From Marine Group II euryarchaeote MED-G38 (GTDB lineage Archaea > Thermoplasmatota > Poseidoniia > Poseidoniales > Thalassarchaeaceae): a stretch of DNA of 64,000 bases. Made by a program: the position numbers and the translations under genes. Location of the stretch: positions 96,722-160,721 of the forward strand of contig NTJP01000001.1 in NCBI GenBank assembly GCA_002457145.1, read 5' to 3'. Positions 1 through 64,000 of this stretch are shown piece by piece. Each line of letters begins with the position of its first letter. Positions within the stretch are counted from its first letter, which is position 1. Below the pieces are notes generated by a model, which was given only the letters and a program-made list of their open reading frames with translations, made no database searches and had not been told where the DNA came from.

Positions 1-2
1 AA

Positions 3-1025
3 AATAATGCATTAAAAATTACAACAGCATTCATAATTATTTTAGGAGTAATAACCATTCCTTTAGATATATTTACTGAATTTGCTAATAGAGATATTAA
101 ATCTACAATAAATTGGTTATGTTATGTTATTTGGGTACCAATCTATCTAAGATTCTTAATTGGTGAAATTAAATATGCCGAAGAAAGGGCTAGAGAAGTA
201 TCATCTGTCGCTTTATTATTACTTCTTGGACTTAAAGTTCAGTTTATGATTTTCTGGTTACAAAATATAACAGGCCTAAGCAAAGTTTACGTATCAAGAT
301 GGATAGTTGAAGATGAAGTATTTTTGGGAACTGTTTCCCAATCTGAGATTAGTACCGTTGTATTCTCGTCCCTAGGTATGACTTTGGCTGCGTTGTCTTT
401 TCTAGTATTACTTTTTGGTGAACTATGGCGTGCTTATTACAAAGGAATAAATGGAATAACAGTTTTGGTAGGTATGATATTTATTGTAGGAGTAATGTGG
501 TTCTTACTAACATTAGTAGTTATGGAAACTGCTACTTCATGCGTGGATACTATTTGTGAACCATTCGATCAAAGTTTCATAGATTGGTTTGCATTTACTT
601 ATCAGATAGCGGTTTATCTTGTAGCGCCATTGATTTTCATGTTCATAATTCTTAACTACAATATAGTAGACACCGAATCTGAACATAGTAAAGTTATAAC
701 TAGAATAATGGTACTACTTTTATTACTTGTTGCAACTTCGAGTTTAATCGAGATGATACAAATTGTTCTCCCAATTCCTGAAATGGTAACTTCTGCTCTT
801 TTTGCCGGAGGGGTAGTTCTTTTCATCGGATGGGAGGAGAAAATTATGGATAAAATGATTACAGATAAATCTAATTCAGTAGGTGCCATAGAGTCAATAT
901 TGAATATAAATAATCCAAAAATTGATGAAATGGAATACACAATATTTTCAGTCGCTACAGTATCATTAATCATATACGGCCTTTTACTAGCAGTATTATT
1001 CGATTCTATGGGGCTTCATAGTTAG
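3..1025 (+). CDS. Polytopic membrane protein, unknown function (5' end cut by window)
   Basis: The reading frame is open from base 3, with no stop and no convincing start before the ATG at 246, so the gene probably begins left of the window; the ATG at 246 would start inside a hydrophobic segment. About 340 codons are visible. The protein has many hydrophobic helices separated by short loops, a Cys-containing outer loop (around 535-560) and a charged cytosolic stretch near 840-920. I recognise no family. The next gene starts 9 bases after the stop behind a GGTGA ribosome site, so the two are probably cotranscribed. Alternatives such as transporter subunit or sensor cannot be decided from sequence. 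Confidence 0.75.
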   Translation, partial: NNALKITTAFIIILGVITIPLDIFTEFANRDIKSTINWLCYVIWVPIYLRFLIGEIKYAEERAREVSSVALLLLLGLKVQFMIFWLQNITGLSKVYVSRWIVEDEVFLGTVSQSEISTVVFSSLGMTLAALSFLVLLFGELWRAYYKGINGITVLVGMIFIVGVMWFLLTLVVMETATSCVDTICEPFDQSFIDWFAFTYQIAVYLVAPLIFMFIILNYNIVDTESEHSKVITRIMVLLLLLVATSSLIEMIQIVLPIPEMVTSALFAGGVVLFIGWEEKIMDKMITDKSNSVGAIESILNINNPKIDEMEYTIFSVATVSLIIYGLLLAVLFDSMGLHS

Positions 1026-1034
1026 GTGAATTAA

Positions 1035-1769
1035 ATGTCCGAAGATACAGAAAAAAATATTTTTAATGGAGATATTAATCAAGCACTGAATGAAATTTTC
1101 TCATTGAGAGAGTCAAACGTAATATATGCAATATTTGTATCATTATTCTTTGTAATAGGAAGCTTACATGCCTTTGATTGGAATAAAAATTACTATGATG
1201 ATGCAGTTGATGCAACCATGCCAGAAGATTGGACAATAGAATTTGACATAGAAATCTTAAATGCCGAACATACAGAAGTTTGGCAAGATGAAGAAGTAAA
1301 AGTAATTGATTTCTTTATGGAAGATTTTTCTGTGAGAGAGGATTACTATATCGGAGCAATTTTTATCACTATAATTCCGGAAGTGGGTGACGGGGCCGAT
1401 CTTACCGACCCCTTAGTTCAATGTGATGCAATCGCAGGAGACATAGAAGTAAATGATTTAACTGCCCAATGGAATTATCAAGGTAACAATCTATCTGGAC
1501 AAGATAGTAGTTGTGAGAATATATATTTAGATCTTCAAATATATCCTGGATATACAGGTGAAAATCTAACATCTGATGCCCCAAATGAGTTTCAGGCACT
1601 TATGCCTTGGACGATTAATGGTTGGGGAGAAGGAGTACTGGAGATCAAAGTAGAGTTAGATGTTAATTCCGTTGATCAATTAGGCCCAGTCTCACAAGAT
1701 GAGGATGAAGAGATTACAATTTTGGTAGAAGTCCATACATTCAATACAAATGCGGTATTAAATAATTAG
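1035..1769 (+). CDS. Single-pass membrane-anchored protein, unknown function
   Basis: This 244-residue protein has an acidic N-terminus, one hydrophobic segment at about residues 28-46, and then an acidic, beta-rich extracellular-looking domain. That domain contains four cysteines (around residues 131-165) that could form disulfides. The start is fixed by GGTGA five bases before the ATG. It sits between a polytopic membrane protein and a small soluble protein in the same direction, so the three may form one membrane-associated complex (inference). No known domain is recognised. Confidence 0.75.
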   Translation: MSEDTEKNIFNGDINQALNEIFSLRESNVIYAIFVSLFFVIGSLHAFDWNKNYYDDAVDATMPEDWTIEFDIEILNAEHTEVWQDEEVKVIDFFMEDFSVREDYYIGAIFITIIPEVGDGADLTDPLVQCDAIAGDIEVNDLTAQWNYQGNNLSGQDSSCENIYLDLQIYPGYTGENLTSDAPNEFQALMPWTINGWGEGVLEIKVELDVNSVDQLGPVSQDEDEEITILVEVHTFNTNAVLNN

Positions 1770-1790
1770 AAATGAAATAAGGTGAAATAA

Positions 1791-2195
1791 ATGACAGAAA
1801 TATCAAAGAAAAACCCACAAATATTATTGATAAAAGGCCCAATAAAAGACGCAGGAGAAACTTCTTTACTAGAAGTCAGAGGTAATTCCACAGTTGAAAT
1901 GGAAATACCATGCTCAGAGATCACCGTAAGTGTAGAAAGAAGAATCCAAAGAACTATTTTACACGGAGGAGAAGGTGATGATTTAACTGACCAAGGTGCC
2001 GAATCAGCAATTTATAATATTGAAGCACATGTTGGAGTAGACGCTTACACTACGGTAATGGGACTTTTTAGAGGTGGACAACCCACTATTGAAGAGCCAT
2101 TTGAAGGGGGTCAAGTAAAAGTTGCATTCAAAAATATTAATTATAGTGCATCTAAAAGATTATTGAAAATACAACTTATAGAAGATATTATTTAG
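1791..2195 (+). CDS. Small beta-rich soluble protein, unknown function
   Basis: This 134-residue protein has no membrane segment or signal peptide. GGTGA lies five bases before the ATG, and the gene starts 21 bases after its upstream neighbour, so it belongs to the same unit. The pattern RRIQRTxLxGGxGDDLxDQG followed by alternating hydrophobic strands loosely recalls small beta-barrel proteins of contractile phage tails (gpU/baseplate type). No other tail gene is near, so this is a weak impression only. The gene ends two bases before the convergent helicase gene. Confidence 0.7.
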   Translation: MTEISKKNPQILLIKGPIKDAGETSLLEVRGNSTVEMEIPCSEITVSVERRIQRTILHGGEGDDLTDQGAESAIYNIEAHVGVDAYTTVMGLFRGGQPTIEEPFEGGQVKVAFKNINYSASKRLLKIQLIEDII

Positions 2196-2196
2196 G

Positions 2197-3750
2197 CTAA
2201 GATCTGTAGTTAGATTTTTTACGTCTATTCCTTGGTCTTGAAGGACTTTGCCCTTTACCCCTCTTTCCGCCTCTTGGTGTTTGGGAGTTATTTTTTGAAT
2301 TTTCATTAATACTCCCACTTCTTTTTTCATTGCTCCTTCCTCGATTTGAGTTATATTTTCTTCCATTCCCACTCCCCTCTCCTCTCTTCCTTCCTCTTGG
2401 TGTTTGGGAGCTATTTTTTGAATTATCATCGGAATTTCCTCTTCCATTTTCGTCTCTCTTTCCCCTTTTTGAATTATTTCTTCTTTTAGAAGGTCTTTCT
2501 TTTTGTTTTCCTCTGGAAGAAAAATTTCTTTTATTTCTTGATACTCTATTTCTATTCCTTCCAGATCCTCTTCTCCCTCCTCGTTCGCTCCGATCTCCCT
2601 TTTCAGGAGGTATTAGTTCAAACTCGTTTTCTTCAAGTACCTCTACTTGTGGAAGAGTATATCTATATTTTACGCCAACTTCTTTTTGTATCCTTGAGTA
2701 TAGTCTTTCCTTTGACTTAGGAACATAAGATACTACAATACCATTAGTTCCTGCTCTGGCAGTTCTTCCGCCTCGATGCTTATACGCCTTTCCATTCTCT
2801 GGTGGATCATAATTTATTACGCAATTTACGCCCTCAACATCTATTCCTCTTGAAGCAACATCAGTTGCAATTAACACCATTGTTCTACTTGTACTAAACT
2901 TACGCATTGCCCTATCTCGTTGATTTTGATTCAGGCCACCATGTAACGGAGTGCAAGATATCCCTTCTCCTCTGAGCTCTTCTTCTAGGCGATTGACGCC
3001 CATCCTCGTCCTACAGAAAATAATACTTCTTCCAGATTTTCTGACGATTTCTGCGGTAACCTCAACTCTTTTATGATTCTTAACCTTCCAAAAATAATGT
3101 TGCATACTCTCAATACTAACTTCCTCTGGTCCTACTTCAATAGTTATTGGATTTGTTTGATAGGTTTCAACTATGTCAATAACATCTTCATCTAAAGTAG
3201 CACTAAATAGAATAGTTTGACGATTTTCTGAGCACATTTCTATTATTTCACATACAGGCTCCATAAACCCCATATCTGCCATTCTATCTGCTTCATCTAA
3301 TACTATTATACTCACATCATTAAGAGATAAAGCCCTCCTTTCAATCAAATCTAATAGCCTTCCCGGGCAAGCAACAAGTATCTCCACGCCATCCTCGAGT
3401 CCACGTAACTGATTCCGATAAGAAACTCCTCCATAGACGGATAATACATTTACCCCTATCGCCTTTGCTAGGGGTTTGAGGACACTACAAATTTGCTCCG
3501 CTAACTCTCTCGTAGGGGTTAAAATTAGTGAGGTGGGTCTTTTTCTATTTGCTTTTTGCGTACGAGCAAGAAGAGGTAAGCCAAATGCCAATGTCTTACC
3601 AGAACCCGTTGGAGCCCTACAACATACATCATGCCCTAGTATTGAATCAGGTATAGATTCAGTCTGAACTTCAAATGGCTCTACTATCCCTTGCTTATCT
3701 AAAGCTTGTACTAGATCAGGGCCAATTCCTAAGTCTGAAAATAGAACCAA
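2197..3750 (-). CDS. DEAD-box ATP-dependent RNA helicase with basic RG-rich tail
   Basis: A 517-residue superfamily 2 helicase expected to unwind or remodel RNA duplexes. The order is canonical: Q-motif region near residues 24-33, Walker A APTGSGKT (46-53), PTRELA (79-84), DEAD (152-155), SAT (183-185), and motif VI HRGGRTARAG (325-334). From about residue 385 to the end the protein is a low-complexity Arg/Lys/Ser/Asn/Gly tail containing two copies of an NSKNxSQTPRGxKRG unit, probably for RNA binding. The start is TTG at 3748-3750; it places the first residues just before the usual helicase start. It resembles bacterial RhlE/CsdA helicases. Gene-free sequence 3751-3886 separates it from the next gene and shows no RNA gene. 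Confidence 0.95.
   Translation of the reverse strand: MVLFSDLGIGPDLVQALDKQGIVEPFEVQTESIPDSILGHDVCCRAPTGSGKTLAFGLPLLARTQKANRKRPTSLILTPTRELAEQICSVLKPLAKAIGVNVLSVYGGVSYRNQLRGLEDGVEILVACPGRLLDLIERRALSLNDVSIIVLDEADRMADMGFMEPVCEIIEMCSENRQTILFSATLDEDVIDIVETYQTNPITIEVGPEEVSIESMQHYFWKVKNHKRVEVTAEIVRKSGRSIIFCRTRMGVNRLEEELRGEGISCTPLHGGLNQNQRDRAMRKFSTSRTMVLIATDVASRGIDVEGVNCVINYDPPENGKAYKHRGGRTARAGTNGIVVSYVPKSKERLYSRIQKEVGVKYRYTLPQVEVLEENEFELIPPEKGDRSERGGRRGSGRNRNRVSRNKRNFSSRGKQKERPSKRRNNSKRGKRDENGRGNSDDNSKNSSQTPRGRKRGEGSGNGRKYNSNRGRSNEKRSGSINENSKNNSQTPRGGKRGKGQSPSRPRNRRKKSNYRS
2255..2430 (-). repeat. Imperfect internal repeat in the helicase tail
   Basis: Two roughly 45-base segments, near 2262-2308 and 2380-2427, are close copies: both read CTCTTxCxxCCTCTTGGTGT and continue with TTGGGAG(T/C)TATTTTTTGAATT. 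They encode the repeated SQTPRG units in the basic tail. The likely origin is tandem duplication within the coding sequence. Confidence 0.75.
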
Positions 3751-3886
3751 GAAGCATCCCTAATCCAAGCGCGCTTCGGTATGCTATTTAGCATGGTTAG
3801 TATACTAGACACTTACAAGTACGACCTTATTATAGAAAATGAAATTCTATAATTTAAGAAATTTTAAATTTTTTTATGTATTTTAT

Positions 3887-4972
3887 TCATAATGTTCGAA
3901 TTTCGCGAGCACCAGAGCCGCCATATCCGGTCCAATCTTCAGGTTTATTTCCAAGAATTGCATCTATTTGATTCATATGCTCCTCTGTTATTTTTTTTGC
4001 GATACTAATGCATCCTAGGTTTTCCTCCATTTGTTCTGGTTTGGTTGCACCTAGAAGTATTGTACTAACATTAGGATTCTTTAGACACCACGCCAAGGCC
4101 AATTGTGCAGGTGAGCAATTGAATTTATTTTTTGCATAATCAGAAATTTTTTTTACAATTTCAATTTGTCCTTCTTTCTTACGATTTTCCAAATCTTCTA
4201 TTAACCATTCATAACCTTCTTGAGTTGGTCTCGAACCCTCGGGAATTCCATCATTATACTTGCCGGTAAGAAAACCCGATCGCAAAGGTGACCAAATTGT
4301 TGTCCCATAATTATATGGTGGTTTGAATAGGGGAAAATATTCTCTTTCGAAACGATATCTATGCAGCATGTTATATTGTGGTTGTTCGAACATTGGAGGT
4401 TCTAAACCTTCTGATTTCGCGAACCATATAGCCTCCATTATCTGGGCCGCAGACCATTCTGAAGTCCCCCATGATGTGGCCCAACCATTTCTAACGGCAT
4501 CATTCATCGCCCGTACCACTGTCGATGTCGGAGTAAGTGGATCAGGCCTATGGCAGAATACCATATCTACATAATCAAGTTGTAATCTTTCTAGACTTGC
4601 ATCTAAACCTTCTAAGATATGTTTTCTAGATAACCCAGATTCATTAACTCCATTCCCTCCCCAGAAAATTTTTGTAGTAATTATTAATTCTGACCTTCTC
4701 CATTTTTCTGGATCTTGTTCTCTTAATTCTGAAAGGGCTATTCCGAATAATCTCTCTGCCTCTCCATTTGGATTACCATATGCTTCTGCATGATCAAAAC
4801 AATTTACACCAGCATCTCTTGCGATTGTCATACATCTTTTTGCCATCTCAATGCCTTTTTCTTGTAGTAAACTATTCTTAACTCCATAAGTTGCCCAAAA
4901 ACCATAAGATAGTACTGAAACTTGTAATCCAGTATTACCCATCATTCTGTAGTACATGCCCTCTTTCGCCAT
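3887..4972 (-). CDS. Aldo/keto reductase, Kv-beta-like family
   Basis: A 361-residue NADPH-dependent oxidoreductase with a TIM-barrel fold, expected to reduce aldehydes or ketones. The catalytic tetrad is intact: Asp60, Tyr65 (in DHAEAYGNPNGEAE), Lys101 (ITTKIFWGG) and His141 (VFCHRPDPLTP). The C-terminal cofactor region STILLGATKPEQMEEN is conserved. The GNTGLQVS start and NPNGEAE motif place it with the potassium-channel beta-subunit-like AKR group rather than the sugar reductases. It stands alone and is divergent from the M20 amidohydrolase; the 116 bases between them are AT-rich and probably hold both promoters. The physiological substrate cannot be read from sequence. Confidence 0.9.
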   Translation of the reverse strand: MAKEGMYYRMMGNTGLQVSVLSYGFWATYGVKNSLLQEKGIEMAKRCMTIARDAGVNCFDHAEAYGNPNGEAERLFGIALSELREQDPEKWRRSELIITTKIFWGGNGVNESGLSRKHILEGLDASLERLQLDYVDMVFCHRPDPLTPTSTVVRAMNDAVRNGWATSWGTSEWSAAQIMEAIWFAKSEGLEPPMFEQPQYNMLHRYRFEREYFPLFKPPYNYGTTIWSPLRSGFLTGKYNDGIPEGSRPTQEGYEWLIEDLENRKKEGQIEIVKKISDYAKNKFNCSPAQLALAWCLKNPNVSTILLGATKPEQMEENLGCISIAKKITEEHMNQIDAILGNKPEDWTGYGGSGAREIRTL

Positions 4973-5088
4973 ATCTCAGTTAGTCAACTTGTAGATTTCA
5001 AGATTGCGGTTTATATTTTAAAAAAATTATATTATTTTTTAATTATTTTTTAAGATAAGTCTAATATCTCTACTACTTCAGATTATAT

Positions 5089-6294
5089 ATGCAGGGCTCC
5101 GAAATATTGTCTAAGAGTAATGAAATAAAGTCATGGATTATCGAAAAGAGAAGGAAGATACATAGACGCCCTGAATTGATGTATGAAGAGTTTGAAACTA
5201 GTAAGTTAGTACAAGATACCCTAAAAGAACTCGAGATTCCATTTCAGAAAGATATTGCAATAACGGGTGTTGTTGGGATTCTGGGTAATGGAAATGGCCC
5301 TTGTATAGCATTAAGGGCAGATATGGATGCTTTACCAATACATGAAGAGACAGATGTAGAATTTAAGAGTGAAATAGATGGTAAAATGCATGCCTGTGGT
5401 CATGATTGCCATACTGCAATGTTATTAGGTGCTGCGCGAATTCTTAAGGAAAATGAAGAATATATCGAAGGCACTGTAAAACTTATTTTCCAACCCGCTG
5501 AAGAAGGAGGGGCAGGAGGAAAAATGATGAGAGATGAAGGAGTTCTGATGAACCCCGATGTTCAGAAAATATTCGGCTTACATGTTGCAGGGCAACTCCC
5601 TACTGGTATGATGGCATCAAGAGAAGGAACTTTATTGGCATCTGCAGGTTCATTGAAGATATTAGTCAAAGGAAATGGTGGCCATGCTGCCGCACCTCAT
5701 AATACTATAGATCCGGTAATTACAGCTTCTAAAATCGTAGTAGAACTACAGTCAATTATTTCAAGAGAATTAAATCCACTCGAATCTGGAGTGATTAGTG
5801 TAACAATGATGAATGGAGGGGATGCTTGGAATGTAATTCCATCAACTATGGAATTACAGGGTACTATTCGTTCATTAACTTTAGAAGGACTAATAAATTT
5901 ACAAAAAAGAGTAAAGGAATTATCTGAATCAGTGGCAATTGCTAACCGTTGTGAGGCAGAAGTAACTTTCCCGGGGCATGATTACCCTCCAACCATTAAT
6001 GATGCAGGTTGCTGGGAATTAGGTAAATCAGTGGGTAAAGAAATATTAGGGAGTGATAAAGTAATAGACATGCCGCCGATAATGGGAGGTGAGGATTTTG
6101 CATATTATACTCAAAAAGTACCAGGTTGTTTTGCATTTCTAGGAGTAAGTAATCCAGAAATAGATGCAATTTATGATGTACATCATCCTATGTTCAAAGT
6201 AGATGAAGATGCATTACCATTAGGCTCTGCAATTCATGTTAATTGTGCACTAAAATCTCTTGAGGATTTGTCAAAACAGAAATCAATTAACTAA
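5089..6294 (+). CDS. M20 family amidohydrolase (N-acyl-amino-acid/hippurate hydrolase type)
   Basis: A 401-residue cytosolic metallo-amidohydrolase that would remove acyl groups from amino acids or split amino-acid conjugates. Visible motifs are LRADMDALPI (75-84), the metal-binding MHACGHDCHTAM (100-111, with Cys103 and His105), PAEEGGAGG (136-144), the dimer-domain GGHAAAPH segment and the late GGEDFAYY motif. This pattern fits HipO/AbgB-type enzymes rather than DapE. There is no signal peptide. A Shine-Dalgarno site is not obvious before the ATG, and the upstream sequence is AT-rich, suggesting a leaderless transcript. A role in amino-acid recycling is inferred. Confidence 0.93.
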   Translation: MQGSEILSKSNEIKSWIIEKRRKIHRRPELMYEEFETSKLVQDTLKELEIPFQKDIAITGVVGILGNGNGPCIALRADMDALPIHEETDVEFKSEIDGKMHACGHDCHTAMLLGAARILKENEEYIEGTVKLIFQPAEEGGAGGKMMRDEGVLMNPDVQKIFGLHVAGQLPTGMMASREGTLLASAGSLKILVKGNGGHAAAPHNTIDPVITASKIVVELQSIISRELNPLESGVISVTMMNGGDAWNVIPSTMELQGTIRSLTLEGLINLQKRVKELSESVAIANRCEAEVTFPGHDYPPTINDAGCWELGKSVGKEILGSDKVIDMPPIMGGEDFAYYTQKVPGCFAFLGVSNPEIDAIYDVHHPMFKVDEDALPLGSAIHVNCALKSLEDLSKQKSIN

Positions 6295-6327
6295 ATAGTT
6301 TTAATATCTCAGTTTTTACGGATTATT

Positions 6328-7353
6328 ATGGAAATAGGTGTTGATAGTTTCGCAGCCGTTGAAATGGGCGATATTGAAAGTACGCCAGAAAACAGTGCAC
6401 GATCTCTAGAGGATCTTCTTGCACGAATCGAACACGCCGATAAAATGGGCCTAGATGTTTTTGGAATAGGAGAACATTATCGAAAAGAATTTCTTGATTC
6501 AGCACCTCATATGATTCTTTCAGCTGCCGCAGCACGTACAAAAAATATTATTTTAACAAGTGCGGTAACAGTTTTGAGTGCTGCAGACCCCGTTAGAACA
6601 TTTCAGAACTACTCAACCTTAGATTTGTTGTCACATGGTAGGGCAGAAATGGTTGTCGGACGTGGTTCATTTACAGAATCCTTCCCACTATTTGGATTGA
6701 ATCTTAATCAATATGATGAAATATTTTCAGAAAAATTAGATTTATTACTCTCAATAAGAGATAATGAAACAATAAATTGGAATGGTAGATTTAGGCCGTC
6801 TTTACATAATCAAAAAATATATCCTAGGCCATTAAAAAACCCGTTACCAGTTTGGCTGGGCGTAGGCGGTACTCCTCAATCATTCATTCGTGCTGGATTA
6901 TTAGGCCTACCACTGATGATTGCTGTGATTGGTGGTGAAACACATCGTTTCAAGCCATTAGTAGATTTATACAGAGAAGCCGGTCAAAAAGCAGGCCATA
7001 GTCCTGAAGATCTTAAAGTTGGTTTACATTCTCTAGGTTATGTTGCAGAAAACTCACAACAAGCCAGAGATATCTATTTTCCAGGATATGCAGAAACTTT
7101 CACTAGAATTGGTAAAGAAAGAGGATGGCCTCCTGTGACTCGTGCTAGATTCGATGAACAAACAGGGCCCTTAGGCGCATACGCAATAGGAAGTCCACAA
7201 GAAGTTGCTGAAAAAATACTTCGTCATAGTGAATCATTAGGGGGAATATCAAGATTTTCATTCCAAATGGATAATGCTAAATTATCTCATAATCAGTTAA
7301 TGGATTCAATAGAATTAATTGGTCAAAAAGTTTCTCCTATTGTAAATGGTTAA
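6328..7353 (+). CDS. LLM-class (luciferase-like) flavin-dependent oxidoreductase
   Basis: A 341-residue bacterial-luciferase-family flavoprotein (TIM barrel; FMN or F420 as cofactor). Typical segments are ADKMGLDVFGIGEHYRKEF near the N-terminus, TSAVTVLSAADPVR, the LDLLSHGRAEMVVGRGSF region and PVWLGVGGTP. It lies 33 bases after the amidohydrolase, but TTTTAATA at 6299-6306 about 26 bases before the ATG suggests its own leaderless promoter. Members include monooxygenases and reductases; the substrate and cofactor cannot be assigned here. Confidence 0.9.
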   Translation: MEIGVDSFAAVEMGDIESTPENSARSLEDLLARIEHADKMGLDVFGIGEHYRKEFLDSAPHMILSAAAARTKNIILTSAVTVLSAADPVRTFQNYSTLDLLSHGRAEMVVGRGSFTESFPLFGLNLNQYDEIFSEKLDLLLSIRDNETINWNGRFRPSLHNQKIYPRPLKNPLPVWLGVGGTPQSFIRAGLLGLPLMIAVIGGETHRFKPLVDLYREAGQKAGHSPEDLKVGLHSLGYVAENSQQARDIYFPGYAETFTRIGKERGWPPVTRARFDEQTGPLGAYAIGSPQEVAEKILRHSESLGGISRFSFQMDNAKLSHNQLMDSIELIGQKVSPIVNG

Positions 7354-7374
7354 TATGATTTTTCAAATTTAATT

Positions 7375-7842
7375 TTACATGAATAAACCTTCTTCACTAA
7401 TAATGTAAATAAGGAACAAAACAAATAGGCCGAAAACTAATGGTGTTACTAATAATCCAAATGAAAATCCAGTAGGTCCATTGCTTCTAAATCCCCATAC
7501 AATACCAATTATGTAAACTAATGGTAATACTATAAACATTGTAAAAACTGCAATAGATTCTCCACCTATCTGGAATAAAAATTCTGACAAGATTCCCATT
7601 ATTATCGCAAATGAAGGCCCCGCAAAAAGACCGGCTAGAAACCAAATGACATTATTATGACTCAACGTAGAAGTGTTGGTCATATTCACTCCTTCTGATA
7701 TTTCATTTTTTACTTGATTAATTTCATTAATTAAGGTAGTTTTTGGTCCATCTTTATGTCTCAGACAATATCTAGAAGTTCTAAATTCGAGTGCATTACA
7801 ACCCTCATAAGCACACTTATTATCTCCCATGATCATCGACAA
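7375..7842 (-). CDS. Zinc-finger-like membrane protein, unknown function
   Basis: This 155-residue protein has an N-terminal Cys/His knuckle (Cys10, Cys15, then C-LRH near residues 27-30) that looks like a small zinc-binding motif. A short polar helix follows, then three hydrophobic segments (about 65-90, 97-117 and 125-150). A cytosolic zinc motif before membrane helices is a plausible topology. It converges with the LLM oxidoreductase (21-base gap) and is divergent from the DUF2071 gene. No function is known to me. Confidence 0.75.
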   Translation of the reverse strand: MSMIMGDNKCAYEGCNALEFRTSRYCLRHKDGPKTTLINEINQVKNEISEGVNMTNTSTLSHNNVIWFLAGLFAGPSFAIIMGILSEFLFQIGGESIAVFTMFIVLPLVYIIGIVWGFRSNGPTGFSFGLLVTPLVFGLFVLFLIYIISEEGLFM

Positions 7843-7908
7843 ATGATTTATGTCTTAGTTTTTATCACGACATTTTATGTGATTGTTTTTATTAGTGACT
7901 ATTGAAGG

Positions 7909-8661
7909 ATGACTATGGCCAATGTAGAGTGGAAGTCAGATCATCTTCCATTTCCTATGCCAAAGAGGAGATGGTCATTGAGACAAAATTGGATAAATCT
8001 GACTTTCTTACATTGGGTAGTTGATCCTGAATTGTTAAGCCCTTATATTCCTAAGGATTTAGAATTAGATACCTTTGAAGGGAAAGCGTATGTAGGCACA
8101 ATACCATTTATTATGGAAAAAGTGAGACCGTATTTTCTCCCTTATTTACCATTCATCACTACATTCCCTGAATTCAATGTTCGAACATACGTGAAGAAAA
8201 AAGGTAAGGCAGGAGTTTTATTTTTAACACTGGATGCTCAAAGTCACATAACTTGTGCTTACGCGCCCAGGGCGTATGGGCTACCCTACAAATATGCAAA
8301 GGCAAATGTTAAATTTTCTAAAGGAGATTATATTTGGCATTCAAAACGTACCTCTGATGGTTTAGAATTAAAAGGTAGTTCAAAATCAATAGGTAATATA
8401 AGAAAAGCCGAAAAAGACACATTAGAATATTTCTTGTTTGAGAGGTATTGCTTATATGTTTCACACAAAGAAAAATTATACATGGCATATACTCAACATA
8501 ATCCATGGGAATACTATGACGGGGAAGCGATAATCACCAAGAACTCTTTGACAGAATTTTTTAACTTAGGAATTAATAATTATCTTTCTCCGGATTTAGT
8601 TCACGTGACGCGAGGCGTAAAGGTAAAGACTTGGAATCTTGAATCTATAAATGGTGAATAA
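7909..8661 (+). CDS. DUF2071 / YqjF-family protein
   Basis: This 250-residue protein matches the YqjF-type DUF2071 family: LHWVVDPELLSPYIPKDLEL near residue 30, a VGTIPFIMEKVRP segment, then PEFNVRTYVKKKGKAGVLF. Members are thought to share a fold related to acetoacetate decarboxylase, but no biochemical role is established that I know of. The following DCC thiol-oxidoreductase gene begins one base after this stop, so the two are probably translationally coupled. This pairing is common in bacteria and hints at a shared role. Confidence 0.88.
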   Translation: MTMANVEWKSDHLPFPMPKRRWSLRQNWINLTFLHWVVDPELLSPYIPKDLELDTFEGKAYVGTIPFIMEKVRPYFLPYLPFITTFPEFNVRTYVKKKGKAGVLFLTLDAQSHITCAYAPRAYGLPYKYAKANVKFSKGDYIWHSKRTSDGLELKGSSKSIGNIRKAEKDTLEYFLFERYCLYVSHKEKLYMAYTQHNPWEYYDGEAIITKNSLTEFFNLGINNYLSPDLVHVTRGVKVKTWNLESINGE

Positions 8662-8662
8662 C

Positions 8663-9049
8663 ATGCCTGGAGATGATATTTTATTAATGGATGGCGATTG
8701 TGGTCTTTGCTCAAATGTTGCACTTTTTCTTTACCCTAGACTTAAAAATAAATCATCATTAAAATTTATCGCCAATAATTCCGAAGAAGGCAAAAAAATT
8801 ATTTCTCAATTCTCTTTAAAACATCAAAAAGCAGATACTGTATATTTAGTGAAAAATGGGAAAACATACATAAGATCAGCAGCCGGAATAAGATGTTTAC
8901 TTTATATGAAACTCCACTATAGGATTTTATTTCCTATTTTTTGGCTTATACCATTTCCTTTTAGAGATTCAGTTTATATTATTGTTTCAAAATACAGGCA
9001 TTATATTTTTAAAAGACCTAATAGTTGTATTTTTCCAGATTTGATATAA
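8663..9049 (+). CDS. DCC-family thiol-disulfide oxidoreductase (DUF393)
   Basis: A small thioredoxin-fold-like protein named for its DxDC-x-x-C core, seen here as MDGDCGLCS. The family's C-terminal hydrophobic half (FWLIPFPFRDSVY, then RPNSC) is present. I chose the ATG at 8663 because GGTGA (8654-8658) lies just before it; an in-frame ATG at 8651 would overlap the upstream gene by 11 bases and adds only four residues (128 versus 132). Expected activity is thiol-disulfide exchange with unknown partners. It ends nine bases before the convergent TSUP gene. Confidence 0.88.
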   Translation: MPGDDILLMDGDCGLCSNVALFLYPRLKNKSSLKFIANNSEEGKKIISQFSLKHQKADTVYLVKNGKTYIRSAAGIRCLLYMKLHYRILFPIFWLIPFPFRDSVYIIVSKYRHYIFKRPNSCIFPDLI

Positions 9050-9057
9050 TTATTCAC

Positions 9058-9783
9058 TCATTTTAGAGATTGGAATAGATAAAATATTCCACTACTAATT
9101 ATTCCAGACATTACTAGATTATGCACCCAAATATTCTTCATAGATTCTAACCATCTTTTACCTATATTTACTCCTATTAATGCTGCTATAACTAAAATTA
9201 TTGTAAGCTCAAGATATTCCATAATATCATCATACCTAAAAAATAAATAAACTGGAATTCTTGATAAGTCTACACAAAGAGCGAGTATACTAGCCGTTGC
9301 GGCATAATTCATTTTATCTCTTAATCTTCTTGTAAGAAACATCGCTCTAAGGGCACCCTGATGTCCGGATAAACCTCCCATAAATCCTGATCCAAAACCT
9401 CCAATTCTATCATTGGCTTCAGGTATCTTATAATTAGTCCAACGCTCACTAAGTGTTAGAATGGGTAATATCACTAAGCAGATTCCTATTACTGCTAATA
9501 ATGGCTTTTGAGAAACATTATTATTCAATACTGCACCTAGTATTGATCCAATGATAAGCCACACACCGTAATGCTTTACTGCTTTAAAATCTACATAGTC
9601 ACGCAACGAGATATATTTCGCACCATTATGAATTACATGTACTATCGCGACTACCGTTACTGCCTCATGAGGGCTCATAAATAGTAGCGCGATAGGAGTC
9701 AACATAGTTGACAATCCAAATCCAGCAGGGACCGTCAAAGCAGAAGCAAATATTACTCCAAAAAATATTATTATTATATCCAT
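9058..9783 (-). CDS. TSUP (TauE/SafE) family membrane transporter
   Basis: A 241-residue polytopic protein with about eight hydrophobic segments, typical of sulfite/organosulfonate exporters of the TauE/SafE family. Family features are the N-terminal GVIFASALTVPAGFGLST-like loop and the repeat-2 counterpart GGFGSGFMGGLSGHQGALR. The substrate is unproven; sulfur-containing small anions are the usual guess. It lies downstream of the rhodopsin gene on the same strand, but the terminator-like hairpin between them suggests separate transcripts. Confidence 0.87.
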   Translation of the reverse strand: MDIIIIFFGVIFASALTVPAGFGLSTMLTPIALLFMSPHEAVTVVAIVHVIHNGAKYISLRDYVDFKAVKHYGVWLIIGSILGAVLNNNVSQKPLLAVIGICLVILPILTLSERWTNYKIPEANDRIGGFGSGFMGGLSGHQGALRAMFLTRRLRDKMNYAATASILALCVDLSRIPVYLFFRYDDIMEYLELTIILVIAALIGVNIGKRWLESMKNIWVHNLVMSGIISSGIFYLFQSLK

Positions 9784-9810
9784 AATTGAAAGTAAAGGTT
9801 TTTAAAAAAT

Positions 9811-9842
9811 GAAAGAAAAACTCCCTGTCTAATTAAAGACAG
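9811..9842 (-). terminator. Terminator-like hairpin after the rhodopsin gene
   Basis: On the minus strand CTGTCT (9842-9837) and AGACAG (9830-9825) pair around a TTAATT loop. GGAG, a run of five T and CTTTC follow. It lies about 40 bases past the rhodopsin stop. The T-run alone could stop archaeal RNA polymerase; the stem may protect the 3' end. Confidence 0.6.
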
Positions 9843-9884
9843 AGAATTTTCCTTTTCTGTTCATAATCTATATTGTTGTTAGAT

Positions 9885-10745
9885 TTAAGCCATCATTGAT
9901 GATGCTTTCTTAGCACCCATCCATGCTACTATACCGAATCCGATTTTGTTAATCATATCAGCTATGTTGTATAGGATTGCCATAATCTCTTTTCCATCGC
10001 TTCCTGCATCGACCATGTCAGTTCCAACTAAGTAACCAAGTGGATAAATGACCCATCCAACTAGAATGAAAGTTCTTAGAGCATCTGTACTCCATACTAA
10101 TTCTTCTCTGATTTTACTATTATCGACTCCTAATCCATCATATAATCCAAATGGTAATCCTGTAGCTACCATAATCATAGCCCATCCTACTCCACCAAGA
10201 AGTAGACCTAATGCTTCATTTATCACTCCTGTTTCTCCAAGATATCCGAATGAAATCATTATCAAAGCACCAACAAAACATACCCCTGTAAACCCGAGTC
10301 CTAACACTTTATTGTCGGTAATCGCATCTTTTCCAACAAGTGAAGGGAATTTCAGAGCCATCAGTGGTACTGTAATGATCCAATCCATGTATCTGTAATC
10401 AGTACTTACTGCGCCAGTATCAATGTATACTCCGCGCATGTAATAGTAGTGGAATGCTGCGATTCCTACTATTAGTGCAGAAATTGTCATTGTAGTTCTG
10501 AATTCTGGAGCAACATTGTTTCTTTCACTCATGAAGAAAACGAAAGCAGCACCCATTGAAATATATCCAATGAAGAAAAGGAAGAAAGTTGCTCTTCCTA
10601 ATGTGTCTCCATCATATGTTACTTCAGGATTGATTGTTGCAGCATTTACTGACTGGACAATCATTAATGCTAATCCAACCAAGGTCAGCACTATAACATT
10701 CTTTTTTAGGCTAATTTTTGACGATATTGTACCGTTCATGGCCAT
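9885..10745 (-). CDS. Proteorhodopsin-like light-driven ion pump
   Basis: A seven-helix retinal protein with an N-terminal signal-like segment. Numbering from the ATG at 10745: His99 (FHYYYMRGVY) matches PR His75; Asp121 and Thr125 in RYMDWIITVPLMALKF match the Schiff-base counterion and PR Thr101; Met129 sits at the PR spectral-tuning position 105, predicting green absorption. Lys132 replaces the usual donor Glu108, giving a DTK triplet. Asp263 and the retinal Lys267 are in NIADMINKIGFG. The motif says outward proton pump, not chloride or sodium pump. An in-frame GTG at 10757 is possible, but its bases form part of a GGTGA ribosome site eight bases before the ATG. No retinal-synthesis gene is in the window. 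Confidence 0.96.
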   Translation of the reverse strand: MAMNGTISSKISLKKNVIVLTLVGLALMIVQSVNAATINPEVTYDGDTLGRATFFLFFIGYISMGAAFVFFMSERNNVAPEFRTTMTISALIVGIAAFHYYYMRGVYIDTGAVSTDYRYMDWIITVPLMALKFPSLVGKDAITDNKVLGLGFTGVCFVGALIMISFGYLGETGVINEALGLLLGGVGWAMIMVATGLPFGLYDGLGVDNSKIREELVWSTDALRTFILVGWVIYPLGYLVGTDMVDAGSDGKEIMAILYNIADMINKIGFGIVAWMGAKKASSMMA

Positions 10746-10757
10746 GCCATCAATCAC

Positions 10758-10832
10758 CGGGTTATAAGTAATTGTATCATATATGATTTAATTATCTTTT
10801 TTTTTATAAATTTTAAAACCCAACTTTATACA
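10758..10832. promoter_or_regulatory. Divergent promoter region, rhodopsin / pdxH
   Basis: This 75-base AT-rich spacer separates two divergent genes. On the plus strand TTTATAAA (10803-10810) is centred about 26 bases before the pdxH ATG, the spacing expected of an archaeal TATA box with a leaderless start. On the minus strand an AT-rich ATCATATATGAT palindrome (about 10778-10789) lies upstream of the rhodopsin gene and could be its TATA region or an operator. Assignments are inferred from spacing. Confidence 0.5.
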
Positions 10833-11486
10833 ATGTTGGCTTTAGGGTTATTCATGGTCAAAGAGATTAGAGTTGATTACAGAGATGGAGGCCGAATAGT
10901 TATTCAGGACGATGATGGTCCTTTGGATTTACTCAAAGACTGGATTAACGAAGCCATTCAAAAAAATTTGATCGAAGCGAACGCAATGTGCCTTTCAACG
11001 GTTGGTTCTGATGGCGCACCAAGAAGTAGAATGGTTTTATTAAAGCACATAAACGATACTGAGATTGGTTTTTTTACTAATTTGAACAGCGATAAGGCTT
11101 TGGAAATTGATATTAATAAAAAAGTAGCAATAACAATGTTCTGGGCCCCCTTAGAAAAACAAGTCAGAATTTTAGGAACAGCCTCTGAGTTTGCACGCGA
11201 TGTTGTATCGGATTATCATTTTTCGCGACCAAGACTAAGTCAGATAGCAGCCTATACATCAACTCAAAGTAAAGAATTAGCATCTATAGAAGTACTCGAC
11301 GAAGAATTTAGATCTACCGAAAGAAAATACAAAGATAAAAAGATTCCACTACCGAATCATTGGGGTGGATATAAAATTCTAGTAGAATCAATAGAATATT
11401 GGTCAGGAAGACCTAGCAGATTACATGAAAGAGTAATTTTACAATCAGTAAACAATGAATGGAAAAAAACTCGACTCTATCCTTAA
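10833..11486 (+). CDS. pdxH: Pyridoxamine/pyridoxine 5'-phosphate oxidase
   Basis: A 217-residue FMN enzyme that oxidises pyridoxamine- or pyridoxine-5'-phosphate to pyridoxal-5'-phosphate. Family motifs run in order: SRMVLLKHIND, GFFTNLNSDKA, WAPLEKQVRI, SRPRLSQIAAYTSTQS, and the signature WGGYKILVESIEYWSGRPSRLH ending in RLYP (shown here split: W-GGYK near 172 and the Trp-SGRPSRLH stretch). Length fits E. coli PdxH. The first ATG fits the TATA spacing; an ATG at 10854 is the alternative. PdxH is mostly bacterial, so lateral gain is plausible. The last four bases overlap the stop of a convergent mini-gene. Confidence 0.95.
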   Translation: MLALGLFMVKEIRVDYRDGGRIVIQDDDGPLDLLKDWINEAIQKNLIEANAMCLSTVGSDGAPRSRMVLLKHINDTEIGFFTNLNSDKALEIDINKKVAITMFWAPLEKQVRILGTASEFARDVVSDYHFSRPRLSQIAAYTSTQSKELASIEVLDEEFRSTERKYKDKKIPLPNHWGGYKILVESIEYWSGRPSRLHERVILQSVNNEWKKTRLYP

Positions 11487-11656
11487 TTATCTTCCATCCA
11501 AGCTTCAATTTCGTTACTAGCTAGTATCAATGTTGGAGCCCAAAGACCTACAAATATTCCTAACATCTCATCATCGCCGATAAAATATAGGTACAACGAC
11601 CCTACTACCGAAAACATACTTGCTACTAATCCAATTTTTGCTATTTGTCCACTCAT
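11483..11656 (-). CDS. Small membrane protein, 57 residues
   Basis: A short frame encodes a protein starting MSGQIAKIGLVASMFS, with one or two hydrophobic helices (about residues 5-26 and 31-47) and an acidic end. The ending ..IFVGLWAPTLILASNE.. resembles small uncharacterised membrane proteins of bacteria with an FVGLWAPT-like motif (from memory, unchecked). It fills an otherwise empty gap and overlaps the pdxH stop by four bases tail to tail. Regular amino-acid composition and a hydrophobic pattern argue for a real gene. Confidence 0.6.
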   Translation of the reverse strand: MSGQIAKIGLVASMFSVVGSLYLYFIGDDEMLGIFVGLWAPTLILASNEIEAWMEDN

Positions 11657-11772
11657 AATTAACTACCTTGAGTACGACTAAATTGTTATTCATTATGAAT
11701 CCTTGTATTTATTTATGATAAAAGTCCTATTTTCATTACATATTTAATTGAAAGAACCAGTTCAGATATACA

Positions 11773-12243
11773 ATGCAACTACCTCATCTCGGCAGATTTG
11801 TTATAGATAAAATTTTTAAAATCCCTGAATTAACTAATTTTGAAATAGATAAATTAGAACAAATACCACTTGGATATTTAAGAAAAAACAATAAAACAAT
11901 GCTCGGATGTTGTAGATTTAAAAATAATAGTAGATGGATAAGGAGGAATAAAAGAGGTGAGATAATAGAAAGAGGAAAAGATTTCTGGCCCTATGAGAAT
12001 ACATTAGGGCCAGATGATGTCAGGAAAATAGACATCCATCCTGACTTATTGGCCGATCCCCAATGGGAACGTTTAGCAGCCAGTGTTCTTTATCATGAAT
12101 ATTTACACGCATTGGGATTCAGGCATTGTCCTACTTTTAGGGCACTAGAGTCTTTGTGGCCAGACAAGGATGCACGTTTAGGCACTAGAAAAGTTAAACT
12201 TAATTCTCCAATGTATATTCGTTGGTTATCAAGAAGTAAATAA
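11773..12243 (+). CDS. SprT-like zinc metalloprotein
   Basis: A 156-residue protein with HEYLH at residues 108-112 and a further His118 in the following FRHCPTF, the arrangement of SprT/Spartan-like metallopeptidases. It is small and has a basic N-terminal half with two Cys (46-47). It may be a protease acting on protein-DNA crosslinks, by analogy to Spartan, but many SprT-like proteins are uncharacterised. TATTTAA at 11741-11747 lies 26-30 bases before the ATG, consistent with a leaderless start. Confidence 0.8.
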   Translation: MQLPHLGRFVIDKIFKIPELTNFEIDKLEQIPLGYLRKNNKTMLGCCRFKNNSRWIRRNKRGEIIERGKDFWPYENTLGPDDVRKIDIHPDLLADPQWERLAASVLYHEYLHALGFRHCPTFRALESLWPDKDARLGTRKVKLNSPMYIRWLSRSK

Positions 12244-12272
12244 ATTTTAAAAATTCATAATATTATGATATT

Positions 12273-13328
12273 TCATTTATCTAAAGATAATTCAAAAAAG
12301 GATACTAATTTTGATTTATATTCGCTAGATTCGCCCCATATTGCATCTACGTGACCTCGTTCACTAACATACCATGTAGTTACATTTCCTTTTTCTTTAT
12401 TCATTTCTTCTTCAAAGTTCTCAGAATGAATTATTGAAACCCTTGGATCTTCTTTCCCATGAGTTAGAAATACTTCTCTATCCCCTGCATTCGTTGCAGC
12501 CTCCATTGGTGACCGAGCATCTAATTCAACTCCAATTAACCAACCGCCTACTCTAACTGCTGGGCCTGCAAAGAATTCAGGGTATCCTAATCTTCCTAAT
12601 TCATTTTTTACTAATAGTGGGAAATCTAATACGGCACTATCAAGCCACATTGCTCCAATTCCTGGCTCTTCTGCAAATGCTATTGCTGCACCTCCTCCTG
12701 CTGAAAAAGCAGACATCCCCACCTGTCCTGGTATGTATTCTTTCTCAGATATTAGCCAGTCATAAGCACCCAAAATATCCTTATATTCAATTTGTCCAAC
12801 TGCAAAGTAATCATCCACTACATCACTTTCACCATAATTTCTAAGGTCAAATGATAATGTATTTATTCCCCCTTCTGTCAAATATCCTTGCATCAACAGC
12901 ATCTCTGGTTTACATTTTCCATTCATTGGCATACCGTGTGTTAGAATAACAACAGGAGCATTAACATCTACTTCTACATACCAACCTCTAAGAGTTATTT
13001 CACCATCTCCTCTCGGTGAAAAACTAACATTTTCATATGATTCAATTTGATAATTAGATACATCTAAATTTTTTCGAATATCTATTCTCTCAGCAGAATC
13101 ATTCCATGGTTCAAAACTCTCCCAATCATCATCAGTAGTCCAATTATCTGGCGTATTATTTGACCACATGCCGCAACCAGGATTAACCGAAAGTGAAGCA
13201 GAAGCTACCATATAACCAATTCCTATGTATCCTAAAGGTAACATCAACGTCGTTAAAATAATCGCTATTTTTATCTTTGATGAATTGAATCTAAATGCCA
13301 TTTTTGTTTTATCTTTGCCTTCAGCCAT
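12273..13328 (-). CDS. Membrane-anchored alpha/beta hydrolase
   Basis: A 351-residue protein with an N-terminal basic stretch and one membrane segment (about 19-43), placing the hydrolase domain outside the cell. The core shows the oxyanion HGMPMNG motif (131-137), a nucleophile elbow SAFSAGG with Ser209, Asp294 in THGKEDPRV, and His326 in SERGHVDAIW. That is a complete catalytic triad. Homologous hydrolases act on esters, peptides or acyl compounds; the substrate is unknown. It is transcribed alone and converges with the SprT-like gene. Confidence 0.88.
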   Translation of the reverse strand: MAEGKDKTKMAFRFNSSKIKIAIILTTLMLPLGYIGIGYMVASASLSVNPGCGMWSNNTPDNWTTDDDWESFEPWNDSAERIDIRKNLDVSNYQIESYENVSFSPRGDGEITLRGWYVEVDVNAPVVILTHGMPMNGKCKPEMLLMQGYLTEGGINTLSFDLRNYGESDVVDDYFAVGQIEYKDILGAYDWLISEKEYIPGQVGMSAFSAGGGAAIAFAEEPGIGAMWLDSAVLDFPLLVKNELGRLGYPEFFAGPAVRVGGWLIGVELDARSPMEAATNAGDREVFLTHGKEDPRVSIIHSENFEEEMNKEKGNVTTWYVSERGHVDAIWGESSEYKSKLVSFFELSLDK

Positions 13329-13386
13329 ACTAATGCCAAAGCAAAAATACTGATTATACTTTCTTTGATTTTATTATTAATTTAAT

Positions 13387-14202
13387 TTATTTCCAAGGGT
13401 CTATTCTTATTACATGTTTAAGTAATATTTTTGCCGAACCATCTGATTTAGCATTCTTTGCCGCATCTTTCAACATCCTCCTTAACCATCCCAACATCAT
13501 CAGAGTACGACTACGTTCCATATTAATTTCTAATTCTTCTATTGAACCTTTATTTACTATGTTCTGAAAATCCTCTTGTAACTGTGCGGCATGGTCATAA
13601 TACACTAGTAATAAATCCTCTATTGCATCCTCTTCTATCTTCATTCTTTCAATACTGCGAACCATCATTCTAATGTTTGCCTTTGAGAGAATTTCTCCTG
13701 GAGTTACTATTTCTTCTTGAGTAATATTATCTCTAGAATCATTAATAAAGGAATTTTTTTCCAATATCTCATCACTTTGAATATTTATTTTACTTTTATC
13801 AATAATTTTGAGCGCATATTCTAGATGACGTTGCATGATAGTACCCATTTTTTCAGAATCAGCAGAATCTGATGCATAGGATAATAATCTTTGTAGATAT
13901 TTTTCTAATGATTCATTGGCAGAAACTACGGCAGAACTACCGACAGATTCTAATTTTTGGATTTTATCTACCATCATGCCCCTAGTTCTACTATAGCTCA
14001 ATCTAGTACGTTCTGGATCTCCAAGTGTTTTTCTATTAGAATCATTTGATATTATTTTTTCCTCCATTTTTTCAGTAATACTATCCAGTTCGATTTTTAA
14101 TAATTCGACCAATGTTTTTTTGACCTCTCCAGAAATTCGTTTATTCACTCCCATGCCTTTGGCAACTTCGCTTACATGGGAAGGAGCCCACGGTTTTGCC
14201 AT
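13387..14202 (-). CDS. Helical protein with candidate tandem histone folds
   Basis: This 271-residue protein has no membrane segment. The N-terminus (PWAPSHVSEVAKGMGV then a long helix and NRKTL) follows the layout of archaeal histones: AP-start short helix, KRIS loop, long central helix, RKT loop. Residues about 85-140 look like a second, more divergent copy (SSAVVSAN..., long helix, GTIMQRHLEYAL). The rest, to residue 271, is helical and charged. If right it would be a chromatin- or transcription-related DNA-binding protein; similarity is by eye, so it may be a plain helical protein. It is transcribed alone. Confidence 0.6.
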   Translation of the reverse strand: MAKPWAPSHVSEVAKGMGVNKRISGEVKKTLVELLKIELDSITEKMEEKIISNDSNRKTLGDPERTRLSYSRTRGMMVDKIQKLESVGSSAVVSANESLEKYLQRLLSYASDSADSEKMGTIMQRHLEYALKIIDKSKINIQSDEILEKNSFINDSRDNITQEEIVTPGEILSKANIRMMVRSIERMKIEEDAIEDLLLVYYDHAAQLQEDFQNIVNKGSIEELEINMERSRTLMMLGWLRRMLKDAAKNAKSDGSAKILLKHVIRIDPWK

Positions 14203-14301
14203 ATTATGCCGAAGTACTACATTCGTTTAACTCTCTCTAGTGGAGTAAAATTAAAATATCTCTATATTTGTCTGATGTGATGTAAATTTTTTATCCAGTA
14301 T

Positions 14302-14892
14302 TTATGTTATATTCTGTTTACTTATTCCTCTGTCTATTACTTTCTTTGTTGTAATGACCAATATTATGATTGCGCCAAAAGCTGCTAAAAATGGAAGTAT
14401 TAATGCAAATAAAGCAAACAATAGGGCAGCAATATTTTCTATGGTTGATACTATAGGGTTTCCAACGCCTCCAGTTAATACTGTGGAAGTACCTCTGGTA
14501 ACAACTGTTGCTCCTTGAATTCCTGCAGACACTCCTCCTCCTGCTATAATTGCTAATGACCACTGCAGGATTGGACTCATTTCTTCTCCAAGAAGCATTG
14601 CGGTCATCCCTGTTCCTGCTATTATTGCCGCCGGACTGGCAACACCATCTAGTAAATTATCTACCCAGGGGATATAGTATGCCAATGTTTCGATTATTAC
14701 GGCTGCACCTAGCAGAAAGATTGTAATTTCACTATCGAAAAATTCGAAAGAAGTACCTCCCAATTCAAGATCCAAGTTTCCAAATTTTATGACTAATGAA
14801 AGTAGAAATGGAGGAAGAAATATTCTAAATCCTGCAGCCGCTGATAGACCTATCCCCATGGAGAGAGCAACCAAGGCTTCATACGCACTCAT
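14302..14892 (-). CDS. DUF4126 family membrane protein
   Basis: A 196-residue polytopic protein. The N-terminal GIGLSAAAGFRIFLPPFLLS, the ETLAYYIPWVDNLLD segment and the glycine-rich GGGVSAGIQGATVVTRG stretch are characteristic of DUF4126, a widespread family without known function. Five or six membrane helices are likely. It is transcribed towards the hypothetical protein at 13387 and away from nothing obviously related. Confidence 0.88.
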   Translation of the reverse strand: MSAYEALVALSMGIGLSAAAGFRIFLPPFLLSLVIKFGNLDLELGGTSFEFFDSEITIFLLGAAVIIETLAYYIPWVDNLLDGVASPAAIIAGTGMTAMLLGEEMSPILQWSLAIIAGGGVSAGIQGATVVTRGTSTVLTGGVGNPIVSTIENIAALLFALFALILPFLAAFGAIIILVITTKKVIDRGISKQNIT

Positions 14893-14946
14893 GGATGTCC
14901 AAAGTTACTTTTAGAATTAAAATCTCCTAATTCTACTCCATTGATG

Positions 14947-16242
14947 CTAGGGGCCTTTCCTTCCGATTTTAGATAATACTTTATCAAATGAATCCAAGGT
15001 TTTTATTGCATCTTCTTTTGTAATCACCATAGGTGGCTTGATTTTTATTACGTTTTTTAATGGACCATCTATGCTTAATAAAATATTATGTTTCAGCATT
15101 TCTCTAACTATTTCTTTAGCTTCAAAAATGGCAGGTTCTAAGGTATCTCTATTCCTGACTAATTCAATGCCAAGAAATAAACCCTTTCCCCTAATATCTC
15201 CGATTAAAGAATACTTCTTTTTCAATTTTTGTAATCCATCAATAAAAATATTACCAATTTTTTCGGCATTCTGCATTAATTTTTTTTCTTCTATTACATC
15301 TAAAACGGACAATCCAATGGCACATGATACAGGATTCCCTCCGAAAGTAGAGAAAAATTCCATCTCTTCAAATGATGCAGAAATATCTGATGTCGTAAAA
15401 ACCGCAGCCATTGGATGACCATTACCTATTGGCTTTCCCATCACTACTATATCTGGCACTACACCTTGTTCTTCAAATGCCCACATATGAGTTCCTATAC
15501 GCCCAAAACCAACTTGTACTTCATCAACAATACAAAGTCCTCCAGCGGCACGTACCTGTTTGAATGCAGAGGCTAAATAACCATCAGGTAGTGGTATTTG
15601 GCCTGCACAGGAAAGCATAGACTCTACCATGAAACCTGCTATTGAACCAGATTCATCTACAACATTCTTAAATTCTTTGGCATAATTTTCACCCTTTCTT
15701 CTGTAGGCGTCAGGGATAGGGACTACATGTACCCAAGGTTGTGATTTTCCCTTGCCGCCGGGGCCTCTAAATTTGTACGGACTTAGATCAATCAACATAG
15801 TAGTGTGACCATGGTACGCACCTTCCATTACAATCATATTTTTCTCACCTGTAAATGACCTAGCAATACGTACTGCTAATTCATTAGCTTCACTGCCAGA
15901 ATTTACTAAGTATCCTACATTCAATGAAGAAGGAAGAGTTCTGGCCAATCTTTCAATATATTGAGTTAGTACCTTGTAAATATATCTTGTATTGGTATTT
16001 AGTAATGCCATTTGTCGTTGCCCCGCTTCGACTACTCTAGGGTTAGAGTGACCAACATGGCAGACATTATTTACTAAATCAAGATATTTTTCACCGTCAG
16101 CAGAATACAGATATTGCATATCACCTCTAATGATATGTAGGGGCTTTTCGTGTGCTATTGAAAGTGCTTTACCAACATACTTTTCACGTTGCATTAATAA
16201 ATGATCTATCGAACTATCAGTACCTCCTTCGTCGACATCCAT
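14947..16242 (-). CDS. Class III PLP enzyme, AGXT2L-type amino-alcohol-phosphate phospho-lyase
   Basis: A 431-residue fold-type I PLP enzyme. SGSEANELA and the PLP-lysine motif MGKPIGNGHP mark class III aminotransferases. The segments AYHGHTTMLIDLSPYKF and VVPIPDAYRRKG are those of the AGXT2L group, which cleaves phosphoethanolamine or 5-phosphohydroxylysine into aldehyde, phosphate and ammonia rather than transaminating. The divergent neighbour is an APH-type kinase, the matching partner in animals (hydroxylysine kinase) and in bacterial fusion proteins. A kinase plus phospho-lyase route for an amino alcohol is therefore likely; which one is unknown. Confidence 0.88.
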   Translation of the reverse strand: MDVDEGGTDSSIDHLLMQREKYVGKALSIAHEKPLHIIRGDMQYLYSADGEKYLDLVNNVCHVGHSNPRVVEAGQRQMALLNTNTRYIYKVLTQYIERLARTLPSSLNVGYLVNSGSEANELAVRIARSFTGEKNMIVMEGAYHGHTTMLIDLSPYKFRGPGGKGKSQPWVHVVPIPDAYRRKGENYAKEFKNVVDESGSIAGFMVESMLSCAGQIPLPDGYLASAFKQVRAAGGLCIVDEVQVGFGRIGTHMWAFEEQGVVPDIVVMGKPIGNGHPMAAVFTTSDISASFEEMEFFSTFGGNPVSCAIGLSVLDVIEEKKLMQNAEKIGNIFIDGLQKLKKKYSLIGDIRGKGLFLGIELVRNRDTLEPAIFEAKEIVREMLKHNILLSIDGPLKNVIKIKPPMVITKEDAIKTLDSFDKVLSKIGRKGP

Positions 16243-16326
16243 AATGTCTTATATGACCTATGATAATTTAATATTTTCATTAAAATAACAGATAATACAA
16301 AAAGGCACTTACTTCAGCAAAATTGT

Positions 16327-17241
16327 ATGGCTTACACAGAAGTCTCACTTGCAGATGCCTCTGAAGTACTTGGCTACACTGATCTTTCTGATATAATTTC
16401 TATACAGAGATTAGCAGGGGGATGGGCAAATTCAAATTATATATTGAATTTAAGCGATAATAATAAATTTGTATTAAAAGTATGGAATGAACAATCTGTA
16501 GAAGAGGTAGAATATTTACTTAATATGACATCCTATTTGGCCAAAAATGGAGTCCCTACTCCGGAACCAATTAAATTTAATAATAATAAATTCTTTTTCA
16601 TAAAAAATAATATGGCTTGGACCATACTTCCATTTATTGAAGGAGATTGGTTAAAATCAAACCACTCATCATTATATTCTCTTGGTCAAATTCAGGCAAA
16701 TTTACATCTCATTAAACCGCCTGTAGAATTGAAAAAAGAGTTTTCTATGGGCCATAAATTATTTCAGAAGTTATTCATTTTAGCAGATGAAATGGATAAT
16801 TGGACTGATTTTCTTATTATGCTAAAAATTGAAAGTACAAAATTAAATAACCTTATTGTAAATCTTCCAAAAGGGATTATTCATGGGGATTTATTTCCTG
16901 ATAACGTTTTGGGGTCGAATAGTGAAGTTATATCAATACTTGATTTTGAAGAAATTTGTCATGATATCCTTGCATTTGATTTAGTCATGACCTTTGTTGG
17001 CTTTGGGTGGGAAAATAATCTGCCAGTTTCTGAGCGTTGGGTTTCTTTACTTGCAGGCTACGAATCAATACGTAAATTAACTGAGGAAGAGATTACTGCA
17101 TTACCTTATTTACACCGTTTAGCCACCCTATCAATAGCCGCTTGGAGATATTGGCAATTTGTAATTAACATGCCAGATACAGATCATACTGATAGATATT
17201 TAGAAATGACTAATCGGCTTGATAAAGAACTTCCTTTCTAA
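16327..17241 (+). CDS. APH-family small-molecule kinase (hydroxylysine/homoserine-kinase-like)
   Basis: A 304-residue phosphotransferase of the aminoglycoside phosphotransferase fold. ATP-site features are AGGWANSNYIL and KFVLKVWNE; the Brenner motif GIIHGDLFPDNVLG and the metal motif SILDFEEI are intact. Such kinases phosphorylate hydroxyl groups on small amines. Being divergent to the AGXT2L-type lyase suggests it makes that enzyme's substrate (phosphohydroxylysine or phosphoethanolamine). The family also holds homoserine and choline kinases, so assignment rests on the neighbour. Confidence 0.87.
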   Translation: MAYTEVSLADASEVLGYTDLSDIISIQRLAGGWANSNYILNLSDNNKFVLKVWNEQSVEEVEYLLNMTSYLAKNGVPTPEPIKFNNNKFFFIKNNMAWTILPFIEGDWLKSNHSSLYSLGQIQANLHLIKPPVELKKEFSMGHKLFQKLFILADEMDNWTDFLIMLKIESTKLNNLIVNLPKGIIHGDLFPDNVLGSNSEVISILDFEEICHDILAFDLVMTFVGFGWENNLPVSERWVSLLAGYESIRKLTEEEITALPYLHRLATLSIAAWRYWQFVINMPDTDHTDRYLEMTNRLDKELPF

Positions 17242-17260
17242 ATTTTTAGAGTTTTTGAAG

Positions 17261-17752
17261 TTATACATCTCGCTTTGGTTTTATTATTAAAACTAATATT
17301 AATACCAAAATAACATTATAGAACAAAAATCCTGGAATCGCTTCATTTTTCATTTCTTCTTCTTCTTCTTCTTCCGAATCGACAATAATAGGTTTCACAA
17401 TGATGGTACCTATCATCCCCATTTGTTCATGTGGTTCACATACGTACGTATACGTCCCATTAGTTCCAATTTCAAATTTAAATGTATAATCCACATCTGT
17501 TTCAGGATCTCCTGAATCAAAAAAACCATTTTCTTCAACAGCGTTATGCCCTAAAAATTCTCCACTCCAGAAAAAACGAACCGATTCTCCTTCATTAAGC
17601 GTTATTTCTGAGGGAGAAAATCTAAAGTTCGTACTGTCCACAGTAACTACCTTTTCTGATTGTATAATTGAGTTTTCAGTTCCCAAAAAAGATGCTTCCA
17701 CAGTCCATAGAGGCACTAAAGAAATTAGTACAACAATTATCACTTGACGCAT
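17261..17752 (-). CDS. Membrane-anchored cupredoxin (plastocyanin/amicyanin-like)
   Basis: A secreted copper protein of about 163 residues: signal peptide, one blue-copper domain, a Glu-rich linker and a C-terminal membrane helix. The four ligands are His69 (LGHNA), Cys105, His108 and Met113 (CEPHEQMGM), the classic C-x2-H-x4-M spacing. It would carry electrons on the outer face of the membrane. I chose the ATG at 17752 because GGTGA lies eight bases before it and the signal peptide starts there; an in-frame start at 17791 is the alternative. It follows the MAPEG gene by 47 bases. Confidence 0.92.
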   Translation of the reverse strand: MRQVIIVVLISLVPLWTVEASFLGTENSIIQSEKVVTVDSTNFRFSPSEITLNEGESVRFFWSGEFLGHNAVEENGFFDSGDPETDVDYTFKFEIGTNGTYTYVCEPHEQMGMIGTIIVKPIIVDSEEEEEEEMKNEAIPGFLFYNVILVLILVLIIKPKRDV

Positions 17753-17799
17753 TTTCACATTCACCCGTAATAGTCTTTGGCTATCAATCAATGTTTATG

Positions 17800-18213
17800 T
17801 TAAAAATTAATATATACAAGCCATAACCACATTATCAGTAGGATCCAGCAAGATAATATGAATGCACGTGCCCTCCACAAAAGCCTATTATTGGTTAATG
17901 TTATTCCAGCATGCCAAATTCTAGATATTACATAAAATATGGCAAGAGTTAGCATAACGATGTCAACTGTTTCTAAAGTTATAGCTAAAATTCCTGCGGC
18001 AAAAAATAATACAGGAGCCTCAAAAAGATTGACTAGGTGCTGGTCTGCTTGTAAGACAAATCTTGGTGGCTTTTCTCCTTCAAATGTCTTAAAATATCTC
18101 CAGTTGAAACCTTCTTTGACAGATTTTTCTCTTCTTAATCTCGCAACAATTCCTACATAGAATGTTAGTAAAACTTGTCCTAGTAAAGGCAAGAGCATCA
18201 ATTTTTCATTCAT
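17800..18213 (-). CDS. MAPEG family membrane protein
   Basis: A 137-residue protein with four hydrophobic helices. RFVLQADQHLVNLFEAPVLF and the SRIWHAGITLTNN segment are MAPEG hallmarks. Eukaryotic MAPEG members are glutathione transferases and eicosanoid enzymes; the role of bacterial and archaeal members is unknown. It is on the same strand as the cupredoxin gene and probably cotranscribed. Confidence 0.85.
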   Translation of the reverse strand: MNEKLMLLPLLGQVLLTFYVGIVARLRREKSVKEGFNWRYFKTFEGEKPPRFVLQADQHLVNLFEAPVLFFAAGILAITLETVDIVMLTLAIFYVISRIWHAGITLTNNRLLWRARAFILSCWILLIMWLWLVYINF

Positions 18214-18245
18214 AATGCCATCAAGAGGTTATGATATTTAAAATA

Positions 18246-18395
18246 CTATTTATCTAGGCGCTTTCTTTCTTTTACGCATTTATTTAACAAGAATTCAATT
18301 TGTCCGTTAACGGATCTAAAATCATCTTCTGCCCATTTACGTATACTTTCGTAAAGTCTAGAGTCGACACGCGTCAAAAATTTCTTTTTACTCAT
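18246..18395 (-). CDS. Arc/CopG-type ribbon-helix-helix mini-protein, 49 residues
   Basis: A short frame encodes MSKKKFLTRVDSRLYESIRK and a following FRSVNGQIEFLLNKCV segment: a beta strand plus two helices typical of ribbon-helix-helix DNA-binding proteins of the Arc type. It is downstream of the SPFH gene by 44 bases on the same strand, with a GGAG site in the gap. Small Arc-like proteins next to SPFH genes are, as I recall, frequent in bacteria. It may regulate the unit or act on DNA elsewhere. Confidence 0.8.
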   Translation of the reverse strand: MSKKKFLTRVDSRLYESIRKWAEDDFRSVNGQIEFLLNKCVKERKRLDK

Positions 18396-18439
18396 ATCTA
18401 TCTATTTCTCCTGGAAAAACAAAGAATAAATAATTATTA

Positions 18440-19333
18440 TCAGTATAAGGTACCGGTATTTACGACAGGAGTTGTGTCTGTCTCAGAGCAAAGTACTACC
18501 AATAAATTACTGACCATACTAGCCTTCTTTTCTTCATCTAATTCAATAATATTTTTCTCACTTAATTGCTCTAATGCTAACTCTACCATCCCAACGGCAC
18601 CTTTTACTATTTCACTTCGTGCTGCGACAACTGCACTAGCTTGTTGCCTGCGTAGCATTGCTTGAGCAATCTCTTGAGAATAAGCCAAGTGACTGATACG
18701 TGCTTCCAAAACTTCTATTCCTGCGCGCTTAAGTCTTGCTTCTACGGAACTCTGTAACTCCATGGCAATTTCTTCTTGGTGACTAGAAAGAGCGATTCCT
18801 CCAATGTCTTTATCTTCAATAATATCATATGGATATTTTGTAGCCATTGCTCTCAGTGCCGCTTCACTTTGGATCTGAACATAATTATTATAATTATCAA
18901 CTTCAAATAATGCTTCAGCCGCATCAAAAACTCTCCAGACAACAACAGCAGCAATTTCAACAGGATTTGCGTTTACATCATTTACTTTCAATTTGTTAGA
19001 CTCAAAATTTCTAATACGAAGAGATATAGCTGTTTTTTGATATAGTGGATTTATCACAAATCTAAAACCCTCTACCCTAACTGTACCCTTATATTTTCCG
19101 AAGAATTGTAATGCTTTGGCTTCATTTGGTTGAATAATCATATAACTGTTGGTATATACCATCCACAATGGGCCAGTGATTATTATTAAAGCACCCGCTA
19201 AACTCCCTGAAATTAAAATTACTAAATTAAATAATCCTAATCCTAAATGTAATGCTAAACCAACGAAACCATTCAGGCTCCCTATTTCAATATCTTGTAT
19301 GATCTCTTCTTTCCTAATTACTTCATCCGACAT
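18440..19333 (-). CDS. SPFH/Band-7 (stomatin/prohibitin-like) membrane protein
   Basis: An SPFH-domain protein of about 297 residues from the ATG at 19333 (start MSDEVIRKEE). A hydrophobic hairpin (about residues 25-62) is followed by the SPFH domain: PNEAKALQFFGKYKGTVR, RIRNFESNKLKVND, WRVFDAAEALFEVDNY, and the AQAMLRRQQASAVVAARSEI helix. Such proteins oligomerise on membranes. An extension to 19390 would run into AT-rich promoter-like DNA, so I prefer the shorter start. It pairs with the small ribbon-helix-helix gene. Confidence 0.9.
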   Translation of the reverse strand: MSDEVIRKEEIIQDIEIGSLNGFVGLALHLGLGLFNLVILISGSLAGALIIITGPLWMVYTNSYMIIQPNEAKALQFFGKYKGTVRVEGFRFVINPLYQKTAISLRIRNFESNKLKVNDVNANPVEIAAVVVWRVFDAAEALFEVDNYNNYVQIQSEAALRAMATKYPYDIIEDKDIGGIALSSHQEEIAMELQSSVEARLKRAGIEVLEARISHLAYSQEIAQAMLRRQQASAVVAARSEIVKGAVGMVELALEQLSEKNIIELDEEKKASMVSNLLVVLCSETDTTPVVNTGTLY

Positions 19334-19427
19334 GTTATATTCAAGCCTTCCAATAAAAAGAATATTATAAATATATTCATATAATATCATAATGATATTA
19401 TTATTAATAGATTGAATAATGATATTT

Positions 19428-20684
19428 CTAGATTTCTTCTACCCATTCTCCATTCCTAAAAATTGGTACAATATCTCCATCAGGAGTTATACCATCTATA
19501 TTGAGTTCTCCTGACCCAATCATCCAATCAACGTGTATCATTGAACTATTTCCACCAGATTTCTTAACAGCTTCCTTATCCAAACTAATCTCTTCTGTAA
19601 AACACTTTGAGTAGCATTGCCCAAGTGCAATATGACATGCAGCATTTTCATCATATAGTGTGTTATAGAATAGAATTCCAGATTGGGAGATTGGAGATGA
19701 ATGAGGTACTAATGCTACCTCCCCCAACCTTCTAGAACCATCGTCAGTTTCTAACATCTGAAGAAAAACTTCCTCTCCTAATGATGTTCTTGCTTCTACT
19801 ATTTTCCCCTTTTCAAACCGTACTTCAATACCTTCAATCAATGTGCCTCTATAAACAAGCGGTTTTGTAGCTTTGACATAACCATCAACACGATCCGCGT
19901 GAGGAGTAGTAAATACTTCTTCAGTTGGTATATTCGGTGAGCAAATAATTCCATTCTTGGCCATACTTGCTCCTCCTTTCCAGGCATGCCCATCCGCTAA
20001 GCCAATAATTAAATCTGTACCAGGTCCAGTGTAGTGTAACGATTTAAATGAATAATCATTTAACCACTTTTGACGCTTTTTGAGATTCGAATGATGTGCT
20101 CTCAGTTCGCCAATGGGATCTTTTCCATTAATTCTAGAAGCAGAAAAAATAGCCTCTGCTAGTTTTTTAACCGCACCTTCTTCTGATAATTCTGGAAATA
20201 CTTGCTTGGCCCATTTACTACCTGGATATGATACTATATTCCAATTAGTTTCAAAATTTGTTATTTTTTCCATGGCGGGTTTAGATGCAATAGACATCGC
20301 CTTACCTAATCTCGAAACTCTTTCTGGATTTTGACCAGACAATAACATTGGATTATCAGCTGAAATTGCCAAACGAGCAGTATTATTCTCAAACGCTTCT
20401 GCCATTCCCTTGAACATCCATTCAGGAGCTCTATCGAAACTTTCTTCATTACCATACCTGTACTTTGCCAGGCTTATTTCTTCGTCTGATAATAGAGTAG
20501 TCACAACCCCTGCTCCTGCTCGATATGCCTCCTCTACAATCCTTCTGACAAGAGGCAAAGATTCTACGGTAGAAGTAATAATTAAATCTTGTTTATTTTG
20601 TAGATTTAAGCCAAATTTAATGCATACTTCGGCCATTATATCTAGCATTTTTGGGTCAAAGTGTAATCTTTCATCTTGTGTCAT
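19428..20684 (-). CDS. M29-type aminopeptidase (thermophilic aminopeptidase family)
   Basis: A 418-residue metallo-aminopeptidase of clan MQ. The second half holds the conserved TPHADRVDGYVKATKPL, then a VALVPHSSPISQSG segment, NTLYDENAACHIALGQ and HVDWMIGSGELNIDG, which carry the metal ligands of this family. The first half is the usual alpha/beta domain. It would trim N-terminal residues from peptides in the cytosol. Single gene, with the SPFH gene 94 bases away. Confidence 0.93.
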   Translation of the reverse strand: MTQDERLHFDPKMLDIMAEVCIKFGLNLQNKQDLIITSTVESLPLVRRIVEEAYRAGAGVVTTLLSDEEISLAKYRYGNEESFDRAPEWMFKGMAEAFENNTARLAISADNPMLLSGQNPERVSRLGKAMSIASKPAMEKITNFETNWNIVSYPGSKWAKQVFPELSEEGAVKKLAEAIFSASRINGKDPIGELRAHHSNLKKRQKWLNDYSFKSLHYTGPGTDLIIGLADGHAWKGGASMAKNGIICSPNIPTEEVFTTPHADRVDGYVKATKPLVYRGTLIEGIEVRFEKGKIVEARTSLGEEVFLQMLETDDGSRRLGEVALVPHSSPISQSGILFYNTLYDENAACHIALGQCYSKCFTEEISLDKEAVKKSGGNSSMIHVDWMIGSGELNIDGITPDGDIVPIFRNGEWVEEI

Positions 20685-20777
20685 ACAATTGGCGTCTATG
20701 TTCTATGTATAAATTATTCATATCCGATATCTCAAAATTTTGAATATACATAAATACTATGTCTATTTTAACAAATA

Positions 20778-22304
20778 ATGAGAATACTTATGGAAGATGA
20801 TAAATGGTGGAATTCAGCCGATGAAGAAGAAAAATCTCCAAAAGAAGAAATTAATGATTTGTTGGATGAGGCCGAGAAAAAAAGACTACAAAGAGAGGAA
20901 GAAATTGCAGAAGCGGAACATAAATTAAAAATGTCACAGCTTCAAAACCTTACATCTGATGCCGTAAATGGACCGGGCTTAGGAATTCCTGAAGTTGGAC
21001 CTGATGGTAATTTAATTAACTCAGAATCATCAAACATTCCAAAAATAAAAAATCCAATGGGAAATAACAATTTGAATAATTTAAAATCAGGAGAAGACGA
21101 AGGAATTGTAAAACAAACTAGTTTTTCACTACCTAATTGGTTATCTCCAGGTGAATTAATTTTTGTTACTATCGCGCTAATATTGACAATCGGATCATCA
21201 ATATTGATGACATATCAGTTCACTAATCAAGTTGATTGGGAGTTAACTGATGCTAAATTGATTGGTTCAGATGACATTCAGTGGATGGAAATAAATGCTA
21301 CTATAGAAAATGAAACAGGGTGGTTCGAAGATGTATCACAAAGATCATACACGTATGAGGACTGTTACTATGATGATTATGGAGATGAATATTGTGATAC
21401 ATATACCGAATGGTATGATTATTTCGTATGTTATGCTGATCTAAATTTATCATATTCTTTAGATGGAATTTCTTATATTAATTGGCAATATACTCCAGAA
21501 ATAACGGGGGAGTGGCCTTGTTTGGAAGACATAGAATTTTATTTCCAAATAGGGGATAATGTGTCTATTGAAGTAAACTTAAATGATCATTCCGACTATC
21601 AGGTTTTTGCTATTTCTCATGGATCTCCTTCAGGAACAGTTTGGAATGAAATATTACTATTTCCTGCAGATTCTTATGATATTTATCTATATTATTCATG
21701 TTATGCTGATTTATTTTATTCTTATACATATTCTTCTGGTTCTGCAGTGGAAACAAGTTATACTGGCTCATTCTCTTCCTCATCCATTTCGTCCAATACT
21801 CCTTGTATTAGTGATATAGAAGGCCAATACCCAATAGAATCCATAGTTCAGGTATATGTTAATCCAGAAAATCCTTCCGAATCAGCTGAAATACATCCTG
21901 ATAAGTTTACTGTTGATGAATTATTTTGTTGCATGTTATCATTGATAATATTTTTATTGATATCATTTATTTATGTCCGTTTCTCAAATTATGACCAACA
22001 AGTAGGTTTCCAAGGAGGAGATCAAGGATATGGCGGCTATGGAGGAATGCCTCCTTTCACTGGACCTTGGTATTATCGCCCATTTTACAGGCCATATGGT
22101 TATTTTAGGCGACGACGTCATTTTAATAGATCTTCATCAGGAAGAAGAGGAAGGAGGGCGATGAGTCGTTCAAGTGGTGGAGGAAGGCCTAGAGGGAGTA
22201 GAAGATCCGGTGGCGGCAGATCCGGCGGTAGCGGTAGAAGATCTGGTGGTGGCGGTAGAAGATCCGGAGGCGGCGGTAGATCCGGAGGCGGCCGAAGAAG
22301 ATAA
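20778..22304 (+). CDS. Membrane protein with coiled-coil start and Arg/Gly/Ser tail
   Basis: A 508-residue protein: a charged coiled-coil start (about 5-55), a linker, a membrane helix (about 124-147), an extracellular domain very rich in Tyr, Asp and Ser with several Cys, a second helix (about 386-405), and a cytosolic tail rich in Gly, Tyr, then Arg. The last 65 residues are a simple RG/SGG repeat like RNA- or phospholipid-binding tails. A TATA-like ATAAAT is about 25 bases before the ATG. I know no family for the whole protein. The ATG at 20790 is an alternative. Confidence 0.8.
   Translation: MRILMEDDKWWNSADEEEKSPKEEINDLLDEAEKKRLQREEEIAEAEHKLKMSQLQNLTSDAVNGPGLGIPEVGPDGNLINSESSNIPKIKNPMGNNNLNNLKSGEDEGIVKQTSFSLPNWLSPGELIFVTIALILTIGSSILMTYQFTNQVDWELTDAKLIGSDDIQWMEINATIENETGWFEDVSQRSYTYEDCYYDDYGDEYCDTYTEWYDYFVCYADLNLSYSLDGISYINWQYTPEITGEWPCLEDIEFYFQIGDNVSIEVNLNDHSDYQVFAISHGSPSGTVWNEILLFPADSYDIYLYYSCYADLFYSYTYSSGSAVETSYTGSFSSSSISSNTPCISDIEGQYPIESIVQVYVNPENPSESAEIHPDKFTVDELFCCMLSLIIFLLISFIYVRFSNYDQQVGFQGGDQGYGGYGGMPPFTGPWYYRPFYRPYGYFRRRRHFNRSSSGRRGRRAMSRSSGGGRPRGSRRSGGGRSGGSGRRSGGGGRRSGGGGRSGGGRRR
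22140..22304 (+). repeat. GC-rich simple repeat encoding the RG-rich tail
   Basis: About 125-160 bases of repeated AGAAGATCCGGTGGCGGC-like units (A/G-rich GGTGGCGGTAGAAG and variants), visibly richer in G and C than the surroundings. It encodes tandem RRSGGG units. The unit is 9-18 bases, so slippage could change copy number. Confidence 0.75.
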
Positions 22305-22309
22305 TGAAT

Positions 22310-23638
22310 TTAGATTTCCTTTTTGCTGAAAGTTAGTCTGTAATTGTATGTTTGATTACTTGTAAAATACTCAGGTACTGAGGTAATAATGACATAAATC
22401 AAATCACCCAGATCTGCTACGATTGACGCTCTACCTTCAATACCTCCACTCATTATGAAGGGTACATGTTCAGTATTTCCTCTTCTCTCCCGGTAAGAAC
22501 TCCAATTTTTTTTAATTAACACTCTTCCTGAAAAGTATGACGGTGCTCCCTCACTTCCAAAAGCATCACCTTCCAATTTAAATTCATACTTTCCTTTCCC
22601 TCCGTAATCATTCTTTAATTCTAGAACATTATATGACCAGCCTCTAGGCATTAATTTCTCCGTTGGGTGGAAAATAATATCCTCATTTGAATCTCCTCTT
22701 TTTAAATTCCTTGAACTCCAACTAAAGACCAATTGATTTAACACAGATTTTTTACTATTCCACCTTTGTATATCTATAAATTTTTTTTGTACGTTGGAAA
22801 GATAACTAAAATCATCCGTGTTACAAGCAGCCCAGTATGTAAAAAATTCACGTAAATTATGACTTCCAATCATTCTAAACAGGTATTCTGCAGGATTTAC
22901 TTTATCCTTTATTTTAAATATATCAGTTATGATATTTTTTGGAACATTACATACCTCACAAAGAAAGAACAAATAACATTCCAAAGCATATTGACGTTGA
23001 TTAAGCTCTTTTTCATCTTGATCGCCAATTTTCTTATTATGTTCTGTATGCCATATGGCTAAATGAGGATTTGCTGTTATGAAATGAACTCTCTCATAAC
23101 TAGTGACGGATTCTTTTTGATTTGCACGATCGGCAGCATACCAACTAGCTGATGCTTCAATATACCAACTCAACTCGTGCCATTGCTTTGTCCTTTTTCT
23201 ATACCATTCATTCTGAAAGACATGAAAACCTTCATGTCTAACCAGATCGCCATCTGTGTCTTGCCATGGTAAAGTCATGTAAGGCAGACCCATTCTGTTA
23301 TCTTTAACCATGGCATACCACTTATCTGGGAATAAATCATCTTTTTTTGTAGATCCTGAGTAATACAAATCAGAGTCATGAATGTAGACATTAAGATAAA
23401 AACCCAATCTGACATTTTTGGGGTCACTCATTCCTAAATTTTTAATACAATCCTCTCTAACTTTGTATAAAGTTTTCAAGATAAAATTTGCACGACTTTC
23501 CCATTCAAACCTTTTATCCCACCAAACTGCAAAAATGCCTAACGTCCTAACTTCCATAAGTTCAATATCTGGAATCTTATCTCCATCTCCATCTCCAAAC
23601 AGAGGTTTAATTCTTAACCCCGGAGGTTCTGAATCCAT
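22310..23638 (-). CDS. HExxH gluzincin-like metalloprotein, unknown function
   Basis: A 442-residue protein carrying HEGFH (135-139) and, 22 residues later, Glu161 in YIEASASWYA. The HExxH plus ExxAxW arrangement marks a zinc metalloprotease fold of the gluzincin type. An N-terminal GDGDGDKIPDIE stretch resembles calcium-binding repeats. The C-terminal part looks like a beta-sandwich domain (about 330-440). No signal peptide is seen, so it may work in the cytosol unless the start is wrong. It is convergent with the RG-tailed gene (five-base gap). Confidence 0.78.
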   Translation of the reverse strand: MDSEPPGLRIKPLFGDGDGDKIPDIELMEVRTLGIFAVWWDKRFEWESRANFILKTLYKVREDCIKNLGMSDPKNVRLGFYLNVYIHDSDLYYSGSTKKDDLFPDKWYAMVKDNRMGLPYMTLPWQDTDGDLVRHEGFHVFQNEWYRKRTKQWHELSWYIEASASWYAADRANQKESVTSYERVHFITANPHLAIWHTEHNKKIGDQDEKELNQRQYALECYLFFLCEVCNVPKNIITDIFKIKDKVNPAEYLFRMIGSHNLREFFTYWAACNTDDFSYLSNVQKKFIDIQRWNSKKSVLNQLVFSWSSRNLKRGDSNEDIIFHPTEKLMPRGWSYNVLELKNDYGGKGKYEFKLEGDAFGSEGAPSYFSGRVLIKKNWSSYRERRGNTEHVPFIMSGGIEGRASIVADLGDLIYVIITSVPEYFTSNQTYNYRLTFSKKEI

Positions 23639-23711
23639 ATTAATGCCAAATTATACGATGTAATAAAATAGATGGGATGCAAAATAAATTATTTTTCTAA
23701 CTTTTCCTATT

Positions 23712-25889
23712 TCAAATATTAATTACAGGACCAGGATTATCCCAATAAAAGTACATCTGTCTTCCATCTGTTGGATAAGGTTCAATATTTGTAGCAGTAA
23801 AATATAATTTATTTCCAAAACTTGTTAACCACCAAGGATAACTAGAATTATTTCCCGGGTTCAAATCTAATAAAATATTAGTTCCTTGCATTGTGCCATC
23901 CGATTGCCATATTTCATATCCATATTCTGGGGAATTAGCAGTAAAATATATTTTTTCATCATGTAGAATCATTTGTTCCCCAAACAACATTTCGTTAAGA
24001 TCCCAATCGAAAGTTGAATTTGTGCCAACGTATATATCCATTATCATAATAGTGCCTTCTTCAGTACCATCTGATTTCCATAATTCACGTCCGTATTGTT
24101 CATTGTATGCAGTAAAATATAATATGTCTCCAGAGAGAACAAAACTTCTTGGTTCACTTGATCCATTTGTATTGATATCTTTTACCATTTGAGTGCCGGT
24201 GGCAGTACTGTCCGAATACCATAATTCAGTACCATTTTGCCCATTATCTGCTGTAAAAAATATATTTTCTCCATGTGAGATTAAATTTTGAGGATTACTA
24301 CTATTATTTTCACCCGGCCAAATATCCATGACAATATTGGTATTAACAGCACTTCCTCTGCTGAAATATAGTTCTCTACCTGTGTCAGAATCTACTTCTG
24401 CGCTGAAATATATCTTATTATCTCCGACCGGGGTGAGTTGTTCTGGCTCACTACCCTCGACTCCAGTTCTAATATCTCCTATCAAGAATAATCTATTATT
24501 TCCAAATCCATTAAGATCGTATTTGTACAGTTCTCTACCATTGTCATTACTTTCGGCGGAAAAATAGATCATATTGTCTACATGCGTAAAATCTCTTGGT
24601 TTCGATCCTAAGAAATCGAAACAACAGTAAGGACCAGATTCTGTTATTTCAGGTACTATATTTCCCATTCTGACTGTTGTAACACCATCGGTGAGGTATG
24701 GTTCTTCCCCCGTGACATCTCCTGAATGTGCCCAAAAACCAGAATAAACTAACCTATCCGGATGATTCCCTGAAGAAGGGATGACATGTAAATCTCTAGG
24801 TCCAACAAAGTAGAAATCCCACCACCCATTAGACGAGAAATATTCATGAGTCCACTGATCCTGAATTAAATAAGTCCCTTCTTCCGTACCGTCACTAACG
24901 AAAACTTCTGCCATTCCAGGGGCATCATAGCCTGAGAAGAAGAATTTTGAGTTCCCCGCAACTAACTCAGGCCAGTAATTATCTCTATTTATGCCACTAA
25001 AATCTTGATAAGTTAAACTACCATAGTTATTACATGTTTCTTCTCCTGTATTTTCATTTACAGTACATTCTTCTGGCCTAACATCTTTGACCATGTAAGT
25101 CCCAGAAACAGTCCCATCTGTTATCCATGGTTCCCAACTATGTATGCCATCATTCCCAGCAAAAACCAACTTATCACCCATTTTAGCGATGCCTGACGGT
25201 CCCCAATAATTTTTTGATAGATTCAAAGTCCTTCCATAGTTGCCCGGGCATTCGCCTAGTCGAAATTGGATTTCATCATTCCATAATTCACCGTCTCCTT
25301 CAATCCCAGATCCTGTTCCATCATCAAATCCGCCAACAAACTCTATCCCTGGATTGTCCATCGGACAATTGTCAACCATTTGACGTGTATCAAATGTTAA
25401 ACCATCAATTGTACTTTGAAGGGCATTAATAGTAGCCAATAATTGCTCTGATTCGCTTTGCTTAGTTATTATTTGATTGTTAAGAGTCGAAATCTCGGAG
25501 TTTGCATCTTCCATTTCTACAGTCAAATTGACAATCTGGCTTTCTAGTTGTGCTAATAACCCCTCATCTTGAGTTCGATTTAGTTCATTCATTGTTTCAT
25601 TTAAGATGTTAGCAAGATTATCCCTATGCGATTCCAAAGAAGTCAATGTCAAAGTCAAATTATTAGCATCTTGATTAGAACTATTTAGATCTATTAATGC
25701 AGCATCCAGAGTCTGTTGAATAATCGCATAATTACTAGTCAATTCTTCATTTTCAGCAGTTAGATTATTTATTTCCAACTCTAGTGAAACTATCTTTTCC
25801 CTATCTCCTGCACTACTGCCGCCTTCAATACATCCTGCAAAAATAGATATCGAAAATATTAGCACCAAGGTAACTGCATAAAATTTCAT
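23712..25889 (-). CDS. Lipoprotein with coiled coil and ELWxSDGT repeats
   Basis: A 725-residue surface lipoprotein. The N-terminal hydrophobic segment ends with the lipobox FAGC (Cys20). A leucine/asparagine-rich coiled coil covers about residues 28-165. The remainder carries many copies of a motif like ELWKSDGTEEGT, a repeat known from other marine microbes as a likely beta-propeller. Acidic, glycine- and aromatic-rich loops suggest an extracellular binding role. It is 73 bases upstream of the HExxH gene on the same strand, but a link is unproven. Confidence 0.85.
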   Translation of the reverse strand: MKFYAVTLVLIFSISIFAGCIEGGSSAGDREKIVSLELEINNLTAENEELTSNYAIIQQTLDAALIDLNSSNQDANNLTLTLTSLESHRDNLANILNETMNELNRTQDEGLLAQLESQIVNLTVEMEDANSEISTLNNQIITKQSESEQLLATINALQSTIDGLTFDTRQMVDNCPMDNPGIEFVGGFDDGTGSGIEGDGELWNDEIQFRLGECPGNYGRTLNLSKNYWGPSGIAKMGDKLVFAGNDGIHSWEPWITDGTVSGTYMVKDVRPEECTVNENTGEETCNNYGSLTYQDFSGINRDNYWPELVAGNSKFFFSGYDAPGMAEVFVSDGTEEGTYLIQDQWTHEYFSSNGWWDFYFVGPRDLHVIPSSGNHPDRLVYSGFWAHSGDVTGEEPYLTDGVTTVRMGNIVPEITESGPYCCFDFLGSKPRDFTHVDNMIYFSAESNDNGRELYKYDLNGFGNNRLFLIGDIRTGVEGSEPEQLTPVGDNKIYFSAEVDSDTGRELYFSRGSAVNTNIVMDIWPGENNSSNPQNLISHGENIFFTADNGQNGTELWYSDSTATGTQMVKDINTNGSSEPRSFVLSGDILYFTAYNEQYGRELWKSDGTEEGTIMIMDIYVGTNSTFDWDLNEMLFGEQMILHDEKIYFTANSPEYGYEIWQSDGTMQGTNILLDLNPGNNSSYPWWLTSFGNKLYFTATNIEPYPTDGRQMYFYWDNPGPVINI

Positions 25890-25929
25890 AAACCTGCCAA
25901 TCTTTGAAGGCTAATAAGTAATTCTACAT

Positions 25930-26199
25930 TCATAATTTGTATTCTATCAAATTATCAGAACCCCCGACAAATACTATTTCATCCCCTCTAAGGTCAAATA
26001 GTACTGGAACAGTCCTATGGCCAGTTTCCATTACCAATTCTCTTCTTAATCCATCATGGTGGTCCAAATTTATTTCTGTATAACTCAGTCCTTTATTTTT
26101 CAAGTATCTTTTCGCTATTGAACAATAAACACAGATAGTTTGTGAGAACATCAAAAAGTCAGTTTTACTTTTTTTAAAATGCTCATTAAGCTGCGACAT
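25930..26199 (-). CDS. Glutaredoxin-like protein
   Basis: A thioredoxin-fold protein of 89 residues from the ATG at 26199. The active-site motif is CVYC (Cys23 and Cys26), followed by TVPVLFD with the expected cis-Pro and a GGSDNLIEYKL end. The ATG at 26199 has GGAGGGG eight bases upstream; an in-frame ATG at 26214 is the alternative. The gene overlaps the 3' end of the protease-transporter fusion gene by 14 bases and is probably translated with it. Confidence 0.88.
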   Translation of the reverse strand: MSQLNEHFKKSKTDFLMFSQTICVYCSIAKRYLKNKGLSYTEINLDHHDGLRRELVMETGHRTVPVLFDLRGDEIVFVGGSDNLIEYKL

Positions 26200-29100
26200 T
26201 TTCTGCCCCTCCAACTAATATGGCATCTTTCGGGTCTTCATTTTCTAACCAAAGATTTTCTCCTAAATCTCCTCCTGAATCATCATCTCCAAATCTACCT
26301 TCAAGAACCCTATCTGTTTCATCTGGATCTATGAATAATAAGAAAATTACAGAAATTAAGGTTAGAGCAGCACCAATATATAACATTGTTAAGTAATCAA
26401 AAGTAGCAATCATTCTCCCGGCAAACAGATATGCTAGCACAGCAGAAAGATTGAACATTGACATGTATGCAGTAAATTGCGTCCCTCCTGCTTTACTATA
26501 TGTAAGTCTCATAGATACTGATATAACACATATCCAAGCAATTCCGTATATTAGTGCCTTTATGCACAAATAAATAGTCATGATAGTGGTATCTTCCCAA
26601 TATGCATTAAGTAATGCTAGTCCTGCATTCGCTAGAGCAAGAAGGGTAAATCCAATCATTGCTATTTCTCTGACTCCATATCTATCTCCCAAAAATCCTC
26701 CAAATATTTGCCCCAACATCGTGAACAAAACTACTATTCCTCCAAGTATTGCATTGTATTTTTGTTGTGACCATCCTGCTTCATTAATGAAAATATCAAC
26801 GATTATCGGGTCTACGAATAATGCCAAGTCGGAAAGTAAACACAAAAATATTAGTAAGAATGATGAGCGAGTAGAAAATCCTTGTACAATATAATATGCT
26901 GTATTGGCAACATTTACCTTTGCATTGGACGGGGAAAATGCCAACGGACTCATAATATCAGGTAATTTAACTCCGAAACCTTCTACAACTATCATTAAGA
27001 TAGATGCCATAATCAAATATATTCCAAGAGTACTAATAATGGATAATTTTACAAAAATTTCTTTCACTGTGCCTTCAATAAGTGGCTCACTAATTAGGTA
27101 AATAATATCTATTCCACTACCAAAAATCCAGGTCACTAATCCAATCCATAATAATGCAGCAGAAATACTAATTTTATTTTCGTATATATTACTTGCAGTC
27201 CAACGAGCACTTCTGAATTTAGAATCTTCATTTTCTTCCCATGCTAAATTTGAATCTTCTTTGGAATCGGTCAATACTTCCTCGGCACTATCATTTTCGA
27301 CTCTTGAGTTATCCCATGGAAATAATTTATTTTCAGGTTTCTCACGTAAAAATAGTGGTAATAGCATAATCAAAATTAGTAATGGAATTTGTATCATTAT
27401 TACAAATTTAATACCAAACATTGGAACTAGCATGCCTAAAACCGCCCCTCCAAGTATTATCCCTCCTCTCTTTGTTGCAAACATCATTCCATTAGCCTTG
27501 GCTACTTCATCGGGCTGTAATACATCAACAGCCAAAGCATCTACACTTACATCCTGCAATGAGGAGAATAGATTATGAATGAATAACAAAATCGTGACTA
27601 ATGCTATTTTATCTATAATATTAGGTACGAAGAGAATAGTTGCAAGAGAAATCACCATCCCTGATTGAGCAAATAAGATCCATGGTCTCCTTCTACCATA
27701 TTCTGGAATTACTAGTAAATCAATCACTGGACCCCATACGAATTTGAAAGTCCATGGAAGTGCGATTGTAGCAAAGAGAATCGCTATTTCTTCGGGAGGA
27801 GTTCCGTTATCAGATAAGTATGCTACAAATGCAACATAAGTAAATCCGGCTGGTAGTCCTTGCGCTAAATATAGGACACATAAAGATACCAATCTTCTAA
27901 ATTGATTTTCTATTAATGATGCACCATTATTCCACTCCTTAACTAAGTTCCTGATTACTTGTGGAAATCTTCTTGGATCATATTTGTTGATATCAAAACT
28001 TTCTTTTTGAGATATTTCGCTCTTTTTCTCTAGTTTATCTATCCATCTTTCATTTATTGCAGCATAGGACAAAATTGCTAATGCAATGAAGAATGGAATG
28101 AAGAATATATGCGGCCCTATTGATATTAAATCACCATCATCGCCCATATTTGAAGCAGCTTGATCGACAAGCAAAACACGTTTTGCTTCAACAGGAGAAA
28201 TACTATCTTCTGAAACTATTAACCTAGCATATATAGTGGAATTTCCCGATTCTTCATGAGGAAGAAGTTTCACTCGCCATTCTGACCAATCTCCATTTCC
28301 TCCTACGTCTGCAGCTCCATTCCATTCGCCACTTCCTACTCTTACCTGTACTTCTCCTCCTTGACCTGAAATTGCTCCAGATGATGTTCCAGAAATATAA
28401 CTCTCATTGTGTATGGTTTGTAGAGTTTGTATATTCATAGAAATATTAAGTGAGCGGTCTATATTTCCTGCAGATTCCACAAATGCTACAGGATCGGCCT
28501 GGCCATATCCAAATTCGTTATCAGGTCTAGTTTCTAATAAGCTACAATCATTAAAGCCCGGATCATCCAGTAATACTATTTCTCTTTCTATCGAATCTAC
28601 TCTAATAATATCTTTAAATTCTTCAGGAGTTAAATCAGGGTTAGCCTGTATCATCAATGCCGCTATTCCCGCCATCAAAGGAGTTGCCATACTCGTTCCT
28701 GATTTACTAGTATAACCATCACTAGTTGCCGCATCAGGTGCCATTATACTGGACCCTATTACTGCCACATCAGGTTTTACTCTCAAATCAGAGGTATATC
28801 CTCTACTACTATATATTGCCAATCCCAAGTTCTTATCCAAACTACCAACAGTTACTGGAAGTTCTGCATCTCCAGGACTGTCAATGGTGTTACAACCCGC
28901 AAAAGTTGCCCCGCCGAATTCATTTCCAGCAGATAAAGTAGTTATAATTCCCGCTTCAACTACATAGTCCATTTGTCTACTCCATGATGAACTTCCATCG
29001 TTATCAATATGATTTTCTATTTGCTGTTCTCCAAGGGACGAGGTAAGTATATCTATACTATGCTTTTCCTTATTTTCCATTGCCCATTGTGCGCCTTGGA

Positions 29101-30013
29101 TTATATCTTCTATGTCTCCATCACAACATGCAAGTATTGTGACAAGAAATGCGCCAGGAGCCGCCCCAACATATCTTAATCCAGTTGCTGTATCACTTTG
29201 TCCGCCTCCAGTTCCTGCAGCAATTCCGGCAACATGGCTACCATGTGTGCCCGAATCGTAAGATGCAGAAGGGTCTTGTTCTTCATCTGTAAACACCGCA
29301 TCATAAAAAGCGACTATTTTCGGATCACAATCAGATATTGGTTGAGGATTAGGATCTAAAGGATTAGGGGGCTCAGTTACACAAGTTAATGGATCGTCAT
29401 CCATGTCATTCAATCCTTCGTGATCTCCTCTGACTCCTGTGTCCAAGATTGCAATAGTTGAACCTGTACCGTCTAATCCTAAATCATTCCAAACATTATT
29501 TACGCCCATATTCGGAACTGCTTCATGCATATTAGGTTCTGCTAAACCTAAATCTTCAATCATAACTACTCCTTGTAATGTTAAAATCCCTGAATGACTA
29601 GTAATTTCTTCTATTGGAATTGTAACTATCAAATTATCAAGATATTTTGGCCTAAATGTGACTTCTCCGCCTAACTCTTCAATTGCGATTACATCAGCAT
29701 CAGTTGGGTGATGATCAAAGTTAACAAATATTCTAGAACTTCCTTCGGGGGCTCTTTTCCACCAATCATTTTGAATTTCAGAGGGTTGTTGTAGTAACCA
29801 TTCTATTCTGTCGTCTATGCTGTTTGAATTCTTATCTCTGCTCCAATCCAACCACCATTCATTATGGATTCCAGATTCTGCCCTCTCAGTCCATATTCCT
29901 TTGGCATCAAAACCTCCTCTGGAATTATCAGTTGGCAATATGGCAGAAGTCGCCAATGGTAAAATAAAAATCAAGATAAGGAAACTAGCCAATAGTGTCC
30001 TCCGCCCAACCAT
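26186..30013 (-). CDS. Subtilisin-like protease fused to an AmpG-like MFS transporter
   Basis: A single 1275-residue frame. Residues 1-25 are a signal peptide. The S8 protease spans about 170-520 with Asp191 (ILDTGVRGDH), His257 (SGTHGSHVAG), Asn364 (SAGNE) and Ser441 (SGTSMATP). A beta domain (about 520-620) leads to a membrane helix (635-652) and a cytosolic linker. From about 705 to 1240 is an MFS transporter whose LYLAQGLPAGFTYVAFVAYL and FVWGPVIDLLVIPEYGRRRP segments resemble the AmpG/PAT group. No Met lies between 623 and the first transporter helix, so a separate start is unlikely. Topology fits: protease outside, linker and transporter N-terminus inside. A peptide-digesting and importing unit is inferred. 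Confidence 0.9.
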   Translation of the reverse strand: MVGRRTLLASFLILIFILPLATSAILPTDNSRGGFDAKGIWTERAESGIHNEWWLDWSRDKNSNSIDDRIEWLLQQPSEIQNDWWKRAPEGSSRIFVNFDHHPTDADVIAIEELGGEVTFRPKYLDNLIVTIPIEEITSHSGILTLQGVVMIEDLGLAEPNMHEAVPNMGVNNVWNDLGLDGTGSTIAILDTGVRGDHEGLNDMDDDPLTCVTEPPNPLDPNPQPISDCDPKIVAFYDAVFTDEEQDPSASYDSGTHGSHVAGIAAGTGGGQSDTATGLRYVGAAPGAFLVTILACCDGDIEDIIQGAQWAMENKEKHSIDILTSSLGEQQIENHIDNDGSSSWSRQMDYVVEAGIITTLSAGNEFGGATFAGCNTIDSPGDAELPVTVGSLDKNLGLAIYSSRGYTSDLRVKPDVAVIGSSIMAPDAATSDGYTSKSGTSMATPLMAGIAALMIQANPDLTPEEFKDIIRVDSIEREIVLLDDPGFNDCSLLETRPDNEFGYGQADPVAFVESAGNIDRSLNISMNIQTLQTIHNESYISGTSSGAISGQGGEVQVRVGSGEWNGAADVGGNGDWSEWRVKLLPHEESGNSTIYARLIVSEDSISPVEAKRVLLVDQAASNMGDDGDLISIGPHIFFIPFFIALAILSYAAINERWIDKLEKKSEISQKESFDINKYDPRRFPQVIRNLVKEWNNGASLIENQFRRLVSLCVLYLAQGLPAGFTYVAFVAYLSDNGTPPEEIAILFATIALPWTFKFVWGPVIDLLVIPEYGRRRPWILFAQSGMVISLATILFVPNIIDKIALVTILLFIHNLFSSLQDVSVDALAVDVLQPDEVAKANGMMFATKRGGIILGGAVLGMLVPMFGIKFVIMIQIPLLILIMLLPLFLREKPENKLFPWDNSRVENDSAEEVLTDSKEDSNLAWEENEDSKFRSARWTASNIYENKISISAALLWIGLVTWIFGSGIDIIYLISEPLIEGTVKEIFVKLSIISTLGIYLIMASILMIVVEGFGVKLPDIMSPLAFSPSNAKVNVANTAYYIVQGFSTRSSFLLIFLCLLSDLALFVDPIIVDIFINEAGWSQQKYNAILGGIVVLFTMLGQIFGGFLGDRYGVREIAMIGFTLLALANAGLALLNAYWEDTTIMTIYLCIKALIYGIAWICVISVSMRLTYSKAGGTQFTAYMSMFNLSAVLAYLFAGRMIATFDYLTMLYIGAALTLISVIFLLFIDPDETDRVLEGRFGDDDSGGDLGENLWLENEDPKDAILVGGAENVAA

Positions 30014-30104
30014 AGAATGTACGAAACTAATCTAACGTTTGATATTTGGCACAAAAAAATCAGTAATTGACATTAACATACATTAAAATCACTTTTATTT
30101 TTTA

Positions 30105-30998
30105 CTATTTTTCATCAATTACAATTCCCAACTCATCATAATCCCAATCGATATTAATCCATCCGTATGTCTCTAATTCTTTTATTACTATTTCTTTAGT
30201 GTTGGGTGCACATAGTAAACCTACAGATCCACCACCGCCAGCACCTAATGCTTTCCATGCTATAATTTTCTTACTGTCTATTAATGGTTTAAGCTTTGAA
30301 TGAAATGGAGAATGAATTCTCAAATCCAACATATCTACACCTTTGCATACTTCTCTTAGTGATTCTACAACGATTTCTCTCCTATCTTGTTGTAATCCAT
30401 TTGCCATCATTCTAGCAGCCTTTCTAATTCTGTGTAGTCCCTCTAGAACCGACTCATCACCATTACTGTATTTTTTCCAAACTTCTTCATGTAGTGCGCC
30501 GGAATTATGCTCAATTCCAGAATATAAGATTATGAAATGTTTATGCAACCAATTTTTTGAAGAACGCATTGGCTCAAATGGTAACGGCTCTACCTCATCA
30601 CCAATAAATAGTAAATGATTAAATCCGCCTTTCGCCGACGCCCATTGATCTTGCCTCCCTCCTTTATTTTCTAATAATTCTTCAAATTTGAATGCCAATT
30701 CTGCAATATCTTCTGGGGCCTTATTTTTTCCAGCTATTGTGGCTATTAATCCAACATTCATAGCCCCACTGGTGCCCAATCCCGACCCTGTGGGAACATC
30801 ACTTCTATATTCTACTTTTTTCTTCCCCTCATCATCTATTTCCATAGAGCATTTGATATATTTATCAATGGTAAAATTTACTACTTCTCCTCCGAATTCG
30901 GATGCATATTGTTGCACATCAGTCCAACCTCCTGCTAAATCTACTCTGACAGGAACTCTGACCTCTATGCGCTTGACCATGGGGGATGCTAGCGGCAT
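30105..30998 (-). CDS. GHMP-family sugar kinase (HddA/fucokinase-like)
   Basis: A 297-residue kinase. The N-terminal RVDLAGGWTDVQQY motif, the ATP loop PTGSGLGTSGA (about 69-79), the DQWASAKGGFNHLLF segment and the C-terminal LGAGGGGSVGLL motif match D-glycero-D-manno-heptose-7-phosphate kinase and L-fucokinase type enzymes. It would phosphorylate a sugar for surface glycan or nucleotide-sugar synthesis (inference). It lies divergent to the flavin operon, 57 bases apart. The ATG at 30980 is an alternative start. Confidence 0.85.
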   Translation of the reverse strand: MPLASPMVKRIEVRVPVRVDLAGGWTDVQQYASEFGGEVVNFTIDKYIKCSMEIDDEGKKKVEYRSDVPTGSGLGTSGAMNVGLIATIAGKNKAPEDIAELAFKFEELLENKGGRQDQWASAKGGFNHLLFIGDEVEPLPFEPMRSSKNWLHKHFIILYSGIEHNSGALHEEVWKKYSNGDESVLEGLHRIRKAARMMANGLQQDRREIVVESLREVCKGVDMLDLRIHSPFHSKLKPLIDSKKIIAWKALGAGGGGSVGLLCAPNTKEIVIKELETYGWINIDWDYDELGIVIDEK

Positions 30999-31055
30999 TC
31001 TAAATTGATACTTTCCGACCGAAAAGAATGGGTATGAGTACTCCCTCCGGTCCTC

Positions 31056-31766
31056 ATGGTGTCTGAGGTTGAAGCAGCGATTGAGGCGTTTTCGAGTGGT
31101 AAGCCAGTGATGATTTTTGACTCATCATTTAGGGAGCAAGAAACCGACTTACTATGGCCTGCATCAGCAGCTACCCCAAGTATAATGAGGAGATTGAGAA
31201 AAGATTGTGGTGGTTTACTCTTCTTGGCAATAGGAAATGAAGTAGGAGAATTATTCGGATTACCTTGGTTGCAAGATATACATTCTCATTCTAAATTGGT
31301 AGAAGAAAATCCAGTGCTATCTGAATTAATTACTGATGACTTGAAATATGACTCAAAATCTGCATTTACATTATCGCTAAATCACAGAGAAACATTCACG
31401 GGAATAACAGATAAAGATAGAGCATTAACTACGCGCAGATTTGGAGAGTTAACAGATGAATTATTTCATATTAAATCGGATAAAATACAAGCTCGTAAGG
31501 CATTAGGGAAAGAATTCAGAACTCCGGGGCACATTCCATTGTGTCGTGAATCTCCCGGGGGACTTAAAGCGCGTCAAGGTCATACAGAGTTGGCAGTTTC
31601 AATAGCACGACTGGCAGGCCTTCCTGCTTGTACTATTGGTGCAGAAATGCTACAGCCCGACGGCGATGGTGCTCTTACAGTTGAAGACGCTAGAAAATAC
31701 TCTATTGAGAATGGGATACCAATGTTAACCGGTGAAGATATTTTGAACGCATCCGGGATATATTAA
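31056..31766 (+). CDS. ribB: 3,4-dihydroxy-2-butanone 4-phosphate synthase
   Basis: A 236-residue enzyme that turns ribulose-5-phosphate into the four-carbon precursor of lumazine. The magnesium-binding acidic stretch is FREQETDLLWPA (the bacterial motif is REGEGDL), followed by a KDCGGLLFLAI segment, the TDKDRALTTRR region and, later, GHTELAVSIARLAGLPAC. The form is the stand-alone archaeal type. It is first of a block of riboflavin genes with trxB at the end. I see no FMN riboswitch in the 57-base leader region. Confidence 0.93.
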   Translation: MVSEVEAAIEAFSSGKPVMIFDSSFREQETDLLWPASAATPSIMRRLRKDCGGLLFLAIGNEVGELFGLPWLQDIHSHSKLVEENPVLSELITDDLKYDSKSAFTLSLNHRETFTGITDKDRALTTRRFGELTDELFHIKSDKIQARKALGKEFRTPGHIPLCRESPGGLKARQGHTELAVSIARLAGLPACTIGAEMLQPDGDGALTVEDARKYSIENGIPMLTGEDILNASGIY

Positions 31767-31784
31767 CAAATACGGAGTGTACTT

Positions 31785-31790
31785 GGAGGT
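31785..31790 (+). promoter_or_regulatory. Ribosome-binding site before ribL
   Basis: GGAGGT lies seven bases before the ATG at 31798. It is a near-perfect Shine-Dalgarno match and confirms that internal genes of this operon are translated by ribosome binding. Confidence 0.6.
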
Positions 31791-31797
31791 TTAATAT

Positions 31798-32259
31798 ATG
31801 TCTACCGTAGTCATGGCAGTGGGGGTTTTTGATCTCCTCCATGCCGGTCATTTACATTATTTGGAGCAAGCTAAATCATTGGGTGATAAATTAATTGTTG
31901 TAGTTGCCCATGATGAAACTGTTAGAAAGCGTAAACATGAGCCAATAACAAATCATAATCTACGTAGAAGAATGGTCAGTGGTCTAAAGCCTGTTGATGA
32001 ATCAATAATAGGCAACCCTCCTGAAATATCTATTTTTGAAATATTGGGGAGAGTAATGCCAAGTAAGATTGCACTAGGATATGATCAAAAACATTCAATC
32101 GATTCAATAAAGAAGGGCCTAATAGAGCATGGTTTTGAACACATCGAGGTCGTTAGAGTGGAAGGACTGTCTGATGATTTAGATGGGACTAGGAAAATTA
32201 TTGCAAAGATATTAGATATCTGGCCTAGTAAAAAAGGTGGACCGTACGAGGAAGATTAG
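31798..32259 (+). CDS. ribL: Archaeal FAD synthetase (cytidylyltransferase family)
   Basis: A 153-residue nucleotidyltransferase joining FMN with AMP to form FAD. The signature FDLLHAGHLHYLEQAKSLGD and the later GYDQKHSI segment fit the RibL family of archaea, related to glycerol-3-phosphate cytidylyltransferase. Its place between ribB and ribE supports the flavin role over a lipid role. It ends directly against the next start (TAG then ATG). Confidence 0.9.
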   Translation: MSTVVMAVGVFDLLHAGHLHYLEQAKSLGDKLIVVVAHDETVRKRKHEPITNHNLRRRMVSGLKPVDESIIGNPPEISIFEILGRVMPSKIALGYDQKHSIDSIKKGLIEHGFEHIEVVRVEGLSDDLDGTRKIIAKILDIWPSKKGGPYEED

Positions 32260-32877
32260 ATGTTTACAGGAATTATACAAGGCACTGGAACTATCACATC
32301 CATTGATCGAAAAATATCATCTTCAACATTTTCTATAGAATTAGATAATTTAAGTAAAAATTTATCTCTAGGATCAAGTGTATCAATAGATGGGGTCTGC
32401 TTGACAGTGACAAATCAAGAAAACACATTAGTTTATTTTGATGTAATCCAAGAAACTCTGTCACGTACAACACTTGGAAATGCCAAAGAAGGAGGGATGG
32501 TAAATCTAGAACGCGCTCTCAAAGTAGGTGATGAATTAGGAGGACATCTCCTTTCTGGACATATAATGTGTACTTCATCAGTGATATCCATGAAAAATAA
32601 TGGAGAAGGAGTAGATGTTGAAATATCTTTAAATGAAAAATTGAAGCCATTTATTATGGAAAAAGGATATATTGCCATTGATGGTATCAGCTTAACCATA
32701 GGAGAAGTAAATTCTAACTCTTTCAACCTACATTTAATTCCAGAAACTCTTGATCGTACTACAATTAATTCAAAAACCGAGGGTAGTATGGTGAATATAG
32801 AAATAGACTCGATGACCCAAGCAATTGTATCGACGGTATCTTCAATGATGAAAGACCAATTAAAATTAAATGAGTGA
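32260..32877 (+). CDS. ribE: Riboflavin synthase, bacterial alpha-subunit type
   Basis: A 205-residue enzyme that dismutates two lumazines to riboflavin. The N-terminus MFTGIIQGTGTITSI, and two similar barrel halves each bearing SIDGVCLTV or AIDGISLTI and a GGHLLSGHI site, are typical of the bacterial and fungal enzyme. Most archaea use an unrelated RibC-type synthase, so this copy points to lateral gain. It begins directly after ribL and overlaps the start region of ribH. Confidence 0.95.
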   Translation: MFTGIIQGTGTITSIDRKISSSTFSIELDNLSKNLSLGSSVSIDGVCLTVTNQENTLVYFDVIQETLSRTTLGNAKEGGMVNLERALKVGDELGGHLLSGHIMCTSSVISMKNNGEGVDVEISLNEKLKPFIMEKGYIAIDGISLTIGEVNSNSFNLHLIPETLDRTTINSKTEGSMVNIEIDSMTQAIVSTVSSMMKDQLKLNE

Positions 32878-32881
32878 TATC

Positions 32882-33277
32882 ATGAAAATAGGTATAATAT
32901 GTACTTCATTCCATAAAGAAAAGATGGATATGATGTTACATCATGCATCTGAAGAATCAATTTCCAATGGTCTTGAATTGGCAGTAATAGAATGGGTCCC
33001 AGGAGTAATGGAAATTCCACTGACTGTAAATAGGATGTTAAAAGAGAACAATCTGAAGGGTATAGTAACTCTTGGAATTATAGAAGAGGGAGAGACACAA
33101 CATGGCGCAGTCATAGGCCAAGCCGTCATAAATTCAATAATTAATTTACAATTAAAATATAATACGCCCATAGGATTAGGAATAATAGGTCCTGGTGCTA
33201 AAAAAGAACATATCGTTCCAAGAATAAAGCCGCATTCAATAGCCGCTGTAAAAGCCGTAGTTAAAATGTTGAAATAA
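32882..33277 (+). CDS. ribH: 6,7-dimethyl-8-ribityllumazine synthase
   Basis: About 131 residues. Key segments are EWVPGVMEIPLTVNRML, the GxxxEGETQHGAVIG loop with the catalytic His, and LGIIGPGAKKEHI, which is closer to archaeal RibH than to bacterial ones. It makes lumazine from the RibB product and the pyrimidine. I prefer the ATG at 32882, which gives the usual MKIGII start and has GTGAT just upstream; an ATG at 32870 would overlap ribE. The pyrimidine-branch genes (GTP cyclohydrolase, deaminase/reductase) are not in the window. Confidence 0.9.
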   Translation: MKIGIICTSFHKEKMDMMLHHASEESISNGLELAVIEWVPGVMEIPLTVNRMLKENNLKGIVTLGIIEEGETQHGAVIGQAVINSIINLQLKYNTPIGLGIIGPGAKKEHIVPRIKPHSIAAVKAVVKMLK

Positions 33278-33323
33278 TATTTACAAGTTAATGTTCAAAA
33301 ACACATCCCTTATTGGAAGACAT

Positions 33324-34253
33324 ATGACTGATGTAGTGCGTAACGTGATTATAATAGGTTCCGGGCCTGCAGGATATACTGCTGGACTATATTCTGCTAG
33401 GGCGTTACTAGAACCTTTGATGTTTGCTGGCTATATGTCGGGTGGCCAATTAATGCTTACTTCAGATATTGAAAACTTTCCGGGCTACCCAGAAGGAATT
33501 GGAGGCCCAGAAATGATGCTACAATTACGTGAACAGTCAGAAAAATTTGGCTTAGAGGTACATGACAAAAATGTCGAACGCGTAGATTTTTCTAAACGCC
33601 CATTCAAAGTTTGGGTAGAAGGAGATTTATTCTTGTCAAAAACAGTAATAATTTGTACTGGAGCAGAATCAATATGGTTGGGCGCAGAAGGAGAACAAGA
33701 ACAAAAAGGAAGAGGAATAAGTACTTGCGCTACTTGCGACGGTGCATTTTTCCGTGATGAAGAAGTAATTGTAATTGGAGGGGGCGATTCTGCGATGGAA
33801 GAGGCGACTTTCTTAACAAGATTCGCAAGCAAAGTCACAATTATACACAGAAGAGATGTTTTCAAGGCATCAAAGGTAATGTATGAAAGGGCAGCAAATC
33901 ATCCAAAGATCGAGATTAAAACTTTTAAAAATATCAAGAAATGGTTATCCGATGAAAAAGGCCTCGTGGGCGCAATACTTCAAGATCCAAGAGATGATAC
34001 TGAAGAACAAATTTCATGTACTGGAGCATTTATTGCAATAGGCCACAAACCAATAACAAATTTCTTAGAAGATCAAATCAAAACTGATGGATCCGGATAT
34101 ATAGTTCCTAGTAAACATACTATGACAAACATTCCTGGTATATTCGCTGCAGGAGATGTTGTCGATACTCGATATCGGCAAGCAATAACTGCGGCCGGCA
34201 TGGGTTGTCAAGCGGCAATGGATGCAGAAAAGTGGCTAGAAGACCAACATTAA
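33324..34253 (+). CDS. trxB: Thioredoxin reductase
   Basis: An FAD/NADPH flavoprotein of about 309 residues. It has IIIGSGPAGYTAGLYSAR for FAD, the redox motif CATC (Cys135, Cys138 from the ATG at 33324), the NADPH site VIGGGDSAMEEATFL with HRRDVFKAS, and GIFAAGDVVDTRYRQ. I prefer 33324 because the protein then starts like other TrxB; 33291 is in frame too. Position after the rib genes fits its need for FAD. A thioredoxin gene is not next to it. Confidence 0.95.
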   Translation: MTDVVRNVIIIGSGPAGYTAGLYSARALLEPLMFAGYMSGGQLMLTSDIENFPGYPEGIGGPEMMLQLREQSEKFGLEVHDKNVERVDFSKRPFKVWVEGDLFLSKTVIICTGAESIWLGAEGEQEQKGRGISTCATCDGAFFRDEEVIVIGGGDSAMEEATFLTRFASKVTIIHRRDVFKASKVMYERAANHPKIEIKTFKNIKKWLSDEKGLVGAILQDPRDDTEEQISCTGAFIAIGHKPITNFLEDQIKTDGSGYIVPSKHTMTNIPGIFAAGDVVDTRYRQAITAAGMGCQAAMDAEKWLEDQH

Positions 34254-34262
34254 GGTGATATA

Positions 34263-34640
34263 TTGCAAACTTCATCAGAAGTAAACTGGATAAATAATAG
34301 ATTCGCTGATTTTTTTTATATACTTCATATTTTTTTCACTATATTCTGTGGAATTATGTGGATTGGTCCATATGAGTGGATGTGGTGGGGCGTTTTCATA
34401 TTATATGGTTTAACAGAAATACTCTGGTTCTTTCGAGATGGATACTGTATCTTAACTGATATAGAACGTTACTTTAGGAAAGTTCCGAGGCCGAGTGACG
34501 CGGCTGGACAAAATTTTATCAAAAGACTACTGGAACAAATTTTCAATTTAGATGTGGACCCCAAAGCAGCTCAAATATTTACAAGATATTGGGGATTGAT
34601 GGGCTGGTCAATTGCATCCCTTAGACTCTTCATTATCTAG
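34263..34640 (+). CDS. Small three-helix membrane protein (DUF2784-like?)
   Basis: A 125-residue protein with two adjacent hydrophobic helices (about 14-58) and a third near the end (about 104-122). Translation starts at TTG, supported by AAGGTGA four bases upstream and ten bases from the trxB stop. A DGYCILTDIERYFR segment after helix two faintly recalls the CxLTxxE of DUF2784. Function unknown; the position suggests cotranscription with trxB. Confidence 0.7.
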   Translation: MQTSSEVNWINNRFADFFYILHIFFTIFCGIMWIGPYEWMWWGVFILYGLTEILWFFRDGYCILTDIERYFRKVPRPSDAAGQNFIKRLLEQIFNLDVDPKAAQIFTRYWGLMGWSIASLRLFII

Positions 34641-34688
34641 TAAATTATCAATATCGACCGAAGGACACTTGTTTAAGGTACACTTCCG

Positions 34689-35816
34689 ATGGCCATGCAT
34701 GATGAATTATCAATTTCGGAAGCAGAGCGTTATACTAGGCATTTATCTCTTCCTCAGGTGGGTTTGGAAGGACAAAAGAAGTTAAAAAATTCTTCAATTT
34801 TAGTTGTTGGTGCAGGAGGCCTAGGTTCTCCATGTTTGTTATATTTAGCCGCTGCTGGGTTAGGCGAAATAGGAATAATAGATGATGATAAAGTAGATGT
34901 TTCCAATCTTCAAAGGCAGGTTATTCATTGTACTTCCAATTTAGGTGAGTCGAAAGTAGACTCTGCAAAGAGAAGATTATTAGATTTAAATCCAGATATT
35001 TCGGTTAAAATTTTTAATAAACGCCTAAACATTGAAAATGCATTAGAATTAATCAAACAGTTTGATATCATAATAGATGGAACTGATAATTTCCAAACTA
35101 GATACCTGATAAATGATGCTTGTGAAATTTTAAATAAAATCTGGATATTTGGGAGTATACACCAATTTGAAGGACAGGTTTCTACATTTAACGTATCTCC
35201 GGGCCTAAATTACAGAGACTTATTCCCAAAACCTCCTCCTTTAGAACTAGCTCCCAACTGCTCTGAAGCAGGCGTTCTTGGAATTTTACCAGGTGTAATA
35301 GGCTCAATTCAAGCAACAGAGGCAATAAAAATAATTCTTGGCATCGGAGATTCATTATCTGGAAAATTATTTTTATTCAATGCTCTTTCTATGTCTTCAA
35401 GAATTTTAAAATACGATGCTAACATTTCTAGGAAATTAATATCTGAATTATCCTTAGAGTCTGAATATTGCACTAGTAATTCATTTATGGACTCTGGTGA
35501 AATAAATCCTATTGATTATATGGATAAAATCAACAATGGTTGGGAACCATTTCTATTGGATGTTAGAAGAGAAGATGAAGAATTAATATCTCAAATACTT
35601 AATACTAATTTACGAATAAATCATATGGAAATTCCAAACAGACTTCAAGAAATACCTTCTGATAGGGATTTAGTCATCTATTGCCGTTCAGGCGTCAGAT
35701 CTGCTGCAGTTCAGAGATTTTTAATTGAAGATGGACGAAAAAATATCATCCTTAACCTAAAAGGTGGGATTCTAAATTGGTCCGATACCGTAGATTCAAA
35801 TGTTAAAAAATATTAA
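34689..35816 (+). CDS. MoeB/ThiF-type adenylyltransferase with C-terminal rhodanese domain
   Basis: A 375-residue E1-like enzyme that activates the C-terminus of a ubiquitin-like sulfur carrier. The N-terminal RYTRHLSLPQVGLEGQ and ATP site VVGAGGLGSP (39-48), the LQRQVIH segment and DGTDNFQTRYLIND are the ThiF core. The rhodanese domain has Cys332 in VIYCRSGVRSAA, so it can also supply sulfur (MoeZ/MOCS3 type). The usual CxxC zinc pairs of MoeB are not evident. It may feed molybdopterin, thiamine or tRNA thiolation; a molybdenum enzyme lies 8 kb away. Confidence 0.92.
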   Translation: MAMHDELSISEAERYTRHLSLPQVGLEGQKKLKNSSILVVGAGGLGSPCLLYLAAAGLGEIGIIDDDKVDVSNLQRQVIHCTSNLGESKVDSAKRRLLDLNPDISVKIFNKRLNIENALELIKQFDIIIDGTDNFQTRYLINDACEILNKIWIFGSIHQFEGQVSTFNVSPGLNYRDLFPKPPPLELAPNCSEAGVLGILPGVIGSIQATEAIKIILGIGDSLSGKLFLFNALSMSSRILKYDANISRKLISELSLESEYCTSNSFMDSGEINPIDYMDKINNGWEPFLLDVRREDEELISQILNTNLRINHMEIPNRLQEIPSDRDLVIYCRSGVRSAAVQRFLIEDGRKNIILNLKGGILNWSDTVDSNVKKY

Positions 35817-35852
35817 TTGTGGTATTTATATACGTAGTAAGTTGTTTATTTA

Positions 35853-35867
35853 TGGTATAAATTACCA
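35853..35867. promoter_or_regulatory. Small inverted repeat upstream of the E1 gene
   Basis: TGGTA and TACCA pair around TAAAT. A related TATGGTATATTTT stretch follows at about 35911-35923. Both lie in the AT-rich 156-base spacer before the dehydrogenase gene, so an operator is possible; the short stem is weak evidence. Confidence 0.3.
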
Positions 35868-35972
35868 AAAATATAACCTTAAATCATTATTTATTAAAAA
35901 ATAAGTAATATATGGTATATTTTAATTTAGTTTACCGAACATTTGTTGTATGAATACCTCTTCCGACTGATT

Positions 35973-38840
35973 ATGGCGGTAGGAAGACACGGAGTTTGGA
36001 AGTGTCCTAATTGTGGGCATCATCAGATATGGAAAACTCGTAATCACAATACATCACGACTAGATAGACAGTGTGAAAAATGTGAAAATAGGGCAAGAGT
36101 TACTCTTGATAGATCAGTTTCTGGCCAAGGTAGAAACAGGATTGTTAATATCTGGGAAAGGTCCACTAATGTTTCTCTGGAGGAATTGATTACTGAAGCG
36201 GCGCGGCGCAATGATAAGGAAATCGAGATTAATCATATTACCGAAGACTCCGATAAATTATTACAGACTAATTTGCCCATTATTTGGGGTAAAAATTGGT
36301 CTCCTAATTCTCCATTGGTCTTCTCTAATGTATTGAAATCAGCAGAAGTTAGAGGTGAATTACTGAGATTTGTAGCAGAAAGACATGACGGCCATCTAAA
36401 TTTTATTTCATCATTATGGGATTCTCAAGATATACCTTCAAAATTCAATGGTCCTTCTTTTCATCTTTTTTCAAAATCATTCATCAAAAAAATCGATATT
36501 TCTCTAAGAGAGAGATTATTCTCTCCAAATCTCTCCAAGTTAAGTCATTTAGAGATAATACCACGTAGAAGTGGGAATCTGTATCTTAATAGGCGTGCTT
36601 CTAGATTTTCAATAGATATTTCATTGTGCTTAAGAAGGATTGCATATGCTCAATCTGTTACACTAGAACAACGATTAGATTGGCAAAGGTGGATGATAAG
36701 AACTCGTATTTTAGACGAACATCTAAAAGATCTTTACATAAACGGAATTTCTACTCCTGATGGAAGTAGCTTCACAGGAAAGGGCTTCCGTTCAACTTGG
36801 CAAGAAGCAGTCGTTGGATGCGCCTCTGCATTGAAGAGTATAGATTTGATAGATCCAAAAGATAATGTTGGACCTGATATTATTGCTCCTATGATTAGAG
36901 ATACTGGTCTTGCTCTAGCAATGGGACAAACACCCTCGGAGATTTTTGCAGCACAAATGGGTAAATCAGAATCTTACATGGATGGTGGAATATATGGTTC
37001 CGGAGGACGTGATTTACATATCGGTAATTGGGAAAAGGGAATATTACCTCCTACGGCCCCCTTGCCTATAGCAAGTGCTACTACAACTGGAATAGCATTA
37101 GCTTCTTCGCGTTTAAACATTCAGCGCTTCCACTTAGCACCTGTAGGGGAGGGATGTAGCAGTAGTGGCGAATTCTGGGAAGCAATGAATTTCGCAGGAG
37201 CAAGGGGCTTACCGATTTCTTACATGATTCAAAATAATCAAATAGCATTAGATACATTTACTGTAGGGCAATCAGGTGCGGAAACATACGGCGACAAAGG
37301 ACATGCAATGGGCATCCCCTCGTGGTCAATAGATGGTTCAGATCCTGCTGCCTTTTTTGCTTCTACTGCTGTAGCAAGAGAGTTTTCTTTAGAAGGAGGA
37401 GGTGCAACACTAATTCATGTTGAGACAATGAGGGGTTGTGGACATGCTCATCATCACGATGATTTATATCTAGGTTCAGTAACTGGAAATCCTCCGGGAT
37501 ATGTCTCTAGGGAACTTTTAAGTTATTGGTCTTCTAAAGATCCAATATCACTTCATAATGATAAATTAATAGAATTGGGAGTAAGTCACAAAACCATTTC
37601 AAAGATACAAGATGAGGAGCAGAATTATGCCGATACGTCGAGAAGAGAGATGGAAAATATGCCATGGCCAGAAGGTAACAGTGTAACCCAAGGAATAACA
37701 TCATTACATGATGCAACAACCCATTCCCAACAAATAGACAGAATCAACTTAAGTAATAATATTACTGATCAGCCATTAAAAATGGGTGAATACGCTCTAA
37801 AGTTCTCTGATGCACCAAATTCATGGACTTTTAGTAGGGCTATTCAAAATGCAATGGTCGCTCTGGCTGAAGAATATGGAGATAAAATAGTATTTATGGG
37901 AGAAGATATGGAAATTGCAGGTGCTTTTGGGATGAATTTATCACTAAAAGCAAGAGGTCATTCTGACAAACTACTTGATATGCCTTTATCTGAATCTATA
38001 ATAATCAATTCTGCCACTGGGGCTGCATTAGGAGGCTTACGTCCAGTAGCAGAAATTCAATTCGGAGGTTTTGCAGCATTAGCAATGAATGCACTAGTAA
38101 ATAATACAGCTCAATTGAGATGGCGATGGGGGGCTAATGTCCCTCTTACGATAAGAATACCACTTGGAGGAAAAACTCGTAGTGGACCTTTCCATGCAAA
38201 TATTATAGAATCCTGGTTCATTAATGATCCAGGTCTGATTATTGTTTTCCCGAGCAACCCCCAAGATGCTTATGATATGTTAATTGAGAGCCACTCTTTA
38301 CCTGATCCAGTAGTATTTATGGAGCATTTGGGCCTATATGGACTTAGAGGAGGTTCTACAGGTTGGGGAGATAACATAAATCAATTGGTGGATACTAAAT
38401 CTGTTCATAAAAGGATTTCAGAAGGGAATATTTCGATTGGTAAAGCCAGAGTTATCAGAGGAGGAAAGGACATAACAATTGTAACCTGGGGGGCGATGGT
38501 CCATGTCGCTCTAAATGCAGCCAAAAAAGTTGTAAAAAAAGGACTCGAGGTTGAAATAATAGATTTACGAACTTTACTTCCCTTTGATGCCGAAACATGC
38601 ATCAAATCGGTAAATAGAACTTCTAGATTATTAATATTACAAGAATCACAATGGACTGGGGGCTTAGGGCATACAATATCTAGTAGAATATTGGAAGAAG
38701 CATTTTGGAATTTAGAATCTCCTCCTGTAGTAATCGGGGCACTGGATACTCCAGTTCCCTTTTCACCTCCATTGGAAGATTACACAATTCCTACTTCGGA
38801 TTTAGTTATGAGGCATATTGAGAGGTTATGCAGTCAGTAA
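35973..38840 (+). CDS. 2-oxoacid dehydrogenase E1 alpha-beta fusion with N-terminal zinc ribbon
   Basis: A protein of 955 residues from the ATG at 35973 (a TTG at 35943 is in frame). Cys11, Cys14, Cys34 and Cys37 form a zinc-ribbon pair (CPNC, CEKC). About 200 unassigned residues follow. E1 alpha starts near 240; TPP is bound by GEGCSSSGEFWEA and NNQIAL (about 392-425), and the EIFAAQMG segment fits 2-oxoisovalerate dehydrogenase. E1 beta starts near 615 with MGEDMEIAGAFG and ends with the transketolase C-domain. It would decarboxylate branched-chain or related 2-oxoacids. No E2 or E3 gene is nearby. The zinc ribbon plus fused subunits is unusual. Confidence 0.9.
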   Translation: MAVGRHGVWKCPNCGHHQIWKTRNHNTSRLDRQCEKCENRARVTLDRSVSGQGRNRIVNIWERSTNVSLEELITEAARRNDKEIEINHITEDSDKLLQTNLPIIWGKNWSPNSPLVFSNVLKSAEVRGELLRFVAERHDGHLNFISSLWDSQDIPSKFNGPSFHLFSKSFIKKIDISLRERLFSPNLSKLSHLEIIPRRSGNLYLNRRASRFSIDISLCLRRIAYAQSVTLEQRLDWQRWMIRTRILDEHLKDLYINGISTPDGSSFTGKGFRSTWQEAVVGCASALKSIDLIDPKDNVGPDIIAPMIRDTGLALAMGQTPSEIFAAQMGKSESYMDGGIYGSGGRDLHIGNWEKGILPPTAPLPIASATTTGIALASSRLNIQRFHLAPVGEGCSSSGEFWEAMNFAGARGLPISYMIQNNQIALDTFTVGQSGAETYGDKGHAMGIPSWSIDGSDPAAFFASTAVAREFSLEGGGATLIHVETMRGCGHAHHHDDLYLGSVTGNPPGYVSRELLSYWSSKDPISLHNDKLIELGVSHKTISKIQDEEQNYADTSRREMENMPWPEGNSVTQGITSLHDATTHSQQIDRINLSNNITDQPLKMGEYALKFSDAPNSWTFSRAIQNAMVALAEEYGDKIVFMGEDMEIAGAFGMNLSLKARGHSDKLLDMPLSESIIINSATGAALGGLRPVAEIQFGGFAALAMNALVNNTAQLRWRWGANVPLTIRIPLGGKTRSGPFHANIIESWFINDPGLIIVFPSNPQDAYDMLIESHSLPDPVVFMEHLGLYGLRGGSTGWGDNINQLVDTKSVHKRISEGNISIGKARVIRGGKDITIVTWGAMVHVALNAAKKVVKKGLEVEIIDLRTLLPFDAETCIKSVNRTSRLLILQESQWTGGLGHTISSRILEEAFWNLESPPVVIGALDTPVPFSPPLEDYTIPTSDLVMRHIERLCSQ

Positions 38841-38860
38841 TTAGCAAATGGTCTTGAGTA

Positions 38861-39817
38861 ATGCCTTCACGCGTACGCACTGTCATGGATGAGATATATG
38901 TCATTTTAGGATTCATCCTTTTAATTATGGGTGCAGAAGGTTTTGTTCAAGGAGCAGTGGCATTAGCAAGTAAATTTAGAGTACCTCCACTATTGGTAGG
39001 ATTTACAATTGTTGCTTTGGGGACCTCATTGCCAGAATTAGCTGTTGTTTTAGAAGCATTAGATACAGATGGAGGAGATGATATTGCTATTGGAGGAATA
39101 ATTGGTTCCAATATTTCAAATGTAATGCTAGTACTAGGTTCTGCAGCATTATTAGGCGCTTCTGAATACCCTGGAAGAGGAATAAGGAGAGATGCAGTAG
39201 CTGTTTTGATAGCAACATTAATTCTGGTTGGAGCAACATTATTCGGCTCAATATCACAACTACTTGGTGTGTTTATGATTTTTCTCTTAATTGCCTTTTA
39301 TGCATATTCGTATAATCATGCAAAAAACCACAACGTCCCACCAGAAAACGAAAACTCAATGATTTCTAATAATTTATATTTCGCCATAATAGTTTTGTTT
39401 GGAGGAGGAGTAATGGTGTGGTTAGGTGCAGATTTACTTATGACTGGTGTGATTGGAGTAATGGATAAATATGGAATTTCTCAGTCAGTCATTGGTTTGA
39501 CTATAGTCGCACTCGGAACTTCACTTCCTGAATTTGCTGTTACAGTCATTTCGGCCCTAAGAGGGCACGGCGGTGTTGCCCTCGGTAATGTTTTAGGTTC
39601 TAATGTTATGAATATTTTAGGAATTCTAGGTATCGCCTCAGTAATTGGCGGAGGTGTAGTAATATCTTCAAATTTTGCCCAAAGAGATATTTGGTTATTA
39701 TTACTTTCTTCTGGATTAGTATGTGGAATGCTACTTGATAATAGAGAAATTGGCAGAGGAGTTGGCCTTAGTATGGTATTAGGATATCTTACTTATATGG
39801 CCTTATTATTTAGTTAG
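38861..39817 (+). CDS. Sodium/calcium exchanger family transporter (CaCA, YrbG-like)
   Basis: A 318-residue protein of ten to eleven helices with two inverted repeats. Each repeat has the ion site: GTSLPELAV with GSNISNVMLVLG, and GTSLPEFAVTVIS with GSNVMNILGILG. These are the alpha repeats of calcium/cation antiporters. It likely exports calcium against sodium or protons. The ATG at 38885 is an alternative start. Twenty bases separate it from the E1 gene and 23 from the next. Confidence 0.92.
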   Translation: MPSRVRTVMDEIYVILGFILLIMGAEGFVQGAVALASKFRVPPLLVGFTIVALGTSLPELAVVLEALDTDGGDDIAIGGIIGSNISNVMLVLGSAALLGASEYPGRGIRRDAVAVLIATLILVGATLFGSISQLLGVFMIFLLIAFYAYSYNHAKNHNVPPENENSMISNNLYFAIIVLFGGGVMVWLGADLLMTGVIGVMDKYGISQSVIGLTIVALGTSLPEFAVTVISALRGHGGVALGNVLGSNVMNILGILGIASVIGGGVVISSNFAQRDIWLLLLSSGLVCGMLLDNREIGRGVGLSMVLGYLTYMALLFS

Positions 39818-39840
39818 ATTAAATATATTTTGTGATTTAT

Positions 39841-40431
39841 ATGGGCTTTAGGAATAATGAACCAGTTTTTTCTGTAATTTTAGCTGCAGGAAGTAGTAAA
39901 AGACTTGGCCAACCTAAAGCACTACTAAATATCGGTAATACTTCTTTAATTGATTTTACAGTTAATAGGTTAAAAAAACACAATTTAACGATAATTATTG
40001 TCACAAGAGAAGAATTAATTCTAGATATCAAATACTCAGTAAAAGGAGCGAAAACAATAACTAATCATCTGCCTGAAGAAGGTAGAACGGGATCTCTACA
40101 GATCGGATTAAAATTCATTTTAGAGAACTATTCTGAGAATTTTAAAGCTTTAGTTGTCCCAGTAGATAGGCCAGGTTTTTCATCTTCCACACTTTCAAAA
40201 ATTCTTTCTATGACTCAAACCTCTTGCCCCGAGAAAGATGGTAAAGGAGGCCACCCCCTATTACTATCAGAAGTAGATGTAAAAAGAATTCTTAGCCAAA
40301 ATCCAAAAACTCCTTTGCGTGAAATCATAGAACCATATAGATTCGAAGTTATGGATAAATATTTACATCTTAATGTTGATACACAAGACGATATCCCGAC
40401 ACTATCTAAATTTATTTCTTCTTTTGAATAA
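39841..40431 (+). CDS. mocA: MobA-like nucleotidyltransferase (molybdopterin cytidylyltransferase type)
   Basis: A 196-residue transferase starting VFSVILAAGSSKRLGQPKAL, the nucleotide-binding motif of the MobA/MocA family. VPVDRPGFS replaces the usual DxPxxS region, and KGGHPLLLS carries the GHP element. MocA makes the cytosine dinucleotide form of the cofactor used by xanthine-dehydrogenase-type enzymes. That fits the xdhC-like and three-subunit enzyme genes downstream. I prefer the ATG at 39841 over GTG at 39832. Confidence 0.83.
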   Translation: MGFRNNEPVFSVILAAGSSKRLGQPKALLNIGNTSLIDFTVNRLKKHNLTIIIVTREELILDIKYSVKGAKTITNHLPEEGRTGSLQIGLKFILENYSENFKALVVPVDRPGFSSSTLSKILSMTQTSCPEKDGKGGHPLLLSEVDVKRILSQNPKTPLREIIEPYRFEVMDKYLHLNVDTQDDIPTLSKFISSFE

Positions 40432-40538
40432 TCATAATCGATAAGATAATACTAATATTTACTATAATCATGTAATCAAATGTCGCTTTCGGGTAATTCA
40501 TAGATTAATCACAAATATAGGAATCTCCTGAGGCAATC

Positions 40539-41390
40539 ATGACTCGTACCGTTCTTTCTTGGGTATTGGAAAAGTTAGAGGCGGGACATGATGTCGCCTT
40601 AGCTACTGTTATAGATTCAAAAGGCAGTGTTCCCGGTAAACCAGGCGCCAAACTAGCCATGATAAAAGGTGGTGAAAAATTTGGTACAATAGGCGGAGCA
40701 GGATTGGAATTAAAAATCGAGAAAGCACTTAATGATTTAATTAAAAAACCATATATTATGGCATCCCAAGGAGGGAGAATAGAGAATTTCGTACTTTACA
40801 AGGACGGAAAAGGAAAAGAAGTAACGGCTTTGGACAGCCTATGTGGTGGCCAGTTGACAGTCTCTCTGGAAGTGGTGAATACGACTCCTCATATACTAAT
40901 TATCGGAGGCGGGCATGTTGGTAAATCAGTATCATTAGTTTGTGATTCTATATCATGGTCATACAGTGTTTTTGATATTAGAGAAGATTTTTCAAACAAA
41001 GATAGATTCCCTCTTGCAAAAGAATTACATTCCTCATCAGTTTCTAATTTTTTGGATTTAGAAAATAAGGATTCTCTCTCTAGATTTTCTGACATCTTGA
41101 TTTTAGGGCATGATTGGAGTATCGATCAAGAAATTTTAATAGGAATTTTATCTATTATTAAAGATCAAGAAAGGCCAAGAATTGGCTGTATAGGGTCAAA
41201 AACTAAATGGTCAGCATTCAAAAAGGCTGCACTTGATGAAAATATTTCCAAGTCAATAATAGACTCTACTAGATGCCCTATAGGTTTACCAATAGGGGCA
41301 CATTCTCCTGGAGAAATAGCTGTTTCTATATGTGCCGAAATAATTTCTTTAGATGCCGATAATGGCTCAATGCATAAAAGGGAAGAATAA
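40539..41390 (+). CDS. xdhC: XdhC/CoxI family molybdenum-enzyme maturation protein
   Basis: A 283-residue protein with the two family domains: an N-terminal ATVIDSKGSVPGKPGAKLAM region and a Rossmann-like C-terminal domain starting ILIIGGGHVGKSVS. XdhC proteins bind molybdenum cofactor, guide sulfuration and insert it into xanthine-dehydrogenase-family enzymes. The enzyme subunits are encoded 2 kb downstream and the MocA-like gene upstream, so it is probably their chaperone. A GAGG site precedes the ATG. Confidence 0.92.
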   Translation: MTRTVLSWVLEKLEAGHDVALATVIDSKGSVPGKPGAKLAMIKGGEKFGTIGGAGLELKIEKALNDLIKKPYIMASQGGRIENFVLYKDGKGKEVTALDSLCGGQLTVSLEVVNTTPHILIIGGGHVGKSVSLVCDSISWSYSVFDIREDFSNKDRFPLAKELHSSSVSNFLDLENKDSLSRFSDILILGHDWSIDQEILIGILSIIKDQERPRIGCIGSKTKWSAFKKAALDENISKSIIDSTRCPIGLPIGAHSPGEIAVSICAEIISLDADNGSMHKREE

Positions 41391-41393
41391 TCA

Positions 41394-42611
41394 ATGATAC
41401 GAATTTTCCCATTTTATATTTTATCAATACTTATCCTTGTACCCTTTGGTGGCTGTTTAGATAATGATACAATGATTAAAGATGAGGGTATAGGGACAGA
41501 TTCATTTGGAGCTTTCAGTGTAGTCGCACCAATAGATACCGGCATCAATGTCTATCATAATCATTTTATCATGGATGAAGATTATCCAAAATGGCTCTTA
41601 GATGGCCTGGGAGTGAATAAAATATGTCAAATTACTACTAATGGTACTTGGGAAGAAAGATATAATTCTGATAAAGAAACATGTTGGGATACTATAACTT
41701 CTATGGATATTGTATGGTTCAAGGGTACAAAGATAATCGGAACTTCTCCTGATGATGATACGGATATTCCAATACTAGATGATCCTCAAGATGGGCATGG
41801 TTCTGCAGTTACAGGGGCAGTTTTGAATGCTAATCCAGAAGCAGTAATATTTTTTGTAGAAGGATTTAGTGATGCCGCTGTACTTGCTGCGGCAAACCAA
41901 CCACTTGTTGATATAATTACAACCAGCTTCGGCCCGATTGGATCAATACCAGTTCCTGGTATCGAAGATGTTACCAAAATAGCAGTTGTTGAAAAGGGTA
42001 AAATTCACACAGGTGCTGCTGATAACTCACCTTCTCCTGCAGTACAAGATTCTACTGCCGGACCTCCATGGAGTATCGGTATTTCTGGTTACGCCGAGGA
42101 GGGTGATGATCAGAAAGAAACTATGAGTGGATCTTATCCAGATATAGCAGCAGATTGGACTCAGATATTGCCTAATCATGATGATATCGACGGCTATCAT
42201 GAGACTTCAGGTACTTCATTCGCCACACCAAGGACTGCTGGATTGCTCTCAAAAGTTATAGTTAGTTTAAGAGATGAATTTGGAGATTTCTCGTCAGGAG
42301 CAAATCCAGAAAATAGAAGTAAATTTTTAATTAACGGTACAGAAATTAAATTATCAAATGATGATTTAAGGAACGCACTCAATGCTTCTGCATGGTATCC
42401 TTCATTTTCAACATGGGATCCATTATCAGGGACTACGCCAATTTCTCCAGTGGCCCCATGTACTCAAGTTGGATGGGGCGTCGTCAATGAAAGTAATGTA
42501 CTCCCTATCATTGAACATCTAAATGGTACGAGTGAAATACCTAACAGGCCTTCAGACGTAGTTCTATGTATGGAAACCAATCAAGCCATCCGTGAATCAT
42601 ATTGGTCGTAA
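41394..42611 (+). CDS. Subtilisin-like (S8) lipoprotein
   Basis: A 405-residue secreted lipoprotein with lipobox FGGC (Cys21). The S8 triad is readable as Asp48 (APIDTGINVY), His135 (DGHGSAVTG) and Ser275 (SGTSFATP), with Asn211 in place for the oxyanion hole. The catalytic residues are present but spacing is compact and no propeptide is evident. It starts three bases after the xdhC-like gene and lies before the regulator, so it shares a transcription unit with the molybdenum enzyme. Its role there is unexplained. Confidence 0.85.
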   Translation: MIRIFPFYILSILILVPFGGCLDNDTMIKDEGIGTDSFGAFSVVAPIDTGINVYHNHFIMDEDYPKWLLDGLGVNKICQITTNGTWEERYNSDKETCWDTITSMDIVWFKGTKIIGTSPDDDTDIPILDDPQDGHGSAVTGAVLNANPEAVIFFVEGFSDAAVLAAANQPLVDIITTSFGPIGSIPVPGIEDVTKIAVVEKGKIHTGAADNSPSPAVQDSTAGPPWSIGISGYAEEGDDQKETMSGSYPDIAADWTQILPNHDDIDGYHETSGTSFATPRTAGLLSKVIVSLRDEFGDFSSGANPENRSKFLINGTEIKLSNDDLRNALNASAWYPSFSTWDPLSGTTPISPVAPCTQVGWGVVNESNVLPIIEHLNGTSEIPNRPSDVVLCMETNQAIRESYWS

Positions 42612-42652
42612 TTTCCGTAGGATTCAATACCTGTTCCTTGTTTGCACTAGAT

Positions 42653-43354
42653 ATGCGCAAGGTCGCCATAAGGTGGAATATCAATTCACTGCATGGTTCT
42701 GACGAAATTTCTCAAATTCTAGATTTGGTCGAGAGTATTGAAATACTCGGCCATCTTTCAATATCAAATAGTGGAATAACTCAATTAGCCGAGATAAAAT
42801 TATGTGAAAATACCAAAATCGAAGATATTTCTAACTTATCATATTTCCAAATCATCAATAAATATGAAGAAGATGATGATGGTATTTTAGTTAGCTTATT
42901 GTGCACACACCCATTGGCAATTTTAGGAGTCGAGATGTCCAACATTCATTTACAGACTCCTTACAAGCTATGTTCACAATCAGGTATGGAATTAAGAATT
43001 TCAGGTATTTCAGAATCAGTAAGAAATTTTGTAGCGCTAATTAGAAAAATATTACCTCCTGATAAAATAAGTGTCCAATCAGTTAAGGGAAATTTTGACA
43101 ATGGATGGACAGATGAATTAACAGAGAGACAAAAAGAAACCTTATCTTATGCTGCTTATAGAGGGTATTACAATTTAGATTCAAAAACCACATTGAAGAA
43201 ATTAGCTGATGAACTTGGAATGGCTAGGAGTACGCTTGGCGAACATATACAAAGAGCAGAATTAGTAATTTTACGTAAAGCAACTGAAGATTTAAACTTA
43301 CAAAAAGATAATTTAAATCCGAATACTCAAAGAACTATGGCGGATGGGATTTAA
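42653..43354 (+). CDS. HTH_10 (bacterio-opsin activator-like) transcription regulator
   Basis: A regulator of about 233 residues. The C-terminal LTERQKETLSYAAYRGYY and LADELGMARSTLGEHIQR segments are the HTH_10 domain of archaeal Bat-type regulators. The N-terminal 150 residues probably form a sensory domain. I chose the ATG at 42653; a start at 42602 would overlap the previous gene. It lies five bases before the iron-sulfur subunit gene, so it may control that operon (inference). Confidence 0.9.
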   Translation: MRKVAIRWNINSLHGSDEISQILDLVESIEILGHLSISNSGITQLAEIKLCENTKIEDISNLSYFQIINKYEEDDDGILVSLLCTHPLAILGVEMSNIHLQTPYKLCSQSGMELRISGISESVRNFVALIRKILPPDKISVQSVKGNFDNGWTDELTERQKETLSYAAYRGYYNLDSKTTLKKLADELGMARSTLGEHIQRAELVILRKATEDLNLQKDNLNPNTQRTMADGI

Positions 43355-43359
43355 CACGC

Positions 43360-43923
43360 ATGACTCGATTCCGGCTTCCGATGATCCCTGCTTCCGATGA
43401 AGTAACTTGGACTTCAACAATCAATGATGTTGATTTTTCTACTACCATCGAAAGTAACTCTATTTTACTAGATATTCTAAGAAACAAAGGTGGTAGCCTT
43501 GGTACCAAGAGGGGCTGTGATTTAGGTACTTGTGGTTGTTGTACAGTTCTAATAGACGGTATTCCAAAACTATCATGTTTGACACTAGCAAAAGAAGTTG
43601 AAGGTTGTGAAATTACCACAGTTGAAGGATTATCAATAGGACATCATCTTCATCCTATACAGGAAACCTTCGCTGAATATGGGGGGAGCCAATGTGGTTT
43701 TTGTACGCCTGGTTTTCTGGTAGTAATATCTGCATTACTTAATGAAAATCCAATGCCAAATGAACATCAAATAAAAACTGCTATTGAAGGAAATTTATGC
43801 AGATGTACTGGCTATCAACAAATAGTCGACTCAGTTAAGGCCGCATCTGAAATAATGATTAATAATATGAAAATCAAAGACTCAACTTCTCCAATGAGCG
43901 ACCCTCATCCGGGTTTTAAATAA
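43360..43923 (+). CDS. Molybdenum hydroxylase iron-sulfur subunit (HcrC/CoxS type)
   Basis: A 187-residue subunit with two [2Fe-2S] clusters. The plant-ferredoxin-like cluster uses Cys53, Cys58, Cys61 and Cys73 (GCDLGTCGCC); the second uses Cys112, Cys115, Cys147 and Cys149 (QCGFCTPGF and NLCRCTGYQ). It passes electrons between the molybdenum and flavin subunits. It is first of three consecutive subunit genes. Confidence 0.95.
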   Translation: MTRFRLPMIPASDEVTWTSTINDVDFSTTIESNSILLDILRNKGGSLGTKRGCDLGTCGCCTVLIDGIPKLSCLTLAKEVEGCEITTVEGLSIGHHLHPIQETFAEYGGSQCGFCTPGFLVVISALLNENPMPNEHQIKTAIEGNLCRCTGYQQIVDSVKAASEIMINNMKIKDSTSPMSDPHPGFK

Positions 43924-43939
43924 CTAAAAAGGTATTATT

Positions 43940-46717
43940 ATGTCCAGTGATGATGAAATGGTAGGTTACAGGCAGCAACCTGGTAAGTTACCCTTCTCTA
44001 GGCCAGGCTCAGGAGGTAAAAATCAATTTAGTAAATTAAGAGATATTGAACTAATACCAGAAAGTCAAGGAGGTAAAAAACTCCAGCCTAGAGGAGGCCA
44101 CAGACATGATAAACTAATTAGTGGGTCATCCATTGGTAAATCTACTGCTTTAATAGATAGCAAATGGAAAGTAACTGGCAAGGCTAACTACGGAGATGAT
44201 ATAAGATTAAATAATGAATTAATTGGAAAAATTGTACGTTCACCACATCATTATGCTCGCGTGCTTTCCATTAATGTTACAAAAGCAATGGAATTAGAAG
44301 GAGTTATCGCAATAGCAACCGGGTCTGATGCAAAAAATTCTTTTGGAGTATTGCCAGTAACTAAAGATGAACATGCAATGGCAATAGAAAAAGTTCGCCA
44401 CAAAGGAGATTTAGTAGCTTGCGTAGCAGCAGTTGATGAAAGTATTGCTTTAGAGGCAGTAAGGTTAATTGAAGTAGAATACGAGGTGTTGGAAAGTATT
44501 CATGATATGCGTAAAGGATTAAACGATTCTAAAAATCCAATTCACGACAGGGGCGAATACCATATCGGAGAATCAAATGTTCAAAAACGAGTTTTCCAAG
44601 AGTTTGGTAATATCAGTCAAATGATTCCTAATTCTGTGGCTAATCACAAATCAAATTGGATATTTGCTGGTGTTAATCATGGCTTCACCGAACCTCACGC
44701 AGTAGTTGCTAATTGGGATCCTTCAGGTAGACTTACTCTCTATACTCCTCAACAGGTACCACATTATGTTCATCGTGCTCTAGCAGATGTATTACAAATC
44801 CCTATGCACCAAATCAATGTATATCGAACATTCGTAGGAGGGGGTTTTGGAGGTAAATCTGATCCATTTCCTCATGAAATGTGTGCCGCTATTTTGGCTA
44901 GAAAATCCGGTAGACCTGTTAGGATAACATTTGACAGAGAAGAAGTATTTTGGGTCAATAGAGGAAGACATCCCTCTAGAATTGAGATGGATATTCATGC
45001 AGATTCTGTTGGGCGTTTGTGTGGAGTTCAAACTGATGCTCTAATTGATGGAGGTGCATTTGCATCATTTGGTCATGTGACTACATACTACAATGGAGTT
45101 TTACACACTGCTCCATATGAATTAGGGGCTTTCCATTATACAGGTGCTAGAGTTTGGACCAATAAACCAGCAAGCGGTGCCATGAGAGGTCATGGAGCAG
45201 TTAATTCTAGATGTGCTGTTGAGGTAGGATTGGATGATATCGCCGAGCAACTTTCCGTAGATCCAATTACACTCCGTCTCGCAAATCTTTTACCACCCTA
45301 TTCTGCAACTATAACGGGTTTTAGGATAACTAGTATTGGTATGAGAGAATGTTTAGAACGTGTAAAAATAGCATCAGATTGGGATAAAAAATTTCGTAAA
45401 TTACCTCTAGGACATGGCATTGGAATCGGTTGTGGTTTTTTCATATCTGGTAGCGGCCTCCCAATACATTGGGATCCAAATAAATTTCCTCATGCCACTG
45501 TACATTTGAAAATTGATATGGATGGAGGAGTAACTATTCATACTGGAGCTGCAGACATAGGTCAAGGTTCTGATACGGTAGTTGCACAGTCTGTTGCAGA
45601 AGTTCTAGGACTGCCATTGGACATGATACGTGTAAGAAGTAGAGAAACAGATACATCTCCCGTAGATTTAGGCTCTTATTCTTCAAGAGTTACATTCATG
45701 AACGCCAATGCAGCAATTTCCGCCGCAATGGAAATAAGAAAAGACCTTATTGTAGCTGCTTCTAAAATAACAAATACTGAAATAGAAAAATTAATCGTCG
45801 GAGATAGAAGAATCTTTGACAAAAAAGATCCTGCAATAGGAGTATCATATCTCGAGGCGTTACATAAAGCACAAGAAGATAGAGGAGCCCTTACATCTTC
45901 CGGATCATATCGGACACCTCCTATGGGAAGAGCCCACAAAGGGGCTGCTGCAGGACTCGCTCCTGCCTACTCATTCTCTGCTTATGTGGCTGAAGTGAAA
46001 GTAGATATGGAAACAGGACAAACCAAAGTACTCGAAGTTTGGGCTGCCCACGATTGTGGTAAGGCTCTAAATCCACTTTCCGTCAAGGGACAAATAATCG
46101 GCTCTTGTCATATGGGATTAGGGCAAGTATTGAGTGAAGAGATGAAATATAGTCGCGCAGGTCAACTTCTCAATCCTGATCTTCTAGATTATAAAATTCC
46201 CAGTATCCATGAGATGCCAAAAGTTAACCCTATAATAGTAGAATCTAATGATTTAGAAGGACCTTTTGGAGCTAAAGAAGCAGGCGAAGGGCCTCTATTA
46301 CCAATACTTCCAGCAGTTTGTAATGCCGTTTATGATGCCTCTGGAATAAGGATAAATGAATTGCCAATAACTGGCGATAGGTTGTACAAAGAAATAGAGA
46401 AGAAATGTAAAAAATTAAAAATGAATGATCCACTTAATTTACCCAATCCTTCTCTTAAGTATTCTGATTTACAATCTACACTTTTGAATAGGGCTTCTGA
46501 ACATTCTAAAAGAGATATGGATAGAATTCTATCAGAAGAAAAAACTCCATATCACAATGGTGCCTTGTTTGGGATGAATCCAGAATTACCAGGGGATGAA
46601 CAAGATTCTAGATGGGAAATACGTGTGGTACCTGACGAAGAATATCTCATTAATCCTCGGTTAGCAGGAAGTGCATGGAAACATGTAGAAAGAAGAAAGA
46701 GGAGTGATTTATCTTGA
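43940..46717 (+). CDS. Molybdenum hydroxylase large subunit (HcrA/xanthine-dehydrogenase family)
   Basis: A 925-residue catalytic subunit. The typical family start (VTGKANYGDD) is preceded by about 70 extra residues rich in Gly and basic amino acids, and the C-terminus has about 80 more. Cofactor-binding landmarks are GGGFGGKSD, ASGAMRGHGAVNSRCA, GAADIGQGSDT, and the catalytic Glu in GPFGAKEAGEG. The last resembles HcrA of 4-hydroxybenzoyl-CoA reductase. It should bind molybdopterin cytosine dinucleotide; the substrate is inferred from the neighbour subunit as an aromatic or heteroaromatic CoA ester at most. Confidence 0.93.
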   Translation: MSSDDEMVGYRQQPGKLPFSRPGSGGKNQFSKLRDIELIPESQGGKKLQPRGGHRHDKLISGSSIGKSTALIDSKWKVTGKANYGDDIRLNNELIGKIVRSPHHYARVLSINVTKAMELEGVIAIATGSDAKNSFGVLPVTKDEHAMAIEKVRHKGDLVACVAAVDESIALEAVRLIEVEYEVLESIHDMRKGLNDSKNPIHDRGEYHIGESNVQKRVFQEFGNISQMIPNSVANHKSNWIFAGVNHGFTEPHAVVANWDPSGRLTLYTPQQVPHYVHRALADVLQIPMHQINVYRTFVGGGFGGKSDPFPHEMCAAILARKSGRPVRITFDREEVFWVNRGRHPSRIEMDIHADSVGRLCGVQTDALIDGGAFASFGHVTTYYNGVLHTAPYELGAFHYTGARVWTNKPASGAMRGHGAVNSRCAVEVGLDDIAEQLSVDPITLRLANLLPPYSATITGFRITSIGMRECLERVKIASDWDKKFRKLPLGHGIGIGCGFFISGSGLPIHWDPNKFPHATVHLKIDMDGGVTIHTGAADIGQGSDTVVAQSVAEVLGLPLDMIRVRSRETDTSPVDLGSYSSRVTFMNANAAISAAMEIRKDLIVAASKITNTEIEKLIVGDRRIFDKKDPAIGVSYLEALHKAQEDRGALTSSGSYRTPPMGRAHKGAAAGLAPAYSFSAYVAEVKVDMETGQTKVLEVWAAHDCGKALNPLSVKGQIIGSCHMGLGQVLSEEMKYSRAGQLLNPDLLDYKIPSIHEMPKVNPIIVESNDLEGPFGAKEAGEGPLLPILPAVCNAVYDASGIRINELPITGDRLYKEIEKKCKKLKMNDPLNLPNPSLKYSDLQSTLLNRASEHSKRDMDRILSEEKTPYHNGALFGMNPELPGDEQDSRWEIRVVPDEEYLINPRLAGSAWKHVERRKRSDLS

Positions 46718-47694
46718 AAATGCCTCCATTCAAACTTCATACACCATCTTCTTTAGACGAAGCCTTCGAAATCGTAAAAGGTCTAAAGGCTGAAAACTTA
46801 GATTATGACTGGATTGCAGGAGGTACAGACTTACTTCCCAATTATAAATGGCATATAAACACAAAACCACATGTTATTTCATTGTCTAAAATCAAAATTT
46901 TAAATAAAATTTCAAAAAATCATATCGGTGCAATGGCAAGACTGTATGACTTATCGCAGTCATCAGAAATTCATCCTTTAATCGCTAAGTCTGCGAGTTT
47001 AGTTGCTAGTGTAATGATTAGACGTTCTGCTACATTAGGAGGGAATATATGTCTAGACACTCGCTGCTTTTGGTTTAATCAATCAGAAGAATGGAGAGAG
47101 TCAATTGACTATTGTCATAAATGTGATTGTGGAACTGGTGCTGATTGTAGAGTTATACCAAATCAAAATACTCTTTGTGTGGCGACTTATCAAGCGGATT
47201 TAGCACCTGTATTGATGTGCCTAGGCTCTACTATTCATATGGCATCTCCAGAAGGCGAAAGATCAGTCCCAATGTATGATTTTTTCAAATTAGATGGTAT
47301 TACAAAAAATATATTACTTGAGGATGAATTAGTAACTCATATTACCCTACCGAATGATATATCCGATTGGGAAGGAGATTACCAAAAACTCACTCAACGC
47401 GATTCATGGGACTTTCCAGAGGCAGGAGTGGCAGTATCTTGGAAAAAGGGAGTAACAGGACCTTCTGAAATCCGCGTTGCAACTACTGGAATAGAGCCAA
47501 TACCACGTTTCCATGCCGAAGAATCTCAGAGAATATTGGACACTTGGTCTGGGGAAAATAGCGTCGAGGAGCTAGCTGAATCAATAAGAAAATCGGTCAA
47601 GCCTGTTCTAAATACTTGGTTCCAACCCTCTTATAGGAGAAAAATGGTCAAAGTTTTATCTAGACGTGCAAGCAAGGGTTTACTGGAGATGTGA
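46714..47694 (+). CDS. Molybdenum hydroxylase FAD subunit with extra cysteine loop (HcrB-like)
   Basis: A 326-residue FAD-binding subunit: AGGTDLLPNYK (35-45) and RRSATLGGNI (103-112) bind FAD. An insertion from about residue 113 to 169 carries eight Cys (113, 118, 134, 137, 139, 145, 155, 169), including RCFWFNQSEEW and a CHKCDCGTGADC run. The known beta subunit of 4-hydroxybenzoyl-CoA reductase has a comparable loop binding a [4Fe-4S] cluster. Translation starts at TTG, overlapping the previous stop by four bases; ATG at 46720 is an alternative. Confidence 0.9.
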   Translation: MKMPPFKLHTPSSLDEAFEIVKGLKAENLDYDWIAGGTDLLPNYKWHINTKPHVISLSKIKILNKISKNHIGAMARLYDLSQSSEIHPLIAKSASLVASVMIRRSATLGGNICLDTRCFWFNQSEEWRESIDYCHKCDCGTGADCRVIPNQNTLCVATYQADLAPVLMCLGSTIHMASPEGERSVPMYDFFKLDGITKNILLEDELVTHITLPNDISDWEGDYQKLTQRDSWDFPEAGVAVSWKKGVTGPSEIRVATTGIEPIPRFHAEESQRILDTWSGENSVEELAESIRKSVKPVLNTWFQPSYRRKMVKVLSRRASKGLLEM

Positions 47695-47695
47695 T

Positions 47696-48652
47696 ATGTC
47701 AACAGTAATCAAAACTTCTACTTGGATAATATTAATTTTATTTCTCGTGAATACACTACCTTCTGTTCAATCTCAAGGAGATCTTTATCCATGGGATATA
47801 GAAATAGATTTTGAAAATGATGATTCAAGCAATCCATTTGATATTTCTGAGGATGGAAAAGCAACGATCACTTTTTTCATATCTAATGACGGACCTCTTT
47901 CTATCGATCTAGAATTTGAATATGAAGGACCTTTCCAAGGAACTTACTCTGGCCCTTTAGATGCCACAGTTAACGCTAATTCTAACGAATCATTTAATCT
48001 TGAGGTATCGAAGATCGATGTTATTGATTTTGCTGCTAAGACACAAGAAGATTTTCTAATAACAGCTAAGGTAGTTTCATTACAGGGAACTCCACAGTTA
48101 AATCCCTCTTCAAAAGATGCAGAAGGAAAGTTAATTATCCCTATAGTCTATATTCTTGGTTTGGAAATATCCGATCCAGTTGGGCCAATGAATGCAGGTA
48201 CTGCTACTCCTTTGAGAGTATCAGTAACTAATGAAGGTAATATCGAAGATAGAGTTGGTGAAGTAGATATTTCCGATAATTGTCCACTCTTAACTCCTAA
48301 TAATGGACTAGATTCACTTTTGACTAAAAATCTTAATCCGGGCCAATCTGTTCAAGCAGATTTAGAATTAACTGCCTCTGAAAGTCATCCAAAGAGGACT
48401 TGTAAAGTAGAAGTTTCAATAGCTTCTAACGGTGCTATGAATACAGGCTCTTCTTCTTCTCTTTTCAGTAAAGAAGTCCAGATTACGGTAGATCCTACTT
48501 TGTCGAATGTTGATAATTCTATCAGCCCTGTAGATGATACTACGACTACTACTGAAGTTGTTGGTTCCAGTCTACCTTCAATAGGAGTAATTTCCATAAT
48601 TTCTTGTGTTCTATCTGCACTTATTTTTACTAGAAGGAATCATACTCAATAA
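47696..48652 (+). CDS. Secreted, C-terminally anchored beta-sandwich protein
   Basis: About 318 residues: a signal peptide, two Ig-like domains of the CARDB/NPCBM style (ATITFFISNDGPLSIDLEF and PLRVSVTNEGNIED), a Thr-rich linker (TTTTTE) and a membrane helix with a short basic end. GGAG precedes the ATG by about ten bases, and the gap from the FAD subunit stop is one base. Its link to the enzyme is unclear; it could be a surface protein in the same transcript. A start at 47666 would overlap the preceding gene. Confidence 0.8.
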   Translation: MSTVIKTSTWIILILFLVNTLPSVQSQGDLYPWDIEIDFENDDSSNPFDISEDGKATITFFISNDGPLSIDLEFEYEGPFQGTYSGPLDATVNANSNESFNLEVSKIDVIDFAAKTQEDFLITAKVVSLQGTPQLNPSSKDAEGKLIIPIVYILGLEISDPVGPMNAGTATPLRVSVTNEGNIEDRVGEVDISDNCPLLTPNNGLDSLLTKNLNPGQSVQADLELTASESHPKRTCKVEVSIASNGAMNTGSSSSLFSKEVQITVDPTLSNVDNSISPVDDTTTTTEVVGSSLPSIGVISIISCVLSALIFTRRNHTQ

Positions 48653-48818
48653 ATCTAAAAAAAGATAAAAAAGATTGTACTACAAAGATGTAAAAAATAA
48701 ACTAAACTACATAAATTGAATTTTGTTGAAAAACTTTGGGCAATAACATATATTTGTAATTCTATTGTCGCACAGTATTGTAGGTGCTACCTGCTTATTT
48801 TAATTAGAGTTGGTTAAG

Positions 48819-50483
48819 ATGGCTAGAGAAAAAACTGATGAAGAAAGATTCTCCACCATCGTTGTAAGCTCTCTTACAGTTACCGTAGTTTTACTGTTGA
48901 TTTTACCAATGTTATTTGTCGCAGGAAAGGAGACAGCATATTCTGCCTATGAAACTGGGGACAGCGAAATTTATCAATTGGCTCAATTAACGGATATGCG
49001 CAATAGTCTTGACGATGAAGAACATTATTTTATCGCAAACACTATGTCAACACCAATGCTTGTAAATGATTGGAAAGATCCTCATAGAACTATGTTGTTG
49101 ATTATTGGGCCAGAAAAACCAATCGATGAAACAGAAGCAGAGGAGATATACAAGTTTGTTACAGAAAAAGGTGGAAAAGTAATAGTCGCATCCGATAATT
49201 CCAATGCAAATTTACTTTCTAAGAAATTTGGAGTAACTTATTTTGACTACAAATATGACGAAAATAAAGAAAAATTCATCGGGGGGCTCCTTGATGAAAA
49301 TCAACATTGGGTTGAATTCGATGAATCCGGGCAAGTAAAGAGAGATGCTAATGGTGGCGAAATTGTAACATGGAGGAATGTATGGACTGTAGCGTCTGTT
49401 GGCCAAGATGTCGAAAGTATGTCCACGGCCGCTTTGAGACAAGGTTGTTCCGCATTTAGTCTTAGTACCAATAATCCAATTGACTGCCGTATTCCTGTAA
49501 TGCTCAGGGCCCCTACTGGGCTTAAATTTGAGCCATCTACCAAAGATACTACAGACCCCAATCATAGAGAAATCATGACTCTCGGTGCTGCCTCTACATC
49601 CGCATTCATCGATACACAAGGAAATGGAGATCCTGGAGATCCACTCAATCCTGCTCCTGGAGATTTAAAATTAATGATGAGATTTGATTATCATAATATT
49701 TCAGTACTTGACCAAGTAAGTAGTGGAGGCAGTGGAAATACTCTTTCAGGAGGAGTAGGAGAACTTTCTGTTTCCGGTAGTATAACTTTCGTTGCAGATG
49801 AAGAAGCATTCTCTAACCGTCTGTGGACATTGGATGAAGCAAAGAAAACAGGATTGAGAGAATCATGTATTGTTGAAAACTGTTGGAATCAGGAAATCAA
49901 TAGTAACAGTGATTGGTTAGGAAATAATAATTATTTTGATGCATTAATATATGATATGATGGAATTTGATAATTCTGAATTATCCGCCAAAATTACGAAT
50001 GGAGATTTTGCAGGAGACAAATCAAATTTTCAGATAGTATTTGATGAAAGTCGTCATATTACAGGCGTTATTTCTGCTCCTTTCGTAGAGACAATGGGGA
50101 CAATTGTTTTGTTAACCTCTAATACCTTTTTGAAGTGGTTAGTAGTTCTCAATGTCGGTTTATTGTTGTTAGTAGCAATGATGGTAGTGCCACAAAAAGA
50201 AAATTGGAGGCATGTTTTCGATTTAACTAGATTCTCTGAAAGGCCTGGTAAATTAGATCCCAAAACATACAGGACCCGTGTCCAACAGGCCCTATTTACA
50301 AAAATAAGAGTCCATCACGATTTATCCCGTGATCAAATGGCAACAAAACCTCCGGCGGAAGTCCAGTCAATGATTGGAGACCCACGTCTTGTGGAATTGG
50401 CTTATAGCCAAAGCCGTACATACACGCCCAAGGAGTTACGCCAGTTGATGCAGGCAATTCGTCGTTGGGGTAAGAAAAATTAA
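48819..50483 (+). CDS. DUF4350 domain membrane protein
   Basis: A protein of about 554 residues. A membrane helix (about 15-37) is followed by a domain with RTMLLIIGPEKPID, TEKGGKVIVASDNSN and later GELSVSGSITFVADEEAFSN, and a second helix near 440-460 leads to a cytosolic tail. The pattern matches DUF4350 proteins found with MoxR and DUF58. It is followed by MoxR after 18 bases. The ATG at 48819 is preferred over TTG at 48810. Likely membrane component of a MoxR complex. Confidence 0.82.
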   Translation: MAREKTDEERFSTIVVSSLTVTVVLLLILPMLFVAGKETAYSAYETGDSEIYQLAQLTDMRNSLDDEEHYFIANTMSTPMLVNDWKDPHRTMLLIIGPEKPIDETEAEEIYKFVTEKGGKVIVASDNSNANLLSKKFGVTYFDYKYDENKEKFIGGLLDENQHWVEFDESGQVKRDANGGEIVTWRNVWTVASVGQDVESMSTAALRQGCSAFSLSTNNPIDCRIPVMLRAPTGLKFEPSTKDTTDPNHREIMTLGAASTSAFIDTQGNGDPGDPLNPAPGDLKLMMRFDYHNISVLDQVSSGGSGNTLSGGVGELSVSGSITFVADEEAFSNRLWTLDEAKKTGLRESCIVENCWNQEINSNSDWLGNNNYFDALIYDMMEFDNSELSAKITNGDFAGDKSNFQIVFDESRHITGVISAPFVETMGTIVLLTSNTFLKWLVVLNVGLLLLVAMMVVPQKENWRHVFDLTRFSERPGKLDPKTYRTRVQQALFTKIRVHHDLSRDQMATKPPAEVQSMIGDPRLVELAYSQSRTYTPKELRQLMQAIRRWGKKN

Positions 50484-50501
50484 TCAAATGGAGAAATAAA
50501 T

Positions 50502-51557
50502 ATGAATGCAACACCGCCAGTAGATGCACCCCCAGCACCGCCCTCAAATGCCACAGATGCAACTTATGCGAAAAAAGCAGCGGAAGCCCGCGGTACATCT
50601 AAAACGAACGAAAAATTAACTGCAGTTGGAGCAATTGCGCAAGCAATCGGTACAGAAGTTCAGAAAGTAATTATCGGTAAGGCGCACGTAATTGATAACG
50701 TATTAGTAAATATTCTTTCTAATGGCAATCTTCTTTTCGAAGATTATCCTGGTCTAGCTAAGACACTAATGACTAATACTTTCGCAGATGCGTTAGGTTG
50801 TGATTTCAAGAGAGTACAATTTACTCCTGATTTGTTACCTGCAGATATTACAGGAACAAATATTTATGATGCCAAAAAAGGTGAATTTACATTTAAGCCA
50901 GGCCCTATATTCTGCAATCTTCTATTATCCGATGAGATTAATCGAGCCCCTCCAAAAACTCAAGCAGCTCTATTGGAGGCTATGCAAGAGAAACAGGTTA
51001 CTATAGGTACAGTAACTCATAAATTACCAGCCCCATTCTTAACTATGGCAACTCAAAATCCAGTTGAACAAGAAGGTACCTACCCGCTACCAGAAGCGCA
51101 ACTTGATAGATTTATGTTCAAGATGAGTGTTGGCTATCCCAGTCGTTCAGATGAAGACGAAATTCTTTCCCGACGTATCGCTAGAAAGAAAGATGCAGTT
51201 GAAGTTGAAACTATTACTGATCCTGCACGCGTCGTCGCAATGCAGCAAGCAATAGAAGATGTTTACGTTGATCCTGCAGTTAGGATGTATATGGTAGAAA
51301 TAGTTACCCAAACTCGTGAACATAATCAAGTTTTAGTCGGTTCATCCCCTCGTGGTTCTCAAGCTCTATTGAAAACTAGTCGTGCAGCTGCAGCAATGCG
51401 TGGCCGAGATTTCGTTACACCAGATGATGTTAAATCAATAGCAAACTTAGCAATAGCTCACCGTTTAATTCTCAAGCCTGAGCATCAGATTAAGGGAGTA
51501 AACACTGAAGATATAATCAAGGAAATATTGAGAACCGTTCCAGTTCCAACTGTTTAA
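50502..51557 (+). CDS. MoxR family AAA+ ATPase
   Basis: A 351-residue ATPase. Walker A has the MoxR variant EDYPGLAKTL, Walker B is LLLSDEINRAPPKTQ, and sensor segments TMATQNPVEQEGTYPLPEAQ and GSSPRGSQALLKTSRAAA follow. A GGAG site precedes the ATG. MoxR proteins act as chaperone-like ATPases for proteins with vWA domains, here probably the DUF58 product. The N-terminal 40 residues are low-complexity Pro/Ala and unusual for MoxR. Confidence 0.93.
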   Translation: MNATPPVDAPPAPPSNATDATYAKKAAEARGTSKTNEKLTAVGAIAQAIGTEVQKVIIGKAHVIDNVLVNILSNGNLLFEDYPGLAKTLMTNTFADALGCDFKRVQFTPDLLPADITGTNIYDAKKGEFTFKPGPIFCNLLLSDEINRAPPKTQAALLEAMQEKQVTIGTVTHKLPAPFLTMATQNPVEQEGTYPLPEAQLDRFMFKMSVGYPSRSDEDEILSRRIARKKDAVEVETITDPARVVAMQQAIEDVYVDPAVRMYMVEIVTQTREHNQVLVGSSPRGSQALLKTSRAAAAMRGRDFVTPDDVKSIANLAIAHRLILKPEHQIKGVNTEDIIKEILRTVPVPTV

Positions 51558-51582
51558 TTTGTCTGACGGAGTTTTTGGGATT

Positions 51583-52902
51583 ATGGCATGGAGTAGAAAA
51601 TCTGCGATGTTCGCGTCTTTAGCGGTAGCTCTCTATCTCTTGGGATTAGTTCTACGTAACCAACAATTAGTCACAGTTGCTGTAGTTTTACTATCATTTT
51701 TGACTTGGGCTGCATTCCGCACTAGTCATGCAGATGTATCGTCTTCTGGTAGAAGGATAGATGATACCCAAAACGATGAAGGCGTAGAACTTCAAAATAT
51801 TTTAGCCATGCGTAAGGTTTCTTCTTCAAGAATTTTTGAAGACGGTGAAATTGATGTTTCTCTAAGGCTCCAAAATAGATCTAACACGTCTAAGGTATTA
51901 GAAGTCAGAGACCGTGTTCCCGAAGTTATGAGAATCAAGAAAGGCGCCAATTATGTTTTGATGGAATTGGGCCCACAAAGAGAAACTGAAATTTCATACA
52001 CAATAGAAACTCCATTAAGAGGATTTTATACTATTGGTCCTGTTTGTGTAAGGGTACAAGATGCTTTTGGGCTATTCCATAATGAAAAGGAGATACATCT
52101 GTATGAAGATTTTCTCGTTTTCCCTAAAATGGAAGATATTAAAGATGCAATGATTAAGAGTAGAGTTCCCAAGATTTTTACTGGTGCTGTTAATATTAGA
52201 AATCCTGGAGAAGGTTCAAATTTCTATAATCTAAGGGAATATATCCCTGGAGATCCTATGAAGAAAGTAAATTGGAAGGCCACTGCAAGGCAAGACGGAA
52301 AGATGATGGTAAATGAATTTGAAAAGGACGCAGTTAGTGATATTATCATAATTCTTGACAGTAGAAAGATAAGCGAGACAGGTCCAGTTAGTAGGAATTC
52401 TTTGGTATATAGTACAAGAGCTGCAGCTAGTCTTTCGCAGTATTTCTTGTCTAGAAGAGATTCTGTAGGTCTAGTATTATATGGAGATGAAATAACATCT
52501 GTGGATAGAGATACTGGAAAAAAACAATTATATGTACTGCTGACTAAATTAGCTGGTTCAATGGCAAAAGGAAATACTCCTTTGAAAATTGTAACTAATA
52601 GAATAATGCCTCATATCAACAGAGGTAGTCCAGTAATATTATTATCTCCTCTTGAAGAAGATCCCACAATAGTTGACGCTGTTAGGGATTTGAGATCAAG
52701 AAATTTTGAAGTTACCATATTGTCCCCCAGCAGCCTCGAATTTGAGTTCGATGCCAGGAGGTTGGATAGAACTGGATATGAAGTTCTTAAGACTGAGAGG
52801 GACATTTTAATGGCAGAATTAAGGGGTTTGGGCGCTTATGTCATGGATTGGGAGCCAGATATGATGCTTAATACTGCCCTAACCGGGGCTAGAGGATTTT
52901 GA
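51583..52902 (+). CDS. DUF58 domain (vWA-like) protein
   Basis: About 439 residues. Two hydrophobic segments (about 8-42) anchor it; then comes a beta-sandwich-like part, the DUF58 core REYIPGDPMKKVNWKATARQ, and a vWA-like domain with IIILDSRKISETG and later SPVILLSPLEEDP. Such proteins partner MoxR. A TTG at 51559 is in frame, but an ATG at 51583 seems better. It precedes another membrane protein by nine bases. Confidence 0.92.
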   Translation: MAWSRKSAMFASLAVALYLLGLVLRNQQLVTVAVVLLSFLTWAAFRTSHADVSSSGRRIDDTQNDEGVELQNILAMRKVSSSRIFEDGEIDVSLRLQNRSNTSKVLEVRDRVPEVMRIKKGANYVLMELGPQRETEISYTIETPLRGFYTIGPVCVRVQDAFGLFHNEKEIHLYEDFLVFPKMEDIKDAMIKSRVPKIFTGAVNIRNPGEGSNFYNLREYIPGDPMKKVNWKATARQDGKMMVNEFEKDAVSDIIIILDSRKISETGPVSRNSLVYSTRAAASLSQYFLSRRDSVGLVLYGDEITSVDRDTGKKQLYVLLTKLAGSMAKGNTPLKIVTNRIMPHINRGSPVILLSPLEEDPTIVDAVRDLRSRNFEVTILSPSSLEFEFDARRLDRTGYEVLKTERDILMAELRGLGAYVMDWEPDMMLNTALTGARGF

Positions 52903-52911
52903 GGTATTTTT

Positions 52912-53844
52912 ATGGCTGAAAAGAAAAATCCTCAGGCTAGTGATACTGCACATTTGTATGACAGTACTACATTAAGATCTTCTGCCCCAAGTAGAAAGGC
53001 TGCTGCTGGGAGGCAAAAGCAAAATACGGAAATTCCGATTGATGCGATACCCGAAGTCCATGTCCCAGGTTGGGTTGAGTCAATTTTCGGAGGCCCAGTA
53101 ATCAGTTCAATGAAATTTCTTCCCCCAGATAAGATGGTCTCTTCATTACAATTGGCTTCATCAATTACTTTGGTTTTATTGTGTTTCCTGACTTTCATGA
53201 TTACACCAGTAACCGGTACAGCATGGTTTACAGTTTCTAATATGATTGGTTTAGGGTTTTTCGGTGGATTATTACACTTTATAATAATAGGAATCGGCCT
53301 TATAGGTGGAATGTATGGTGTTTTCCAGCGAGATCAAAGAGCTTTACTAGTTTCTTATTTTATGTTAATCATTGTAACAATAAGATTTGCCGGGAGTAAA
53401 GTAGAATTTGGGTTAAATTTCCTTCCCGAGGGGGAAATTGCACAAAAATTTCTTCTAGTTCTTTATGCGGTATTTTTGGTTATGTTCATCGAACTTTCTA
53501 GTGGCATAATTAGATTCTCAATGTTAGATACTTCCATTAGAACTGGAGAAGTATATGTAATGGGCATACAGAAAATTACATCTCGCTATCATAAATCTTT
53601 GATGATTGCTCCTTCTATAGCAGGAATTGTTGCTCTACTAACTTTATTCATTAATCGTATAATTCCTGCAATAATTGGCGTAATAGATCCGGTTTCAGCA
53701 AGTAGATTAAGAGAAAGTGTAGAACTAACTAGCGTATATGGGGTTGCTTTAGGAACTATGGTAATTTTTATGATTATAGCAGGTGCTTTCGCTGTTAATT
53801 TGCCACTTAGGATACAACAATTTAGGGATAAAAAACCAAATTAA
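52912..53844 (+). CDS. Five-helix membrane protein in the MoxR operon
   Basis: A 310-residue protein with a polar N-terminal 60 residues and about six hydrophobic segments (from about 80 to 305). It is nine bases after the DUF58 gene and is very probably a membrane partner of the MoxR/DUF58 system. I recognise no family. It ends two bases before the convergent aroC gene. Confidence 0.75.
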   Translation: MAEKKNPQASDTAHLYDSTTLRSSAPSRKAAAGRQKQNTEIPIDAIPEVHVPGWVESIFGGPVISSMKFLPPDKMVSSLQLASSITLVLLCFLTFMITPVTGTAWFTVSNMIGLGFFGGLLHFIIIGIGLIGGMYGVFQRDQRALLVSYFMLIIVTIRFAGSKVEFGLNFLPEGEIAQKFLLVLYAVFLVMFIELSSGIIRFSMLDTSIRTGEVYVMGIQKITSRYHKSLMIAPSIAGIVALLTLFINRIIPAIIGVIDPVSASRLRESVELTSVYGVALGTMVIFMIIAGAFAVNLPLRIQQFRDKKPN

Positions 53845-53846
53845 CA

Positions 53847-54944
53847 TTATTTAATATATTCACCAATAATGCCTAAATCAGCCAATATTAGCATTGCAAC
53901 TGCCTCTACTACAGGGACCGCTCTAGGGCCCAAGACTGGATCATGCCTTCCACCAACTTTTAATGATCTAACTTCATTACTCGGTAGGTGTAATGTAAAT
54001 TGTTCTCGGGGTATGCTACTAGGTGGTTTGAAATGGATTTTTACATTCATGGGTGCTCCTGTTGAACGTCCCCCTAAAGCACCATCAGCAAATCCTTCAT
54101 CTGATCCTTTCAGGAAAGGACTTTTTTTTCCTGCTAACCATACATCATTATGTTCTGATCCGCGCATTAATGAAGATTTTGTACCATGTGAAAATTCTAC
54201 TGCACGAGCTCCAGGAATTGCCATCAAACCTCGGGCTAATGATGGTTCTAAACCATCGAACCAAGGCTCTCCTACTCCAATAGGTAAACCTTCTATTAAT
54301 AATTCAACTACAGAACCAATCGTGTCTTTACTCATTCTTATTTCTTCTAAATAATTTGACATAGTTTCTGCCGCTTCAACATCTCTACAATTCAATCTTC
54401 CCATATTACTATCCTGGTTTAATTTCTTCTCTCTATCCAATTCAAATAACTGCTTAGCAGAAATATTTCCGACTTTTAGTAAATGTGCAGTACATTTCCA
54501 ACCTATCTTTTCTAACATACTTCTAACCTGACTTCCTGCAGCAACAATTCCAAATGTCAAACGTGCTGACTGAGATCCGCCTCCTCTTGGATCATTTACA
54601 CCACTTGAACGCACATATTCTACCATATCTGCATGCCCAGGTCTTGGTTGATCAGGTAAAAACGAATAATCAGATGATTTTACATCTGAATTCATTGTAA
54701 GTAATAATATTGGCCATCCAGTAGCCTTTCCTTCATGTACTCCAGATAAAATTTCACATTTATCTAATTCCTTTCTAGTGGATAGTCCTTTTCGGCCAGG
54801 CCTACGTCTTTCAATATCCTCTGCCAACTTTTGATTATCTATTTCCGTTCCCGGAGGTACTCCTTCTATGAGCACTCCTACACATTTACCATGACTTTCT
54901 CCAAATAAAGTAATTCGCAGTCTTTCTCCAAGTCCCATGCCCAT
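53847..54944 (-). CDS. aroC: Chorismate synthase
   Basis: A 365-residue enzyme making chorismate from EPSP with reduced FMN. The start GERLRITLFGESHGKCVGVL and the motifs DEGFADGALGGRSTGAP and GGRHDPVLGPRAVPVVE are diagnostic. It is last of four same-strand aro genes, four bases after the shikimate kinase. It probably gets its FMN from the nearby rib route. Confidence 0.96.
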   Translation of the reverse strand: MGMGLGERLRITLFGESHGKCVGVLIEGVPPGTEIDNQKLAEDIERRRPGRKGLSTRKELDKCEILSGVHEGKATGWPILLLTMNSDVKSSDYSFLPDQPRPGHADMVEYVRSSGVNDPRGGGSQSARLTFGIVAAGSQVRSMLEKIGWKCTAHLLKVGNISAKQLFELDREKKLNQDSNMGRLNCRDVEAAETMSNYLEEIRMSKDTIGSVVELLIEGLPIGVGEPWFDGLEPSLARGLMAIPGARAVEFSHGTKSSLMRGSEHNDVWLAGKKSPFLKGSDEGFADGALGGRSTGAPMNVKIHFKPPSSIPREQFTLHLPSNEVRSLKVGGRHDPVLGPRAVPVVEAVAMLILADLGIIGEYIK

Positions 54945-54948
54945 TAGT

Positions 54949-55794
54949 TTACTCTCCTATTGTTACATTGTGAAAAGTAGTCCTTATCAAACCCATCTGA
55001 AATCTATTAATTATTTCAGATATAATTTCTATTTCATTTTCATAGCAAATAATACTGATGGCAGGACCTGATCCTGAGATTCCTGCAGCCACGGCGCCAC
55101 TTGCTATTGCCAAATTACATATTTTTATTGCCTCATCATCATTATTTGCAGCAGCAACTCCTATGCCGTTAGTTGTCAGGGCTTCTAAAATATCTCCTTT
55201 TTTAATTAATTGTAATGCTCTACTAAATAGGGTTTGATAACCTTCAAAAGAAGGAATATCTATCTTGGATATCCTACTCCCTCTTATCGCAATTAAAACA
55301 GATAAAGGCTCTTCTATATGGCCTTCAGATATTATTGATTCGGAAGCCATCTTGGTTGAATCAATCAATTTCCAACCTTCTGTTATAGAACTCCATGAGT
55401 CATCTATGCTGCCCGTAATTGTACATCCCGATTTTTTCTGTGCCTTTACTGCTAAATCAATAATTTCAAAATTATTTAGTTTAGTCCAAGATGCAGAATC
55501 GAGAGATTTTATTGCAGCACACGCTAGTGCTGAACTAGATTTTAGTCCCTGCCCTATTGGAATTTCACTCGAAATCTTCCATCCATATTCTTTGGGTATG
55601 GGAAATCCTTCTTCTTTCCAACATTCTATGACGGATTTCAATAGATTATGTTCGTCTTGCGAATTTTCATATTTCTTATCTATTAATTCTACTCTTGTTA
55701 GTAAATTAACTCCAATTGAACAACCCTTTCCTGTTCCAAGAGCATGTAAAATAGAAACTCCGCCTCTGGCCTCTCCTTTTCCCAAGACCTTCAT
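54949..55794 (-). CDS. aroK: Shikimate kinase, archaeal GHMP type
   Basis: A 281-residue kinase unrelated to bacterial AroK. The GHMP motif IPIGQGLKSSSALACAA (about 89-105) and the C-terminal SGSGPAISIICYE mark the archaeal family. It phosphorylates shikimate. Its start overlaps the stop of the dehydroquinate synthase gene by four bases (ATGA). Placement between aroB' and aroC confirms the role over mevalonate or homoserine kinase. Confidence 0.93.
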   Translation of the reverse strand: MKVLGKGEARGGVSILHALGTGKGCSIGVNLLTRVELIDKKYENSQDEHNLLKSVIECWKEEGFPIPKEYGWKISSEIPIGQGLKSSSALACAAIKSLDSASWTKLNNFEIIDLAVKAQKKSGCTITGSIDDSWSSITEGWKLIDSTKMASESIISEGHIEEPLSVLIAIRGSRISKIDIPSFEGYQTLFSRALQLIKKGDILEALTTNGIGVAAANNDDEAIKICNLAIASGAVAAGISGSGPAISIICYENEIEIISEIINRFQMGLIRTTFHNVTIGE

Positions 55795-56735
55795 ATTTCT
55801 CTAACCTCTCCTTCAATGGGATTACCAATATGCCTCATTTTTGAGTCTTGCATTATCATAATCTTATCGCCAATTTTTATATCTGTTACAGATATAACCA
55901 TCCCTGAATCATCAATCAACCGTACAGTTTCCGCTTGTTGAATAATTATATGTCCTTTTATTTCCTCGTTAACATATGTAATTTTTAAAAAAGGCCTTCT
56001 CTCAATTTTTATTCTACCTATTACTGCAAATCTTTCTCTACCATATTGATTGATGATTTTTATCTCATCTCCTGAAATTAATTCGCTAAGATATTTTGTC
56101 TTATCATCTTTCATCAAAATATACGAGTGTATGGCGCCTACATTTATCCTAAATGGTCTAGAAGGGACAAATTCAGAATCCATTGTTTCACCATGTATAA
56201 GGCTTAATGCATTAGACGCCGAACCAACCAAAGCACCTTCTCCTTGTTCTAATCTTTCAATTAAATCTATACAAACTCTTTCGCCAAAGCCACCTGGCTC
56301 AACAGATATTATTTCAGCAGCACTCAATTTTTTATTTTCAGTGTCCTCTATTGGAATATTTACTATTTTATGCTCCTTTAGTCTTAATGCTTCATTCCAT
56401 ATTTCTCTATCATTGGGTATTAATAACGCGTCTACTCCATGTTCAAGAGCAAAAATAGCACCAGTAATTTCAATCTTATTATTTATAAAAACCGCTATTT
56501 TTGTACCTGTCCCCATTGACTCTGAAATTAAATTTTCCAAAGGAATCATTGTCCATTTTGTACATCTAACTAATATCCAAGGAACTAAACCAATCATTGA
56601 CAAAGCCTCTTCTTGACTTTTTTTATCTTCTAACAATATATCTGCAACATCCGGAAAATCTCCTTTCCAAATTCTATCTGCTGAAGTAGATAATTCTTCA
56701 GAACATCCATTTGAACAATCTATCCATAGTTCCAT
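55791..56735 (-). CDS. aroB': 3-dehydroquinate synthase II (archaeal)
   Basis: A 314-residue enzyme converting the ADH intermediate to 3-dehydroquinate, replacing bacterial AroB. It starts MELWIDCSNGCSEEL and carries ISVEPGGFGERVCIDLI, FRINVGAIHSYILMKDDKTK and VGRIKIERRPFLKI. It pairs with ADH synthase, whose stop lies two bases before its ATG. This route avoids the erythrose-4-phosphate step. Confidence 0.95.
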   Translation of the reverse strand: MELWIDCSNGCSEELSTSADRIWKGDFPDVADILLEDKKSQEEALSMIGLVPWILVRCTKWTMIPLENLISESMGTGTKIAVFINNKIEITGAIFALEHGVDALLIPNDREIWNEALRLKEHKIVNIPIEDTENKKLSAAEIISVEPGGFGERVCIDLIERLEQGEGALVGSASNALSLIHGETMDSEFVPSRPFRINVGAIHSYILMKDDKTKYLSELISGDEIKIINQYGRERFAVIGRIKIERRPFLKITYVNEEIKGHIIIQQAETVRLIDDSGMVISVTDIKIGDKIMIMQDSKMRHIGNPIEGEVREI

Positions 56736-56737
56736 TT

Positions 56738-57535
56738 CTACTCCTCTAAAAGTTCCATGGCCTCTTTTGCACTCATTCCTTCATGTACTATTGCTCTAAG
56801 AGCTCTAACATTCAATCCTGGCCTTTTACTACCAAAAACTTGCCTTCCAATACATACCCCACTGCCTCCTGCCAAAATAGATTGTTCCACAATCTTTAGT
56901 AGTTCTACAAAAGTAACTCCTTTGGAGCCTCCAGCAATAAGGACAGGTATTGGGACTGCTTCAGTAACCTTTTGAAAACTTTCTACAGATCCTGTCCAGG
57001 GTACTTTAACTACATTACATCCAATTTCCCATGCCAATCTAGCCGCGTGAGCTACTCCATTTGTTTGATCATCTTCAGATATTATGAGATTTGGTCCACG
57101 AGGATACATCATTCCAAGAACTGGCATTTTTAGGGCCCATGAATCTGTAGTCAAATCCCCGATTTCTATTATCATATCAGCCTCATTATCCTCTCCTATA
57201 TTTATTTGTCCAGAAACTCCAATGGCACCTCTATCTAAACACTCCTCAGCCGTTGCAATACTAACTTTCTCGCCCGATCTATTTCCTCCGTTTATTGTTG
57301 ACGCTGAAACATGACAAACAAACCTATTCCATTTTCTAATGCTCATTTGATGACTTAATACGCCTTTATGTACTACAATTGCATCTACTTCGGCATCAAT
57401 AAGTTCTGTAATTATTTCATCAATATTTTCTAAACCATCTTCTGGATACTGCGAAATACCATGATCCATGGGTATCCAAACTCCTTTGCCACCTGGCAAA
57501 ATCATATCAAGCCGTCTTTCGAGACCTTCTGACAT
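56738..57535 (-). CDS. aroA': 2-amino-3,7-dideoxy-D-threo-hept-6-ulosonate synthase
   Basis: A 265-residue class I aldolase-like enzyme (TIM barrel) that condenses aspartate semialdehyde with a hexulose phosphate to start the archaeal aromatic route. Landmarks are PMDHGISQYPEDGLENID, VGIDADAIVVHKGVL-like segments, VKVPWTGSVESF and the phosphate site ILIAGGSKGV plus VCIGRQVFG. It starts the operon; the gap to the nuclease gene is 128 bases? no: the nuclease gene begins downstream at 57610-58389, so only 74 bases separate them. Confidence 0.94.
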   Translation of the reverse strand: MSEGLERRLDMILPGGKGVWIPMDHGISQYPEDGLENIDEIITELIDAEVDAIVVHKGVLSHQMSIRKWNRFVCHVSASTINGGNRSGEKVSIATAEECLDRGAIGVSGQINIGEDNEADMIIEIGDLTTDSWALKMPVLGMMYPRGPNLIISEDDQTNGVAHAARLAWEIGCNVVKVPWTGSVESFQKVTEAVPIPVLIAGGSKGVTFVELLKIVEQSILAGGSGVCIGRQVFGSKRPGLNVRALRAIVHEGMSAKEAMELLEE

Positions 57536-57609
57536 ATACTTCCCAAGGACTACCTTCTTGAAAAACTTCGTTTTTTTATTTAATATATTTTTCAGGATAT
57601 TTGAAATTA

Positions 57610-58389
57610 TTAGATTTTCAAATCTACTATCATTGGGGCATGATCGGAAACTTTCAAACCCCCTTCTCTAAGTATGCTTATTTTATCAAAAACATTATAC
57701 GCAGCTTCATTGGCTAAAATATAATCTATCCGCCAACCTCTATTCAATGTTCTAGCCTGACCTCTGTTGGACCACCAAGAATATGGTCCTTTTTTTCCTG
57801 CATATTCTATTCTTAGTAAATCATACCAACCCGTTGCCAAGAATCGTGTAAACCACTCTCTCTCATGTTCAAGAAATCCTGAAGTATTTCGATTACCCGA
57901 AGGATTCCATATATCATTTTCAGTATGGGCAATATTCAAATCACCACATAGAAGTACTGGTTCATCAATATCTATAAATTTTTTAGCCCAAATAAGTAAA
58001 TCCTCCAACCACTTATCCTTGAATCTTTGCCTCTCAACATTGGCTCCGCCATTTGGTAGATATATGTTAATACAGTGTAAATTACCATGTTTTGTGTGTA
58101 GTACTCTTCCTTCAGAGTCTTCCATATCAACAGTAGTTGAAATGCCGCGGCCCTGTTCAGATATCCCCACTCTAGACCAAGTCGAAACTCCAGAATATCC
58201 CTTTTTTTGAGCTGGATGCCAAATCACATCATGATCTTTTGGTGGCATCCAACCATCTGGCATCTGTTCAGGTAAGGCTCTAACCTCTTGAAAAAGCCAA
58301 ATATCACTATCTATTTTTTCAATATAATCATCAAGACCTTTACGACTTGCTGCCCTGATCCCATTTAGATTCCAAGTTACAATACGCAT
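57610..58389 (-). CDS. xth: Exodeoxyribonuclease III / AP endonuclease
   Basis: A 259-residue endonuclease/exonuclease/phosphatase-family repair enzyme. The start MRIVTWNLNGIRAASRKGL, WLFQEVRALPEQMP with the metal-binding Glu, GGANVERQRFKDKWL, CGDLNIAHTENDIW and the C-terminal SDHAPMIVDLKI are the XthA motifs. It cuts DNA at abasic sites. It lies upstream of the aro operon on the same strand, with ten bases to the permease gene. Confidence 0.96.
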   Translation of the reverse strand: MRIVTWNLNGIRAASRKGLDDYIEKIDSDIWLFQEVRALPEQMPDGWMPPKDHDVIWHPAQKKGYSGVSTWSRVGISEQGRGISTTVDMEDSEGRVLHTKHGNLHCINIYLPNGGANVERQRFKDKWLEDLLIWAKKFIDIDEPVLLCGDLNIAHTENDIWNPSGNRNTSGFLEHEREWFTRFLATGWYDLLRIEYAGKKGPYSWWSNRGQARTLNRGWRIDYILANEAAYNVFDKISILREGGLKVSDHAPMIVDLKI

Positions 58390-58399
58390 TCCTAATTCC

Positions 58400-60886
58400 T
58401 CATTGAGATAAATCTTTTACTTTTTCAACCAGATTCATTTTTCTAAGTCTATAAATGCCTATTGGGGTCATTGATACTGAAATTAATAAAACAATAGTCA
58501 TTAGTTGTATGGCAACACTTGGGACAAGAACTACTGGGAAGAAGAATTGCCAACTAGATAAAGATGAAGCAAGACCTACTGCCCCTCCAAATGCAAAAAG
58601 TATCCCTACTAATCCTCCAATCATTCCTATCAATATACTTTCAAAGAGAAGCATTATTCCAAGGCTAGATGTAGAAGCTCCTAATACTCTCAATGTAGCA
58701 AGTTCAAAATCTCTCTCAGCGATATTCATAATCATGGTGTTGAACATTACAGCTAAAGTAAATAGAATTCCTAATCCCATTATTGCACCAAGAACTTGGG
58801 TTTGCTGTTCTAGTAAATCTTCGATGCCACGGAGTAAGTCTTCTCTTTCTTGGATTCCACTAGATATCTCTCCTAGGTTCTCATTTATCTGGACATCTGA
58901 TGGTAGATTAAGATATACTGATGTGGCATTAATTCCAATAATATTAGCTAAATCGGATTGTAAAAAGAATATTGTACGGGTAATTTCTCCTCTGGCTGAA
59001 CCTACTATTTCAACTTCTATTTCTGAACCTCCAACTAAAATTAAATATTTATTTTCTATTGACCATCCGGTCATTTCTAATGATCCTTCATCCATAATGA
59101 CCTGTAAAACAGAACTCCCAGGAATTGGGATTTCCCCTTCTATAATTTCTACACTACGCATAGATTCTCCCTCTGAATAACTATTAAGGCCCACTAGAGT
59201 AATACTCCTTTGAATATTTGAATCTAATATGGTTCCTATCGGAGCCTCAATAATAATTTCATAAGAAGCACCATTTTCTTCCGCCCAATCTATTACTTCA
59301 GATTCTCCGTCCGATTGAATGTATACTTGAGCATCCCATGTTTGTCCTTCTCGTAATCCACCAACTATTGTATCCTGAAGACCTACAGTCATCATTTGAA
59401 TAGATCCTGCAAGCATTAATGAAATTCCAACTGCCAAAAATGTCATACCTAATCTGACAGGTTTCCTAAGGCTTGAACGAATAGATAGACCTAGAAGAGA
59501 AGGGAGCCAACTGGTAAGTGAGTGTAATCGTTTTGAGCCAACTCGTATCTCAGATTTTCCTCCAAGGATCTCCAGAGGATCAATCCGTGTTGCTTTCCAT
59601 GCTGGAAAAACTCCCGAAATAATGACAATAAACATCGTTAAACCAATAATTGATGCATATATTTCCAATGGTATAGTTCTCTCGATAATTGGTATACCAA
59701 CTATTTGTTCATAGAAATTCAACATACCATTCATTCCGTAAGGGCCTACTAGGGAGCCGAGTAAACAACCCACAAAACCTATGCCAATAGGTGCAATTAA
59801 ATACCCCTGCATTATTGAATTTTGAGGTATTCCAAGAGTTCTTAATATTGCTATCTCACGAGTTTGACTTTGGACTAATCTCTGTAAGTTGAGTGAGATA
59901 GTTATGGCTGCTATAAATTGAATTAAAATAGTGAATGGAGCTGCCATTTTTTTAGCCCCTTCGAGATCCTGTCTCATTATTTCAACAGACTCAACTTGCC
60001 CTCGATCACGTATTCTTCCATCCAATCCGGTCTCTTGCATGGATTCAGTCAATGAAGATTTGGCAATATCTATCTCATCCCCTTCATATGTTTCAGTATC
60101 AGGTAAATCAAATGAGGGCGTACCTTCGATATCAAACATTATGGTATTTGCTGTTCCGAGCGATTCGCCAGTCAACCTGTGCATACCAAGATGGGACAAA
60201 TAACCAGTAACATACTGCCCTGATTCAGGGGGAAAAAGAGAACCCTCTGGGGCCATATAAATATGCAATGGATGGTAAGCAAAACCTACAATGGTAAAAT
60301 CCATAATCCCATTCCCAGATCCTATGGTGACGGTATTTCCTAATTCTAAGGATAATGCTTCTTTGACATGGGCATCAATTACTATTTCATCGGCATTCGT
60401 AGCTGGATAACCTTCTGAATGACCTTCTGGAAACCATAATCTATCAATTTCATCTTCAGGAGATATTCCATGCCATACAGAATTGATGACATTCTCTTCT
60501 GAATTCTCATCAATATGAAACATTACACCATTAATTATCATTCTTCCTTCACAGGCATCTAGAATATTGTATCCACTAGGCCAGATAGATTCTGCTTCTG
60601 TACATAGTGATTGAACTTGGTCATTAGTCCAGGTTCTGGTTTTATTATCAATCCACAAATCTGCAAGATTTGCGCCCGAATCAGAATCCTCATACACGGA
60701 GTCATACATAGGCTCTAAGTTAGCAGAATATCCGCCGAATGCAATTCCTGCAAAGACTCCGACAAATATCATTCCAATGACTGCAGCTGTACGTAATTTT
60801 GTCCTAGATAAACTCCTTGCAAGTCTTTTTGTAAGAAGGTTAGACGACCCTCCAATTAGAAAGTTTGATATCATTCCAAAAATCAC
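58400..60886 (-). CDS. ABC transporter permease, FtsX/MacB type
   Basis: An 828-residue permease with a membrane helix near 35-55, a large extracellular domain, and two FtsX-type membrane blocks (about 318-440 and 680-810) of three helices each. FtsX segments are TREIAILRTLGIPQNSIMQG and RDFELATLRVLGASTSSLG. The double block is the long archaeal/actinobacterial form. With the ATPase upstream (36 bases away on the same strand) it probably exports or extracts a lipid, lipoprotein or peptide. Substrate unknown. Confidence 0.9.
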   Translation of the reverse strand: MIFGMISNFLIGGSSNLLTKRLARSLSRTKLRTAAVIGMIFVGVFAGIAFGGYSANLEPMYDSVYEDSDSGANLADLWIDNKTRTWTNDQVQSLCTEAESIWPSGYNILDACEGRMIINGVMFHIDENSEENVINSVWHGISPEDEIDRLWFPEGHSEGYPATNADEIVIDAHVKEALSLELGNTVTIGSGNGIMDFTIVGFAYHPLHIYMAPEGSLFPPESGQYVTGYLSHLGMHRLTGESLGTANTIMFDIEGTPSFDLPDTETYEGDEIDIAKSSLTESMQETGLDGRIRDRGQVESVEIMRQDLEGAKKMAAPFTILIQFIAAITISLNLQRLVQSQTREIAILRTLGIPQNSIMQGYLIAPIGIGFVGCLLGSLVGPYGMNGMLNFYEQIVGIPIIERTIPLEIYASIIGLTMFIVIISGVFPAWKATRIDPLEILGGKSEIRVGSKRLHSLTSWLPSLLGLSIRSSLRKPVRLGMTFLAVGISLMLAGSIQMMTVGLQDTIVGGLREGQTWDAQVYIQSDGESEVIDWAEENGASYEIIIEAPIGTILDSNIQRSITLVGLNSYSEGESMRSVEIIEGEIPIPGSSVLQVIMDEGSLEMTGWSIENKYLILVGGSEIEVEIVGSARGEITRTIFFLQSDLANIIGINATSVYLNLPSDVQINENLGEISSGIQEREDLLRGIEDLLEQQTQVLGAIMGLGILFTLAVMFNTMIMNIAERDFELATLRVLGASTSSLGIMLLFESILIGMIGGLVGILFAFGGAVGLASSLSSWQFFFPVVLVPSVAIQLMTIVLLISVSMTPIGIYRLRKMNLVEKVKDLSQ

Positions 60887-60922
60887 AAAAAATCGTAGAA
60901 TATTATCACCTTCTATAGAAAA

Positions 60923-61606
60923 TTAATGATCGACTTGCTCATCTGATACTATCTTTCCACTATCGATTCTGATTACTCTAGTTGCATATTTGACAAGAGA
61001 CTCATCATGTGTAACAATTATCAAGGTAATCTCCTCATCCGAACAAGCCTCAACTAATACCTGCATCACTTTGTCAGAGGTTTCTGTATCGAGATTTCCC
61101 GTTAACTCATCACCTAAAAGAAGAGTTGGTTTTTTTGCAATACTACGTGCTATGGCTACTCGCTGTTGTTGGCCTCCGCTAATTTCTCCAGGAAACCTAT
61201 CCTTTTCAGATTCCAGGCCGACCAAAGTAAGTAATTGTTCGGCTCTTTCAGAATCTCTTTCACCAGCTAATTCCTGTATTAATAATATATTTTCCATGAC
61301 CGTTAGATCTTGAAGAAGATTGAAAAATTGAAACACATATCCTATATTCTCCCTTCTAAATGAGGTCATTTTTTCCGAATTATGCCTAGGAACTTTATTC
61401 TCTTTGAATGTGTATTTTCCATTAGTTGGACTATCTAGCGCAGAAAAACAGTTGAGAAGTGTCGTTTTACCGGAACCAGAGGGGCCGAGTAGAATGACTC
61501 TCTCACCTTCATGAATATCAATATTTATGCCGTCAAGCGCTTTAACTACACCGGCTGGAGTCTCATAATAGCGTTCTATGTTTTCCATTTTGAGTAATTT
61601 CTTCAT
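60923..61606 (-). CDS. ABC transporter ATP-binding protein, LolD/MacB type
   Basis: A 227-residue ATPase. Walker A is GPSGSGKTT (41-49), the signature is ISGGQQQRVAIAR, and Walker B reads LLLGDELTGNLD, where Leu stands in place of the common Pro of the DEPT motif. The switch His is in IVTHDESL. It energises the neighbouring FtsX/MacB-type permease. It starts 14 bases after the large membrane protein gene, so all three form one unit. Confidence 0.95.
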   Translation of the reverse strand: MKKLLKMENIERYYETPAGVVKALDGINIDIHEGERVILLGPSGSGKTTLLNCFSALDSPTNGKYTFKENKVPRHNSEKMTSFRRENIGYVFQFFNLLQDLTVMENILLIQELAGERDSERAEQLLTLVGLESEKDRFPGEISGGQQQRVAIARSIAKKPTLLLGDELTGNLDTETSDKVMQVLVEACSDEEITLIIVTHDESLVKYATRVIRIDSGKIVSDEQVDH

Positions 61607-61619
61607 CTAAATACCTTCT

Positions 61620-63764
61620 TTAATTACCTGAAAAAAATGACATTGAATCTCTGAATAATTCTTCTCTTCTACGTCTTTTATTATTTCTTAAATGAATTAT
61701 GGTAAATGCAAAAACTAAGAATATAAGGAATGGTATGAATGCTTCAGCATGGTATTTTTCCATGAATTCTATTATTCCTTTAGCACTATATGCCCAAGTT
61801 ATCGAAGCAGCAGTCCCTCCAAATAGACATGCTGCCAAAACTCTCTCAAATCTCATTCTAGCAACAAGTCCAAGCATTGCCCCTACTAGTACTCCACTTG
61901 CCATGAAAGGAATCCAGACAAATACTATTAATCCCCAAAAACCATATTTATCTATTCTTTTACGATTTTTTAATGCGACATATTCTACAGAGGATAAAAT
62001 ATCTCCCATGAACGGATTTTGTAAAAGAGCACCTGGAATTCCTCCTCTTTTTGCTACCATGGCTTCACCTGTTAATTCATCACTGCCTTGCTCAACCCTG
62101 CCTGGATTAGCATAATCAGCTAATGTCGATTTCTCATTTCTGGCACTAACTATCAGAGTTCTTTCTCCAATATATTCACTTAATTTATCATTTAACAACT
62201 CATATAAATCAACTTGGAGATCCTTGAAATTAGATTTGAAAAGAAAATAAGCAAAACTTTGCTGAGGCCTGTATATAATTCTGATGAAAACTGAATCTCC
62301 ATCTGCCATTATCGCCGATCCGTAATCTATTAAATTATTATTTTTAAACCATTTTTTCATCACGTGCCTAAACTCTTCTTCTAATTTACCAAATTTACCT
62401 ATTGATGAGAAGAATTCACTATAATCTTCAGATAATGGTATCTCTCCAAAATTGGTAACTATCATTTCAGAGTCAATGATGATATTGGACAATTTATTTC
62501 CAGCTTTGTCTATACAAACAGATTTTAATTGAATCGGACGCATTTCTCCAAATATCGCGAATTCTTCTAAAATATCAGTAATCATCTTTGTTTTTACTTC
62601 TGTGGGTGCAACTATCGTCTTACCACTGGTTCTATAAGGAACCAAAGCATCAACTGAAAGACTTCGATCTTGTATCTTAAAACCTGCCAAATCAATTTTT
62701 ATTCCAAATTCTTCTGCAGATTTTTCAACGGTCCTTTGAATCAATCTTTTCATCTGTTTGGTTGATAATAAATCATCTACATCTCTATGATATAGTCTAT
62801 GCATAAGCGGATATTGAACACATAAGAAAAATATTGACATTCCAAGAGATACTGAAGCCAACCACCAAGGGGGAACTCCTGCGCTGCCCCCAGTCAACAT
62901 AGCAGTCTCTCTCCCTCCGGCCCATTCTAGACCCATTAATGCCCAACCCCAAATTCCTAATTGTTGAAATGACATACATGCTCTTTCCTCATCATCAATA
63001 ATTTCGGGAATTTTTTGCACTTCTGAGTTTCCAAATTTACCAAAAGTAATTAGTTTTATCAGTGGAATTTCATTAGTTACTCTACTTTCCATATGCAACT
63101 TAACTTCCTTATGAAGATAGTTGACATGGCTACTATCATTAGCATAACTGGATAATTGTTCCTGAGTTAAATGTGAAAGATTAACTATTTCATCCCAAAT
63201 ATAAACTTCTAAATAAACCATATAATTGCCATCATCAATATCTTCAGAATGTAGGGTTATTTCCTGATTCCCTAAGCCCCCAAAATAATTTGTTGTATTA
63301 TTTTCATTATTATCTAAATTAACTATCATTATAGTACTTTTTTCAGAATCAATATTTTGAGTTTTTACTCTAATATTTTCATCAATAGAATATATTTCAA
63401 AATACATAACATTTCTTTTATCTAAGCAATCTTCTGAATCAAAAACTGTTCCCGATAAGGTATCATCTACAAATATTGATTCGGCTGCAATAACTCCTGA
63501 TGATGCGATAAAAACACTTCCAAAAAACATTATTCCGGCCAATACGCCGAATACTAGTGTGTAATCATCGCTAGTACTAGGCCTAATTGTATTTACAAGA
63601 AAGGTTTTATCTGAATTTAACCTTCTCTTACGTATTTTTTCTAATTCTTTATCTATTACTATATTTTCATTTTCTTTAAGGGAATTTTCTCTATTATTCC
63701 TTTCGTCACCTTGTATGGAATCAATGTCATTTCTAGGCATCTCAGATTCCTCGCCTTCTTTCAC
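61620..63764 (-). CDS. Large membrane protein in ABC transporter operon, unknown function
   Basis: A 714-residue protein: charged N-terminal 60 residues, a membrane helix (about 72-94), an extracellular region with two Cys, further helices near 272-325, a long mixed cytosolic domain (about 330-580) and two or three helices at the end (about 625-700). I recognise no domain. The start is GTG at 63764, or ATG at 63740. It directly precedes the ABC ATPase and permease genes and probably works with them. Confidence 0.78.
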   Translation of the reverse strand: MKEGEESEMPRNDIDSIQGDERNNRENSLKENENIVIDKELEKIRKRRLNSDKTFLVNTIRPSTSDDYTLVFGVLAGIMFFGSVFIASSGVIAAESIFVDDTLSGTVFDSEDCLDKRNVMYFEIYSIDENIRVKTQNIDSEKSTIMIVNLDNNENNTTNYFGGLGNQEITLHSEDIDDGNYMVYLEVYIWDEIVNLSHLTQEQLSSYANDSSHVNYLHKEVKLHMESRVTNEIPLIKLITFGKFGNSEVQKIPEIIDDEERACMSFQQLGIWGWALMGLEWAGGRETAMLTGGSAGVPPWWLASVSLGMSIFFLCVQYPLMHRLYHRDVDDLLSTKQMKRLIQRTVEKSAEEFGIKIDLAGFKIQDRSLSVDALVPYRTSGKTIVAPTEVKTKMITDILEEFAIFGEMRPIQLKSVCIDKAGNKLSNIIIDSEMIVTNFGEIPLSEDYSEFFSSIGKFGKLEEEFRHVMKKWFKNNNLIDYGSAIMADGDSVFIRIIYRPQQSFAYFLFKSNFKDLQVDLYELLNDKLSEYIGERTLIVSARNEKSTLADYANPGRVEQGSDELTGEAMVAKRGGIPGALLQNPFMGDILSSVEYVALKNRKRIDKYGFWGLIVFVWIPFMASGVLVGAMLGLVARMRFERVLAACLFGGTAASITWAYSAKGIIEFMEKYHAEAFIPFLIFLVFAFTIIHLRNNKRRRREELFRDSMSFFSGN

Positions 63765-63892
63765 GACTCTCCGTTAATGACTATACATATATTTATGACT
63801 CCTGCATACGCCATTATTTTAATAATTATTTTGACTTATTGCCTGAAATAATGTTCTGTTAAGATTTACTTATCAACAGTAATTTTAATGTC

Positions 63893-63909
63893 CTCCTACT
63901 ACGTAGGAG
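63893..63909 (+). promoter_or_regulatory. Inverted repeat over the ribosome site of the last gene
   Basis: CTCCTAC and GTAGGAG pair perfectly around a TAC loop. The right arm holds the GGAG that would be the ribosome site for the ATG at 63914. In RNA the hairpin could hide that site; in DNA it could be a dyad operator. Confidence 0.45.
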
Positions 63910-63913
63910 TGGC

Positions 63914-64000
63914 ATGGGTAGAGAGAGCAGGACCGGTTTCACTATCTCATTATTACTTACTTTTATCTTTTTATCGCCAATAATTCTCACAATCGCCACA
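63914..64000 (+). CDS. Secreted or membrane protein, 5' end only
   Basis: A frame of 29 codons opens at ATG 63914 and runs off the window without a stop. GGAG lies four to seven bases before the start. It encodes a basic start (MGRESRTGF) followed by a hydrophobic segment, as in a signal peptide or membrane anchor. Nothing more can be said. Confidence 0.6.
   Translation, partial: MGRESRTGFTISLLLTFIFLSPIILTIAT

Follow-up and report, generated by a model that had tools for sequence, protein, structure and literature searches.

An open reading frame on the minus strand of the window (the whole stretch of DNA analysed here, 64,000 nucleotides long) raises the question of whether an S8 protease and an MFS transporter are made as one polypeptide in these archaea, and what such a protein would do. 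Reading of the frame gave an ATG at 30013, a stop at 26186 and no internal stop in 1275 codons, which bears out the single open frame described in an earlier note on this DNA.

An S8 protease and a PAT-type carrier in one frame

The gene is composed of the following parts:
26186..30013, minus strand: whole S8-MFS fusion gene, 1275 aa (open reading frame, domain search and relatives)
29942..30013, minus strand: predicted signal peptide, residues ~1-24 (hydropathy peak at 7-25 and basic N-terminus)
29504..29941, minus strand: propeptide-like region, residues ~25-170 (precedes the Pfam S8 match; predicted from S8 family architecture)
28499..29503, minus strand: S8 catalytic domain, residues ~171-505 (Pfam, conserved residues, closest solved chain 3afg)
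29441-29443, minus strand: Asp191
29243-29245, minus strand: His257
28691-28693, minus strand: Ser441
28154..28498, minus strand: extension at the C-terminal end of the S8 head, residues ~506-620 (conserved whether the S8 is fused or free)
28049..28129, minus strand: transmembrane helix serving as anchor, residues ~629-655 (homologue of the beta-headed MFS anchor)
27899..28048, minus strand: charged, presumably cytoplasmic linker, residues ~656-705 (length differs among relatives)
26309..27898, minus strand: PAT/AmpG-type MFS, residues ~706-1235 (NCBIfam, HMM, structure model, Foldseek)
26978..27166, minus strand: additional helix pair in the central loop of the MFS, residues ~950-1012 (structure model and sequences of relatives)

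Pfam Peptidase_S8 matches residues 182-504 of the protein (3.4e-44). Asp191, His257 and the oxyanion residue Asn364 are conserved in all 77 fused and free relatives and Ser441 in all 76 relatives that reach that position, counts that include some duplicate records of the same genome. The complete catalytic triad read previously is thus unbroken in every relative spanning these residues, and the head, having the Asp-His-Ser triad and the oxyanion Asn in an S8 fold, is a member of the S8 family. The closest solved chain is the subtilisin-like serine protease 3afg; ordinary S8 proteases of this kind carry no transporter, whereas the S8 domain here is joined to an MFS. The helix that had been placed at residues 635-652, ahead of the transporter, is present, with its hydropathy peak shifted to 629-647. 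It is followed by the charged linker that had also been noticed, and Met623 is indeed the last Met until about residue 760.

The second half of the protein matches Pfam MFS_1 (residues 711-1010, 5e-30), and an Acatn match is also present. In NCBIfam it is nearest to AmpG (TIGR00901), with a score of 138.8 bits that lies below the curated cut-off of 350. A profile of the MFS half searched against solved structures retrieved AmpG (1.5e-29) and then SLC33A1 (6e-18). Modelled by itself (pLDDT 76), this half shows the 12 canonical helices and, in the central loop, two additional ones; its best Foldseek match is AmpG (5e-14), with SLC33A1 in complex with oxidised glutathione and MCT1/basigin also among the structure matches. 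A full-length AlphaFold model was discarded (pLDDT 45, S8 half not folded, shallow alignment of 16 rows). Because the profile matches, the Foldseek matches and the helix model agree on a fold nearest to AmpG and SLC33A1, the MFS half is a PAT-type carrier. The earlier description as a twelve-helix AmpG-type MFS therefore holds for the type, and its helix count has to be extended by two. The additional pair occurs in the family of the window and in the S8-MFS of another order, and is absent from the shorter MFS of family f2.

The likeness to AmpG has limits. The stretches QD..DA and FKF.W.P..D...GRRR of AmpG align with the MFS half of the fusion, but the fusion falls short of the curated AmpG cut-off, carries a head and an anchor helix where AmpG has no N-terminal ectodomain, and differs by the two central helices. 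Moreover, AmpG is a muropeptide permease and the hosts of the fusion are archaea, which have no murein. SLC33A1 (acetyl-CoA transporter 1), of the same PAT family, is a eukaryotic organelle carrier without a protease head. Among the structure matches, the solved complexes of the PAT family hold GlcNAc-anhMurNAc and oxidised glutathione. From the order signal peptide, head, anchor, linker and MFS, the head would lie outside the cell and the N-terminus of the MFS inside, its normal side, which supports the topology that had been proposed from the order of helices.

All sequences concerned are metagenome-assembled, which leaves room for two adjacent genes having been fused by assembly or gene calling. 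The earlier note had suggested searching other Poseidoniia for the same fusion, and had regarded a frameshift or stop in reads near the junction, or homologues that are always separate genes, as refuting it; the frame has no stop, and fused homologues exist. The S8-MFS was read as a single frame in 47 separate genomes of the family, and ORF length points to its presence in ~67 of the family's 148. Five genomes from another order of the class, taken to be Marine Group III, have it too, at 1166-1194 aa. Long contigs are included: a near-identical S8-MFS (L043, 97%) lies on a contig of 533 kb whose isolate name suggests PacBio. Over residues 621-706 the codon changes relative to L010 comprise 10 synonymous and 7 others, a bias across the junction that, judged from sequence, is unlike non-coding drift. 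Since the fusion is conserved across genera, a chance join is refuted, and we put the likelihood of an artefact at practically nil. In a search that covered open papers, no description of an S8-MFS fusion was found, and passages of three papers on these archaea (PMC6461757, PMC6864105, PMC9723583) do not report it. As far as could be found, a surface protease and an MFS transporter in one chain have not been described previously.

Exchange of heads on a constant anchor and carrier

The fusion falls in a class defined in this analysis, the headed PAT-MFS of Poseidoniia, in which an ectodomain, a single anchor, a linker and a PAT-type MFS are encoded in one frame. Among the MFS relatives the anchor helix, linker and MFS form the constant unit and the outer head varies. 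Five head types were found: S8, M28 peptidase, cupredoxin, a beta-type domain of ~200 aa and a domain behind a lipoprotein-like signal, the last two being unnamed domains. The S8 plus MFS gene first noticed is a true fusion, and its protease represents a single option in a set of at least five exchangeable heads. Proteins with different heads have, in several lineages, homologous anchor helices, so the head joint lies upstream of the anchor. The M28 and cupredoxin heads look active, because all zinc-ligand motifs are present in 10 of 12 M28 heads (the other two miss part of the simple pattern) and the cupredoxin heads show type-1 copper residues. In a profile search of the PDB, the beta-type head gave one weak match, to the S-layer protein MA0829 (E 0.006), and the lipoprotein-type head gave no match.

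Further features of the window that bear on the history of the fusion gene are:
30105..30998, minus strand: GHMP sugar kinase (HddA-like), directly upstream of the fusion and conserved as a pair with headed MFS
21300..28200, no strand: recent recombination tract (identity to L041/L038 mostly 91-97%, outside it about 70-84%)
17261..17791, minus strand: free cupredoxin with a membrane anchor, sharing 69% identity with the cupredoxin head of the MFS in L132

Head types also exist as stand-alone proteins, namely the cupredoxin of the window, beta proteins and S8. The free cupredoxin has an acidic stretch and a C-terminal helix. Free beta-head proteins (L203-L207) end in what we read as a PGF-like C-terminal stretch, and in several genera their genes sit between ftsZ-like and histidyl-tRNA-synthetase-like genes. 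A sodium/solute symporter (L066:1445-3529, minus strand; L074:3-1262, plus strand), which adjoins a free S8 gene, carries a C-terminal domain of ~180 aa that is 33% identical to the lipoprotein-type head of f2. The second unnamed domain is therefore also fused to a Na+/solute symporter, which suggests that such domains travel with carriers.

If absence of a head is counted as a sixth state beside the five heads, at least 10 changes are needed on the tree of the MFS. In a careful tree, monophyly is rejected by AU tests both for the S8-headed MFS (p 2e-30) and for the beta-headed MFS within the window's family (p 3e-53), p values that are not strict as the groups were named after the first tree had been seen. 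In the S8 tree free S8 arises twice, each time nested within fused S8, so that release from the MFS is the derived state. Gene order provides the deciding evidence. Between the GHMP kinase and the neighbour genes numbered 17, 11 and 12, most genera carry an S8-MFS and others a beta-MFS in one and the same slot; in genus g3 an M28-headed MFS adjoins the same three neighbours, and in one genus of the sister family an M28-headed MFS stands beside neighbours 11 and 12 with a GHMP kinase homologue 2 kb away. The head has thus been exchanged at an orthologous locus.

In 50 loci with an S8 or beta head (some of these loci being duplicate records) the GHMP kinase lies directly upstream in the same orientation, and it stays when the head changes. 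The other order has not kept it, and within f2 it was seen in one genus only. Beside the M28-headed MFS of g3 (L131:864-2655) nucleotidyltransferase-like and GHMP-kinase-like genes stand back to back, the names being taken from our reading of the sequence. In the window, riboflavin genes (DHBP synthase, a lumazine-binding protein and neighbours; 31056-33277, plus strand) diverge from the kinase-fusion pair, and their order is conserved across the family.

The recombination tract of the window suggests how heads may be replaced. Between ~28.2 kb and ~21.3 kb DNA identity is mostly 91-97%, up from about 70-84%, and relative to L010/L041 the synonymous divergence falls from ~44% to ~14% of codons near residue 595-600. 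These two shifts place one end of a recent recombination tract at the head/anchor joint; a single such tract is no proof that the joint is a preferred breakpoint. Within the tract lies a gene (23712-25889, minus strand) for a lipoprotein-like coiled-coil protein of 725 aa with seven ELWxxDGT repeats. An inversion between S8 and MFS genes was considered as swap mechanism and dropped, the synteny showing the same slot and no clean inversion. In part of genera g4/g6 (L075, L089-L091, L093 and L094) the anchor of the S8-MFS resembles the helix of free S8 and the linker is far shorter; this subset is possibly an independent fusion. We tentatively propose, at slightly under even odds, that these are class-wide importers in which a constant anchor and MFS are combined with interchangeable heads through recombination at the head/anchor joint, and that such a cassette swap would alter the substrate digested and imported.

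Possible functions of the fused protease and carrier

The explanation that we favour, with a probability of roughly 0.55, is a surface-tethered hydrolase that feeds its own peptide or glycopeptide importer and is fitted to the substrate by its head; surface location, direction of import, cargo and the coupling of cutting to transport are predictions of this model. After removal of the signal peptide the S8 subtilase would fold outside the cell. The propeptide would then be cut off at the N-terminus, which would not free the enzyme since it is tethered to the anchor helix via its C-terminus. The chain would span the membrane and continue through the short charged cytoplasmic linker into the AmpG/SLC33A1-like MFS, with the N-terminus of the latter inside. 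At the cell surface S8 may cut a protein or a glycoprotein; the MFS may then import the small product by ion drive, with little lost to diffusion. The exchangeable head would set which substrate is prepared or held, with anchor and MFS as the constant transport unit. That two unrelated, active-looking peptidase families (S8 and M28) are found on the same carrier argues that hydrolysis and cargo are linked. The setting is consistent with this: published work describes these archaea as proteolytic in lifestyle and as lacking genes for amino-acid biosynthesis (PMC6461757), and reports a highly transcribed subtilase (PMC9723583) and several extracellular S8 copies together with carriers without known cargo (PMC6864105).

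A sugar kinase partner does not fit a plain peptide importer, and because it is conserved upstream, a glycan or glycopeptide has to be taken seriously as an alternative cargo. In a process comparable to the recycling of peptidoglycan, the head might trim glycoproteins of the cell's own or neighbouring surface, the AmpG-like MFS might import the released glycan or glycopeptide, and the GHMP kinase might phosphorylate the sugar for re-use. Such envelope recycling would suit an MFS whose nearest relative is AmpG, an HddA-like kinase retained despite the change of head, the nucleotidyltransferase-like and GHMP-kinase-like genes near the M28-headed MFS of g3, and a beta-head that occurs as a free surface-type protein with, by our reading, a PGF-like C-terminus and matches an S-layer protein. 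The S-layer match is weak, however, and the kinase is missing from the other order and confined to a single genus in f2; we regard recycling as unlikely, if worth keeping in view.

The head might instead be an ectodomain for binding, gating or quality control, or a docking handle, in which case S8 proteolysis would be unrelated to the cargo of the MFS and the fusion would secure only anchoring and co-production. Three of the five head types are not recognisable hydrolases, and as several heads without a recognised enzyme domain sit on the same anchor and MFS, the transporter family taken together cannot depend on proteolysis. The release of S8 as a separate gene in two lineages likewise means that tethering is dispensable there. 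Ancillary ectodomains have precedents in MCT-basigin and 4F2hc-type carriers, where a single-span ectodomain protein is paired with a multi-span carrier; these are two chains without an active protease, whereas the fusion is one chain. Against such a role stands the independent recruitment of S8 and M28 to the same type of carrier, with the link to cargo that it suggests, and we consider it improbable.

Related systems and meaning for Marine Group II archaea

Proteolysis and transport have been paired elsewhere by other means. The mammalian peptide importers PepT1 and PepT2, MFS proteins of the POT family, resemble the fusion in that their extracellular domain binds trypsin, and it has been proposed that this domain gathers proteolysis at the site of transport (PMC4597091). 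Their protease is recruited and not fused, their Ig-like ectodomain lies within the MFS, and the MFS family is a different one. PCATs do contain a peptidase and an ABC transporter in one polypeptide (PMC6959990), but these are C39 peptidases on ABC exporters that cut a secretion signal before export, whereas the head of the fusion is an S8 protease that follows a signal peptide and its carrier is an MFS.

In surface oceans, Marine Group II archaea are abundant users of protein, yet a published search for the carriers they use in uptake reached no conclusion on cargo (PMC6864105). Where annotation treats S8 as an extracellular enzyme in its own right, it may be miscounting it. A carrier physically linked to a surface hydrolase of its own would show how a free-living planktonic cell keeps digestion products from diffusing away, and would turn the vague trait of "protein degradation" into a testable protein, for which the exchange of heads offers a natural series of constructs on the effect of an ectodomain on carrier specificity.
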